The position numbers and the translations under genes were made by a program. Below are positions 1-44,794 of a DNA stretch of 44,794 bases, piece by piece. Numbering within the stretch: position 1 is the stretch's first letter; the number at the start of each line of letters is the position of its first letter. The stretch comes from Acidimicrobiia bacterium. Its GTDB lineage: Bacteria; Actinomycetota; Acidimicrobiia; Spongiisociales; ZC4RG35. The notes beneath the pieces were generated by a model that saw only the letters and a program-made list of their open reading frames with translations, did no database searches and was not told where the DNA came from. The stretch spans positions 1 to 44,794 of the forward strand of contig WFOA01000146.1 of NCBI GenBank assembly GCA_015488325.1, read 5' to 3'.

Positions 1-407
1 GCCCCCGGATCGGGCCCGTAGCGTTCCTCGGTGTCGGGCTGGACGAGGGTGAACGTCCGGGTGGCGACCTGGTAGGGGCCGCTCGGCTCGGGCATGGACG
101 GGACGGGGAGCGCCGCCGGAAGCACCAGCATCAGCGCGACCCCGACGATGCCCAGGGCCCCACGTCGGAACCGCCGGTACCCCCGTACCCGGCGGTCCTC
201 CCAGCCGATGTCGTCGATCGCCAGCGCCACCACGCCGAGGTGGAGGGGGACGAGCTGCCAGCGGAATCCTTCGAACAGCCATTGGGCGAGATCGAGGACG
301 ACCACCAGCACGGCCATCCAACCGCGCCGCCACCGCCGACCGGTGACCACCGGCCAGTAGATGGCACCGACCGCGACGGCGGCGAGGACCGATTCCAGGG
401 GACGCAT
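1..407 (-). CDS. PAF-acetylhydrolase-like alpha/beta hydrolase, N-terminal part (truncated by window edge)
   Basis: The reading frame opens at ATG 407 and runs off the left edge, so only about 135 N-terminal residues are visible. They form a run of hydrophobic membrane segments (an IYWPVV stretch, a VLVVVLDLAQWLF stretch and an ALGIVGVALMLVLPAALP stretch) followed by a periplasmic-looking PSGPYQVATRTFTLV motif. That motif is typical of the start of the hydrolase domain in bacterial platelet-activating-factor acetylhydrolase-like proteins. The catalytic serine, aspartate and histidine would lie outside the window, so the enzyme class is an inference from the N-terminus only. A membrane-anchored esterase or lipase is the best guess. 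The next gene upstream (selenoredoxin) reads the same way and is 78 bases away. Confidence 0.5.
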   Translation of the reverse strand, partial: MRPLESVLAAVAVGAIYWPVVTGRRWRRGWMAVLVVVLDLAQWLFEGFRWQLVPLHLGVVALAIDDIGWEDRRVRGYRRFRRGALGIVGVALMLVLPAALPVPSMPEPSGPYQVATRTFTLVQPDTEERYGPDPG

Positions 408-485
408 GGGTGTGGGGGTTGGGGGCGGTTCGGAACCCTACCGGGCCGGTGCCCGTTTTCCCGATCCCGACGGCCGTCGCCACCC

Positions 486-1010
486 TCAGGTGGAGGCGAC
501 GAGCTCGTCGAGGAGGGCCCGGACCTCCTGTTCGGGTCGTGATCCGGCCCAGGCGGCGACGATCCGCTTGTCGGCGTCGATCACCACCGTCACCGGCTGA
601 CCGGGGATGCCGTAGGCGGCGAAGACCTCTTCACGCTCGTCCAGACCCCACATCACGTTGCCCGACGGGAGGAGCTCCGCCGCCACCTCGGCGGTCCGTT
701 CGAAGGTGCCTCTCCAGGCGGGCGCCACGAAGGCCACCCGGTCCCCGTACTCGGTGGAGAGACGGTCGACGACGGGCAACTCCCGTCGACAGGTCCCTCA
801 CCATTCGGCCCAGAAGATCATGTAGACCGGCCGGGTCTCGTCGGCGAGGGTGAAGGTCCCGCCTTCGCCCAACGCCAAGGTGAAGTCGGGTGCCGTGGGC
901 TGCTCACCGGCCGTGTCGGCGGGTGACAGCGACGCCGCGTCAGGGGTCGGTGACCCGCCACAGGCGGCGGCGACGAGGGCGACGGCGGCGGCGATGACGA
1001 GACGACGCAT
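486..1010 (-). CDS. Predicted selenocysteine-containing thioredoxin-fold lipoprotein (TGA readthrough)
   Basis: The frame from ATG 1010 to the stop at 486 is interrupted by one in-frame TGA at 798-800. Both sides join into one complete TlpA/redoxin-type protein of 174 residues. Residues 1-18 are a lipoprotein signal ending in a lipobox (LVAAAC). The redox loop reads FWAEW-U-GTCRRELP, so the TGA (codon 71) occupies exactly the first cysteine of the usual C-x-x-C site and gives UGTC. The cis-proline segment GIPGQPVTVVID follows. Immediately after the TGA the mRNA can fold a hairpin of the bacterial SECIS type. The family acts as an extracytoplasmic thiol-disulfide reductase. TGA is the normal stop elsewhere in the window, so code reassignment is excluded. 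A TTG nine bases upstream is possible, but ATG 1010 fits the signal peptide and a TAGACT box 8 bases away. The selenocysteine machinery (selA/B/C/D) is not in this window. A sequencing error or pseudogene is the alternative. Confidence 0.8.
765..790 (-). promoter_or_regulatory. Candidate bacterial SECIS element
   Basis: Just downstream of the in-frame UGA, the transcript has a perfect 6-bp stem GACGGG/CCCGUC (787-782 with 776-771) closing a five-base loop AGUUG. It is extended by an outer GUC/GAC pairing (790-788 with 767-765) with a 3-base bulge. The loop starts 17 bases after the UGA, has G at its second position and contains GU, which matches the known minimal rules for bacterial SECIS elements read by SelB. 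The hairpin lies within the coding sequence, as expected in bacteria. Confidence 0.65.
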
Positions 1011-1018
1011 GGGAGGCA

Positions 1019-1024
1019 AGTCTA
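1019..1024 (-). promoter_or_regulatory. -10 box TAGACT of the selenoredoxin gene, leaderless type
   Basis: TAGACT on the minus strand ends 8 bases before ATG 1010, and no Shine-Dalgarno sequence lies between. This places the transcription start at or next to the A of the start codon. Confidence 0.45.
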
Positions 1025-1038
1025 CGGGCCCCGGTCTC

Positions 1039-1476
1039 CTATCGGGGGGCGACGTGACGGCGACATCGTCCCACCAGGGCGAAGTGGGTGGAGTCCACCT
1101 GGTATCCGTAGCGGCGCTCCAACGCCGCCGTCAGCTCGCGAACCTCCTCACGGGGGACGTCCACCGTCTGGCCGCAGACCTCACAGACGAGATGATGATG
1201 GTCGTCGGCGCCGCTGAGATGGACGACGGAGGGCCCGTGGCCGAGGTGGACGTGGTGCAGCAGGCCCGCCTGGTCGAGGGCGTCGAGGGTCCGGTAGACG
1301 GTGGACAGGTCGATGGACCGTCCCGCCACCTCTTCGGCCCGGACCCGCAGCTCGGCGGCGGTGAGATGGGAGGCGTGGGCGGCGGCGAGGACAGTACACA
1401 GGGCCCGCCGGGGAGAGGTCACCCGCAGCCCGGCCGAGCGGAGCGCGGCGACGAGTTCGTCTGCGCTCACGTGCAC
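1039..1476 (-). CDS. Fur-family metal-responsive transcription regulator
   Basis: This is a 145-residue protein of normal Fur length. An N-terminal winged helix (residues 5-85, with the DLSTVYRTLDAL recognition segment near 56-67) precedes the metal-binding dimerisation domain. That domain contains the DDHHHLVCEVCG signature (H93-H95, C98, C101) and a distal H131. The second structural zinc pair is C138-x2-H141 instead of the usual cysteine pair. It starts at GTG 1476 (a second GTG two codons on is possible), 6 bases after the trpD stop, with GGGAGGG inside the end of trpD as ribosome site, so it is probably co-transcribed with trpD. Whether it senses Fe, Zn, Mn or peroxide cannot be told. 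The neighbouring redoxin makes a redox or metal stress role plausible. Confidence 0.85.
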   Translation of the reverse strand: MHVSADELVAALRSAGLRVTSPRRALCTVLAAAHASHLTAAELRVRAEEVAGRSIDLSTVYRTLDALDQAGLLHHVHLGHGPSVVHLSGADDHHHLVCEVCGQTVDVPREEVRELTAALERRYGYQVDSTHFALVGRCRRHVAPR

Positions 1477-1482
1477 CGGTCT

Positions 1483-2505
1483 TCAACCCTCCCGGAGTCG
1501 CCGGCTCCGCTCCACGACCTGGTCCAGGACCCGGCGGGCGGCACCCGAGTCGATGGATTCGGCGGCGAGCTCCACCCCTTCGACGAACCCTTCGGCCAGA
1601 CCCGCCGCCACGAGGGCCGGCGCGGCGTTGACGAGGGCGACGTCGCGGCGGGGGCCGGGAGCGCCGTCGAGGATCTCGGTGAGGATGGCCGCGTTGGTCT
1701 CGGCGTCCCCGCCGACCAGGTCCTCACGCCGGGCACGGGCGACGCCGAAGTCTTCGGGGGTGAACTCGGCGTGGGTGATCTCCCCATCCCGGAGGCGATA
1801 GATGAAGGTGGGTCCGGTCGTGGTCACCTCGTCGAGGCCGTCTTCGCCGTAGTAGACGAACGCGTATTCCGATCCCAGCCTCGCCAGGACGCCGATCATC
1901 CGCTCGGCCATCGCCGGATCGGAGACCCCGATCGCCTGGCGGGTCGCCCCCGCCGGGTTGGCGAGCGGCCCGAGGAAGTTGAACACCGTGGGGATGCCCA
2001 GCTCGCGCCGGACCGGTGCCGCATGCTTCATCGCCGGGTGGTACTGGGGAGCGAAGAAGAAGCCGAACCCGACGTCGCGGACCAGTTGGGCCGTCGCCTC
2101 GGGCGCCAGGTCGATGGCGACCCCCAGGGCCTCCAGGACGTCGGCGGACCCGCACCGCGACGACGCCGACCGGTTCCCGTGCTTGGCCACCCGGGCTCCT
2201 GCACCGGCGGCGATGAAGGCGGCGGTGGTGGAGATGTTGAACGTCCCCGAGCCGTCCCCGCCGGTACCGGCGGTGTCCACCACCGGCACACCGACGTCGA
2301 CGGCGACGGCGGCGGCCCGCATCGCCTCCACCAGACCGGTCATCTCCTCGACCGTCTCACCTTTGATGCGGAGGGCGACGATGAACGCCGCCGTCTGGGC
2401 GGCGGAGGCGTCTCCGTTCATCACCGCCGTCATTGCCGCACGGGCTTCGTCGCGGGTGAGGTCGGCTCCGGCGGCGACCCGGCCGAGGATCTTGGGCCAT
2501 TGCAT
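1483..2505 (-). CDS. trpD: Anthranilate phosphoribosyltransferase
   Basis: This 340-residue cytoplasmic enzyme transfers the phosphoribosyl group of PRPP to anthranilate in tryptophan synthesis. It has the family's glycine-rich PRPP loop DTAGTGGDGSGTFNIST (about residues 78-94), the KHGNRSASSRCGSADVLEALG segment and FNFLGPLANP. All are hallmark TrpD motifs, and the length is standard. It starts at ATG 2505 with a consensus TACAAT box 9 bases upstream. It stands apart from the other trp genes and is followed closely by the Fur-family gene, an arrangement seen in many actinobacteria. Confidence 0.95.
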   Translation of the reverse strand: MQWPKILGRVAAGADLTRDEARAAMTAVMNGDASAAQTAAFIVALRIKGETVEEMTGLVEAMRAAAVAVDVGVPVVDTAGTGGDGSGTFNISTTAAFIAAGAGARVAKHGNRSASSRCGSADVLEALGVAIDLAPEATAQLVRDVGFGFFFAPQYHPAMKHAAPVRRELGIPTVFNFLGPLANPAGATRQAIGVSDPAMAERMIGVLARLGSEYAFVYYGEDGLDEVTTTGPTFIYRLRDGEITHAEFTPEDFGVARARREDLVGGDAETNAAILTEILDGAPGPRRDVALVNAAPALVAAGLAEGFVEGVELAAESIDSGAARRVLDQVVERSRRLREG

Positions 2506-2514
2506 GGAGGAGCG

Positions 2515-2520
2515 ATTGTA
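2515..2520 (-). promoter_or_regulatory. -10 box TACAAT of trpD
   Basis: TACAAT on the minus strand ends 9 bases before ATG 2505. The divergent gene has its own TACAAT at 2560-2565, so the short intergenic region holds back-to-back promoters. Confidence 0.5.
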
Positions 2521-2559
2521 GGTCGCGGCGAGACACCGGGTCCGTCGGACGTCTCCCGG

Positions 2560-2565
2560 TACAAT
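2560..2565 (+). promoter_or_regulatory. -10 box TACAAT of the GGCT-like gene
   Basis: TACAAT lies 22 bases before the proposed CTG start at 2588. This gives a short leader that includes the GGAGG ribosome site at 2577-2581. No clear -35 element is visible. Confidence 0.45.
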
Positions 2566-2587
2566 CCCGGCGGCACGGAGGCTCGCT

Positions 2588-3034
2588 CTGCTCTATTTCC
2601 TGTACGGTGCCCGTCTCGACCCGGACCGCCTCGCCGAGGTGGCACCGAACGCCGAGTTCGTCCGGATCGCCCACCTCCCCGAGGTCCGTCTCTGTTTCCC
2701 TCTCCACCGCCCCGAATTCGGCGGAGGCCTGCCTTCGGTGACGCCAGCCCCCGGCCACACCGTCTGGGGTGCCCTGTTCGAGGTGTCGGCGGAAGAAGCC
2801 GAAGCGATCGACGCCGCCGAGAAGGCGGAGGGACGTCTGCCCACCACCGAGTTCCGCGCCGTCGACCGCGAAGGTGCCACCTACCGGGTCGTCACCCACG
2901 TCGCCGCCGCCGACGGGGAATACGAACCGTCCCGGGAGTACATGGAGGCGGTGGTCACCGGTTCGCGGTGCTGGAAGCTCCCCACCGGCTGGATCGCCGG
3001 CCTCGAGGAGTACCTGGAAGATCCCCTGTTCTGA
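2588..3034 (+). CDS. Gamma-glutamylcyclotransferase-like protein with probable CTG start
   Basis: The protein begins LLYFLYGARLDPDRLAEVAPNAEF, matching the YxxYGxxL opening of the GGCT/AIG2 fold, and continues with TVWGALFEVSAEEAEAID as in that family. It has 148 residues. The first conventional start codon in frame (GTG 2639) would remove the substrate-binding YGA-L motif. The only start that keeps it is CTG 2588, which sits 6 bases after a good ribosome site GGAGG (2577-2581), itself downstream of a TACAAT box. A CTG start is rare in bacteria. The family converts gamma-glutamyl peptides or related amines, but the substrate here is unknown. Family assignment is moderate, since catalytic glutamate placement was judged by eye. 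Confidence 0.65.
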   Translation: MLYFLYGARLDPDRLAEVAPNAEFVRIAHLPEVRLCFPLHRPEFGGGLPSVTPAPGHTVWGALFEVSAEEAEAIDAAEKAEGRLPTTEFRAVDREGATYRVVTHVAAADGEYEPSREYMEAVVTGSRCWKLPTGWIAGLEEYLEDPLF

Positions 3035-3104
3035 TCTGCCGCGTTCGCTCGGATCCCTCGACTCGAGCCCCCCTACCATGCACCGGCGGAGGTGAGATCT
3101 CGAC

Positions 3105-3497
3105 ATGCTGGCGGCCGTGAGATGGGGTGCGGTGGCGTTGGGGGCGGCCGCCGGGGCGTTGGCCGCCACCGTGGCGAGCCTCGCCCTCTGGCCGGTCCTC
3201 GAGTTGGCGAACGTCGAGGGTGCTCCCCTCGCCGCCCTCACCGCCGGGGTGCTCTTCGGTTTCGCCGTGGCCGGGTACCTCGCCGGCCGCCTCGCACCGT
3301 TCCTCGCCCGTTTCCACGGCGCCCTGGCCGGGTTCGGCCTGGTGGTGCTGGTGGTGGTGACCACCCGCCTCGGCGGGAGTCCCGCCCCCACCGGCCAGGT
3401 GGTCCTCCTCACCGTGTTGGGTACGGTCCTCGGTGGCGTCGCCGGCACCGTGGCGGGACGCAGGCACCCGAAGGCCGGGAATATTCGAAGTGGCTGA
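3105..3497 (+). CDS. Small integral membrane protein, unknown function
   Basis: This 130-residue protein consists almost entirely of four hydrophobic stretches (about residues 7-28, 41-60, 68-87 and 98-118) separated by glycine- and arginine-containing turns, ending in a short basic tail. The ATG at 3105 follows GGAGGTG by about 10 bases, and a TACCAT box at 3075-3080 may drive it. It has no recognisable catalytic motif. It resembles the small four-helix membrane proteins of actinobacteria that carry only domain-of-unknown-function labels. It ends just upstream of the RNase P RNA gene. Confidence 0.65.
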   Translation: MLAAVRWGAVALGAAAGALAATVASLALWPVLELANVEGAPLAALTAGVLFGFAVAGYLAGRLAPFLARFHGALAGFGLVVLVVVTTRLGGSPAPTGQVVLLTVLGTVLGGVAGTVAGRRHPKAGNIRSG

Positions 3498-3510
3498 CGT
3501 GATAGCTTGA

Positions 3511-3876
3511 GAGTCGAGTTCGCCGGGCGACCGCGGGCCTTCGGGCCTGAGGAAAGTCCGGACTCCGCAGGGCAGGGTGCTGGGTAACACCCAGGCGGGG
3601 TGACCCGACGGAAAGTGCAACAGAGAGCAGACCGCCGATGGCCTTCGGGCACAGGCAAGGGTGAAACGGTGGTGTAAGAGACCACCAGCATCCCGGGTGA
3701 CCGGGATGGCTCGGCAAACCCCACCCGGAGCAAGGCCAAACAGGGACGCCGGTGGCCCGCCGACGAAGTCCCGGGTAGGCCGCATGAGGCCGGTGGTGAC
3801 ACCGGTCCCAGATGGATGGTCGCCCCGGAGCCGTCGAGGCTCCGGACAGAATCCGGCTTACAGGCGGACTCGACCC
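3511..3876 (+). ncRNA. rnpB: RNase P RNA, bacterial type A
   Basis: This is the catalytic RNA of ribonuclease P, which matures tRNA 5' ends. The conserved core is easy to see: GAGGAAAGTCCGGACTCC near 3549, the ACAGAGAGCAGACCGCC-type segment near 3620, GGTAAGGGTGAAACGGTG-like P10/11 near 3655, and the closing ACAGAATCCGGCTTACAGGCGGACTCGA near 3846. P1 forms from GTCGAGT (3513-3519) and ACTCGAC (3868-3874). The length of about 365 bases is usual for actinobacteria. Long open frames that cross this gene on both strands are not genes. Confidence 0.97.
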
Positions 3877-3902
3877 GGTGGAGGCCCTTCGGGGCCTCCA
3901 CC
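3877..3902 (+). terminator. Perfect UUCG hairpin after rnpB
   Basis: GGTGGAGGCCC, the loop TTCG, then GGGCCTCCACC: an 11-bp perfect stem with a very stable tetraloop, directly after P1 of rnpB and 22 bases before the end of the convergent permease gene. There is no T tract. It probably marks the rnpB 3' end or acts for both strands. Confidence 0.5.
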
Positions 3903-3923
3903 GCGTCGTCGTTCGGCGAGGGT

Positions 3924-6260
3924 TCACACCGAGCGTTCTCTCACCACACGGGCGACGTCGAGGCTGCGGATCGTCCGCAACCCCGGGCGCTGGGAGACGA
4001 ATCCGGCGACGAGGACCGCCAGAGCCGTCCACAGGAACGTGAGGGGACGGATGTGGAGGGTGAAGGTGAACAGGTCCGAGTCGAAGGACGCCATGAAGCC
4101 GGCGGCGACGTAGTAGGCGACGACGAGTCCGGGCAGGGTGGCGGCGACCATGACCGTCAGGTTCTCGACGGTGATGAGCCGGGCCAGCTGCGCCGCCGAC
4201 ACGCCCTCCGCCTTCATCGTCGCCACTTCGACGGTGCGTTCCGCCAGGTTGACGGTCGTGGTGTTGAAGACGAGGACGAAGGCGAGGGCGGCGCCGAGGA
4301 CGAGCATGATCCCGACGAAGGCGTAGAAGAGACCCATGTATTCGTCGGCGGCCGCCTCGAGCGCCCGGGTGGGCACCACCGCCGCCACCCCGGGGGTCGC
4401 TTCCAGGGACCGGCGGACTGCATCCGGGTCGGCATCCGACCGATAGCGGACCATCGCCTGACGGGCGAGCGACGCCACCTGCGGCGCGATGCCGTCGAGG
4501 ACGGCCAGGTCCATGTAGGCCTGGGTGCCGAGGGGCTCGTCCACGAAGCCGGCGATGGGAACGTCGAAGGTCTCCCCGGTGGGTCCGACCCGAACCGTCA
4601 CCGTGTCGCCGACATCTACCCCCAACAGGTCGTGGAGGTCGACGCCCACCAGGAGCCCGTCGCCCAGTCGGAGCTCGTCGTCCGAGGCGGTGAGGAACCG
4701 GTGCATGGTGGTGTCCCGGTCGAACCCCCACAGGATGGTGCCGTAGGTGCGGTCACCGGCGACGATGCTCACCGGGGTCTGGACGACCGGCTCCACGGCG
4801 GCCACCCCGTCGACCCGGCCGAGGGCGGAGAGGTCGCCGGGCGGAGCCAGGAACGCCACCTGGGCGTCTGCCTGTTGGATCTGACGGAACTGGCGGTCCA
4901 AGAGGACCTGGACGGTGTCGATCATTCCCCAGGAGACGAGGACGAGGGTGAGACCGAGGACGACTCCCAGCCCGGTGGCGATGCTCCGACGGGGATTGCG
5001 GAGGGCGTTGCGGACCACGAGCCGGGCCTCTGCCGTGAGCCGCCCCGGCCAGACCCGTTCGACCAGTGTCACCTTTCCCCGCCCGGTCGGTGCGGGACCG
5101 TGCATCGCCTCGGCCGGTTCCAGGGCCATGGCTCGACGGGCCGGCGCCCACGCCGCCAGCGCCCCTCCCACCAGACCGAACAGCACCCCGAACACCGGGG
5201 TGGAGGGCGTCACCCGAACGACGGTGATCGGAACGTAGATCGCCCCCGTATAGGCGTGGGCGATCACCAGGGCGAGACCCGCGCCGGCGGCGGCGCCGGG
5301 GATCGCTCCGACCAGTCCCGTCCCGACCCCGTAGGCGAGGTAGTGGAAGAACACCTGGCGGCGACTCATCCCTTCCGCCCGGAGGGTGCCGATGACGGCC
5401 CGTTGGGCGACGACCATGCGGGTGAGCAGCACCCACATGCCCAGCCCGGCAGCCCCGAGGAACAGCACCGGGAACAGAAACGACATCTGACCGAAGCCCT
5501 GGACGTCCTCTTGGAGGGCGGCGTTGGACGGCTGTTCGTCCCGGGTGTAGGTGTCGCCTCCGCCGGCGGCCATGGCCAGGGTCGCCAGCCGGCTCAGCTC
5601 CGAATCCTGTTCGACCCCCTCTCGGAGACGCACCACCACGTCCCGTACCGCCGCCGGACCGGCGGCCGCCACCACCGGATCGGGGGCGTACAGCACGCCG
5701 AACTGGTCGGGCAGGGCGAGGAGCTCCTGACGGCTCTTCGACGGCCACAGGTACTCGGCCGACGCCCCGATTCCGACGACGGTGACCGGCCGCCAGCCCA
5801 CCGGCGTCGCCACCTCGACGGTGTCGCCGACCTCCAGCTGGAAGGCCCGGGCCAGATGCTGGTCGGCCACCACCTGATCGGCGGCCGACGGGTCGAACAT
5901 GGCACCGTCGAGGACCATCACCTGGTTGACGGTCGCGCCTTCGGGTACCCCCACCACTCTCCCCACCAGCCGGCGGTCCCCGATACGGAACGGAACGTCG
6001 ACGGTGTGCCGCACCTCGGCCGCCTCCACCGCCGGGTCGGCGGCCAGGGTGGCTTCGAGTCCTTCGGGGGCGGCCGTCACCCACAGATCGGCGAAGCCCA
6101 CCCGATCGAACATCGTCTCGTAGGAGGCGGTGAGACTCTGGTAGGCGTCGTAGCTGGCCCCGAACAACATGACCCCGACGAACACCGTGACGACGATGCC
6201 GAGGACCTGGGCCCGACTTCGCCGCAGGTCGCGGCGCAGCTTGACGGTGAGCACCCTCAT
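3924..6260 (-). CDS. ABC transporter permease, FtsX/MacB-like
   Basis: A 778-residue membrane protein with the layout of large MacB-superfamily permeases. It has an N-terminal helix after [18 protein letters not shown], a long extracytoplasmic domain, a three-helix FtsX core near residues 265-390, then a second extracytoplasmic domain (about 440-640) and a second FtsX core in the last 130 residues. This family does not usually move substrates through a channel. It uses ATP hydrolysis by its partner to do mechanical work outside the membrane, such as lipoprotein, peptide or drug extrusion. It follows its ATPase by 7 bases, within a TetR-ATPase-permease operon. The substrate is unknown. Confidence 0.9.
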
Positions 6261-6267
6261 CGTCGCC

Positions 6268-6981
6268 TCACCATTCGAGCCGGTCGGCGGCGACCGGGTT
6301 CGGGTTCAGGGTGTCGGCGACGATGCGCCCGTCCCGTAGGCGAATCACCCGGTCGGCCATCTCGGCGATGACTGCGTTGTGGGTGACCAGCAGCACCGTC
6401 ATCGCCCGTTCCCGGTTGAGACGGGAGATGACGTCGAGGACCCTCCGCCCCGTCTCCAGGTCGAGGGCTCCGGTCGGCTCGTCGGCCAGCAGCAGGCGTG
6501 GACGTTTGGCGACGGCCCGGGCGATCGCCACCCGCTGCTGTTCGCCGCCCGACAGCGCCGCCGGGAAGTGGTCGGCACGGTCGGCCATGCCGACCGCCTC
6601 GAGGGCGGCGCGGGCCTGGTCGCTACCGTCCCGGCCCGTCAGTTCGGTGATGAGCTGGACGTTCTCGAGGGCGGTGAGGGTGGGGATCAGGTTGAAGAAC
6701 TGGAACACGAAACCGACGTGTTCGCGGCGGAATCGGGTCCTCCCTTCGCTGTCGAGGCCGTCGAGACGGATCCCGTCCACTTCGAGGTGACCGGCGGTGG
6801 GGACGTCGATGGCGCCGACCAGGTTGAGGAGGGTGGTCTTTCCCGAACCGGAGGGGCCCAACAGGACGACGAACTGACCGGATTCGATCTCGAGATCGAC
6901 CTCGACGAGGGCGTCCACCGCCACGGCACCGGTCCCGTAGGTCCTGCCGAGGCCTTCGGCCCGGACCGCCATCTCATTCAT
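6268..6981 (-). CDS. ABC transporter ATP-binding protein, MacB/LolD type
   Basis: The 237-residue nucleotide-binding subunit drives the adjacent FtsX-like permease. All ATPase motifs are intact: Walker [10 protein letters not shown] (about residues 42-50), Q-loop in FVFQFFNL, signature [14 protein letters not shown] (about 142-155), Walker [14 protein letters not shown], and the switch histidine in LLVTHN. The [14 protein letters not shown] segment is typical of the LolD/MacB subgroup. Its start overlaps the end of the TetR gene by 8 bases, so the three genes are translated from one transcript. Confidence 0.95.
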
Positions 6982-7573
6982 CTTCGGGTCCTCCGATCAG
7001 TCTCACGATCTCGCCTACCAGCGGGGTGAAGTCGACGTCGGGGTCGACGTAGCGGTGGAGGGCGACGCCGTCGAGGAGCGCCGCGACGAGCTGCGCCATC
7101 CCGACCGGGTCGACGGCGGCGGGGAGTTCCCCGGCGTCGACGTCCCGACGGACCCGGTCGACGAGGGCCTCTCGGTAGCCGGCGAGGACCTGCGAGATCA
7201 TCCGTTCGACGTCGGGGCGGCGCTGGGACTGCACCATGATCTCGAACAGGATCCGACCCTGCGGCCCGGTCATGTCCATCTCTGTGAGGAGACGTAGCGA
7301 CTCGGCGACGGCGGTGACGAACCGCGGTTCGTCCAACAGCACGGCGGCGGGTCCTTCCACGGCCGCCATCATCGCCCGGGAAGCCGCCTCCAACAGCAGG
7401 GCCTCCATCGATTCGAAGTGGTAGTGGACGACTCCCGGGTTCACGCCGGCCCGTGCCGCCACCGACCGGGTCCGGGCAGCGTCCCAGCCCACCTGGGCGA
7501 TCTCTTCGGCGGCCGCCGCCAACAGCCGGTCCCGGGTGGAGGCCTGCACCCCTTGGTCATCCGTCCTGGTCAT
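6974..7573 (-). CDS. TetR-family transcription regulator
   Basis: This 199-residue regulator has an N-terminal helix-turn-helix (about residues 12-58; AARTRSVAARAGVNPGVVHYHF is the recognition unit) and a helical ligand-binding C-terminal domain. ATG 7573 was chosen because the next frame opening upstream adds 50 arginine-rich residues unlike the family, and a TACGGT box ends 9 bases before this ATG. It overlaps the ATPase gene downstream by 8 bases and so probably regulates its own export operon. A TGGTCA/TGACCA palindrome covers its start codon, which fits autorepression. The ligand is unknown. Confidence 0.9.
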   Translation of the reverse strand: MTRTDDQGVQASTRDRLLAAAAEEIAQVGWDAARTRSVAARAGVNPGVVHYHFESMEALLLEAASRAMMAAVEGPAAVLLDEPRFVTAVAESLRLLTEMDMTGPQGRILFEIMVQSQRRPDVERMISQVLAGYREALVDRVRRDVDAGELPAAVDPVGMAQLVAALLDGVALHRYVDPDVDFTPLVGEIVRLIGGPEDE

Positions 7574-7582
7574 CTGACCAAG
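7552..7582. promoter_or_regulatory. Candidate TetR operator
   Basis: CTTGGTCA (7552-7559) and TGACCAAG (7575-7582) form perfect 8-bp inverted arms. Between them lies another TGGTCA (7567-7572), so TGGTCA-TC-TGACCA (7567-7580) is a compact palindrome. The site covers the start codon of the TetR gene and abuts its -10 box (7583-7588). Binding here would block the leaderless transcript of the operon. Confidence 0.5.
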
Positions 7583-7588
7583 ACCGTA
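7583..7588 (-). promoter_or_regulatory. -10 box TACGGT of the TetR-ABC operon
   Basis: TACGGT on the minus strand ends 9 bases before ATG 7573, directly beside the palindrome. Confidence 0.4.
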
Positions 7589-7616
7589 GGTGGTGTCCGC
7601 CCCCGCAGCAAACCCG

Positions 7617-7622
7617 TATCCT
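7617..7622 (+). promoter_or_regulatory. -10 box TATCCT of the SRAP gene, leaderless type
   Basis: TATCCT ends 7 bases before ATG 7630, the classic spacing for a leaderless transcript. No ribosome site is present. Confidence 0.5.
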
Positions 7623-7629
7623 CGCCTCC

Positions 7630-8310
7630 ATGTGTGGACGTTTCCTCCAGACCGCCGACCCGGCCGACTACGCCGCGTTCCTCCACGCCCGGACCGTCGT
7701 CGCCGAGCCGTTGGCCCCGTCATGGAACGTGGCGCCCACCAACGAGGTGTACACCGCGGCCGTCCACGCCGGTGAGCGTCTCCTGGGAACGATGCGCTGG
7801 GGCCTGGTGCCTCCCTGGTCGAGGGACGGGCGGCCCGGGCCGATCAACGCCCGATCCGAGACGGCCGCCACCCGCCCGATGTTCCGTGACCTCTTCCGGT
7901 CGAGGCGATGCCTCGTCCCCGCCGACGGCTTCTACGAATGGGAACGCCGGGACGGCCGCAGCGTCCCCTACTGGATCCGGCGGGCCGACGGCTACCCGCT
8001 GGCGATCGCCGGACTGTGGTCGACGTGGCGGGACCCCGACACGGGAGCGGCGAAACGCACCTGCGTGCTGTTGACCCGGCCGGCGGCCGGCCCCGTGGCG
8101 CGGATCCACGATCGGATGCCGGTCGTACTCCACCCCGAGGCGTGGAGCCGGTGGCTCGACCCCGAGGTCCGGGACCCCGGCGAGGTCGCCGCGTCGATGC
8201 AGACGATCGAACCCGCCGAGCTCCTCGTGCCGACGGAGATCGTCCCCCTCGTCAACTCGGTCCGAAACAACGGCCCCGAGCTCCTGGCGGCGGCGCACCC
8301 ACCGACCTGA
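7630..8310 (+). CDS. SRAP-domain protein, abasic-site crosslinking (YedK/HMCES family)
   Basis: The 226-residue protein begins MCGRF. In this family the methionine is removed and Cys2 forms a thiazolidine link with abasic sites in single-stranded DNA, shielding them from breakage. Other conserved parts are NVAPTN (about residues 33-38), MRWGLVPPW, INARSET, the active-site GFYEW and the catalytic histidine in IHDRMPV. The start is fixed by the need for Cys2. It stands alone with its own promoter, divergent from the TetR gene. Confidence 0.95.
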   Translation: MCGRFLQTADPADYAAFLHARTVVAEPLAPSWNVAPTNEVYTAAVHAGERLLGTMRWGLVPPWSRDGRPGPINARSETAATRPMFRDLFRSRRCLVPADGFYEWERRDGRSVPYWIRRADGYPLAIAGLWSTWRDPDTGAAKRTCVLLTRPAAGPVARIHDRMPVVLHPEAWSRWLDPEVRDPGEVAASMQTIEPAELLVPTEIVPLVNSVRNNGPELLAAAHPPT

Positions 8311-8331
8311 CCCCGAACGCCGCCACGCCGG

Positions 8332-8337
8332 TACCCT
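8332..8337 (+). promoter_or_regulatory. -10 box TACCCT of the phosphatase gene
   Basis: TACCCT ends 8 bases before ATG 8346, with no ribosome site between. Confidence 0.4.
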
Positions 8338-8345
8338 CCGGGACG

Positions 8346-8948
8346 ATGGCGCGGCTCCTCCTCGTTCGACACGCACCGACCTCCGAGACCGGGGTCCGGC
8401 TCACCGGACGCCTCCCCGGTGTCCACCTCTCGGACACCGGGAGGGAGATCGCCGCCCACGTAGCCCGCCTCGTCGCCGCCGCCGGACCGGTGGCCCTGTA
8501 CTCGTCGCCGGTCGAGCGGACCTGGGAGACCGCGCTGGAGATCGGCGCCGCCGCCGGGCTGGAACCGGCCGTCCATCCGGGATTCACCGAGGTGGACTTC
8601 GGACGGTGGACGGGCCGGACGCTGCGGGATCTGTCCCGCCTGAAGGCCTGGGCCCGGGTGCAGGCCGCCCCGTCCCGGTTCCGCTTCCCCGAAGGCGAGT
8701 CGTTCCTCGACGTGCGTCACCGTGCCGTCTCCGCCTGTGAGGACCTCGCGGCCACCCACCGTCGGAAGACGGTCGCCGTGGTGAGCCACGCCGACGTCAT
8801 CAAGACCGTCCTCTCCCACTACCTCGGCCAGCCCGCCGACCTCTTCCAGCGCCTGGTCGTCGCCCCCGGATCGGTGAGCATCCTCGAGCTGCCCGCCGAC
8901 GCCCCTCCCCGGGTCGTCGGCATCAACCTGGGGACGCCATGGACGTGA
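8346..8948 (+). CDS. Histidine phosphatase, MSMEG_4193 family
   Basis: A 200-residue phosphoglycerate-mutase-fold protein. The catalytic RHG-type motif is LLLVRHAPT (H8-R7 region), followed by the SPVERTWETA segment, the EVDFGRWTG motif with its acid residue, and the second histidine in VAVVSHADVIK. The MSMEG_4193 family is a conserved actinobacterial branch always linked to DUF3090 and SCO1664-like genes, as here. The physiological substrate is not established. ATG 8346 begins the conserved core. The end overlaps the next gene by 10 bases. Confidence 0.88.
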   Translation: MARLLLVRHAPTSETGVRLTGRLPGVHLSDTGREIAAHVARLVAAAGPVALYSSPVERTWETALEIGAAAGLEPAVHPGFTEVDFGRWTGRTLRDLSRLKAWARVQAAPSRFRFPEGESFLDVRHRAVSACEDLAATHRRKTVAVVSHADVIKTVLSHYLGQPADLFQRLVVAPGSVSILELPADAPPRVVGINLGTPWT

Positions 8949-9421
8949 TGGACCTGGGCCCCGCCGAACGGTTCGCCGCCGGGGCGATCGGCGAACCAGG
9001 CCAACGCCGCTTCTACCTCGAGGTGGTGGCGGGAGGCCTCCGGTACTCCTTCGGGGCGGAGAAAGAGCAGGTGGCGGCCTTGAGCAGCCAGGGTCTGCGG
9101 ATCCTGGCCGCAGGCGACGTCGCCGTCGACCGGGACGCGGTCCGCCGCATCCTCGCCTCGGGGTTGGATGTGTCCGAACCCGACCGGGAAGCCTTCCGTG
9201 TCGGCACGATCTCCATGGGCCTCGCCGCCGACGGCATGGTGGTGCTCACCCTCACCGACCCGGACCGGGTCGAAGGTGTGTCCTTCGTGGTGGCACCGGA
9301 ACAGTTCACGGCGATGGCGTTGCGGGCCCTGGAGGTGGTGGCTGCGGGGAGGCCCATCTGCCAGTGGTGCCGGCTGCCGATGGACGACCCCGAGCACCAC
9401 GACTGCCCGGCGTGGAACTGA
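8939..9421 (+). CDS. DUF3090 protein of the actinobacterial phosphatase cluster
   Basis: A 160-residue cytoplasmic protein. The AERFAAGAIGEPGQRRFYLEV opening and the C-terminal CQWCRLPMDDPEHHDCPAWN, with three cysteines and two histidines that may bind zinc, are typical of DUF3090 (YjbR-like neighbours excluded). Start codons at 8939 and 8948 are both possible. 8939 overlaps the phosphatase gene and is kept. Function is unknown. Its strict linkage to the flanking phosphatase and SCO1664-like genes suggests a shared pathway. Confidence 0.88.
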   Translation: MDVMDLGPAERFAAGAIGEPGQRRFYLEVVAGGLRYSFGAEKEQVAALSSQGLRILAAGDVAVDRDAVRRILASGLDVSEPDREAFRVGTISMGLAADGMVVLTLTDPDRVEGVSFVVAPEQFTAMALRALEVVAAGRPICQWCRLPMDDPEHHDCPAWN

Positions 9422-9424
9422 GCG

Positions 9425-10111
9425 ATGACCGAGCCCGTCGATCTGGTCGAGGTGGTGGGCCGGCTCCCGGGAGCCTCCAACACGACCGTGCTGGCCCTCG
9501 ACGGCGGCGGCGAACCGTGGGTGTACAAGCCGACGGCGGGTGAACAGCCCCTCTGGGACTTCCCCTGGCGAACCCTGGCGGCACGCGAAGTGTTGGCGTA
9601 CCGGGTGTCGGAAGCGATGGGGATCGGCGTGGTCCCCGAGACCAGGCCCGCCACCGGTCCCCTCGGCGACGGTTCCGCCCAGCGGTTCCTGGACGAAGAC
9701 CGCACCTTCGACCCGCGACCCCTCGTCCACCCCGAACCCTCGCCGGCGCTGTGGCCGGTGGCGGTACTCGACGTCGTCACCAACCAGGCCGACCGCAAGC
9801 TCGGCCATCTCCTCCGGGAACGAGGCACCGGTCGTCTCTACGCCATCGACAACGGCCTCACCTTCCATCCGGCCGACAAGCTGCGGACCGTGCTGTGGGG
9901 CCTCGCCGGGCGGCGTCTGCCCCGGGCCATGGTGGCCGCCCTGCGGCGCCTGGCGAAGGCGCTGGACGAAGGCCTCGCCGACGAGGTCGGCAGGATGCTC
10001 GGCTCCGCCGAAGCAGACGCGCTGGCGGCACGGACCCGGCGCCTGTTGGAGGATCGGGTCCATCCCCACCCTCCCCACGACCGGCCGCCGGTCCCCTGGC
10101 CGCCGTGGTGA
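9425..10111 (+). CDS. SCO1664-family protein, phosphotransferase-like fold
   Basis: 228 residues. Motifs resemble the PI3/4-kinase-like fold: a lysine in WVYKPTAGE (about residue 35) that could bind ATP, a catalytic-loop-like NQADRKLGHLL (about 118-128) and a metal-binding IDNGLTFH (about 141-148). It closes the three-gene phosphatase/DUF3090/SCO1664 cluster, 3 bases after the DUF3090 stop. A kinase-like and a phosphatase-like protein encoded together suggest modification of a common small molecule or protein, but this is inference. The proline-rich C-terminus is probably disordered. Confidence 0.85.
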   Translation: MTEPVDLVEVVGRLPGASNTTVLALDGGGEPWVYKPTAGEQPLWDFPWRTLAAREVLAYRVSEAMGIGVVPETRPATGPLGDGSAQRFLDEDRTFDPRPLVHPEPSPALWPVAVLDVVTNQADRKLGHLLRERGTGRLYAIDNGLTFHPADKLRTVLWGLAGRRLPRAMVAALRRLAKALDEGLADEVGRMLGSAEADALAARTRRLLEDRVHPHPPHDRPPVPWPPW

Positions 10112-10144
10112 GGGACGTCGCCACCCGAAGGGACGGACGGGCGG

Positions 10145-12079
10145 TCAGCGTCTCCGGACGTAGTCCCCCACGATCACCGCCCCCAGGTCGGCGTCGGGAA
10201 CGGCGAAGACCCGTCCCGAGACCACCCGGGCGAGGCGGTCGACGAAGTCGACGAGACCGGGGGACCGTTCGAGCATGAAGATGTTCATCGTCACCCCGGA
10301 ACGTGCCAGCCGGAGCGCTTCCCGTACGGTCCTTTCGATCGTCTCACGCACCGGCGGCCAGTTGAAGAACACGTATTCGCCTTCCAGATGGGCGGTCGGC
10401 TCCCCGTCGGTGACCAACAGCACCTGCCTGTCGGCGTCGGGAAACCTGGCGAGGATCCGTCCCGCCAGGTTGAAGGCGTGCTCCATGTTGGTGCCGTAGA
10501 CGGGCTCCCAGTCCACCTCGGCCAGGTCGGCCGTCGTCATCTCCCGGGCGTAGTCGGAGAACCCGACGATCGCCAGGCGGTCCTCGGGATAGGAGGTGGC
10601 GATGAGGGTGTGCAAGGCCAGTGCCATCCGTTTGGCGGGGAGCCAATGTCCCCGCAGCGGCATCGACCGGCTCATGTCCAAGAGCAGGACGGTGGCGACG
10701 GAGGTACGCCGTTCCGCCTCGGCGACCTCGAAGTCGTCGGGAACGAGACGCAACGGCCCCCGGACCGGCCCTGCGCGGACCACCGCGTTGTGCAGGGTCC
10801 GGCGGAGATCCAACCGGAACGGATCACCGAACCGCCACGGACGGGACGAGCCGGTGAGTTCTTCGCTTCCGCCGGCGGCGGCGACGTCGTGGGCGCCGGG
10901 ACGGTCGGCCACGAGACGGTCGAACACCTTCGCCAGGGCCCGCTCCCCCAACTTCCGCACCCCCCGTGGGGTGAGCCGCAGCTTCCCCTCCGACCGGGTC
11001 ACCACCCCGGCCTCCTCCAGCATCCGTTCGATACGTCGGAGCCGCTCCAGGTCGGCCACGGCGCCGTCTCCGAGGGCGTCACGGAGGGCTTCGGTGTCGA
11101 CGTCTTCGAGGGACGCCCCCGGGTAGTCCTGGGAGAGCGAGCGTTCCAGCTCTTCGAGCCGGGACAGCTCTTCGAGGGCGTCGAGGCTCTCGCCGAGCCC
11201 GAGGGGTTCGCCGCCCATCGCCGTTGGCCGGTCCCACCGGGACGACCCGACCAACGTCCGCAGGTTGGCGCCCAGCCGGTCGACTTCGAACGCCAGGTCG
11301 AAGTCACCGAGGAGGTCCTCGACCAGAGCTTCGAGCTGTCTCCGCTGTTCGGGGCTGATCGACGCCATCAGCCGGCTGAAGGCGGCCGCTCGTCGGGCGA
11401 GGGCGCCCAAGAGCTCCTCGAACGTCCGGGGGTTCTCGGGGAAGAACCGTCCGTGACGCTGCATGAACTCGTCGAACTCGGCCTGGGACGGTCCGGTGCC
11501 GGCGGCGTGGCGTTCCAGCATGGCGTTGAGTTCGGACAGCATGTCCTTCAACGCCGCCATCTCCTCGGGGCCGATCCCGGCCAGTCCCTCGCCGATCCTT
11601 CGGACGGCGGCGTCGAGGATGTCTCGACGAAGGTCGTCGAGGAGCGCTTCGAAGGCGTCCCTCGCCTCCGCCGACCGCCACGGATGTTCCCGCAGCTCCC
11701 GAATCCGGTCGGCGACGTTGTCGGGGAGTGCGTCCAGTGCCAGCTCGGCGAACCGTGCCTCCTCCGACGGCTCGGCCGCCAGGGCGGCCCGCTCCAGGTC
11801 GACGATCTCCTCCAGCCGGCGGCGCACCGCAGCGAGGGGGTCGGGACGTTCCCCGCCGCCTGTCCGGGCTTCTCGGAGCCGACGGATCCGTTCGGCGAGA
11901 CGGTCGAGACCGTCGAAACGGCCCGGGAGGCCCCGGCGCAGCGTCCGCCGGATCGACTCGTCGATGCTCCGGCCATCGAGGAGGTCTTCGCTCAGCCGCG
12001 CCACCAGCGCGTCGGTGGGGAGGTCGACCCCGAGGGGATCCTGGGTGCCGTCCCAGCGGAGGTACCGGTACCGGGCCAT
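10145..12079 (-). CDS. VWA-domain protein, partner of MoxR-type ATPase
   Basis: 644 residues. The long helical, charged N-terminal part (residues 1-400) has no familiar catalytic motif. The C-terminal part is a von Willebrand A domain with the metal-ion site DMSRSM (about residue 468), a threonine in YGTNMEHA, and VLLVTDGEPT. Such proteins pair with MoxR/magnesium-chelatase-like AAA+ ATPases as chelatase D-like or CoxE-like subunits and are thought to mature or remodel other proteins. The start codon sits next to the stop of the ATPase gene, with no gap, so the two are co-translated. The client is unknown. Confidence 0.88.
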   Translation of the reverse strand: MARYRYLRWDGTQDPLGVDLPTDALVARLSEDLLDGRSIDESIRRTLRRGLPGRFDGLDRLAERIRRLREARTGGGERPDPLAAVRRRLEEIVDLERAALAAEPSEEARFAELALDALPDNVADRIRELREHPWRSAEARDAFEALLDDLRRDILDAAVRRIGEGLAGIGPEEMAALKDMLSELNAMLERHAAGTGPSQAEFDEFMQRHGRFFPENPRTFEELLGALARRAAAFSRLMASISPEQRRQLEALVEDLLGDFDLAFEVDRLGANLRTLVGSSRWDRPTAMGGEPLGLGESLDALEELSRLEELERSLSQDYPGASLEDVDTEALRDALGDGAVADLERLRRIERMLEEAGVVTRSEGKLRLTPRGVRKLGERALAKVFDRLVADRPGAHDVAAAGGSEELTGSSRPWRFGDPFRLDLRRTLHNAVVRAGPVRGPLRLVPDDFEVAEAERRTSVATVLLLDMSRSMPLRGHWLPAKRMALALHTLIATSYPEDRLAIVGFSDYAREMTTADLAEVDWEPVYGTNMEHAFNLAGRILARFPDADRQVLLVTDGEPTAHLEGEYVFFNWPPVRETIERTVREALRLARSGVTMNIFMLERSPGLVDFVDRLARVVSGRVFAVPDADLGAVIVGDYVRRR

Positions 12080-13465
12080 TCAGCCTCCGTATCGCACGGC
12101 CCCGTCGGCGACGTCCTTGTTGAGCCGCCTCGTCAGATGCAGCCCCTCCAGGGCGAACTCCACGGCCGCCGCGGCGTCGCCCGGCGACTCACCTCGCAGG
12201 CCGAGGCGGACGAGGAGCGGTGTCACGTCGACCTCGCCGACACGCACGTCGGTGGCCGGGACGAGGTCTCCGGTCTCGACGACTCCTCCGGCCTCGAAGA
12301 AGGCGAGGACCGGCTGGAAGTCGAACCCGGCCAGACGCTCCCGGAAGACCTCGACGACGGCGAGGGCGAGGAGCCGGCGGAGGATCTCCTCTTCCCGTCC
12401 CTCCTCGAACCCTTCGAACTCGACCCTCCCGTACGTCGACTGGAGACAGGCGACCAGGTCGGTCATCCGGGGTACGGCTTCGGATTCGCCCAGCCGGGCG
12501 GCTCTGCGCACCGCGGAGGCGACCAGCGTCTCGAGGTTGGCGATCGACAGCCGCACCGACACCCCGGAACGCTGGTTGACGTGCCCGGAGGACCGCACCT
12601 GGTGGGTGAACTCGGCGACGATCTCTTCGAGGAACCCGGGGACGGATACGGGAACGGTCGACGGAGGCGGCGCCGCCTCCTGACGCATGATGGTGACCTC
12701 GTCGTGGCGGGTCGGCGGGTAGTGGGTGCGGATCTCCGAGCCGAAGCGGTCCTTGAGGGGGGTGATGATCCGACCCCGGTTCGTGTAGTCCTCCGGGTTG
12801 GCGGTGGCGACGAGGAGCAGGTCGAGGGGGAGCCGGACCGTGAACCCCCGGATCTGGATGTCCCGTTCCTCCAGGACGTTGAGGAGCGACACCTGAATCC
12901 GCGGGGGGAGGTCGGGGAGTTCGTTGATCGAGAAGATCCCCCGATGGGTGCGGGGAACCAGCCCGTAGTGGATCACCAGCTCGTCGGAGAGGTATCTGCC
13001 CTCCGCCACCCGGATCGGATCGACGTCGCCGATGAGGTCGGCGACGGCGGTGTCGGGTGTCGCCAGCTTCTCGGCGAAGCGTCTATCCCGTCCGACCCAA
13101 CGGATCGGCACGTCGTCGCCCCCGTCGGCGAGCCGGTGACGGCAGTGGGCGCACACAGGCCGGAACGGGGAGTCGTTGATCTCGCACCCGTCGACCACCG
13201 GAGTCTCGGGGTCGAGGAGGTCGACCAGCCGTCGGATGAGACGGGTCTTGGCCTGTCCGCGTTCTCCGAGGACGATCATGTCGTGGCCGGCGAGGATGGC
13301 CCGCTCCAACGCAGGGACGACCGTCTCGTCGTAGCCGACGATGCCCGGGAACAGGTCGTCGCCGGCTTCGATACGTCGGAGCAGGTTCTCCCGCAGCTCC
13401 TCTTTCACCGGCCGGTCCAGCCAGCCGGAGTCCCGGAGCTCACCGACGGTGCCCGGTTTCGTCAT
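12080..13465 (-). CDS. MoxR/magnesium-chelatase-like AAA+ ATPase
   Basis: 461 residues. Walker A is GERGQAKT (67-74). A DELVIHYGLVPRTHRGIFSINELPDLP region carries Walker B and the chelatase-type insert. LLLVATANPEDYTNRGRIITPLKDRF holds sensor 1 and the arginine finger. A C94 plus C105-x2-C108 group just after Walker A, uncommon in MoxR proteins, could bind zinc. ATG 13465 is preceded by a TAGGGT box at 7 bases. The VWA gene follows directly. Such pairs act as ATP-driven chaperones for metal insertion or complex activation. Confidence 0.9.
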   Translation of the reverse strand: MTKPGTVGELRDSGWLDRPVKEELRENLLRRIEAGDDLFPGIVGYDETVVPALERAILAGHDMIVLGERGQAKTRLIRRLVDLLDPETPVVDGCEINDSPFRPVCAHCRHRLADGGDDVPIRWVGRDRRFAEKLATPDTAVADLIGDVDPIRVAEGRYLSDELVIHYGLVPRTHRGIFSINELPDLPPRIQVSLLNVLEERDIQIRGFTVRLPLDLLLVATANPEDYTNRGRIITPLKDRFGSEIRTHYPPTRHDEVTIMRQEAAPPPSTVPVSVPGFLEEIVAEFTHQVRSSGHVNQRSGVSVRLSIANLETLVASAVRRAARLGESEAVPRMTDLVACLQSTYGRVEFEGFEEGREEEILRRLLALAVVEVFRERLAGFDFQPVLAFFEAGGVVETGDLVPATDVRVGEVDVTPLLVRLGLRGESPGDAAAAVEFALEGLHLTRRLNKDVADGAVRYGG

Positions 13466-13472
13466 GGCCGCC

Positions 13473-13478
13473 ACCCTA
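13473..13478 (-). promoter_or_regulatory. -10 box TAGGGT of the MoxR-VWA operon, leaderless type
   Basis: TAGGGT on the minus strand ends 7 bases before ATG 13465. The divergent gene has TAGCCT at 13521-13526. Confidence 0.4.
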
Positions 13479-13538
13479 CGCGCCGTCGGGAGATAGGCGC
13501 CTGCCACCGCAGCGGACCGGTAGCCTGGTGGACCCACC

Positions 13539-15119
13539 GTGCGTCGTCTCGCCGTCGTCTCCGTGACCGCCCTCGTCCTGGCAGCCTGCCTGCCCGGGAC
13601 GGTACCGCCCGTCCCGGCGGAGTCCGACGTCGCCGCCACCACGTCGCCGCCGCCGACGGCCGACCCCCCTGATCCGCCGCCGCCCGTCTGCCGCCGCGGC
13701 TCGGTGACGGGCACCGGCGTCGAGCTCCTGCGGTTCGGAGATCCGGTCCGCCGCTCGGTCGCCGTCTCGGCCCGGATGTTCTCCTGCGCCGACCGGGTGG
13801 TGATCGTCCCCGCCGACGACTACGCCGCCATGACCGCCGCCGCCCCCGTCGCCGTCGACATGCAGGCCCCGCTCCTGCTCACCCGGCCCGGGGCGGGTCG
13901 ACTCGTCGCCGCCGAGGTCGCCCGGCTGGGCGCCACCGAGGTGGTCACCGTCGGCGACCCCGCGCCCCTGCCGCCGGGCGTCCCCGCAGAAGCGATGCGC
14001 CTCCGGCCCGGCGGGGTGGCGGACACCCTGGCCCGGCTCGCCGGCCTCGACGGCGCCGCCCCCCACGAGCTGGCCGCGGCGTTGGCGGCTCGGCCGCCGA
14101 CCGGTGGACCCGTCCTCGTCGCCCCGGTCACCGATCCCGCCGGGGCGCTGCCCGCCGCGGTGGCGGCGGCGGTCACCGGAGGACGTCTCCTCCTGGCGGA
14201 CCCGTCCGATGTGTGGGGGGACGCCACGTTCGGGATGTCCCTCCGTGCCGCCCGGCCCGACCAGGTGGTCCTGGTCGGGCTGTTCGACGGGGACGCCCTC
14301 CGCCAGGTCGAGACGGTGCTGACGTCCGAGCCGCTCCCCGGAGGAGGCTGGCGGCTGCTGCCGGGACGGAGGTTGGTGGCCTTGTACGGCAACCCGCTCA
14401 CCCCCAACCTGGGGGTGCTGGGAGAACAAGGCCCGGAAGAGTCGATCGAACGTCTCCGTCCCCTGGTGGAGGCGTACGGCGTCGACGGGGTGCCGACGGT
14501 CCCCGCCTTCGACATCATCGCCACCGTCGCCGACGCCCGACCCGGAGCCGACGGCGACTATTCGGCGGAGACCCCGATCGAGGTGTTGGAACCGTGGGTC
14601 GACGCCGCCCGTCGTGCAGGCGTGTACGTGATCCTCGACCTCCAACCGGGGCGCACCGACTTCCTCACTCAGGCCCGCCGCTACGAAGAGCTCCTCCGCC
14701 AACCCCATGTGGGCCTCGCCCTCGACCCCGAATGGCGTCTCCGCCCCGACCAGGTGCATCTGCGCCAGATCGGGTCCGTGGACGCAGCCGAGGTGAACGA
14801 GGTGGCGGGATGGCTCGCCGAGCTGGTCCGCCGGGAACGGCTCCCCCAGAAGCTGCTGCTCATCCACCAGTTCAAGCCGTCGATGATCACCAACCGGGAA
14901 CGCATCGTCACCCCGCCGGAGCTGGCCGTCGTCATCCAGATGGACGGCCAGGGACCCCTCGCCACGAAGTACTCGTCGTACCGGGTCATCACCGGGAACC
15001 GGCCGCACCCACGCTGGTGGTGGGGGTGGAAGAACTTCTACGACGAGGACTCACCGGTGGCCACCCCCGAGCAGGTCCTCGGGCTCGAACCGGTCCCGGT
15101 CTTCGTCAGCTTCCAGTGA
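13539..15119 (+). CDS. Secreted lipoprotein with cell-wall-binding-repeat-like and TIM-barrel-like parts
   Basis: 526 residues from GTG 13539. A lipoprotein signal ends in the lipobox LAAC (C17), followed by a Pro/Thr-rich linker to about residue 50. Residues 60-250 have repeats of the form RVVIVPADDYAAM, APLLLTRPG and ATEVVTVGDPA, which resemble cell wall-binding repeat 2 (PF04122). From about residue 300 the pattern changes to YGVDGVPTVPAFDIIATVADARPG, VYVILDLQPGR, VGLALDPEWRL and LLIHQF, alternating strand-helix units like a (beta/alpha)8 glycosidase or related barrel, with acidic residues at strand ends. No known enzymatic family is assigned with certainty. It is exported to the cell surface and converges with a Nudix gene, with a 14-base overlap. 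Confidence 0.7.
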   Translation: MRRLAVVSVTALVLAACLPGTVPPVPAESDVAATTSPPPTADPPDPPPPVCRRGSVTGTGVELLRFGDPVRRSVAVSARMFSCADRVVIVPADDYAAMTAAAPVAVDMQAPLLLTRPGAGRLVAAEVARLGATEVVTVGDPAPLPPGVPAEAMRLRPGGVADTLARLAGLDGAAPHELAAALAARPPTGGPVLVAPVTDPAGALPAAVAAAVTGGRLLLADPSDVWGDATFGMSLRAARPDQVVLVGLFDGDALRQVETVLTSEPLPGGGWRLLPGRRLVALYGNPLTPNLGVLGEQGPEESIERLRPLVEAYGVDGVPTVPAFDIIATVADARPGADGDYSAETPIEVLEPWVDAARRAGVYVILDLQPGRTDFLTQARRYEELLRQPHVGLALDPEWRLRPDQVHLRQIGSVDAAEVNEVAGWLAELVRRERLPQKLLLIHQFKPSMITNRERIVTPPELAVVIQMDGQGPLATKYSSYRVITGNRPHPRWWWGWKNFYDEDSPVATPEQVLGLEPVPVFVSFQ

Positions 15120-15747
15120 CGTCGAAGTCGGTGGGGAGGGTCGGGTCCTGGTGGTGGGCGAACATCCGCCGGATCTGGGCGGCGGTCGCCCGACCGGTGG
15201 AGAGCTCCGGAAGCTCGTCGACGGTGAACCAGCCCACGGCGGAGGTCTCGTAGCTCCCGGCCGGTTCGCCGCCGACGAGGTCACACAGAAAGAACAGGAG
15301 ATAGCTGTGGTGGGGGGCCGGAGGGTGGTCGTGGAGCCGCTTGTCGTAGACGCCGGCCAGCTTCCGGGCACGCACCCGGTACCCGGTCTCCTCGAAGGTC
15401 TCCCGCTCCGCAGCCGCAGCCGGTGACTCGCCGACGTCGATCCATCCGCCCGGCAGCGTCCACCGGCCGTCGGCCACCTCCCGCACCATGAGGATCCGGT
15501 CCTGGTCGTCGAAGGTCGCTGCCCGACAGATCACCTTCGGCGTCACGTAGCCTCCGGCACCGGCGAACAGCTCGGCGACCGAGACGACGTCACCCGACGG
15601 GAAGGCGGCCATCTCGGCGGCGATCTCGGCGACCCGTCGATAGCGCTGGCGGTCGAACTCGTCGTCGCCGAACTCGAGGCCGGTGTGGGCGAGGGCTGCG
15701 AGTTCCTGGGCCCACCGGAGCAGAGGGGGACGACGGTCATCGGGCAT
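15106..15747 (-). CDS. Nudix hydrolase
   Basis: 213 residues. A helical N-terminal domain (1-70) of the type found in actinobacterial ADP-ribose/NADH-type Nudix enzymes is followed by the catalytic Nudix box GWIDVGESPAAAAERETFEETGY, with all the metal-binding glutamates (REx2EExG) in place. It should hydrolyse a nucleoside diphosphate linked to another moiety. The exact substrate is not readable. ATG 15747 lies 9 bases after a TAGCCT box. The 3' end overlaps the convergent lipoprotein gene by 14 bases. Confidence 0.92.
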   Translation of the reverse strand: MPDDRRPPLLRWAQELAALAHTGLEFGDDEFDRQRYRRVAEIAAEMAAFPSGDVVSVAELFAGAGGYVTPKVICRAATFDDQDRILMVREVADGRWTLPGGWIDVGESPAAAAERETFEETGYRVRARKLAGVYDKRLHDHPPAPHHSYLLFFLCDLVGGEPAGSYETSAVGWFTVDELPELSTGRATAAQIRRMFAHHQDPTLPTDFDVTGS

Positions 15748-15756
15748 GGTGGCCCC

Positions 15757-15762
15757 AGGCTA
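15757..15762 (-). promoter_or_regulatory. -10 box TAGCCT of the Nudix gene
   Basis: TAGCCT on the minus strand ends 9 bases before ATG 15747. The divergent LLM gene may use TACCAT at 15778-15783. Confidence 0.4.
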
Positions 15763-15807
15763 CGGGACCCACGTCGGTACCATCCAGCGTCTGTCGATGG
15801 GAGCGCC

Positions 15808-16797
15808 GTGACCCGTTTCGCCTACTTCTGCGGCCACGAACAGTGGCAACCCGAGGTGCTGGTTCGCCACGCCCGACTCGCCGAAGAGGCCGGGTTCGAC
15901 ATGCTGGTGGTCTCGGAGCATTTCCATCCCTGGGTGGACGACCGCTCCGCCGCCGGGTTCGCCTTCTCGACCCTGGGGGCGATGGCGATGGTGACCGACC
16001 GTGTCGCGTTCAGCACCGGCGTCGCCACTCCCCTCTTCCGCTACCATCCCGCCCTCGTCGCCCAGGCCGCCGCCACCGTTGATCGACTCACCGGAGGCAG
16101 GTTCCAACTCGGGGTGGGCACCGGGGAGAACATCAACGAGGGACCCCTCGGGTACGAGTTCCCTCCCTACGCCGAACGAGCGGCCCGCATGCGCGAAGCC
16201 CTGCGGATCATGCGCCGTCTCCTCGACGGCGAAAAGCTCACCTTCGAAGGCCGCTACTACCGAACCGACCGGGCGAAGCTGTACTCGCCCCCGGTGGGTC
16301 GTGTCCCGATCCGCCTGGCGGCGGGGGGACCCAAGTCGGCCACCCTCGCCGTCGAGGAGGCCGACGGGCTGATCACCTCGGTGAAGGATCCGGCGGAGAC
16401 CTTCGAACGGGTCCTCCGACCTGCCCGTGCCGCGGCAGCCGACCGGGGGCGGCCCGACCCGGAGGTGCTCGCCACCCGATGGGCGATCTACGCCCGTGAC
16501 CTCGACGAGGCCTGGGAGGCGATGTATTCGTGGCGCGGCCTCCGCGCCCCGGGTCGGCTCCATGCCGTCGACCCCGAGGAGCTCCGCCGACGGGCCGACA
16601 CGCTGTCCCGGGATGAGGTCCTGGGTCGCTACCCGGTCGTGTCCTCCGTGGACGAGCTGGTGGAGGTGTACCGACCCCTCGTCACCGACCTCGGGGCGGA
16701 CATCGTCACGTTGCAGGTCGCCGGGACCGACCAGGAGTCCCTGATCGGCCTGATCGGCGCCGAAGTCCTCCCCCGCCTTCGACGGCTCACCGAGTGA
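15808..16797 (+). CDS. F420-dependent LLM-class oxidoreductase (glucose-6-phosphate dehydrogenase-like branch)
   Basis: 329 residues with the luciferase-like (beta/alpha)8 barrel. MTRFAYFCGHEQW, the VSEHFHPW segment (usual flavin/F420-contact region), GVATPLFRYHPALVAQAAATVDRL, the RFQLGVGTGENINE loop and GRYYRTDRAKLYSPP match the F420-dependent branch that includes Fgd and TIGR03557 proteins. Actinobacteria make coenzyme F420, so a deazaflavin-linked hydride transfer is expected; the substrate is not certain. GTG 15808 has GGGAG upstream. The stop overlaps the convergent lipoprotein gene by 11 bases. Confidence 0.88.
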   Translation: MTRFAYFCGHEQWQPEVLVRHARLAEEAGFDMLVVSEHFHPWVDDRSAAGFAFSTLGAMAMVTDRVAFSTGVATPLFRYHPALVAQAAATVDRLTGGRFQLGVGTGENINEGPLGYEFPPYAERAARMREALRIMRRLLDGEKLTFEGRYYRTDRAKLYSPPVGRVPIRLAAGGPKSATLAVEEADGLITSVKDPAETFERVLRPARAAAADRGRPDPEVLATRWAIYARDLDEAWEAMYSWRGLRAPGRLHAVDPEELRRRADTLSRDEVLGRYPVVSSVDELVEVYRPLVTDLGADIVTLQVAGTDQESLIGLIGAEVLPRLRRLTE

Positions 16798-17482
16798 TCG
16801 CTTCGACGGCGACCACGGCCGCCTGGTAGAGCTCCGGGCTGACCCGGTCGAGAGAGACGACGGCTCGGAAGGACGCCTCGGCGCCCCGCATCGCCTCGAG
16901 GACGGTGGCGGCGTCACCTCCCGACGTCGACAGCACCTTGTCGGCTTCCTGGGCCAGTCGGGGAACGAGTGCCTCGGCGAAGGAGGCGACCACGTCGACC
17001 GCCCAACCCGAGTCGTCGGCGACGGTGACGATCCGACGGAAGGAGGCGTCTTTGGCCTGGTACACGTTCACTTCGGCGAACGACCGGCCCCCGGCGACGA
17101 AACGGCGTACGTCGCCGACCCGCAGCGCCGCCGGCCCCACCCCGAGGGTGTCGGCCATCCCGGTGGTGAACTCCGACCAGAAGTTGATGCCGACGTCGAG
17201 GCCCCCCGACCGATAGACATCGGCCACGTCGGCCAGGTCCGCCCCTTCGGCGAGCGCCACGAGACTCCACTGTTCGGCGGGGACGAGGGTGGCCGCCTCG
17301 TCGAACCGTCCTTCGGCGAGGGCGCCGAGGAGCCGCTGGACCGCCTCCTCGGGGCTGGGGGACACGAGCACCGTGCCGACGGGGGCCGCCGCCGTCGTCG
17401 ACTCGACCCGGGGCGCATCGCAGGCGGCGAGGACCAACGCCACGGCCATCGCCGCCGCACCGACCGACACGACCCGCCTCAT
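16787..17482 (-). CDS. Hypothetical lipoprotein
   Basis: 231 residues from ATG 17482. Signal peptide MRRVVSVGAAAMAVALVLAAC ends in a clear lipobox (C21). The mature part has a GTVLVSPSPEEAVQRLLGALAEGRFDEAATL segment, of the pattern seen in DUF4878 or NTF2-like lipoproteins, and an EWSLVALAEGA-like helix. No catalytic motif is seen. It overlaps the preceding membrane-hydrolase gene by 4 bases (ATGA), so it is co-translated with the RNase HI/zinc-ribbon group. Function is unknown. Confidence 0.7.
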   Translation of the reverse strand: MRRVVSVGAAAMAVALVLAACDAPRVESTTAAAPVGTVLVSPSPEEAVQRLLGALAEGRFDEAATLVPAEQWSLVALAEGADLADVADVYRSGGLDVGINFWSEFTTGMADTLGVGPAALRVGDVRRFVAGGRSFAEVNVYQAKDASFRRIVTVADDSGWAVDVVASFAEALVPRLAQEADKVLSTSGGDAATVLEAMRGAEASFRAVVSLDRVSPELYQAAVVAVEAITR

Positions 17483-17997
17483 CCGGCCAGCCTCCCCTCC
17501 GTCCAGACGAGACGCCGCCGAGCCGGGTCGGAGAGACCGAGGCGCCGGTACAGCCCGGCCAGGTACAGCCATCCGCCGGCTTCGGCGACCCACCGCCACG
17601 GATCCGAGAAGGCACGGTCGAGCACCCCGGACCAGTAGGGCTTCGGACCCGTCGGGAAGTCACCGGCGAAGGGCCAGAGGAAGATCGCCGTCGACGTCCA
17701 CATCCCGTCGGCGAGGAGATGGAAGAACATCCCGACGGCGAGGGCGAGGAGACGCCGGCGTCGCACTCCGTGGCGGAAGAACACGAGGGCCGCCACCACG
17801 ACGAGGCTGGGGGCCGCCAGGGTGTGGGACCACAGCTCGCCGCTGGAGTACCGGTCGGCGAAGACGACGGTGCCGAGGGGCAGGTCGACGAGGTCGGGGA
17901 GCAACGCCCCCGCCGCGAGGTACCGGACGTCGACGCCGGGGTCCCGGAAGATCCACCGAAACCCGAAGAGGGCGACGGCGACGTGATAGCCGATCAT
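17479..17997 (-). CDS. Membrane-bound metal-dependent hydrolase, YdjM/LexA-binding-like
   Basis: 172 residues with about four membrane segments. The LPDLVDLPLG motif near residue 32, the SHTLAAPS motif (H about 58) and HLLADGMW (about 92-99) give the D-x2-D and histidine pattern of the YdjM family (PF04307), predicted metal-dependent membrane hydrolases. ATG 17997 overlaps the stop of the RNase HI gene (ATGA) and its own stop overlaps the lipoprotein start, so this is a tight operon. The substrate is unknown. Confidence 0.75.
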   Translation of the reverse strand: MIGYHVAVALFGFRWIFRDPGVDVRYLAAGALLPDLVDLPLGTVVFADRYSSGELWSHTLAAPSLVVVAALVFFRHGVRRRRLLALAVGMFFHLLADGMWTSTAIFLWPFAGDFPTGPKPYWSGVLDRAFSDPWRWVAEAGGWLYLAGLYRRLGLSDPARRRLVWTEGRLAG

Positions 17998-18404
17998 GCG
18001 TCGAGGGCGGCGTTGGCCAGGGCGTCGGCGACTGCGTTCTCGGCCCGGGGAACGTGTTCGAGGCGGACTTCGGGGAAGCGGGCGATCAGTTCCCGGACCC
18101 GTTCGTAGAGGGGCTTCAGGTTGGGAGATTTCACCCGGTAGCTGCCTTCGAGCTGACGGATGAGGAGCTGGGAGTCGGCCCGCAGCACCACCAGGTCGGG
18201 GTGGAACCGTTCCGCCGTCTCGAGTCCTTCGATCACCGCCCGGTATTCGGCGACGTTGTTGGTGGTGACGCCGATGTCCCGACTCACTTCGGCGACCGCG
18301 CGCAGCCCTTCGTCGGTCACCCGGTACAGGGCGGCTCCGATCGCCGCCCTCCCCGGGTTGCCCCGGGAGGCTCCGTCGGTGTACAGGACGTAGGTTCCGG
18401 CCAT
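17994..18404 (-). CDS. Ribonuclease HI family protein
   Basis: 136 residues. The four acidic catalytic positions are in place: YTDGASRGNPG (D9), NNVAEYRAVIEGL (E near 48), LRADSQLLIRQL (D near 72) and ENAVADALANAA (D near 130). It cuts RNA in RNA-DNA hybrids. In mycobacteria the equivalent gene is fused to a CobC-like phosphatase and sits with the same zinc-ribbon and Nif3 genes; here the phosphatase part is absent. ATG 18404 shares its A with the stop of the zinc-ribbon gene. Confidence 0.92.
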   Translation of the reverse strand: MAGTYVLYTDGASRGNPGRAAIGAALYRVTDEGLRAVAEVSRDIGVTTNNVAEYRAVIEGLETAERFHPDLVVLRADSQLLIRQLEGSYRVKSPNLKPLYERVRELIARFPEVRLEHVPRAENAVADALANAALDA

Positions 18405-19102
18405 CACATGACGAGGATCCGCCGACAGTGCACACACTGAGGCGGATCGGAGCGGGCTGCCTCGGCCTGTTCGGAAGGGGACAGGGTGAGGTGGCAGCCT
18501 CCGCACACCCCGTGTTCCAGCCGACCCACCGCCACCCCCTCTTTGTGCCGGCGGAGATCCTCGTACAGCTCGAGGAGGTCGTCGGGGACGGCGGCGACCA
18601 TCTCGGATTTGCGGGCTTCCAGCCGGGCGAGGTCGGCGTCGATCTTCCGCCAGGTCTCGGCGATACGGGCCTCCAGCTCCTCCTCCCGGGCGGCGACCTC
18701 CTCCACCCGACGTTCGACTTCGGCCACCGCCGCCGCCAGTTCGTCCCGGCGGTCCAACAGCCCCAGGATCTTCTCCTCCAAGGCATCCCGCTGGCCCCGC
18801 AGCGACTGCACCTCGAGGCGCATGTGCTCCGTCTCCCGACTCGACATCCCGCCGGCGAACAGCCTGGTCTCGGTCTCGTTCAGCTTCGCCTCGAGGATGT
18901 CGAGCTCCCCTTGACCTTTGTCCAGTTCAAGGTCGAGGGCCCGGAGGTCGTCCCGGAGGCGCTGCAGTTCCCGACCGGTCTCCTCCCGTCTGGCGTGGGT
19001 TTGGCGGTACTCCTCCAGCTCCGGGAGGGACTGGCGGGTGTTGAGGAGACGGTCGATTTCGATGTCGACCTCTTGGAGGTCGAGGAGGTCGGACAGGATC
19101 AT
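18404..19102 (-). CDS. C4-type zinc-ribbon coiled-coil protein
   Basis: 232 residues. A long coiled coil (about residues 5-170, heptad-rich in Glu, Leu and Arg) is followed by a C-terminal zinc ribbon with two CxxC pairs (CGGC and CVHC). It belongs to the family found with Nif3 in actinobacteria (the Rv2229c type), for which a role in DNA or RNA transactions is only predicted. A TACTCT box ends 9 bases before ATG 19102. It heads a run of overlapping genes (RNase HI, membrane hydrolase, lipoprotein). Confidence 0.9.
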   Translation of the reverse strand: MILSDLLDLQEVDIEIDRLLNTRQSLPELEEYRQTHARREETGRELQRLRDDLRALDLELDKGQGELDILEAKLNETETRLFAGGMSSRETEHMRLEVQSLRGQRDALEEKILGLLDRRDELAAAVAEVERRVEEVAAREEELEARIAETWRKIDADLARLEARKSEMVAAVPDDLLELYEDLRRHKEGVAVGRLEHGVCGGCHLTLSPSEQAEAARSDPPQCVHCRRILVM

Positions 19103-19111
19103 GCGGGTGGC

Positions 19112-19117
19112 AGAGTA
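19112..19117 (-). promoter_or_regulatory. -10 box TACTCT of the zinc-ribbon operon
   Basis: TACTCT on the minus strand ends 9 bases before ATG 19102, inside the 39-base gap after the Nif3 gene. Confidence 0.4.
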
Positions 19118-19141
19118 CCCCCTGAAACCGGATTCACCGCT

Positions 19142-20224
19142 TCACCGCCACGGGGTGGGGTCGTATCCGGTGAGGTCGACCAGTTCGGCCTCGCCGGCGG
19201 CCGTCGCCACGGCTCGGCGGAGGACGGCCATGCCGGGACGTTCGCTGGGGGCGTGACCGACGTCCACGACCGCCAGGCCGACGTCGGCGGCCTCCACCAT
19301 CCGGTGATGGGACACATCTCCGGTGACGAGCACGTCGGCTCCTGCGGCGGCGGCGGCTTCGATGAGCGAAGACCCCGATCCGGGGACGACCGCCACCCGC
19401 CTCATCGGACCCGAGCCCGAAACCCGGGATCCGTCACCGAGACGCTCGGTCACCTCCGCGGCGAAATCGGCGAGGTCGACCTCCGAAGGGAGGTCACCGA
19501 CCCGACCGACGAACCCGGCGTTGGCCGTGACCGGATAGACGTCGTAGGCGGGACGTTCGTAGGGGTGGGCGGCGACGAGGGCGGCGACGACCCGCTCCCT
19601 CCGTGCGGACGGCGCCACCATCTCGATACGCACTTCGGGTTCGCGAGAGGGCACCCCCAGCCTGCCCACCACCGGCGCCGACCCCTCCCCGGCGACGAAG
19701 GCGCCGGTCCCTTCGGTCCGGAAACTGCAGGCGGAGTAGGTACCGATCACCCCGCCACCGGCGGCGGCCATCGCCGCCGACACCGTCTCGACGGCTTCGG
19801 CGGGGACGAAGGTGACCACCTTGACCTGTTCGGCGGGGTCGGTGACGCCGAACCCTTCGGTGTCGACCAGCCCGACGGCGTCGGCGAGGGCGTCGGCGAC
19901 CCCTCCCGGCGCGACGTCGAAGGAGGTGTGTGCGACGGCGAGGCAGACCCCGGCCCGGGCGAGCCGCCACGCCCGACCCCGGGGTGAAGGCCCGGCGACG
20001 AGCCTGGTGGTGGGGCGGAACAGCAGAGGGTGGTAGGTGACGAGGAGGTCCACCGGTTCGGATTCGACGGCCGTGACCACGACGTCGGTGACTTCGTGGC
20101 ACACCCCCACCCGGCGGAGCTCGACGGCGGGGTCGCCGAGCTGGAGACCCGACGGGTCCCATCCGGCGGCGTCGGTCCAGGGGGCGACGATGCCGAGACG
20201 GTCGAGGAATTCACCGATGTTCAC
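19142..20224 (-). CDS. Nif3-like dinuclear metal-centre hexameric protein
   Basis: 360 residues from GTG 20224, the long form in which a PII-like domain (about residues 130-230) is inserted in the Nif3 fold. Metal-site motifs are TYHPLLF (about 63-69), AHTSFDVAPGG (about 98-108) and, at the C-terminus, TGDVSHH followed by HAPSE. The family (GTP cyclohydrolase I type 2/Nif3) binds two metal ions in a toroidal hexamer; the substrate is unresolved. The neighbours are as in mycobacteria. TAGCAT ends 7 bases before the GTG. Confidence 0.92.
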   Translation of the reverse strand: MNIGEFLDRLGIVAPWTDAAGWDPSGLQLGDPAVELRRVGVCHEVTDVVVTAVESEPVDLLVTYHPLLFRPTTRLVAGPSPRGRAWRLARAGVCLAVAHTSFDVAPGGVADALADAVGLVDTEGFGVTDPAEQVKVVTFVPAEAVETVSAAMAAAGGGVIGTYSACSFRTEGTGAFVAGEGSAPVVGRLGVPSREPEVRIEMVAPSARRERVVAALVAAHPYERPAYDVYPVTANAGFVGRVGDLPSEVDLADFAAEVTERLGDGSRVSGSGPMRRVAVVPGSGSSLIEAAAAAGADVLVTGDVSHHRMVEAADVGLAVVDVGHAPSERPGMAVLRRAVATAAGEAELVDLTGYDPTPWR

Positions 20225-20231
20225 GGGCCGG

Positions 20232-20237
20232 ATGCTA
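20232..20237 (-). promoter_or_regulatory. -10 box TAGCAT of the Nif3 gene, leaderless type
   Basis: TAGCAT on the minus strand ends 7 bases before GTG 20224. Confidence 0.4.
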
Positions 20238-20257
20238 GGGGCCCCGACGGAGGGCGG

Positions 20258-20330
20258 TGGGCGTTGACGGGTTCGAACCGCCGACCTCTTCCTTGTAAGG
20301 GAAGCGCTCTTCCAGCTGAGCTAAACGCCC
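20258..20330 (-). tRNA. tRNA-Val, anticodon TAC
   Basis: All four arms fold. The acceptor is GGGCGTT/AACGCCC. The D arm is GCTC/GAGC. The anticodon stem CTTCC/GGAAG has loop CTTACAA, giving anticodon TAC, which reads GTA (and probably GTG). The T arm is GGCGG/CCGTC around TTCGAAC. The discriminator is A and CCA is not encoded. Confidence 0.97.
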
Positions 20331-20402
20331 TGGCGGCCCCATGTTACGTATCAGCGGGATCTGGTTCATGTCGCTCTGTCGACAAGCTCCTCAACTTTCT
20401 CC

Positions 20403-20430
20403 TTGACGACGCCGATACGGGGACTACGGC
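20403..20430 (+). promoter_or_regulatory. Possible promoter of the sigma-factor gene
   Basis: TTGACG (20403-20408), 16 bases, then TACGGC (20425-20430), about 50 bases before ATG 20482. The -10 is a weak match. A GGAGG at 20465-20469 is 12 bases from the start codon. Confidence 0.3.
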
Positions 20431-20481
20431 GCCGGGAGGACACGGAGAGGGCGCCCGTAGCGATGGAGGCACACACTGGCG

Positions 20482-21423
20482 ATGAAAACACCCCGAATGA
20501 ACGGCTTCGACGCCAGCGACGAGACCGTTCGACGCTACCTCGACGGCATCGGGTCCTTCGAGCTGCTCACCGCGGAGGAAGAGGTCGCCTTGGCGAAGGC
20601 GATGGAACGTGGCCGCAAAGCCGAGGCCGCCCTCGCCGAGCGTTCCGGTCTGAGCCGGGCTGAACGCCGGAAGTTGGAACGGGCCGCAGAAGAGGGTCGA
20701 GCGGCCCGCCGTCGGTTCATCCAGGCGAACCTCCGCCTCGTCGTCTCCATCGCCAAGCGATACCAACACTCGGGCCTTCCGTTCCTCGACCTGATCCAGG
20801 AGGGGAACCTGGGCCTGATCCGTGCGGTGGAGAAGTTCGAATACCGGAAAGGCTTCAAGTTCTCCACCTACGCCACCTGGTGGATCCGCCAGGCCATTAC
20901 CCGCGCCATCGCCGACAAGAGCCGGACCATCCGAGTCCCCGTCCACATGATGGACACGATCGGACAGGTGCAGAACGCCGAAGCCGACCTCCTGAAACGG
21001 CTGGGCCGTGCCCCCACCGACGAAGAGATCGCCGACGAGGCCGGGCTCGACGTCGCCAAGGTGGCGGAGGCGAAACGGGTCGCCCCCGAGCCGCTCTCCC
21101 TGTTCGAGCCCGTCGGCGACGACTCGGCGGTGCTCGGTGACTTCATCGAGGACGAAGACTCCACCCTGCCCTTCGAGACGGTCCTCATGAACCTCCGCCT
21201 CGACGACCTCGAGGATTTCTTGGACCAGCTCAACGAGCGGGAACGCACCGTCATCGAGATGCGGTACGGCCTCGGCGGCACCGAACCGAAGACCCTCGAC
21301 GAGGTCGGCCGACACTTCAACGTCACCCGGGAACGGGTCCGCCAGATCGAATCGAAGGCGATCGCCAAGATGCGTGAGAGCCGGGCCCGCATCCGCAAAC
21401 TGAAACGGGTCGCCGCCTCCTGA
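20482..21423 (+). CDS. RNA polymerase sigma factor, RpoD-like (primary or group 2)
   Basis: 313 residues with the complete sigma-70 layout. Region 1.2 is [22 protein letters not shown]. Region 2 holds [18 protein letters not shown], the core-binding [22 protein letters not shown] and the -10 reading [15 protein letters not shown]. Region 3 begins at IRVPVHM. Region 4 has [22 protein letters not shown]. It lacks the long acidic N-terminus of typical actinobacterial primary sigma factors, so it may be a principal-like group 2 sigma or the primary sigma of a lineage with a short form. The start may be ATG 20482 or 20497. A tRNA gene lies just upstream on the other strand. Confidence 0.93.
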
Positions 21424-21503
21424 CCGACGGCTCGTCGCGGCGGGGACGGCGTTGGGGACCTACGGCACCGCACCGTTCGCCGGCCGCCTGGAGACCGGTC
21501 CCG

Positions 21504-22958
21504 TCAAGGAACCAGCCATCCCGACCCGCCGGTGAGCCGATCCGCGGACGGTGGGCCCCACGAACCGGCCGGATAGTCCTCGGGAGCTTCGGGCAGGTCG
21601 AGCACCGGAGCGAGGATCCGCCAGGCCTCTTCGACTTCGTCGGCCCGGACGAACAGGGTCTGGTCGCCGCAGAGGATGTCGGCGAGGAGGGTCTCGTAGG
21701 CGCCTGGCAGCTCACCGAACACGTCCGCGTAGCGGAAATGGAGGGTCCGGGTGCGGAGGACGAAACCTTCGCCGGGCTGTTTCACGTCGAAGGCGAGGTC
21801 GAACCCTTCGTCGGGCTGCAGGGTGATGTAGAGGACGTTGGCGTGGACCTGACAGGCCTCGTCGGTGTCGAAGAGGCACACCGGCGGCTCATGGAACGAC
21901 ACCGCCACCTGGGTGAGTTTGCGGGGCAGACGCTTGCCCGCCCGGACGACGAAGGGCACACCCTTCCAGCGCCAGTTGTCGATCTCGAAGCGGAGCGCGG
22001 CATAGGTCTCGGTCGTCGAGTCCGCAGCCACCCCCTCTTCCTCCAGGTAGCCGGAGACGGTGACGTCGTCGATCCGGCCTCGGGTGTATCGACCCCTCAC
22101 CACCCGGTCGGCGGCGAGGGGATAGATCGCCCGGAGCACCTTCACCTTCTCGTCGCGGATCGACGACGCTTCGAGACGAACCGGCGCCTCCATCGCCACG
22201 AGCGACAGGACCTGCAGGGCATGGTTCTGGACGATGTCGCGGATGATGCCCGCCTTCTCGAAGTAGGCGGCGCGCCCTTCGATGCCCAGAGACTCGGCGA
22301 CGGTGATCTGAACCGCCTCCACCCGGTCGCGGTTCCACACGCTCTCGAACAGGGTGTTGGCGAACCGGAACGCCAGGAGGTTCTGGACCGTCTCTTTGCC
22401 CAGGTAGTGGTCGATCCGAAAGATCTGGGATTCGTCGAACCATCGGTGGATCAGGCCGTTGAGCCTCTTCGCCGATTCGAGGTCCCGCCCGAAGGGTTTC
22501 TCCACCACCAGCCTCGTCCACCCCGAGCTGCGGTGCAGCCCAACCGACCCCAGACCTTCCACGGTGTCGCCGAACACCGTCGGTGGGAGGGCGAGGTAGA
22601 ACACCCGGTTGCCGACGAGTCCGCCATCCCCTTCGATCTCCCGGATCCGTTCGGCGAGCGCCCCGAATCCGGCCGCCACCGGCTGGTATGCGAGATGTTC
22701 CTCGCACCATCGTGCCGCCTCGTCGCCGTCGATCCCTGCGTTCACCAGCGCCTCGGTGGCGAGTTTCCGATACTCGGCGTCGGTCAGGTCGCGGGTCGCC
22801 ACCCCCAGCACCTTCCCCACGTCGGCGAAGTTCCGCCGGCGCAGCAGCCGGTAGTAGGAGGGAAGGAGTTTGCGCCGGGTGAGGTCGCCCGTCGCCCCGA
22901 AGATCACCAGCAGGTACGGCTCGATGGGGACGGTGTCGGCCCAGGCCCGGGCAGTCAC
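21504..22958 (-). CDS. zwf: Glucose-6-phosphate 1-dehydrogenase
   Basis: 484 residues. An NADP-binding Rossmann motif VIFGATGDLTRRKLLPS (about residues 17-33) and the signature RIDHYLGKETVQN (about 175-187), with its substrate lysine and histidine, identify G6PD. It starts the oxidative pentose-phosphate pathway (NADPH supply). GTG 22958 overlaps the pgi stop by 4 bases, so zwf is read from the pgi-zwf transcript. No opcA or tal gene accompanies it in this window. Confidence 0.96.
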   Translation of the reverse strand: MTARAWADTVPIEPYLLVIFGATGDLTRRKLLPSYYRLLRRRNFADVGKVLGVATRDLTDAEYRKLATEALVNAGIDGDEAARWCEEHLAYQPVAAGFGALAERIREIEGDGGLVGNRVFYLALPPTVFGDTVEGLGSVGLHRSSGWTRLVVEKPFGRDLESAKRLNGLIHRWFDESQIFRIDHYLGKETVQNLLAFRFANTLFESVWNRDRVEAVQITVAESLGIEGRAAYFEKAGIIRDIVQNHALQVLSLVAMEAPVRLEASSIRDEKVKVLRAIYPLAADRVVRGRYTRGRIDDVTVSGYLEEEGVAADSTTETYAALRFEIDNWRWKGVPFVVRAGKRLPRKLTQVAVSFHEPPVCLFDTDEACQVHANVLYITLQPDEGFDLAFDVKQPGEGFVLRTRTLHFRYADVFGELPGAYETLLADILCGDQTLFVRADEVEEAWRILAPVLDLPEAPEDYPAGSWGPPSADRLTGGSGWLVP

Positions 22959-24544
22959 GACAGCGCCTCCACACACGCCGCCAACCCTTCGGCCACGTCC
23001 CCGCCGAGGTCGACACGGAGCACCCTCCGGCCCGCCGCCACCAGGGCCCGATGATCCCCGGCTGCCTGGGCGGCGATGAGACGTCCGAAGGTGAACTCGG
23101 TCTCGGGCACCGCCACATCTCCGGCCGGCCGGTCGACGAACTGGACGAACAGGCCCCCGTCGGGCCCTCCCTTGTGGAGCTGTCCCGTGGAGTGGAGGAA
23201 CCGGGGACCGTAGCCCAAGGTGGTGGCGAACCCGGTCCGTTCCCCCACCACCGCCCGGAACCGCCCGAGGAGCTCGTCGGTGACCGGCGTCGGTGCCACG
23301 AACGCCTGCAACGCGACGTACGAGCCTGCGGATCCCGCACCGAGGAACCGGGCGAAGACCTCGGCGAGGTCGTCGACGCCGGAACGGACCGCCTCCGTGC
23401 CGGAGAGGTCACGGCCACCAGCCATGGCCTGTCGGGCCAGCTCCTTCGCCGCCTCCACGTCGGGTTGGTCGAAGGGATGGACGCCGAGGATCTCGGCGGC
23501 GGCGGCGGTCGCCAGCTCTGCCCGCAGCATCTCGGCGGCCAGCTCGAAGGGGTCGTCCAACACGATGCTCACCAGCGGATGGCCATCGACCGCCGCGGTC
23601 GGAACCGGGTCCGCCTCGCCGTCCAGGCGGTACGACACGAATTGGCGGTCGGGCCCGTACCGACCGCGGATCGGTTCACCCACCACCGGGACGATGCCGG
23701 TGCCGTCCTTACCGAGACTCTCGGCGACGAGCTGTTCCAGCCAGGCCGGGAAGGCCCTGAGGGTGTCGGACACGAAGAAGGTGAGTTTGTCCCTCCCGGT
23801 GGTGGCGAACAGCCCCCACCGAGCCCCCAGGTCGATCGTCGCCTCCGACGGATGGAGCCTCGCCCGGGCTGCCAGGTCGGCTGCCCGGTCCAACAACCCG
23901 GCGGGGTCGATACCGATGAGGGCGGCCGGGACCAGGCCGAACGGGGTGAGGGCCGAGTACCGCCCGCCCACGTCGGGGGGAGCCGTCACCAGGGCCCCGA
24001 ATCCCCGGTCGGTGGCGAGTTCGGCGAGAGGGGTACCCGGGTCGGTCACCGCCACGAACCGGTCTCCTCGCCCCCCGGCATGGGCCCACAGGGTCCGAAA
24101 GAACGAGAGGGTCTCCAAGGTGGTACCAGACTTCGACGAGATCACGAACACCGTCCTCGTCGGGTCGATCCGGTCGAGGAGCGAGGCGACCGTGTCCGGA
24201 TGGGTCGAGTCGAGGACGGTGAGCCGGGGACGGCCGGGCTGGGATCCCAAGACGGCGGCGAACACCTCCGGGGCGAGGCTGGAGCCTCCCATCCCGGCCA
24301 GGACGACGTCGTCGGCGTCGTCGCCGAGGCGGGCCACCGCCTCCAACTCGCCGAGACGGGCCCGCATCGTCTCGTGGAGCCGCAACCAGCCGAGTCGGTT
24401 GGCGATCTCGAAGGTGGGGAGATGCGACCACACGGTGGGGTCTTCGGCCCAGATCCGGGACACGAGGCGACGCCGATGCCAGCGCCGGTAGACGGCCCGC
24501 AACCCCGGTTCGTATCTCTCGGGATGATGCGCTTCGACCCGCAT
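22955..24544 (-). CDS. pgi: Glucose-6-phosphate isomerase
   Basis: 529 residues; SIS-fold sugar isomerase. The VISSKSGTTLETLSF segment (about residues 138-152), VTDPGTPL, and the GKDGTGIVPVVGE segment carrying the catalytic region match the Pgi branch found beside tal/zwf in actinobacteria. It interconverts glucose-6-P and fructose-6-P and feeds zwf, with which it overlaps. ATG 24544 follows a strong ribosome site GGGAGGAG (6 bases away); this is one of the few clearly leadered genes here. Confidence 0.88.
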   Translation of the reverse strand: MRVEAHHPERYEPGLRAVYRRWHRRRLVSRIWAEDPTVWSHLPTFEIANRLGWLRLHETMRARLGELEAVARLGDDADDVVLAGMGGSSLAPEVFAAVLGSQPGRPRLTVLDSTHPDTVASLLDRIDPTRTVFVISSKSGTTLETLSFFRTLWAHAGGRGDRFVAVTDPGTPLAELATDRGFGALVTAPPDVGGRYSALTPFGLVPAALIGIDPAGLLDRAADLAARARLHPSEATIDLGARWGLFATTGRDKLTFFVSDTLRAFPAWLEQLVAESLGKDGTGIVPVVGEPIRGRYGPDRQFVSYRLDGEADPVPTAAVDGHPLVSIVLDDPFELAAEMLRAELATAAAAEILGVHPFDQPDVEAAKELARQAMAGGRDLSGTEAVRSGVDDLAEVFARFLGAGSAGSYVALQAFVAPTPVTDELLGRFRAVVGERTGFATTLGYGPRFLHSTGQLHKGGPDGGLFVQFVDRPAGDVAVPETEFTFGRLIAAQAAGDHRALVAAGRRVLRVDLGGDVAEGLAACVEALS

Positions 24545-24712
24545 GGGCTCCTCCCTGCGACCGGCCGAGTATGACAGCCTGTCGGAGGTAGACGGTCGTG
24601 ACCGGGGTCCGTTCCGACGACGAAACGGCCGGCCGGCCCCGTCAGCGCGCCGCGACCCGGACCGGCGGATGCCTCTCCGTCCCGTTGGCCACATGACCTC
24701 GGCGCCGCTTGC

Positions 24713-24718
24713 TACCGT
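24713..24718 (+). promoter_or_regulatory. -10 box TACCGT of the amidohydrolase gene
   Basis: TACCGT ends 8 bases before ATG 24727. The other ~170 bases between pgi and this gene show nothing else recognisable. Confidence 0.4.
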
Positions 24719-24726
24719 CCCCCGTC

Positions 24727-25959
24727 ATGGCATCCACGACCCGGATCGAGGCGGATCTGCTCGTCCCAGGGCGGGGCGAGCCGGTCGACGAGGGGACGGT
24801 CGTCATCGAAGGGGAGACGATCGCGTACGCCGGACCGACCCGGCTGGCGCCCGACACCCCCGGGGCCGCCGTCGTCCGTGTCCCCACGGTGATGCCGGGG
24901 ATGTGGGAGACCCACGCCCACTTCCTGGGCCTGCGAACGGCCAACATCGAGGCGCTGGCGACGATGTCACCCCATGTGGGGGTCCTGCGGGCGGCCCGAT
25001 CTGCGGAACGGCTCCTCCGGGCCGGTTTCACCAGCGTCCGCGAGGTGGGGGGCTACGGCACCTTCCTCGCCCAGGCCGTCGAGGAGGGGACCTTGGAGGG
25101 TCCGACCATCTACGCGGCCGGCGCCTTCCTGTCCCAGACCGGAGGGCACGCCGACATCCACGCCCTCGGCGAAGGCCACGTCCGGGACCTCTTCGAGCGC
25201 CATTTCGGAGCCCACAGCCTGTGCGACGGTCCCGACGACTGTCGGCGCCAGGTTCGCCGCCAGCTCCGCCTGGGGGCCAAGGTGATCAAGGTGTGCGCGT
25301 CGGGCGGAGTGATGAGCCAGATCGACCATCCGATCCACCAGCAGTTCTCGACCGAGGAGCTCGCCGCCATCGTCGACGAGGCTGCCCGGGCAGACCGGGT
25401 CGTGGCGGCCCACTGTCACGGCAAGCCGGGGATCATGGCCGCCCTGCGGGCAGGCGTCCGCACGATCGAGCACGGGACCTTCCTCGACGCCGAAGCCGTC
25501 GAGCTGATGGCAGAGACCGGGGCGGTTCTGGTGGGCACCCGTTTCATCGTCGAATACCTCGTCGAGATGGGTCGAGCACGGGGGATGCCCGCCTACGCCT
25601 ACGAGAAGATCGTCGCCATCGCCGACCGCCACGCCGAAGCCCTGAGGCTGGCCATCGAGGCCGGGATCCCGATGGCGGTGGGCACCGACATCTTCGTCGT
25701 CGACGAGGTGGGACGGAACGGGGAGGAGCTGGCTCTGCTCACGCGCCTGGGCATGAGCCCCCTCCAGGCCATCGAAGCGGCCACCGCCAACGGGCCGCTC
25801 ACGGTGGGGCCCCAGGCTCCACGCAGCGGCGTCCTCGAAGCCGGATACGACGCCGACGTGATCGCCGTCGACGGCGACCCGGTCGCCGACGTGAGCATCC
25901 TCGCCGACCCGGAACGGATCACCCACGTATGGAAGAACGGACGTCTCGTCTCCCCGTGA
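24727..25959 (+). CDS. Amidohydrolase, imidazolonepropionase/prolidase-like family
   Basis: 410 residues; metal-dependent amidohydrolase barrel. The motifs run in order: ETHAHF (first metal pair, about residues 61-66), KVIKVCASGG (bridging lysine, about 185), AHCHGKPG (H about 228), EHGTFLDAEA (H about 250) and VGTDIF (catalytic aspartate, about 316). The family cleaves cyclic amides or dipeptides such as Xaa-Pro; the exact substrate is unknown. The stop overlaps the next gene by 4 bases (GTGA), a surprising partner because that gene is for surface polysaccharide. Confidence 0.88.
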   Translation: MASTTRIEADLLVPGRGEPVDEGTVVIEGETIAYAGPTRLAPDTPGAAVVRVPTVMPGMWETHAHFLGLRTANIEALATMSPHVGVLRAARSAERLLRAGFTSVREVGGYGTFLAQAVEEGTLEGPTIYAAGAFLSQTGGHADIHALGEGHVRDLFERHFGAHSLCDGPDDCRRQVRRQLRLGAKVIKVCASGGVMSQIDHPIHQQFSTEELAAIVDEAARADRVVAAHCHGKPGIMAALRAGVRTIEHGTFLDAEAVELMAETGAVLVGTRFIVEYLVEMGRARGMPAYAYEKIVAIADRHAEALRLAIEAGIPMAVGTDIFVVDEVGRNGEELALLTRLGMSPLQAIEAATANGPLTVGPQAPRSGVLEAGYDADVIAVDGDPVADVSILADPERITHVWKNGRLVSP

Positions 25960-27902
25960 GCGCGTCGACCACGAACGCCCCCGGGGACAGCGTCACCGAC
26001 CCGCAGACCCCGGCGGCGATCGCTCGGCGGATGGCGCGCGACGGGACCGTGGCGATGGCGGTCGGGTCCCTCGCCGCCGGTCTCGCCGCCTACGGATTCC
26101 AGGTCCTCGGTGGACGCACCCTCGGCGACGAGGGTTTCGCCCCCGTCGCCGCCCTCCTGTCGGCCCATTCGCTCATCCTGGCCGTACTCCTCACCCCGGT
26201 GGAGCTGCTCACCGTACGCCGTCTCACCCTGGCTCGAGGGGGAGCCCCCGACGCCCACGACCGGCGTTCGATCTCGGTGACGATCGTCGTCGCCCTCGCC
26301 GCCATGGTGGGTTTCGTCGCCGCCACCCTCCAGCGCTTCTTCGGCGGCGACGTCACCTTCGTCGCCATCGGCGCCGCCATCGTCGGCGCCCATGCCCTCT
26401 TCGCCCTGGGTCGGGGCGCGCTGGCGGGCCGGGGCCGCTACCTGGCCTACGGGGTCGCCAGCGGCGGCGCAGCCACCCTCCGTCTGCTGTTGGTGCTTCC
26501 TTTCCTCCGGGACGCCTCCCCTACCGTCTTCGGTTGGGCGGTGGCGGTCCCGCCCATCCTCCTGCTCCTGGCCCTCCGTCCCTTCCACGCCTCCGCCGGG
26601 CTGGCCCGGGTCCCACCCCGCTCGGGCTCGGGAGCGCTGATGGCGGGGTTCGTCCTCGCCGGCGCCATCTCCCAGGCCTTCGTCCTCACCGGTCCCCTCG
26701 TGGCCGGCGCCCTCGAGTCCGACCCGGCCCGGGTGGCTTCGGTCGTGTCGGTCGTGTTCGTCACCTTCTCCCTGGCCCGGGCACCGCTCCTCTTGGCGCA
26801 GAACCTGGCGGCACGTCTCCTCGCCGGGTTGACGAAGCTCGTCGCCCAGGACCAGCGCCGTGAGCTGCGCCGCTGGTCGCACCGGCTCGGGGCCGCCGGT
26901 CTGGTCCTCGCCCCCGTCGCCTACCTGTTCGGGGCGGCGGCGGGGCCGCCGGTGATCGAGCTGCTGTTCGGCCCCGACTTCCGGCCGTCGGCCACCGTCG
27001 CCGGTCTGGCGGTCGCCGCCTGTGCCCTCGCCGCCGCCTCGATCTTCTTGGATCAGGTGCTCATCGCCCTCGGAGCGACGGGGAAACTGGCGGCGGCGTG
27101 GACGCTGGCGCTCGGTGTGGGGGCAGTCACCCTGATGGTCTCTCCGGGGGATGCCGCCACCAGGGTGACGGCGGCGGTCCTCACCGGCGAGCTGGCCGCT
27201 CTCGTCGCCGTCCTGGTGGCGGCGGAGCTGGCGGGACCCGAAGCCCCCGACTCGGGGTACGACCTGGTCAAACGGGCGATGGACATGACCCTGGGCAGCG
27301 TCCTCATGGCGTTGACCCTGCCCCTACAGGTGTTGGTGGCGGCGGCGGTGCGGCTCGACTCCCCCGGGCCGGTGCTCTTCCGTCAGGAACGGGTCGGCAA
27401 GAGCCGTCGCACCTTCACGATGATCAAGTTCCGGTCGATGCAGGCGGGAGTCGGCGACCAGCCCCTCCGGGAGCATCTCGCCCGGGTCGCCGACGTGGGT
27501 TGGATCGACCCCGACCGCCATGGCACCGGTCCCGCCCTCTGGATCGACGACGATCCCCGGGTGACCCGGGTGGGCCGCTGGTTGCGGGCCACCTCCTTCG
27601 ACGAGCTGCCCAACCTGTGGAACGTGATCCGGGGTGACATGTCCCTGGTGGGTCCCCGACCCCTCGTCCCCGAGGAGGCCGACCTCCTCGGCCCGGAGGC
27701 TCAGGCCCGTCATCGGGTCCGGCCCGGAGTCACCGGCCTCGCCCAGGTCATGGGTGGTTCGTCCCTCACCTACCCCGAACGGGCCTACTGGGATCTCTAC
27801 TACGTCGAGCACCGCTCGCTGCTGCTCGACCTCTGGATCTTGCTGCGGACGCCCCTCGCCGCCCTCGGACGCCGCCCCCGGATCAGCCGCCCGTCGTCGT
27901 AG
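25956..27902 (+). CDS. Fusion of MOP-type polysaccharide flippase and polyprenyl-phosphate sugar-1-phosphotransferase
   Basis: 648 residues in one continuous frame from GTG 25956. Residues 30-430 are a MATE/MOP flippase-like region with about 12-14 hydrophobic segments (AVGSLAAGLAAYGFQVLGGRTLGDEGFAP start; FGPDFRPSATVAGLAVAACALA near the end). From about residue 435 a bacterial sugar transferase begins: YDLVKRAMDMTLG, a membrane hairpin, SPGPVLFRQERVGKSRRTFTMIKFRSM, and the catalytic DELPNLWNVIRGDMSLVGPRP block. The first part would flip lipid-linked oligosaccharide and the second attaches the first sugar phosphate to undecaprenyl phosphate. Normally these are separate proteins, so the fusion is unusual. 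It overlaps the amidohydrolase start and converges on the LCP gene, which would attach the finished polymer to the wall. Confidence 0.88.
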   Translation: MSASTTNAPGDSVTDPQTPAAIARRMARDGTVAMAVGSLAAGLAAYGFQVLGGRTLGDEGFAPVAALLSAHSLILAVLLTPVELLTVRRLTLARGGAPDAHDRRSISVTIVVALAAMVGFVAATLQRFFGGDVTFVAIGAAIVGAHALFALGRGALAGRGRYLAYGVASGGAATLRLLLVLPFLRDASPTVFGWAVAVPPILLLLALRPFHASAGLARVPPRSGSGALMAGFVLAGAISQAFVLTGPLVAGALESDPARVASVVSVVFVTFSLARAPLLLAQNLAARLLAGLTKLVAQDQRRELRRWSHRLGAAGLVLAPVAYLFGAAAGPPVIELLFGPDFRPSATVAGLAVAACALAAASIFLDQVLIALGATGKLAAAWTLALGVGAVTLMVSPGDAATRVTAAVLTGELAALVAVLVAAELAGPEAPDSGYDLVKRAMDMTLGSVLMALTLPLQVLVAAAVRLDSPGPVLFRQERVGKSRRTFTMIKFRSMQAGVGDQPLREHLARVADVGWIDPDRHGTGPALWIDDDPRVTRVGRWLRATSFDELPNLWNVIRGDMSLVGPRPLVPEEADLLGPEAQARHRVRPGVTGLAQVMGGSSLTYPERAYWDLYYVEHRSLLLDLWILLRTPLAALGRRPRISRPSS

Positions 27903-29412
27903 TCGAGCTCGGCGTCGTGGTGGTCGAGGCGGGAGCGGTGGTCGACGTGGTCGAGGTGGTCTCGGGCGGGGTCGTCGGGTCTTCACCGAATCCGCAGGCT
28001 TCGGCGGCGGCGGTGAGCCCGTACTCGATCCGGGCGGCTTCGGGGTCGGTGATGGCCAGCTGCACCGCCTCGCGGATCTTGTCGACGTCGGGGATCGGGT
28101 AGCGGTCGGAGGTCCTTCCGACGATCCAGTCGGGCGGCCCGAATCCGACGACCAGCGCATCGGTGGCGTCGACGTCGCCGGCCAGCTCGATGAGGTCGGG
28201 CAACAACTCGATGGGGATGTCGGTGAGGACGTTCTCCTCGACGGTCCGCAGCAGGGCGGGGAGCCCCCGGAGCAGGCTGGGGACGTCGACCTGGGCGGCG
28301 AGGGCGGTGAGGAAACAGCGCTGACGCCCCATCCGGTTGTAGTCGCTGCTCTGGCGGCGGCTCCGCACGTAGGCGAGGGCCTCGGTCCCCGACAGATGCT
28401 GGACTCCCGCCTCGATCCGGATCGACACGGTGGTGCCGTCCTCTTTCGGATAGGTCGGATCGACCACCGTCTCGGGGATGTACATGGTGACACCGCCGAG
28501 GGCATCGACCACGTCGACGAAGGCTTGGAGGTTCACCAGCACGTAGTAGTCGATCTCGATGCCCGACAGGCCTTCGATCATGGTCCGGATCGCCGCGGCT
28601 CCCGGGTTCGAACCGGGGAACAGGTCGGGCCGGTCGAGACCGAAGGCGTACACCTCGTTGAGGATCCCGCTGTAGGCGGTGAACTCGGACCCGTCGGGAA
28701 AGCTGAGCCGCTTCAGGTTGCGGGGGAACCCGAACAGCGCCACGTCGCCGTCGGTGAGGTCGATGGAGACGAGGATCATCGTGTCGGTCCGGATCCCCCG
28801 GCGGCCCGGCCCGGCGTCACCCCCCAGCAGCAGGACGTTGAGTCGCTCGCGGCCCTCCCAGGGGACGCTGGTGGTCGTGGTGGTGGGCAGGGTCGTGACG
28901 GTGCTCGGGGTCGGTTCGGTCCCTTCCGAGCCTTCGGTCGCCGATGGCTCGACACCGCCGGTCGTCGGGGTCCCGCCGACGGCGGCGACCCGGTCGGCGT
29001 CGTCACCGCCGAAGACGGAGGTGAGGACCGTGTAGGTGCGGAACTGACCCCACCCCACGGCGACGTGGGGGACGGCGACGAAGAGGAGGAGGGCGAACAG
29101 GATCCCTGACCGGGCGACGCCGCCCGCCCCCTGCCAGGCGTCCCACACGGCGAACAGGCGAAACAGCGCCAGGGCCACGTTGAGGACGAGCAGCCCCAAC
29201 AGCACCTGGGGATCCACCAGCCATCGGGCGAGCTGTGACGGCCCGACCACCGCGGCGGCCGCCACCGCCGTGAGGACGACGACCACCACCCGGAACATCC
29301 ACACGGCGACACGTCCCCGTCCTTCGACGAGCTGTCCCCAGCCGGGGATCACCGCCGAGCGGACCGCGGCGGCCAGGGGTGTGATGCGGATTCGGCGCCC
29401 CCGTCCGGTCAT
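27883..29412 (-). CDS. LytR-CpsA-Psr family cell-wall polymer ligase
   Basis: 509 residues. Instead of the usual single anchor, the N-terminus has three or four hydrophobic segments (residues 12-150; RSAVIPGWGQLVEGRGRVAVWMFRVVVVVL, a GWGQL-type DUF5683 feature). The LCP catalytic domain follows (LNVLLLGGDAGPGRRGIRTDTMILVSID, then GFPRNLKRL and DYYVLVNLQAFVDVVDALGGV). The last 35 residues are a Thr/Ser-rich tail. LCP enzymes transfer undecaprenyl-linked polymers to peptidoglycan. The 3' end overlaps the fusion gene by 20 bases. TAATCT ends 9 bases before ATG 29412. Confidence 0.9.
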   Translation of the reverse strand: MTGRGRRIRITPLAAAVRSAVIPGWGQLVEGRGRVAVWMFRVVVVVLTAVAAAAVVGPSQLARWLVDPQVLLGLLVLNVALALFRLFAVWDAWQGAGGVARSGILFALLLFVAVPHVAVGWGQFRTYTVLTSVFGGDDADRVAAVGGTPTTGGVEPSATEGSEGTEPTPSTVTTLPTTTTTSVPWEGRERLNVLLLGGDAGPGRRGIRTDTMILVSIDLTDGDVALFGFPRNLKRLSFPDGSEFTAYSGILNEVYAFGLDRPDLFPGSNPGAAAIRTMIEGLSGIEIDYYVLVNLQAFVDVVDALGGVTMYIPETVVDPTYPKEDGTTVSIRIEAGVQHLSGTEALAYVRSRRQSSDYNRMGRQRCFLTALAAQVDVPSLLRGLPALLRTVEENVLTDIPIELLPDLIELAGDVDATDALVVGFGPPDWIVGRTSDRYPIPDVDKIREAVQLAITDPEAARIEYGLTAAAEACGFGEDPTTPPETTSTTSTTAPASTTTTPSSTTTTGG

Positions 29413-29421
29413 GGTCCGTGG

Positions 29422-29427
29422 AGATTA
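29422..29427 (-). promoter_or_regulatory. -10 box TAATCT of the LCP gene
   Basis: TAATCT on the minus strand ends 9 bases before ATG 29412. Confidence 0.4.
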
Positions 29428-29496
29428 GGGGGACGCGGACACCCTCCGGGGGAACCGGCTTCGGTGCGGCCAAGAGCACCGGCCATGGTCTCAGGG

Positions 29497-31032
29497 TCAC
29501 CCGGCGCCCTGGTGGGTGGCGTCGGCGATCATCGACTGTTTCAGTTGCCACAGACGCGGGCTGAGCGACACGTGGTAGATGTGGGGGTTGACCAGCCTCC
29601 GCACCCCGGGGTCCAACAGTGCGAGGTCCGCTTCCCGTCGGGCCCGTGCCGCTTCGATCCCACCGAGCCGGTCACCGGGTCGCCCCGGTTCGCGGATGGT
29701 GACGGCGAGCTCCTCGATCCGTGACACCCGTTCGGCGGGGAGGAACCTGGAGACGGCGGGGAGGCTGGGATGGTGGAGCGTGAGGGGCGGGGTCGGCTCT
29801 TCGTCCTGGAGGGTCATCAGGTCGGCGGTGGCCCTCCCCCGCTCGTCGTAGACCCGCCAGAGGCGTTTCGCCCCCGGGTTGAGCACCTTCGCCGGGCTGT
29901 CGGAGATCTTCACCGCGGGCCGCCAGGCCCCGTCGTCCCGGACCGCCACCAGTTTGTAGACACCGTCCAGGCTCGGATGCCCCTCCGACGTCGCCATACG
30001 GGTCCCCACCCCGTAGGCGAGGCGCCCCATCAGCGCGTCGGCGTCGACGCCGTACCGGGGTGCCTCCTCTTCGATCTGGGCGAGGATCTGCCAGATCGCC
30101 AGCTCGTCCAGGTTGGACGAGAGCACGATCGTCGTGTCGTCGAATCCGGCGGCGTCGAGCATCCGGGCCGCCTGGATCGCCAGGTAGGCGAGGTCGCCGG
30201 AGTCGAGCCGGATCCCGACGGGGCGGTGACCCCGCCTCCGAAGCTCCTCGAAGACCTCGATCGCGTTCGGAACCCCCGACTCCAAGGTGTCGATGGTGTC
30301 GACCAGGAGGAGGCAGTCGTCGGGATACACCTCGGCGTAGGCCCGGAAGGCGTCGATCTCGTCTCCTCCCAGCGCCAGGAACACCTGCACCATCGAGTGG
30401 GCGTGCGTCCCCTTCGCCGGGTAGCCGAGCCGAGCCGACTCGCCCACGTTGGAGGAGAAGCGGGCGCCACCGACGAGCGCCGCCCTGGTGGCGGCGTTCG
30501 CCCCGAACCCGGCCGCTCTCCGCATCCCGAACTCCAGCACGGTGCCTCCTCGGGCCGCCTCGGCCACCCGGGAGGCTTTGGTGGCGATGAGGGTCTGGTA
30601 GTTGAGGTGGTTGAGGAGCGGTGTCTCCAGGATCTGGCAGATCGCCAAGGGACCTTCGGTCATGGTGATGGGGGTGTCGGGGTGCACCACCCGCCCCTCC
30701 GGTACCCCCCGCAGGGCGATGGCGTCGAACCCGCCGACGTCACCGAGCCAGGAGAGGAAGTCTTCGGCGAACAGGGGGCCGCCGGTCACCGACCGGTAGC
30801 TTCGGAGCACGTCGAGTTCCGCCTCCCCGAAACGTACCGCCTCGACCCAGTCCAACAGGTCGCCCATCCCGGCGTTGATGCAGTACCCGGCCTGGTGGGT
30901 GCCGTAGTCGGGATACGTCCGGAAGAAATGGTCGAAGCGGGCGAGCCGCTCGGCCAGACCCTGGCGGAAGTAGAGCTGCGCCATCGTGAGCTGGTAGAGG
31001 TCCGTGAACAGGATCCCGTGACTGAGGTCCAT
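29497..31032 (-). CDS. pncB: Nicotinate phosphoribosyltransferase
   Basis: 511 residues. [18 protein letters not shown] at the N-terminus, FGMRRAAG (about residues 166-173), [11 protein letters not shown] (about 204-214) and [12 protein letters not shown] (about 265-276) are classic for the enzyme that joins nicotinate to PRPP in the Preiss-Handler NAD pathway. ATG 31032 starts the conserved core and has TAGCCT 8 bases upstream. It is divergent from pncA, which makes its substrate. Confidence 0.95.
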
Positions 31033-31040
31033 GACCGCCG

Positions 31041-31046
31041 AGGCTA
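31041..31046 (-). promoter_or_regulatory. -10 box TAGCCT of pncB
   Basis: TAGCCT on the minus strand ends 8 bases before ATG 31032. With the TATCCT of pncA it makes a 77-base bidirectional promoter region. Confidence 0.45.
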
Positions 31047-31096
31047 GCGCCACCGAGATCGGCCTTTCGGCCGGGGACGAAACGTCCCCCAGCTCG

Positions 31097-31102
31097 TATC
31101 CT
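31097..31102 (+). promoter_or_regulatory. -10 box TATCCT of pncA, leaderless type
   Basis: TATCCT ends 7 bases before ATG 31110; no ribosome site lies between. Confidence 0.5.
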
Positions 31103-31109
31103 CGATGTC

Positions 31110-31709
31110 ATGAGGAGCGACAAGGTGCACTACGACCGCGACACCGCCCTGGTGGTCGTCGACTGCCAGAACGACTTCGCCGACCCCCGGGGCAGCCTCT
31201 ACGTGCAGGGCGGCGAAGAGGTCGTCGCCCGGTGCAACGCCGAGATCGTCCGGGCCGCCTCGGCAGGGGCGTTCGTCGTCTACACCCAAGACTGGCATCC
31301 CGAATCCACCCCGCACTTCGAGAAGGACGGCGGGATCTGGCCGGTGCACTGTGTGGCGGACACCTGGGGAGCCGAGCTGCATCCTCGGCTCCTGGTTGCG
31401 GGACCTTCGGTACGCAAAGGGGTGGGAGGCGAAGACGGCTACAGCGGCTTCACGGTCCGTGACCCCCTCACCGAGGCCACCTCCCCCACCGGGCTGGCGG
31501 ATCTCTTGGCGGAGGCCGGGGTCGGCAAGGTGGTCGTCGTCGGACTGGCCCTCGACTACTGCGTCAAGGCCACCGCCATCGACGCCGTCCCGGCCGGGTT
31601 CTCGGCAGTCGTGCTCCGCGACGCCACCGCCGCGGTGAACCTGCAGCCGGGTGACGACGATCGGGCGGTCGAGGAGCTCGTCTCACAGGGCGTGGTCGTC
31701 GTCCGTTGA
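31110..31709 (+). CDS. pncA: Nicotinamidase
   Basis: 199 residues; isochorismatase-like hydrolase. The catalytic aspartate is in VVDCQNDFADPRGSLYV (D about 15), a general lysine is in the HFEKDGGIWPVHC region, and the nucleophilic cysteine is in GLALDYCVKATAIDA (C about 151). It converts nicotinamide to nicotinate, the substrate of PncB, encoded divergently, so the pair is an NAD salvage unit. The stop overlaps the convergent TauE-like gene by 27 bases. Confidence 0.95.
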   Translation: MRSDKVHYDRDTALVVVDCQNDFADPRGSLYVQGGEEVVARCNAEIVRAASAGAFVVYTQDWHPESTPHFEKDGGIWPVHCVADTWGAELHPRLLVAGPSVRKGVGGEDGYSGFTVRDPLTEATSPTGLADLLAEAGVGKVVVVGLALDYCVKATAIDAVPAGFSAVVLRDATAAVNLQPGDDDRAVEELVSQGVVVVR

Positions 31710-32072
31710 GCGGCGGAGGAGGCCGAGTCCCATCCGCAACCCCGAGTAGAGCACCAACACCCCGAAGAGGCGGCCCAAGACCCGAGCGTCCAGGGCCAGC
31801 GCCGCCGCGGCTCCGAAGGGAGCCGCCACCGCACCTGCCAGGCCCAACGTCAAGCTTTGGCGGAGGTCGACGGTCCCTCGCCGGACGTTGATCCGGGTGC
31901 CCGCCACCGCCGAGAAGGCGATGGCAAGCAGCGACGTGCCTTCGGCGGTGTGCTGGTCGAGGCCGAGCAGGAACACCATCGCCGGAACGAGGATCACCCC
32001 GCCTCCGATCCCGGCCACGCCGGCGGCCACCCCGGCGACGAACCCGATGGCGACGGCAGCCAGGACCGTCAT
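31683..32072 (-). CDS. Half-size TauE/SafE membrane protein, second of a split pair
   Basis: 129 residues with four hydrophobic segments. The first contains AGVAGIGGGVILVPAMVFLLG, the glycine-rich TauE/SafE signature, followed by LLAIAFSAVAG and a DLRQSLTLGLAGAVAAPFGA segment. A normal TauE/SafE exporter is about 250 residues and has two such repeats; here each repeat is its own gene. ATG 32072 overlaps the first half's stop (ATGA), so both are made together and probably assemble as a heterodimer. Candidate substrates in the family are sulfite, sulfoacetate or other sulfur or organic anions; which one is not readable. Confidence 0.8.
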   Translation of the reverse strand: MTVLAAVAIGFVAGVAAGVAGIGGGVILVPAMVFLLGLDQHTAEGTSLLAIAFSAVAGTRINVRRGTVDLRQSLTLGLAGAVAAPFGAAAALALDARVLGRLFGVLVLYSGLRMGLGLLRRSTDDDHAL

Positions 32073-32440
32073 CCCATCACCATGCGCACGCCGGCGACGA
32101 CGAGGACGGCGGCGAAGACACCCTGGAGGGTACGGGGTGTGAGCCGATGCATGAGCCTGACCCCGTAGCTCGATCCGACCACGCCCCCGACGCCGAGGGT
32201 CACCCCGACCAGCCAATCCACCGAACCGGAGAGGGCGAACCGTGCGGTCCCGGAGAGGGCGATGACGAAGATGGCGGCGAGCGAGGTGGCGTGGGCTCGG
32301 TGGCGGTCGAGGCGCAACACCCAGATGGCGAGGGGGACGAGGACGATCCCTCCCCCCACACCGAAGAACCCTGCCAGCAGCCCCGCCGCCGCTCCCGCTG
32401 CCGCCGACGCCGGCGTCCACCGACTGCGATCATCCACCAT
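32069..32440 (-). CDS. Half-size TauE/SafE membrane protein, first of a split pair
   Basis: 123 residues, four hydrophobic segments. AGFFGVGGGIVLVPLAIWVLRLD is the TauE/SafE signature, followed by TSLAAIFVIALSGTARFA and a GVTLGVGGVVGSSYGVRLM segment. It equals one half of a standard exporter and is paired with the equally sized next gene, with a 4-base overlap. ATG 32440 overlaps the end of the glycosidase gene by 11 bases, so all four genes from the kinase down are on one transcript. Residues Glu or Asp of the usual pore are not obvious. Confidence 0.8.
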   Translation of the reverse strand: MVDDRSRWTPASAAAGAAAGLLAGFFGVGGGIVLVPLAIWVLRLDRHRAHATSLAAIFVIALSGTARFALSGSVDWLVGVTLGVGGVVGSSYGVRLMHRLTPRTLQGVFAAVLVVAGVRMVMG

Positions 32441-33635
32441 GGATCCGATCCCAGGCGTAGAGGAAGGCCCCGGCGTTCCAGGCCTGCCCGGACGCTCCCC
32501 GGGGTCGGGCGTCGAGGTCGATCCATTCGTGGAATCCCCACGGGGCGTCGACGCCCACACGATTGGCCTGGGCCACCCGGCCCAGCAGGATCCGAGCCCG
32601 GCCGAGGTCGCCGGAGACGGCGGCCGCGGCGGCGTGGAGGGCACCGATGTACGGCCACGACGCCCCGTTGTGGTAGCGACCCGGCAGGTTGCGCCACCGT
32701 TCGGGGATGACGTGCTCCGCCGCCCGGATCCACATCCCGGACGGGTCGGACCCCCGGACCGGTTCGTCGAGGCATCGGGTGGGGTAGGGAACGGTCAGGT
32801 CGTCGAGGGCGTCGAGCACCTTCGTCCCCCGCTCCGTTTCGGCGACGCCGGAGAGGATCGCCAGCACGTTGGCGAGGGCGTCGAGCCGATCCACGATGGC
32901 GGCGTGGACGACGTGGCTGACGTAGTGACGACGCTCGCCCTGTGCCGACTCCCAGTAGGCGACGGGGAGGGCTGCGTGGGCGAATCCCCGGTCGTGGAGC
33001 TCGTCGGGACTGCGGTCGGGCTCCGGCCAGAACAGCAGGTCGATCCTCCACCGCAGGTCGTCGGGGTCGACCGGAGGCTCCACCCCGAGGAGGCGGGCGA
33101 GACGGTCGGCGTGGCGTGCCGCCCAGTAGTAGACGACGTTGAGGTGCAGGGTGCGCCCGGATCGGGTGAGGGCGGCGTCCATCCAGTCGGTCGACGGGGC
33201 AGCCGACACCAACCCCGAGCCGGTGACGTCCTGACAGGACAACCAGTCCATGCCGGCCACGATCGCCGGCCACCAGCGTTCCAGGCGGCCACCGTCGCCG
33301 GTGCTTTCTACGTAGGCTCCCGCCAGCACCACGAACCACGCCGTCGGGTCAACGGCTCCTCCTTCACCGAAGTCCCGGGTACCGCGCCGGGGGTCGACCA
33401 CGGCGGCGATCTGGCCTCGCGGGGACGCCGTCTCGGCCAGCAGATCGAGGGTGTCGGCAACGGCGGAGACGAGCCGCTCGTCGTCGGTGGTGAGGGCGCC
33501 GAGACCGGAGATGGCGGCGTCCCGTGCCCAGACGACGCCGTAGTGGGCGAAGTCGGTGGAGGCGACGAACCCTCGGGGACCTGCACATGCCCGCAGCAGA
33601 TCCCTCGACCGGACAGCGCATTCGTCGACCGACAT
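32430..33635 (-). CDS. Six-hairpin glycosidase-like protein (GH15/debranching-like)
   Basis: 401 residues with the (alpha/alpha)6 pattern. HYGVVWARDAAISGLGAL (about residues 31-48) resembles the N-terminal catalytic-acid region of amylo-alpha-1,6-glucosidase/neutral-invertase-like enzymes. WARDAA, LHLNVVYYWAARHADRLARL, LPGRYHNGASWPYIGALHA and FHEWIDLDARPRGASGQAWNAGAFLYAW carry the conserved aromatic and acidic residues. It has no export signal, so cytoplasmic sugar-polymer trimming is likely. The family is wide (GH15, GH63, GH100, GH133) and the substrate is uncertain. It follows the kinase gene by 3 bases. Confidence 0.75.
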   Translation of the reverse strand: MSVDECAVRSRDLLRACAGPRGFVASTDFAHYGVVWARDAAISGLGALTTDDERLVSAVADTLDLLAETASPRGQIAAVVDPRRGTRDFGEGGAVDPTAWFVVLAGAYVESTGDGGRLERWWPAIVAGMDWLSCQDVTGSGLVSAAPSTDWMDAALTRSGRTLHLNVVYYWAARHADRLARLLGVEPPVDPDDLRWRIDLLFWPEPDRSPDELHDRGFAHAALPVAYWESAQGERRHYVSHVVHAAIVDRLDALANVLAILSGVAETERGTKVLDALDDLTVPYPTRCLDEPVRGSDPSGMWIRAAEHVIPERWRNLPGRYHNGASWPYIGALHAAAAAVSGDLGRARILLGRVAQANRVGVDAPWGFHEWIDLDARPRGASGQAWNAGAFLYAWDRIHGG

Positions 33636-33638
33636 CCG

Positions 33639-34874
33639 TCAGACCGCAGGAAGGGTCAACGTGAAGCGGCTGATCCCGTCGACGTAGGCGTATTCGAGGG
33701 TGCCGCCCATGAGCGTGGCGAGTTGCCGGGAAACCCACAGCCCCAACCCGACCGAGCCCCGCTCCGCCTGTGCCGCCGAGCCGGACCGGAACGGGGCGAA
33801 CACCAGCTCCCGTTCCTCTTCGGGGATTCCGGGACCGTTGTCGCAGACGGTCACGGTGACGCCGTCGGCCGATTCGCCCAGTTCGATCCACACCTCGGGG
33901 CCGCCGTAGCGTCGGGCGTTCGTGAGCAGGTTGCGGAGAATCTGACGGACCCGGGTCGGGTCGCCGCAGGCGGGCCGCGCCTCGCCCCGCACCGGGATCC
34001 CCCCACCGACGCTCTCCACCGCGGTCTGGGCTTCGGCAGCAAGGTCGACCCGCTCCTCCGACACGACGAGCTGGCCGGCCTCGGCCCGGGCGACCACGAG
34101 GAGGTCTTCGACGATGGCGGCGGCGTCCATCGCCTGGGTGGCGATGAGCCCGACGAGTTCGGTCACCTCGTCGGGTTCGAGGGCGTCGCGGGCGTCCCGG
34201 AGGGTGACGGCCAACCCCACGACGGCGGTGAGGGGCGTACGGAGTTCGTGGCTGATGGTCGCCAGGTAGGTGGTACGGAACCTGCTGAGCTCCTCGAGCT
34301 CCCGGTTCTGTTCCGCCAGCTCTTCGGAGAGACGGCTCATCCTGATGGCGCCGGCCAAGACGGCGGCGAGGCGCTGTACGACCCAGAGGTGGACCTCGTC
34401 GAAGGCTCGAGCCTCGGTGGAGCCGAAGAACAGGAACCCGACCCGTTCCCCTCGAACGGCGAGGGGACACGAGATCGCCGAGACGATACCCTCGGCAGCG
34501 AGGAGGCGGGCAGGGTGACCTTCGGGCTTGTCGCGGGCGTACTTGCCGATGTCCCGTTCGATGTAGGGGCCCGTCTCGACGGGGAACGGGCCCCGTTCGG
34601 CGTCTCTCCGGTAGACGAATCCCGGCTCGATCTCCCTCCCCTCGTAGGTGGTGCGCACCCAACGGGTGACGAGGGCCATACCACCCTCCTCTACGGTGGC
34701 GAACTCCATCCGGTCGAAGGGCACGAGGTCACGGAGCCGGACGAAGACACCGTCGAGGATCTCGGAGACGTCCTCTTCACCGGCGACCGCCGCCGCCACA
34801 TCCAGGAGCTGCCCACAGGCGACCAACCAGTGGGCCTCCGCTCGGCTTGTCTCGTCCATCTCCTCCCGCTCCAT
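33639..34874 (-). CDS. GAF-domain sensor histidine kinase, orphan
   Basis: 411 residues, soluble. A GAF-like sensor domain (about residues 20-180) is joined by a coiled coil to the dimerisation domain with the phosphorylated histidine in TISHELRTPLTAVVG (H209). The ATP-binding domain follows with N-box RQILRNLLTNARRYGG, G1 CDNGPGIPEEE, and GSVGLGLWVSRQLATLMGG. No response regulator gene is nearby, so the partner is elsewhere. It opens the operon that continues with the glycosidase and the split TauE genes, which is odd. Whether it starts at ATG 34874 or five codons later is uncertain. Confidence 0.92.
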   Translation of the reverse strand: MEREEMDETSRAEAHWLVACGQLLDVAAAVAGEEDVSEILDGVFVRLRDLVPFDRMEFATVEEGGMALVTRWVRTTYEGREIEPGFVYRRDAERGPFPVETGPYIERDIGKYARDKPEGHPARLLAAEGIVSAISCPLAVRGERVGFLFFGSTEARAFDEVHLWVVQRLAAVLAGAIRMSRLSEELAEQNRELEELSRFRTTYLATISHELRTPLTAVVGLAVTLRDARDALEPDEVTELVGLIATQAMDAAAIVEDLLVVARAEAGQLVVSEERVDLAAEAQTAVESVGGGIPVRGEARPACGDPTRVRQILRNLLTNARRYGGPEVWIELGESADGVTVTVCDNGPGIPEEERELVFAPFRSGSAAQAERGSVGLGLWVSRQLATLMGGTLEYAYVDGISRFTLTLPAV

Positions 34875-34931
34875 CGACCCATCCGCACCGGCGGGATTCG
34901 CCGGCGAGCCTAGTGCGTTAGAGCGGAGGGC

Positions 34932-35237
34932 TCAGCCACTCGAGCGAAGCGCTGCTCCCATGAGGCGGCGGAGCCGAGGCGATCCCGCAGCCATGCCGAG
35001 GGCGAGGGCGAACCGACCGTCGTCCTCCGTGGTCAACACCACGTGCTCCCCTTCGACCCGAAGCCGGAAACCGTCGTCTTCGGCGTGGACCCCCACCTCC
35101 GCCAACGGCCACGAGCCGATCTCGACGCCGGCGTCGCTGCGGATGGCGATCCGTTCTTCGTCGAGGTCGATCTCCACGTGGAGCGCCTGAGCCGGGTCGT
35201 CCTCCGGAAGTCGGAGCCAACCTTTGAACCGACCCAT
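34932..35237 (-). CDS. Conserved-looking small hypothetical protein
   Basis: 101 residues, beta-rich and acidic (DLDEERIAIRSDAGVEIGSWPLAEVGVHAEDDGFRLRVEGE), with alternating hydrophobics like a PH-like or SHOCT-free beta-sandwich, and a short basic C-terminal helix. No catalytic motif or signal is present. ATG 35237 follows GGGAGG by 6 bases and a TACACT promoter box at 35273-35278. It lies downstream of the TorD-like gene but has its own promoter. Function is unknown. Confidence 0.65.
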   Translation of the reverse strand: MGRFKGWLRLPEDDPAQALHVEIDLDEERIAIRSDAGVEIGSWPLAEVGVHAEDDGFRLRVEGEHVVLTTEDDGRFALALGMAAGSPRLRRLMGAALRSSG

Positions 35238-35272
35238 CTTCGCCTCCCATCATCTCCAGTTTGCCCACTCAC

Positions 35273-35278
35273 AGTGTA
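35273..35278 (-). promoter_or_regulatory. -10 box TACACT of the 101-residue gene
   Basis: TACACT on the minus strand lies 35 bases upstream of ATG 35237, leaving a leader with a good GGGAGG site. The -35 region is not clear. Confidence 0.35.
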
Positions 35279-35309
35279 CACCAAAAGGTGATCTGCGCGC
35301 GGAGAGCGT

Positions 35310-36146
35310 TCACAGGAGGGTGAAGGCCGCCTGGGTCGCTGCCGCCCGCCGACGCCAATGGTCCAGGGCCGGAGCCAGCACCCGGTCGAAGGCCTCCAGA
35401 CGTCGCACCCAGCGCGCCGCCAGCTCCGCCACGCCTTGGAGCACCCCTTCGGCGTCGTGGGCGAAGAGCTCCTCCAGCGCATACCGCCGCTCCCCCATCC
35501 GCATCCCCAAGCCGAGATCCGCGGCGAGGGCGGCGATGTCGTAGCGAGTCACGATGATCCCCGACCTGACGGGCGTCAACAGCGGGTCGAGGAAGTCCTC
35601 GTCGGAGCTCGGGTCGGGTGCGGACGGCACCGACCGATGATGGATCGACCCCTGCGCCGGAGGGCCCAGGCGGCGGGCCTCGTCCGTGACGAAGGCCACG
35701 GCCAGGTCCGCCCAGGCGGCGTAGGCTCCCCCCCGAGCCCGGACCGCCAAGAGGTAGGCAGGCAACCACGACGCCAGATGCTCCCAGAACAGGGCTCGTA
35801 CCGCCTCTACGGCGAGCACCCCTTCCGCCTCGGAGGCGGCGTCTTCGCTCCGTTCCCGGAGGGAGGCGTAGAGACCGAGAAGGGCGGCGAGATGATCCGG
35901 CTCCGACCCCGGTTCTGCTCCCACCGCCCGCCAGAAGCCACCGACGATCTCCCGGGCCTGACCGCCGAGCCGTCCTTCGGGCCCGAGGTAGATGGAGGCG
36001 TAGGGCGGCAGGGAGAGGACGAACAGGGCGGTGTGCTCCTCTCGGTCGGGAACCTCCAACCCAAGGGCGGCGGCCACCGGCTCCAGCGACCGGTCCGGAC
36101 GCTCACAGAACACGCCCAGCGACCGGGCCAGGTCGGCGGAGCTCAT
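35310..36146 (-). CDS. TorD/NarJ-like molybdoenzyme chaperone
   Basis: 278 residues, all-helical and Ala/Leu-rich. The 60-170 region with LFVLSLPPYASIYLGPEGRLGG, the GFWRAVGAEPGSEPDHLAALLGLYASLRE segment (an ExPDHL motif that is the TorD/DmsD signature) and FWEHLASWLPAYL identifies a TorD/NarJ-like protein. Such proteins hold the apo-molybdoenzyme for cofactor insertion. ATG 36146 is one base from the molybdoenzyme stop, so it is its dedicated chaperone. The extra ~70 residues at the C-terminus are longer than usual. Confidence 0.85.
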   Translation of the reverse strand: MSSADLARSLGVFCERPDRSLEPVAAALGLEVPDREEHTALFVLSLPPYASIYLGPEGRLGGQAREIVGGFWRAVGAEPGSEPDHLAALLGLYASLRERSEDAASEAEGVLAVEAVRALFWEHLASWLPAYLLAVRARGGAYAAWADLAVAFVTDEARRLGPPAQGSIHHRSVPSAPDPSSDEDFLDPLLTPVRSGIIVTRYDIAALAADLGLGMRMGERRYALEELFAHDAEGVLQGVAELAARWVRRLEAFDRVLAPALDHWRRRAAATQAAFTLL

Positions 36147-36147
36147 C

Positions 36148-39057
36148 TCACCGAGGCTCGGAGGGCAGCGCGAAGGCCTCCCGTGCGGGTTTCAGGGGGC
36201 GGAGGAACCAGTAGGGACGACGGGTTCCGTCGGGTGAGATCCGGTCGGCCCGCCGGGTCATCTCCAGCCACCGCCGATACACCTCGGTGGCCTTGGCGGT
36301 GTCGACGGCGATGTCGCCGTAGGCGTCGCCCGGCTCGGCCTTGCGCACCCGGACCGCCTGATGCCAGCAGTGCTGGCCGGAGATCGGGTCGGGTTGGACC
36401 GGGAAGGTGAGGTTCTGGTGGACACCGACGTCGGTCCACCAGATCCGGGTGGTATCGGGATCCGTCGACTCGTACGGCACCGCCCCGTGCTTCCTTCGCA
36501 GGCTCCAACGGGACCCCTCGTGGTCGAGGGCGACGGTCGCCATGAGCTGTCGCTGGCCCCGATCATGGACCTTCCACCGTCCCATGTGATGCGAACAGGC
36601 CACCACCCCGGGGCGAATGCCCTCGGTGACCCACGCCTTCACGACGTAGTAGCCGATCTCGGTCTCCACCCGCACCAGATCGCCCGTCTCGACGCCGAGC
36701 CGGCGAGCGTCGTCGGGGTGGATCCACAACGGGTTCGTGTGGGCGATCTCGTCGAGCCACTTGGCGTTCGCCGACCGGGTGTGGATCTGGACGGGGAGCC
36801 GGAAGGTGGAGATGAGGGGCATCTGGTCCCCCTCGAGCTTGGAGGGGTGGATGTGGCTGTGGATGTACCCGGGCAGGGCGTGTTCGGGCCATCCCCAGTC
36901 GACCAGGGTTCGGGAGTAGAACTCCAGTTTCCCGCTCGGCGTCGGGAACCCACGCAGGATCTCGCCGTCGACCCTGACGCCCACCGGGCGTCGACCCTCG
37001 TCGTCGGGGTCCGGTCCGGAAACGGGTACGACGTTGGGATCGGGTGGTTTGGGAGCCCGGGTGTACACCCGCCCGAAGGGATCCTCGCCGATGTCTTCCA
37101 GCTCTTCGGCGGGCACCGGCTCCTCGTAGACCGGCCCGACCTCGTGCTCGACCTCGAAGGCCCCGTAGCGCCGCATGTACTCGAGGGGCTCGAGACCTTC
37201 TTCGGCCGCCTTCTCCGGAAGGCCCGGCACCGAATGTTCGAACATCCACCCGTAGTACTCGTCGACACCGAGCTTCTCGCCGGGGCGCTGCTTCGATTCG
37301 TAGTACCGGCGGATCCCGAGCTCGCCGTCGGGGTCGATCCGCCACGACAGCTCGATCCAGAACTCGTTCTCCTCCCACACCGTGCCCGGATTGACCTGCC
37401 TGGTGTCGGTGATCTCCTCACCCAGGCGCTGGCGGGCGGCCCGCAGCACGGGCTGGCGGAACCCGATCCACCGCCCCGCGTACTGCTCGTAGGAGTGGAT
37501 GTCGTGCCGTTCGGAGGCGAGGCCCATCGGCAGGATGTAGTCGGCGAAGTAGGCCGACTCGTTCCAGGTGGGCGTGAGGGCGACGTGCAACCCGATCTTG
37601 TCGGGGTCCGTCAGCACCTCGATCCAGCTGAAACCGTCGGGGTTGGTCCACACCGGGTTGTAGACCCGGGTGAAGTAGACGTCGATCTTGCCCCGCCCCT
37701 CTTTGAGGAAGTGGGGCAGGAGGATCGACATCTCGTGCATGGCCAGGGGGTATTCGAGGGGCCAGGTCAGCTCGTTCCACGTCCGGGGATGGCCCGGTGA
37801 GTGGATCGGCTTGGGCACGAACTTGGTCCAGGCGTTCGGGTAGGTACCGCCCGGTGTCGCCACCGCGCCGAGCAGGGCGTTGAGGAGGAACAAGGTGCGC
37901 GACACCTGCCAGCCACCCAGGTTGCCCGCCGCCGCCGACCGCCAGTTGTGGGTCGACAGCTTCGTACCCGCCCCGGCCACGACCTCGGCGACCTCGGCGA
38001 TCGCCGCGGCGTCGATCCCCGACTCGGCGGCGGCGTATTCGAAGGTGAACTCCGAGTACAGCTCGGCGAGCAGCTCCTCGAATCGCTCGAAGGTGCCGGG
38101 ACCGTCCGGGTCGCGGTCCGCCAGGTACCGGTCCCAGTTCCACCAGCGGCGGACGAACTCTCGGTCGTAGCGTCGGGTCTGGATGATGTGGTTGGCGATC
38201 GCCAGGTTGATGGCCGCCTCGGAACCCGGATACGGGCTCAGCCAGTAGTCGGCGTGGGTGGCGGTGTTGGACAACCTCGTGTCCAACACGATGAGCTTGG
38301 CCCCCCGGGCCTTGGCTTCGGTGATCCGCTGGGCGTGAGGGTTGAAGTAGTGGCCGGTCTCCAGGTGGGCGGAGATCAGGTAGATGACCTCGGCTCGGGC
38401 GTGGTCCGGGCTGGGCCGGTCGATCCCCGTCCACAGCTCGTACCCGACCCGGGCACCCGACGAGCAGACGTTGGTGTGGGAGTTGTGGCCGTCCACGCCC
38501 CACGACGCCATGACCCGCTCCGTGAACCCGTCCTCGCCGGGCCGGCCCACGTGGTACATGATCTCGTTGTGCCTGCCCTCCAGGAGGGCCCGGCGGATCC
38601 GCGCGGCGATGTCGTCGAGGGCTTCGTCCCAGTCGACCTCCACCCAGCGGCCTTCCCCCCGGGCCCCGACACGTTTCAGGGGATGGAGGATCCGGTCGGG
38701 GTCGGTGACCTGGTTGAGGGTCGCCGGGCCCTTCGCACAGTTCCGCCCCCGGGAGCCGGGATGTTCGGGGTTTCCCTCGAAGCGCCGCACCTCGAGGGTG
38801 TCACGGTCGACGTAGGCCAGCAGCCCACAGGCCGATTCACAGTTGAAGCAGGTGGTGGGTACCAGCATCGTGTGACGCTCGACCCGCTCCGGCCAGGCCC
38901 GGCTGTCGAGCTCGACCCAGTGGTCCCACCGCTCTTTGGGCGGGAACGCCGCCAGGTGGATGCGGCTCGCACCGGGGTAGAAGGTCTCGCCCCGGGCCTC
39001 CGTCTCCGCCCTGGCGGCGGCGACCCGCCGTGCCGTACCCGACAGATCCTCGCTCAC
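36148..39057 (-). CDS. Molybdopterin oxidoreductase catalytic subunit (SoeA/PsrA-like)
   Basis: 969 residues. The first cluster motif C70-x2-C73-x3-C77 with C107 binds one [4Fe-4S]. Downstream THNWRSAAAGNLGGWQVSRTL, TYPNAWTKFVPKP and the C-terminal MHMGRWKVHDRGQ-like dinucleotide-binding segment are those of the DMSO-reductase superfamily. C198 in NVCSSGARVG is a likely molybdenum ligand. No twin-arginine export signal is present, so the site faces the cytoplasm, as in sulfite-oxidising SoeA and unlike periplasmic PsrA. It sits between its FeS/NrfD partner and chaperone, with sulfur carriers upstream. Sulfite, thiosulfate or polysulfide is the likely substrate. GTG 39057 follows GAGGAGG. Confidence 0.88.
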   Translation of the reverse strand: MSEDLSGTARRVAAARAETEARGETFYPGASRIHLAAFPPKERWDHWVELDSRAWPERVERHTMLVPTTCFNCESACGLLAYVDRDTLEVRRFEGNPEHPGSRGRNCAKGPATLNQVTDPDRILHPLKRVGARGEGRWVEVDWDEALDDIAARIRRALLEGRHNEIMYHVGRPGEDGFTERVMASWGVDGHNSHTNVCSSGARVGYELWTGIDRPSPDHARAEVIYLISAHLETGHYFNPHAQRITEAKARGAKLIVLDTRLSNTATHADYWLSPYPGSEAAINLAIANHIIQTRRYDREFVRRWWNWDRYLADRDPDGPGTFERFEELLAELYSEFTFEYAAAESGIDAAAIAEVAEVVAGAGTKLSTHNWRSAAAGNLGGWQVSRTLFLLNALLGAVATPGGTYPNAWTKFVPKPIHSPGHPRTWNELTWPLEYPLAMHEMSILLPHFLKEGRGKIDVYFTRVYNPVWTNPDGFSWIEVLTDPDKIGLHVALTPTWNESAYFADYILPMGLASERHDIHSYEQYAGRWIGFRQPVLRAARQRLGEEITDTRQVNPGTVWEENEFWIELSWRIDPDGELGIRRYYESKQRPGEKLGVDEYYGWMFEHSVPGLPEKAAEEGLEPLEYMRRYGAFEVEHEVGPVYEEPVPAEELEDIGEDPFGRVYTRAPKPPDPNVVPVSGPDPDDEGRRPVGVRVDGEILRGFPTPSGKLEFYSRTLVDWGWPEHALPGYIHSHIHPSKLEGDQMPLISTFRLPVQIHTRSANAKWLDEIAHTNPLWIHPDDARRLGVETGDLVRVETEIGYYVVKAWVTEGIRPGVVACSHHMGRWKVHDRGQRQLMATVALDHEGSRWSLRRKHGAVPYESTDPDTTRIWWTDVGVHQNLTFPVQPDPISGQHCWHQAVRVRKAEPGDAYGDIAVDTAKATEVYRRWLEMTRRADRISPDGTRRPYWFLRPLKPAREAFALPSEPR

Positions 39058-39067
39058 CGTCGCCTCC

Positions 39068-40675
39068 TCATGCCAAGGGAACCGCCTGTGCGGACTGGAC
39101 GTACGCGTGTTCGTGGGCCACCAGGCCGGCCAGGGCGAACAGACCCGCCCACGAGCCGATCCACGGGGCGGCGAGACCCACCGCGACCAGGACCGCCCCC
39201 CACCAGAAGAAGCGGCGGTACCGGCCCCGGACCATCTCCCAGACGGCGAGGTGGGCGTGGGCCGTGCCGTGGGGCAGCGTCACTTCGCCGAGCACGAACA
39301 GGAGGTGCACCAGCACCGACCCGGCGAGGACCCAGGAGAGCGGAGCCACCGCGTCCGCTTCCACCGCCGCCGCGACCACGAGGAGGGTCGCCGAACCCGC
39401 CAAGATCGCCTGCACGGCGATGTGTGGGGGAAGCAGCGGGCTCTGCCACGCGTCCCTCGCCTTCGACTGGGCGAACAGGTAGGCGGTGTAGACGGCGCTC
39501 ATGAGGGCGAGGGGCAACCCGGGGACCGCCAGCGCCCGGACGAGGGCGTCGGAGCGCACCAGGGCACCCACGATGTGGAGGGTGAGCACCGCGCCGTATC
39601 CGGCGATGATGAAGGCTCCTCTGACCAGCCAACTCTTCCAGTGGGGTCTGGTGAAGATGTAGTAGAAGCGCTCCGGATGCTCGAGGTCGAAGATGAGCAC
39701 GATCCCGGTGACGGCGAGGAACACGAGACCGAGGATCGGCGCCGCCCAGGTGAACAGGTCCGAGGTCCACGAGAGCCATCCGGCGAGGACGAGGGCCAGC
39801 GCCACCAGATAGGAGCCTGAGGCGATCGACTTGGTCCACGTGTACAGGCTCACCCGCCAGTCCCAGGGGGCTCGGTGGGGGACGTCGTAGGACACCACCG
39901 CCGCGGCCGACGAGTTCGACCAGCCGTCGGGATGCCCCGAACGCACCCCTTGGCCCTGTTCGCTCCACATGTAGAGGTCGCCCGGGGGGCGGACGGCGGC
40001 GATGGGATCGATGGTCGCCTGGTGTGCCCCCTTGTAGAAGAGCTTGGGACGGGTCTCTTTCTCGGGGCGACGGACGGTGACGGGTTCACGCTGGACGATC
40101 TGGGCCACCTTGGAGGTGGGGTCGCCGAGGTCTCCGATGAGGATCGCCTCAGTGGGACAGACGACGACGCAGGCCGGTTCGAGGCCGATGTCGATCCGGT
40201 GGGCGCAGAAGTTGCACTTCTCTGCCGAGTGGTCTTCGGGGTTGATGAAGATGGCGTCGTAGGGGCAGGCGGCGATGCAGGCCTTGCATCCGATACAGAT
40301 CCGTTTGTCGAAATCGACGATCCCGTCCGGTCGGACGTACATGGCCCGGGTGGGGCAGGCGGCGGCGCAGGGGGCGTCGACGCATTGGTTGCATCGGGTG
40401 ACCTGGAAGGCGCGACGAGCCTGGGGGAACACCCCGACGTCCACGTATTTCACGTAGGTCCGGGTGACGCCGAGGGGTACCTCGTTCTCGGATTTGCAGG
40501 CGGTGGTGCAGGCATGACATCCGATACACCGGGTGTGGTCGATCACCTTCGCCCATACCGGTCGGTGGTCGCTGTCGACCGGCGTCGGGACGGCGGTCCC
40601 GGCGGCTCCGCCCCCGGCGTGGACGGCGCCGAGTACGCCCGGGAAGGACTCGTGAGCGCTCATTCGTCCGGACAT
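39068..40675 (-). CDS. Fused iron-sulfur electron-transfer and NrfD membrane subunit (SoeB-SoeC type)
   Basis: 535 residues in one chain. The N-terminal part has 16 cysteines in four ferredoxin-type groups (50/53/56/60, 95/98/103/107, 127/130/133/137, 154/157/169/173), enough for four [4Fe-4S] clusters, as in PsrB/DmsB. After residue ~270 follow eight or more hydrophobic segments of the NrfD/PsrC quinone-binding anchor. These two parts are normally separate genes. It passes electrons between the molybdoenzyme and quinone. ATG 40675 or ATG 40663 may be the start. The stop is 10 bases before the molybdoenzyme. Confidence 0.9.
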   Translation of the reverse strand: MSGRMSAHESFPGVLGAVHAGGGAAGTAVPTPVDSDHRPVWAKVIDHTRCIGCHACTTACKSENEVPLGVTRTYVKYVDVGVFPQARRAFQVTRCNQCVDAPCAAACPTRAMYVRPDGIVDFDKRICIGCKACIAACPYDAIFINPEDHSAEKCNFCAHRIDIGLEPACVVVCPTEAILIGDLGDPTSKVAQIVQREPVTVRRPEKETRPKLFYKGAHQATIDPIAAVRPPGDLYMWSEQGQGVRSGHPDGWSNSSAAAVVSYDVPHRAPWDWRVSLYTWTKSIASGSYLVALALVLAGWLSWTSDLFTWAAPILGLVFLAVTGIVLIFDLEHPERFYYIFTRPHWKSWLVRGAFIIAGYGAVLTLHIVGALVRSDALVRALAVPGLPLALMSAVYTAYLFAQSKARDAWQSPLLPPHIAVQAILAGSATLLVVAAAVEADAVAPLSWVLAGSVLVHLLFVLGEVTLPHGTAHAHLAVWEMVRGRYRRFFWWGAVLVAVGLAAPWIGSWAGLFALAGLVAHEHAYVQSAQAVPLA

Positions 40676-40733
40676 TAGATGGTGAATCCCGGGCGCGCCG
40701 GAACCTCGCAGGACATGAGGGTCTCGACCTCGT

Positions 40734-40958
40734 TCACGCCCGCTCGATGACGAAGTGGAACTCGCCGTCCATTTCGAACTGCTCTTTCAGCGGGTGACCC
40801 ATGTCGGCGGCCCAGGCCGGCACGTCGGTGCACGAGCCTTTGTCGGTGGAGATCAACTCCACCGTCTGTCCGGGCGCGACCGCCGTGATGGCTTGGCTGA
40901 GCTTGATGATGGGCATCGGGCACTGCAGTCCCCGGGCGTCGACGACGGTATCGGCCAT
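40734..40958 (-). CDS. TusA-like sulfur carrier
   Basis: 74 residues. ARGLQCPMPIIKL carries the sulfur-binding cysteine (CPxP motif, C13), and the rest is the standard beta-alpha-beta fold (TVELISTDKGSCTDVPAWAADMGH). ATG 40958 follows AGGAGAGAGGG. TusA passes persulfide sulfur between enzymes; next to a DsrE-like gene and a molybdoenzyme it probably belongs to sulfur-compound oxidation and not only tRNA thiolation. It is 32 bases after the DsrE-like gene. Confidence 0.92.
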   Translation of the reverse strand: MADTVVDARGLQCPMPIIKLSQAITAVAPGQTVELISTDKGSCTDVPAWAADMGHPLKEQFEMDGEFHFVIERA

Positions 40959-40990
40959 TCCCTCTCTCCTCGTCGGTGACGTCATCTCGT

Positions 40991-41524
40991 TCAGACGAAC
41001 AGGCTGATCGAAGCCTGCTTCATCTCGGCGATGGCCGCTCCGGCCCCCGCGGGGTCGGCGAGACCATCGATCAGGTCCTCCCGGGACAGGCCCATGAGGT
41101 CCATGGTCATCTGGCAGGGCCAGAGCTTCACCCCCATCTGCTGGGCGAGCTCGAGGAGCTCTTGGACGGAGGCGACCCGATGCTTGTCGGCGAGGTCGCG
41201 CATCATCTTGGGTCCCAGCCCGGCGAAGTTGAGCTTGGAGAGCCCCAGGTTGGTGGGGGCGCCCCGGTTGAAGACCGACAGGAGCTTCTGGCGCCAGTCG
41301 TCACCGGAGATCCCGGCGTCGGGTCGTTTGAGGATCGCCAGGCCCCAGAAGGTGAAGAAGACGGTGACGTCCATGCCGTAGGCGGCCCCGGTGGTGGCGA
41401 GGATCAGCACCGGCCACGCCTTGTCGAGGTCGCCGGATGCGGCGATGAGGACCATCTTCTCCTTTTGCGGTCGCGCATCCGGGGTGGTCGACTCTTCGAC
41501 GGGCGCCAGGTTCGGCGTCGTCAT
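40991..41524 (-). CDS. DsrE2-like sulfurtransferase
   Basis: 177 residues. MVLIAASGDLDKAWPVLILATTGAAYGMDVTVFFTFWG begins the DsrE/DsrF/DrsH fold, and the conserved cysteine sits in VKLWPCQMTMDLMG (C137), matching DsrE2-type proteins linked to TusA in sulfur oxidisers. It probably binds or transfers sulfane sulfur. ATG 41524 follows a strong ribosome site AGGAGGAG. It is the first gene of the operon behind the ArsR-controlled promoter. Confidence 0.9.
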   Translation of the reverse strand: MTTPNLAPVEESTTPDARPQKEKMVLIAASGDLDKAWPVLILATTGAAYGMDVTVFFTFWGLAILKRPDAGISGDDWRQKLLSVFNRGAPTNLGLSKLNFAGLGPKMMRDLADKHRVASVQELLELAQQMGVKLWPCQMTMDLMGLSREDLIDGLADPAGAGAAIAEMKQASISLFV

Positions 41525-41560
41525 CCGCTCCTCCTCTTCTCGACTCCGTCGCACATTCGG

Positions 41561-41598
41561 ATATGCGCATCTTCATATGTTTTTCGCCGCAGTGTCAA
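41561..41598 (-). promoter_or_regulatory. Promoter and candidate ArsR operator of the sulfur operon
   Basis: On the minus strand a consensus -35 TTGACA (41593-41598) is followed after 15 bases by TATGAA (41572-41577). A perfect inverted repeat ATATG-N8-CATAT (41561-41578) covers the -10 box. This N8-spaced AT-rich repeat resembles operators of sulfide/persulfide-sensing ArsR proteins (BigR/SqrR type). The stretch is more AT-rich than its surroundings. Confidence 0.6.
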
Positions 41599-41661
41599 GC
41601 AATTCTCCGGACTTTTTTCCCGACACAGCTCCGACAACGATTCACGAGGTGGTCGATGGAC

Positions 41662-41690
41662 CTGACAGCGCCCGCTCCACCTGCCATAGT
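41662..41690 (+). promoter_or_regulatory. Promoter of the ArsR gene
   Basis: CTGACA (41662-41667), 17 bases, then CATAGT (41685-41690), which ends 8 bases before ATG 41699; leaderless. It reads away from the sulfur operon promoter. Confidence 0.5.
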
Positions 41691-41698
41691 GGGGGATC

Positions 41699-42010
41699 AT
41701 GCCGGTCCCTCACGACGAGATCACGAGGCTCCACGCCAACGTGTGCAAGGGGCTGGCCGACCCGAAGCGGCTCCTCATCATCCAGGCCCTGCGGAACGGC
41801 CCGCGGACGGTCACCGAGCTCACCGAGGAGCTCGCCCTCCCCCAGGCCAACGTCTCCCAACACCTGGCGGTGCTCCGCCAAAAGGGACTCGTCAAGAGCT
41901 CACGGGACGGACATTGGGTCTACTACGAGCTGAGCTCGAAGAAGATCGTCGAGGCGATGGACCTCCTCCGCGAGGTGATGACGGAGCAGTTCGGCGACCT
42001 CCCCTCCTGA
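41699..42010 (+). CDS. ArsR-family transcription regulator
   Basis: 103 residues; a single winged-helix domain. ADPKRLLIIQALRNGPRTVTELTEELALPQANVSQHLAVLRQKGLVKSSRDGHWVYYELS is the full ArsR DNA-binding unit. Only one cysteine is seen (C16 in HANVCKGLADP), so it lacks the ArsR metal site of the usual CxC kind and the two-cysteine sensor pair of SqrR/BigR; the effector is uncertain. It is divergent from the DsrE-TusA-molybdoenzyme operon, whose promoter contains a fitting inverted repeat. Confidence 0.92.
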   Translation: MPVPHDEITRLHANVCKGLADPKRLLIIQALRNGPRTVTELTEELALPQANVSQHLAVLRQKGLVKSSRDGHWVYYELSSKKIVEAMDLLREVMTEQFGDLPS

Positions 42011-42023
42011 ACGGGGCGCCGCG

Positions 42024-43751
42024 TCACCAGTACTCTTCGTAGTGGACGTTGCCGCGTTCGGCCCGGCGATCGAGGCGGAACCCCCGACCCACCAACAGCT
42101 CGCACACCCCCCGATCGTCGGGGAACCGCGGCCGGTCGCCGTCCCAGGCGGGCAGGCCGATCATCTTCGGGTTGCCACACAGGAACACGTGGGTCCTCTC
42201 GGGATCCAGCTCGACGCCGAATCGTTCGGCGAGGAGGTCCCGTTCGATCACGTCCTGGATGTGGAGCCGGTCGTCGGCCGGGGCATCCGGTTCCCGGGTC
42301 GTCAGCGGGAGGTAGTGGTATTGGGGGTAGCGACGTTCCAGTTCACGGTGCCGGTCCAGGTAGCCGAGGTCGGCCCGGTAGCGGACCGACACCACCGAGA
42401 CGATCGCGCCGAGGTGGCCTTTGCGCAGCAGCTCGACGATCATCGCGTTGTGGGGTGCCTCCCCGGTCCCGCTGGCCAGGAACACGACCTGGGACCACGG
42501 GTCGGTGACGGGGTCGAGGACGTATCGGCCGGCGATCCTCGGACCGAGATAGATCCGGTCGCCAGGCCGCTTCAAGGCGAGCCGGGGCGTGAGGGCCGGG
42601 ATCCGGCCGTTCGCCGGGGGCACCAAGACGATGTAGAACTCGAGCTCCTCGGTGCGGTGGGGATCCGCCAGGTACCCGTGCTCGTCGAAGATCGGCGACG
42701 AGATCGAATACGACCGCCGGATCATCTTGTCCCATCGCTCCCCCAGCCGCGGATCCTGCGCCGTATCGATCCGCGGTTCCCAGTACCCGAGACCCAGCGA
42801 AGCGTACTGGCCTGCCTGGTGGTCGGTGTCCCCATGGTCCGGCCGCACCCGCAAGACCCACAGATCCGAATGGGCCCGGTCGAAGTAGGTGATGGTGGCG
42901 TTGTAGTGACGCCGCCGAAGCTCCTCGATCTGTTCGAGGTCCCCCGGCCGCCACGCCCGCGGCCGCTCCACCGGCGCAGGCAGCGTCGGGAAGATCTCGG
43001 CCCGGACCCGCTCCCACACCTCGGCCGGCTCGACCACGGTGACACCCGCCTCCGCCGGGCCGCCGACGCAGAACACCCTCCCCGGCACCGACGACGTCCC
43101 GACCGGCCCGCAAGCGGCGGTGGAGGGCCGGACCACCACCACGTGGTCGAACTGCAGATCGGGGGTCCGGCGATCGTCGAAGAACGCCATCGGATGGCCC
43201 CCCACCTGTTCGATCGAGTCCGGCTTCGAGCGCCACAGGATCGTCACCCGCCGTTCGGCTTCGAGCCGGAACAACGTACGGCGGGCCAGGCGGGAGAGAC
43301 GGGACAGGGGCGTCCCCCCCAGAGCCAAGACGACCCTGGCACCCTCCGCCTCGAGGCGGAGGACCGCGTCGACGGCGGTGTCGTCTCCGCCCACGACGAG
43401 GACGTCGCAGTCCCACGGGTCGAAACCACCCAGGCCCTCGTGGACGTTGCCGTCCCCGGGTGTGGAGGTCTCGACCAGGCGCGACGGAGCCAGGACCACC
43501 CCGTGGGCGACCAGGCGGTCGTCGCCGACCACGACCACGACCCCGCCTTCGACGGCCTCGACTCCCTCGACCGGGCGTCCGTACTCCACCACCAGACCCG
43601 TGTGCGCGGCGACGTCACGCACCAACGGGTGCTCCGTATCGGCGACCAGGATCACGTCCACCCCCGCCTCCGCGGCCTCGAGGGCCGCCGACAGGGCGGT
43701 GATCCCGTCGCCGACCACGATCAGCCGACGCGAGTCGAGTTGTCCGGACAT
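42024..43751 (-). CDS. Rossmann-oxidoreductase and ferredoxin-NADP-reductase-like fusion flavoprotein
   Basis: 575 residues from ATG 43751. Residues 10-290 carry a nucleotide-binding start (RRLIVVGDGITALSAALEAAEAGVDVILV) and a second one (CDVLVVGGDDTAVDAVLRLEAEGARVVLAL), as in thioredoxin-reductase-type enzymes, but without the CxxC redox pair. From about residue 305 comes an FNR-like part: the flavin motif RRSYSISSP, then VFLASGTGEAPHNAMI (pyridine-nucleotide loop) and the terminal GNVHYEEYW. The combination would move electrons between NAD(P)H and a carrier such as ferredoxin. It lies beside the sulfur module but converges on ArsR. Confidence 0.8.
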   Translation of the reverse strand: MSGQLDSRRLIVVGDGITALSAALEAAEAGVDVILVADTEHPLVRDVAAHTGLVVEYGRPVEGVEAVEGGVVVVVGDDRLVAHGVVLAPSRLVETSTPGDGNVHEGLGGFDPWDCDVLVVGGDDTAVDAVLRLEAEGARVVLALGGTPLSRLSRLARRTLFRLEAERRVTILWRSKPDSIEQVGGHPMAFFDDRRTPDLQFDHVVVVRPSTAACGPVGTSSVPGRVFCVGGPAEAGVTVVEPAEVWERVRAEIFPTLPAPVERPRAWRPGDLEQIEELRRRHYNATITYFDRAHSDLWVLRVRPDHGDTDHQAGQYASLGLGYWEPRIDTAQDPRLGERWDKMIRRSYSISSPIFDEHGYLADPHRTEELEFYIVLVPPANGRIPALTPRLALKRPGDRIYLGPRIAGRYVLDPVTDPWSQVVFLASGTGEAPHNAMIVELLRKGHLGAIVSVVSVRYRADLGYLDRHRELERRYPQYHYLPLTTREPDAPADDRLHIQDVIERDLLAERFGVELDPERTHVFLCGNPKMIGLPAWDGDRPRFPDDRGVCELLVGRGFRLDRRAERGNVHYEEYW

Positions 43752-43820
43752 TGGGTCTAACCTCGGGCGACAATGTACCGGACCGACCCGGTGGACGCCC
43801 TCCCCCCTCCGAGGGATGTC

Positions 43821-43826
43821 TACGGT
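43821..43826 (+). promoter_or_regulatory. -10 box TACGGT of the DUF202 pair
   Basis: TACGGT ends 8 bases before ATG 43835. Confidence 0.4.
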
Positions 43827-43834
43827 TGGTCTCG

Positions 43835-44251
43835 ATGACTCCCGACGACCACGATCGAGAACACGACGACATGCACGACCGCCCACGAAGAGCCTGGCGC
43901 AGCATCTTCGGCGAAGACCCCCGGGCCGTCGGCAGCGAGCCCGACTACCGGTTCTCCTTCGCCAACGAACGCACCTTCCTGGCGTGGATCCGCACCGCCC
44001 TGGCACTGCTCGCCGGAGGGCTGGGCGTCGAGACCGTCCTCCCCGAGTTCGGGGGGCGAAAGGAGCTCGGGCTGCTCCTCCTGGTGCTGGGAATGGCGGT
44101 CGCCGCCACCAGCTATCGCCGGTGGGCCCGCAACGAGCGTGCCCTCCGGACGGGGACTCCCCTCCCGCCCTCCAACCTGCCCAGCCTCCTCGCCGTAGGC
44201 GTCGCCGCCGTGGGGCTGGCCGCCGCCGCCATCATCCTCTTCGCCGAATGA
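43835..44251 (+). CDS. DUF202 (YidH-like) membrane protein
   Basis: 138 residues. A charged N-terminus (about 40 residues) precedes the DUF202 signature FSFANERTFLAWIRTALALLAGGLGVE and two further hydrophobic segments. DUF202 proteins are small three-helix membrane proteins of unknown function. ATG 43835 has TACGGT 8 bases upstream. The stop overlaps the start of the second DUF202 gene. Confidence 0.88.
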   Translation: MTPDDHDREHDDMHDRPRRAWRSIFGEDPRAVGSEPDYRFSFANERTFLAWIRTALALLAGGLGVETVLPEFGGRKELGLLLLVLGMAVAATSYRRWARNERALRTGTPLPPSNLPSLLAVGVAAVGLAAAAIILFAE

Positions 44252-44583
44252 CGTCCCGCCGCCCCGACCGGGTGTTCGACGAAGGCCTGCAACACGAACG
44301 GACCGCCCTGGCATGGGACCGCACGGGGCTGGCGATGATCGTCGCCGGCGCCTTCCTCTTCCGAGCCTGGCGGGCGTCGATCCCCCTCCTGTTCGTCGTC
44401 GCCGGCGGGTTGATGATGGCCGCGGGCGGCATGGTCCTCGCCGTCGCCTACATCCGGTACGGCCGGTTGCACGGGGTGCTCCACCGCGGCGGCGAGGTCA
44501 CCAACCCCGGCCTCGTTCGCCTCGTCGGCACGACCACCGTGGCGTTCTCCGTCGTGGCGATCCTCCGGGTCCTCATTCCCTGA
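44248..44583 (+). CDS. DUF202-like membrane protein, second of a pair
   Basis: 111 residues. VFDEGLQHERTALAWDRTGLAMIVAGAFLFRAW keeps the ERTxLAWxR core of DUF202, with two more hydrophobic segments. It overlaps the first by 4 bases (ATGA), so the two are probably subunits of one complex. Its end overlaps the cydB gene by 11 bases on the opposite strand. Confidence 0.85.
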   Translation: MTSRRPDRVFDEGLQHERTALAWDRTGLAMIVAGAFLFRAWRASIPLLFVVAGGLMMAAGGMVLAVAYIRYGRLHGVLHRGGEVTNPGLVRLVGTTTVAFSVVAILRVLIP

Positions 44584-44794
44584 CCGGCCCCTGGTCCCCC
44601 AGGAGTCGGTCGATCCCACCTTCCATCTCCAGCTCGGCCCGGTTGGCCAACACGAGCAGCGCCACCAGCGCCGGAATCACCATCGATGCGCCGATCCCCA
44701 ACCCCACCAGCATCGCCCGGAGGGTGGCGGGATGCCCGGCGGCGTCGGAGATGGTGAGGACGTCCTCGAAGATCCACGGGTACTGGCCCACCGC
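44573..44794 (-). CDS. cydB: Cytochrome bd oxidase subunit II, C-terminal part (truncated by window edge)
   Basis: The frame enters from the right edge. The visible 73 residues read VGQYPWIFEDVLTISDAAGHPATLRAM and then a final membrane helix and charged tail. The LTIxxAAxxPATL motif marks the end of CydB. Cytochrome bd reduces oxygen with quinol electrons and is resistant to sulfide, which suits the neighbouring sulfur module. Confidence 0.75.
   Translation of the reverse strand, partial: AVGQYPWIFEDVLTISDAAGHPATLRAMLVGLGIGASMVIPALVALLVLANRAELEMEGGIDRLLGDQGPVRE

Follow-up and report, generated by a model that had tools for sequence, protein, structure and literature searches.

Codon 71 of a lipoprotein gene in an Acidimicrobiia bacterium is, very probably, a UGA decoded as selenocysteine (Sec) under the guidance of a SECIS element, in what would be a lipid-anchored, extracytoplasmic disulfide reductase of the ResA/TlpA type that is re-reduced by a CcdA/DsbD-type protein. 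The gene lies in the window analysed here, a stretch of 44,794 nucleotides. It runs from 1010 to 486 on the minus strand, the strand having been left unstated in the preliminary description of this DNA, and its product has 174 residues, one of them Sec (U71). A plus-strand reading of the same interval was tried and yields no sensible protein.

486–1010, minus strand: Sec TlpA/ResA-like thioredoxin-fold lipoprotein gene, predicted from readthrough translation, TGA homologues, Pfam and an AlphaFold model
798–800, minus strand: predicted Sec codon TGA (U71), opening the UGTC active site, from the sequence and the aligned codon in homologues
954–1010, minus strand: predicted N-terminal lipoprotein signal MRRLVIAAAVALVAAAC-GG, residue 17 being the lipidated Cys, from the sequence and lipobox pattern

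The frame is open on both sides of codon 71 (...MIFWAEW-U-GTCRRELPVVD...) and ends at a second TGA, an ordinary stop at 488–486. As the preliminary description had claimed, the in-frame TGA takes the place of the first Cys of a CxxC motif, its flanks are in frame and conserved, and the cis-Pro stretch (YGIPGQPVTVVI) is present. The lipoprotein signal that it reported is there too. The lipobox reads VALVAAAC-GG, and we predict a lipoprotein from the signal peptide and lipobox Cys (VAAAC-GG). By a strict regular expression, 78 of the 87 homologues have a lipobox N-terminal to the domain, and several of the others visibly do as well. Pfam matches above curated cut-offs were to Redoxin (1.6e-12), AhpC-TSA and Thioredoxin; none of the anti-phage defence families searched gave a match.

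Homologues and the identity of codon 71

With identical stretches merged, we collected 87 distinct homologous genes. Aligned codon 71 was TGA in 81, which come from seven families of the order and show a recurrence far above chance, TGC in five and TGT in one, so that the position holds Sec or Cys, and no other residue, in all 87; this is the alternation that the preliminary description had looked for. The TGA homologues share about 40–70% identity with the Sec lipoprotein, and the protein is conserved on either side of the TGA. A gene with a single internal TGA was found in most of 60 relatives searched.

A profile search of 246 Acidimicrobiia genomes showed the gene to be widespread within its own order, in families f1–f6 and f8. 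The exceptions within the order were family f7, where there was no clear copy, and f4, where one genome only (G238) had a copy. Outside the order, that search had no hits at 1e-20 in other Acidimicrobiia, and among 396 genomes of the phylum those outside the order had distant matches only. Some distant TlpA-like matches elsewhere in the phylum report an open-frame TGA of their own, either a Sec site or the end of the frame (G318:C134:2329-2718, G358:C18:127116-127499, G285:C27:18904-19287 and G256:C20:265911-266297). Named database records for these genes are Acidimicrobiia or actinobacterial metagenome-assembled genomes. Tandem paralogues of the Sec gene, two or three in number, were noted in five genomes of one genus-level group (G010, G023, G028, G030 and G033; loci L168–L172); each has a TGA and a hairpin, and some have a very long Thr/Pro-rich linker between lipobox and thioredoxin domain.

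Readings of the TGA other than Sec were also considered. Decoding of UGA as a different amino acid (Trp or Cys), or its reassignment genome-wide, has very little probability. It shares with our reading the premise that UGA is somehow decoded, but UGA is an ordinary stop in this same gene and in many homologues, on which ground genome-wide reassignment was rejected; moreover, the sel genes are present and track the TGA state (see below), and Cys is the sole alternative residue at the position. An error of sequencing or assembly, with TGC or TGT the true codon of an ordinary CxxC thioredoxin-fold lipoprotein, could be imagined because the source genome (G000) is a fragmented draft (162 contigs, 98% complete) and TGA is one base from TGC. 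It is refuted by the homologues, 81 different genes with TGA here that come from numerous separate assemblies, and both the covariation of the hairpin and the presence of the Sec machinery also contradict it. We give it practically no credence; the concern in the preliminary description that the TGA might be an assembly artefact is thereby settled. Just as negligible is the idea that this is a pseudogene, or that translation stops at codon 70, where standard gene callers would cut the gene short, since about 100 residues past the TGA are conserved (C74, E77, W121 and P139 included) and in a pseudogene this TGA would not have persisted throughout an order.

SECIS hairpin and codon constraint

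Sec insertion at codon 71 gains further support from a predicted SECIS directly behind the UGA, which the preliminary description had omitted.

770–788, minus strand: predicted SECIS apical hairpin, 7-bp stem CGACGGG / CCCGUCG, loop AGUUG (777–781), from folding, covariation and codon bias

The loop is 16 nt downstream of the UGA. The 52 nt at and after the UGA (752–803) have a folding energy of -28.6 kcal/mol (z -3.05), and the 25 nt of the hairpin one of -13.7 kcal/mol. The hairpin agrees with the bacterial SECIS criteria of PMC13188914. In 24 sequences hand-chosen for diversity, 17 stem cells had changed on both sides, compared with 4.9 in shuffles, and the covariation score of the stem was reached by none of 500 shuffles, a control that breaks relatedness. 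RNAalifold placed the hairpin in a slightly shifted register; we chose the 7-bp register over it because pairing collapses when the partners slide by 1–3 columns. Standard pairs made up 91% of stem cells in the 80 distinct Sec stretches versus 50% in the six Cys genes.

Codon choice beneath the stem follows the hairpin. Leu at U+7 was encoded by TTG or TTA in 75 of 80 Sec genes, two codons that account for 14.3% of Leu in the remainder of these genes (binomial p 5e-57), and in none of the six Cys genes. CGG encoded Arg at U+5 in 77/80 Sec genes versus a 35% background, and CCC encoded Pro at U+8 in 74/80 versus 41%. The p values, that of the Fisher test below included, count related sequences as independent and so overstate significance; the effect nonetheless covers seven families. 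Codons beneath the hairpin are thus constrained more than the protein alone requires, and a rare-codon bias absent in Cys genes is what should be expected of a SECIS that is selected and then freed upon Sec loss. In the divergent tandem copies L066, L071 and L072 the hairpin is rebuilt using a Gln codon (CGGCAGTTGCCG), so these copies replace the Glu that is otherwise a conserved residue behind the active site.

Sec machinery and Sec/Cys switching

All four genes of the Sec pathway that the preliminary description had asked for were found in the source genome: tRNA-Sec (selC; 75.7 bits, with an agreeing ARAGORN call), selA (364.7 bits) adjoining selB (339.9 bits) on contig C25, and selD (395.6 bits). 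The selD gene (L018, G000:C55:6594-7517) has its own in-frame TGA at the classical position (HGAGUACKL), and the genome therefore has at least two Sec genes. SelA was above cut-off in 177 of the 246 sampled Acidimicrobiia genomes; because this is some 72%, selenium use in the class looks common, and it is largely undescribed. SelA-positive genomes include some of ∼1 Mb (family f12), and many genomes have two SelA matches.

Within the order, the machinery goes with the codon. The selA gene was present in 62 of 63 TGA genomes and in one of the five Cys-only genomes (Fisher p 3e-5). The lone TGA genome without selA, G217, is 90% complete and has a tRNA-Sec of 68.4 bits. Four Cys-only genomes (G008, G022, G080 and G231) have neither selA nor tRNA-Sec, and the fifth, G027, has both; a Cys form in a genome that kept the machinery means that Sec is dispensable for function.

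A maximum-likelihood tree requires at least four Sec/Cys changes, each forced by well-supported branches. Sec is likely the ancestral state, because nearly all branches carry it; the tree is rooted at its midpoint only, and we therefore infer the direction of change. One Cys row, L080, has a very long branch; its genome holds a TGA copy as well, and L080 may represent a distinct paralogue. The changes, mostly accompanied by loss of the machinery, make a clean natural experiment for asking what a thioredoxin fold gains from Sec.

Fold and proposed mechanism

An AlphaFold2 model from 35 sequences had a pLDDT of 87.7, exceeding 90 across most of the domain. Its best solved structural matches were to Bacillus ResA (Z 21.4, rmsd 1.5 Å over 136 residues). 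Residues invariant in the 35 homologues include W67, A68, E69, W70, U/C71, C74, E77, P79, W121 and P139. E77 lies three residues past the second active-site Cys, in what we take to be the place of ResA Glu80, and the structural matches include ResA E80Q. The modelled fold, the Pfam matches, the UxxC motif and the cis-Pro P139 place the protein in the broad TlpA/ResA-like class of thioredoxin folds.

We propose the following mechanism. SelB and tRNA-Sec would insert Sec at the UGA of codon 71, steered by the SECIS directly behind it, and the product would be exported and tethered by a lipid to the outside of the membrane, with a predicted thioredoxin fold of the ResA/TlpA type. At the UxxC site the selenolate of Sec would then attack disulfides of extracytoplasmic proteins, presumably in the reductase direction; Cys74 would resolve the mixed selenenylsulfide; and a membrane protein of the CcdA/DsbD type, as putative donor, would re-reduce the site. 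The surface-anchored reductase role is suggested by the lipobox and the modelled fold. DsbD_TM/CcdA-like genes occur in the source genome, so a plausible electron donor is available, encoded away from the Sec lipoprotein gene. One lies on contig C123, where one of the genome's two CcmF copies is within about 3 kb of it and of a TlpA-like match.

Gene neighbourhood and candidate clients

The neighbours in the window share the orientation of the Sec lipoprotein gene.

1039–1476, minus strand: Fur-family regulator, directly upstream (Pfam FUR 5.2e-25)
1483–2505, minus strand: trpD (anthranilate phosphoribosyltransferase, named from sequence; 340-aa ORF), upstream
3–407, minus strand: start of a PAF-acetylhydrolase-like alpha/beta hydrolase, downstream (135-aa ORF, 3' open at the contig end)

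We compared 79 loci, whose flanks vary in length so that all neighbour counts are lower bounds. A Fur-family gene was directly upstream in 14 (this window included), trpD was upstream in 48, and a PAF-acetylhydrolase-like gene was downstream in 27 (cluster representative, Pfam PAF-AH_p_II 1e-20). Genes for cytochrome c maturation (ccm) were downstream on the opposite strand: CcmG-like in 28, CcmF in 18, CcmH in 17 and CcmE in 8; roughly one locus in three has a ccm operon beside the gene. A prolipoprotein diacylglyceryl transferase-like gene (Pfam LGT) was adjacent and convergent at 14 loci (L128–L160).

Most likely the protein reduces disulfides outside the cytoplasm with electrons from CcdA/DsbD; for its clients we can name candidates. 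One tentative candidate is general repair of surface thiols after oxidative damage, for instance through a methionine sulfoxide reductase. Pneumococcal Etrx1 and Etrx2 act in this way, reducing surface MsrAB (PMC3914529); Etrx2 is a lipoprotein of the same fold (Z 18.3), and a Fur-family regulator adjoins the gene in part of the order, but the conserved neighbours include no recognisable msr gene.

Cytochrome c maturation, the other candidate, we regard as unlikely. Here the Sec lipoprotein would act as a selenium-containing ResA/CcmG, maintaining CcmH or the haem-binding thiols of apocytochrome in reduced form. The adjoining convergent ccm operon is suggestive, as are ResA as nearest fold and E77 at the presumed Glu80 position. 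However, the operon runs on the other strand and is absent from the fetched flank at many loci, and a client does not follow from likeness of fold; synteny supports this client weakly, because the operon encodes its own CxxC CcmG-like protein. Broader still, and doubtful, is the proposal that Acidimicrobiia have an order-wide, ancestrally Sec-dependent reductase for assembly of cytochrome c (or of haem-copper oxidase), with repeated escape from Sec to Cys tied to loss of the whole machinery. If it were true, maturation of the respiratory chain in Acidimicrobiia would be selenium-dependent.

Comparison with known systems

The extracytoplasmic disulfide reductase that we favour most resembles ResA of Bacillus subtilis (PDB 2f9s, 1st9 and 1su9) in its fold, its membrane-anchored extracytoplasmic topology, an active-site pair two residues apart, and a Glu three residues past the second Cys. 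It differs in having Sec for the first Cys and a lipid anchor, and identity is 22%. It scored 49.3 bits against the NCBIfam ResA model (PRK03147 subfamily), where the cut-off is 170; it probably works like ResA but stands outside the curated ResA family. Pneumococcal Etrx1 and Etrx2 share the lipid anchor and the TlpA-type thioredoxin fold (Z about 18); unlike the Sec lipoprotein they have a Cys-only active site, and they come from another phylum with about 26% identity. CcmG/DsbE has a similar fold (Z about 18), and the CcmG-like protein often encoded next door is 31% identical to the Sec lipoprotein but Cys-only; against DsbE/CcmG TIGR00385 the score was 30 bits (cut-off 123). The model for a WAxxUGC ResA-like selenoprotein, NF041054 (cut-off 300 bits), gave 25.9, the motif here being UGTC and not UGC. 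No curated NCBIfam model matched the Sec lipoprotein at its own cut-off.

The preliminary description overstated the scarcity of reported selenoproteins in actinobacteria: a 2006 survey ranked Actinobacteria within the top three phyla by selenoprotein family richness (PMC1794560). Among the papers searched we found none tying Acidimicrobiia to selenoproteins, and the present family, strongly supported, is an addition to that class. Symbiobacterium, which contributed a large share of the 2006 Actinobacteria count, has since been reassigned to Firmicutes.

More than 110 prokaryotic selenoprotein families have been catalogued, mostly with thioredoxin folds (PMC13188914). Table 1 of that catalogue lists a 'Redoxin family protein' (PF08534, UxxC), a 'Thiol-disulfide isomerase-like protein' (cd02966, UxxC) and a 'UGC-containing TlpA', computationally predicted and of the same fold class as the Sec lipoprotein, which shares UxxC with the first two. 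Each family is listed with a single accession and without its lineage, and the entries are likened here by fold class and motif rather than by sequence. Because similar families are catalogued, scores fall below the NCBIfam cut-offs, and the literature searched names no Acidimicrobiia selenoprotein, we file the Sec lipoprotein as a new, lineage-specific member among the already catalogued UxxC TlpA-like selenoproteins, as compared by their descriptions.
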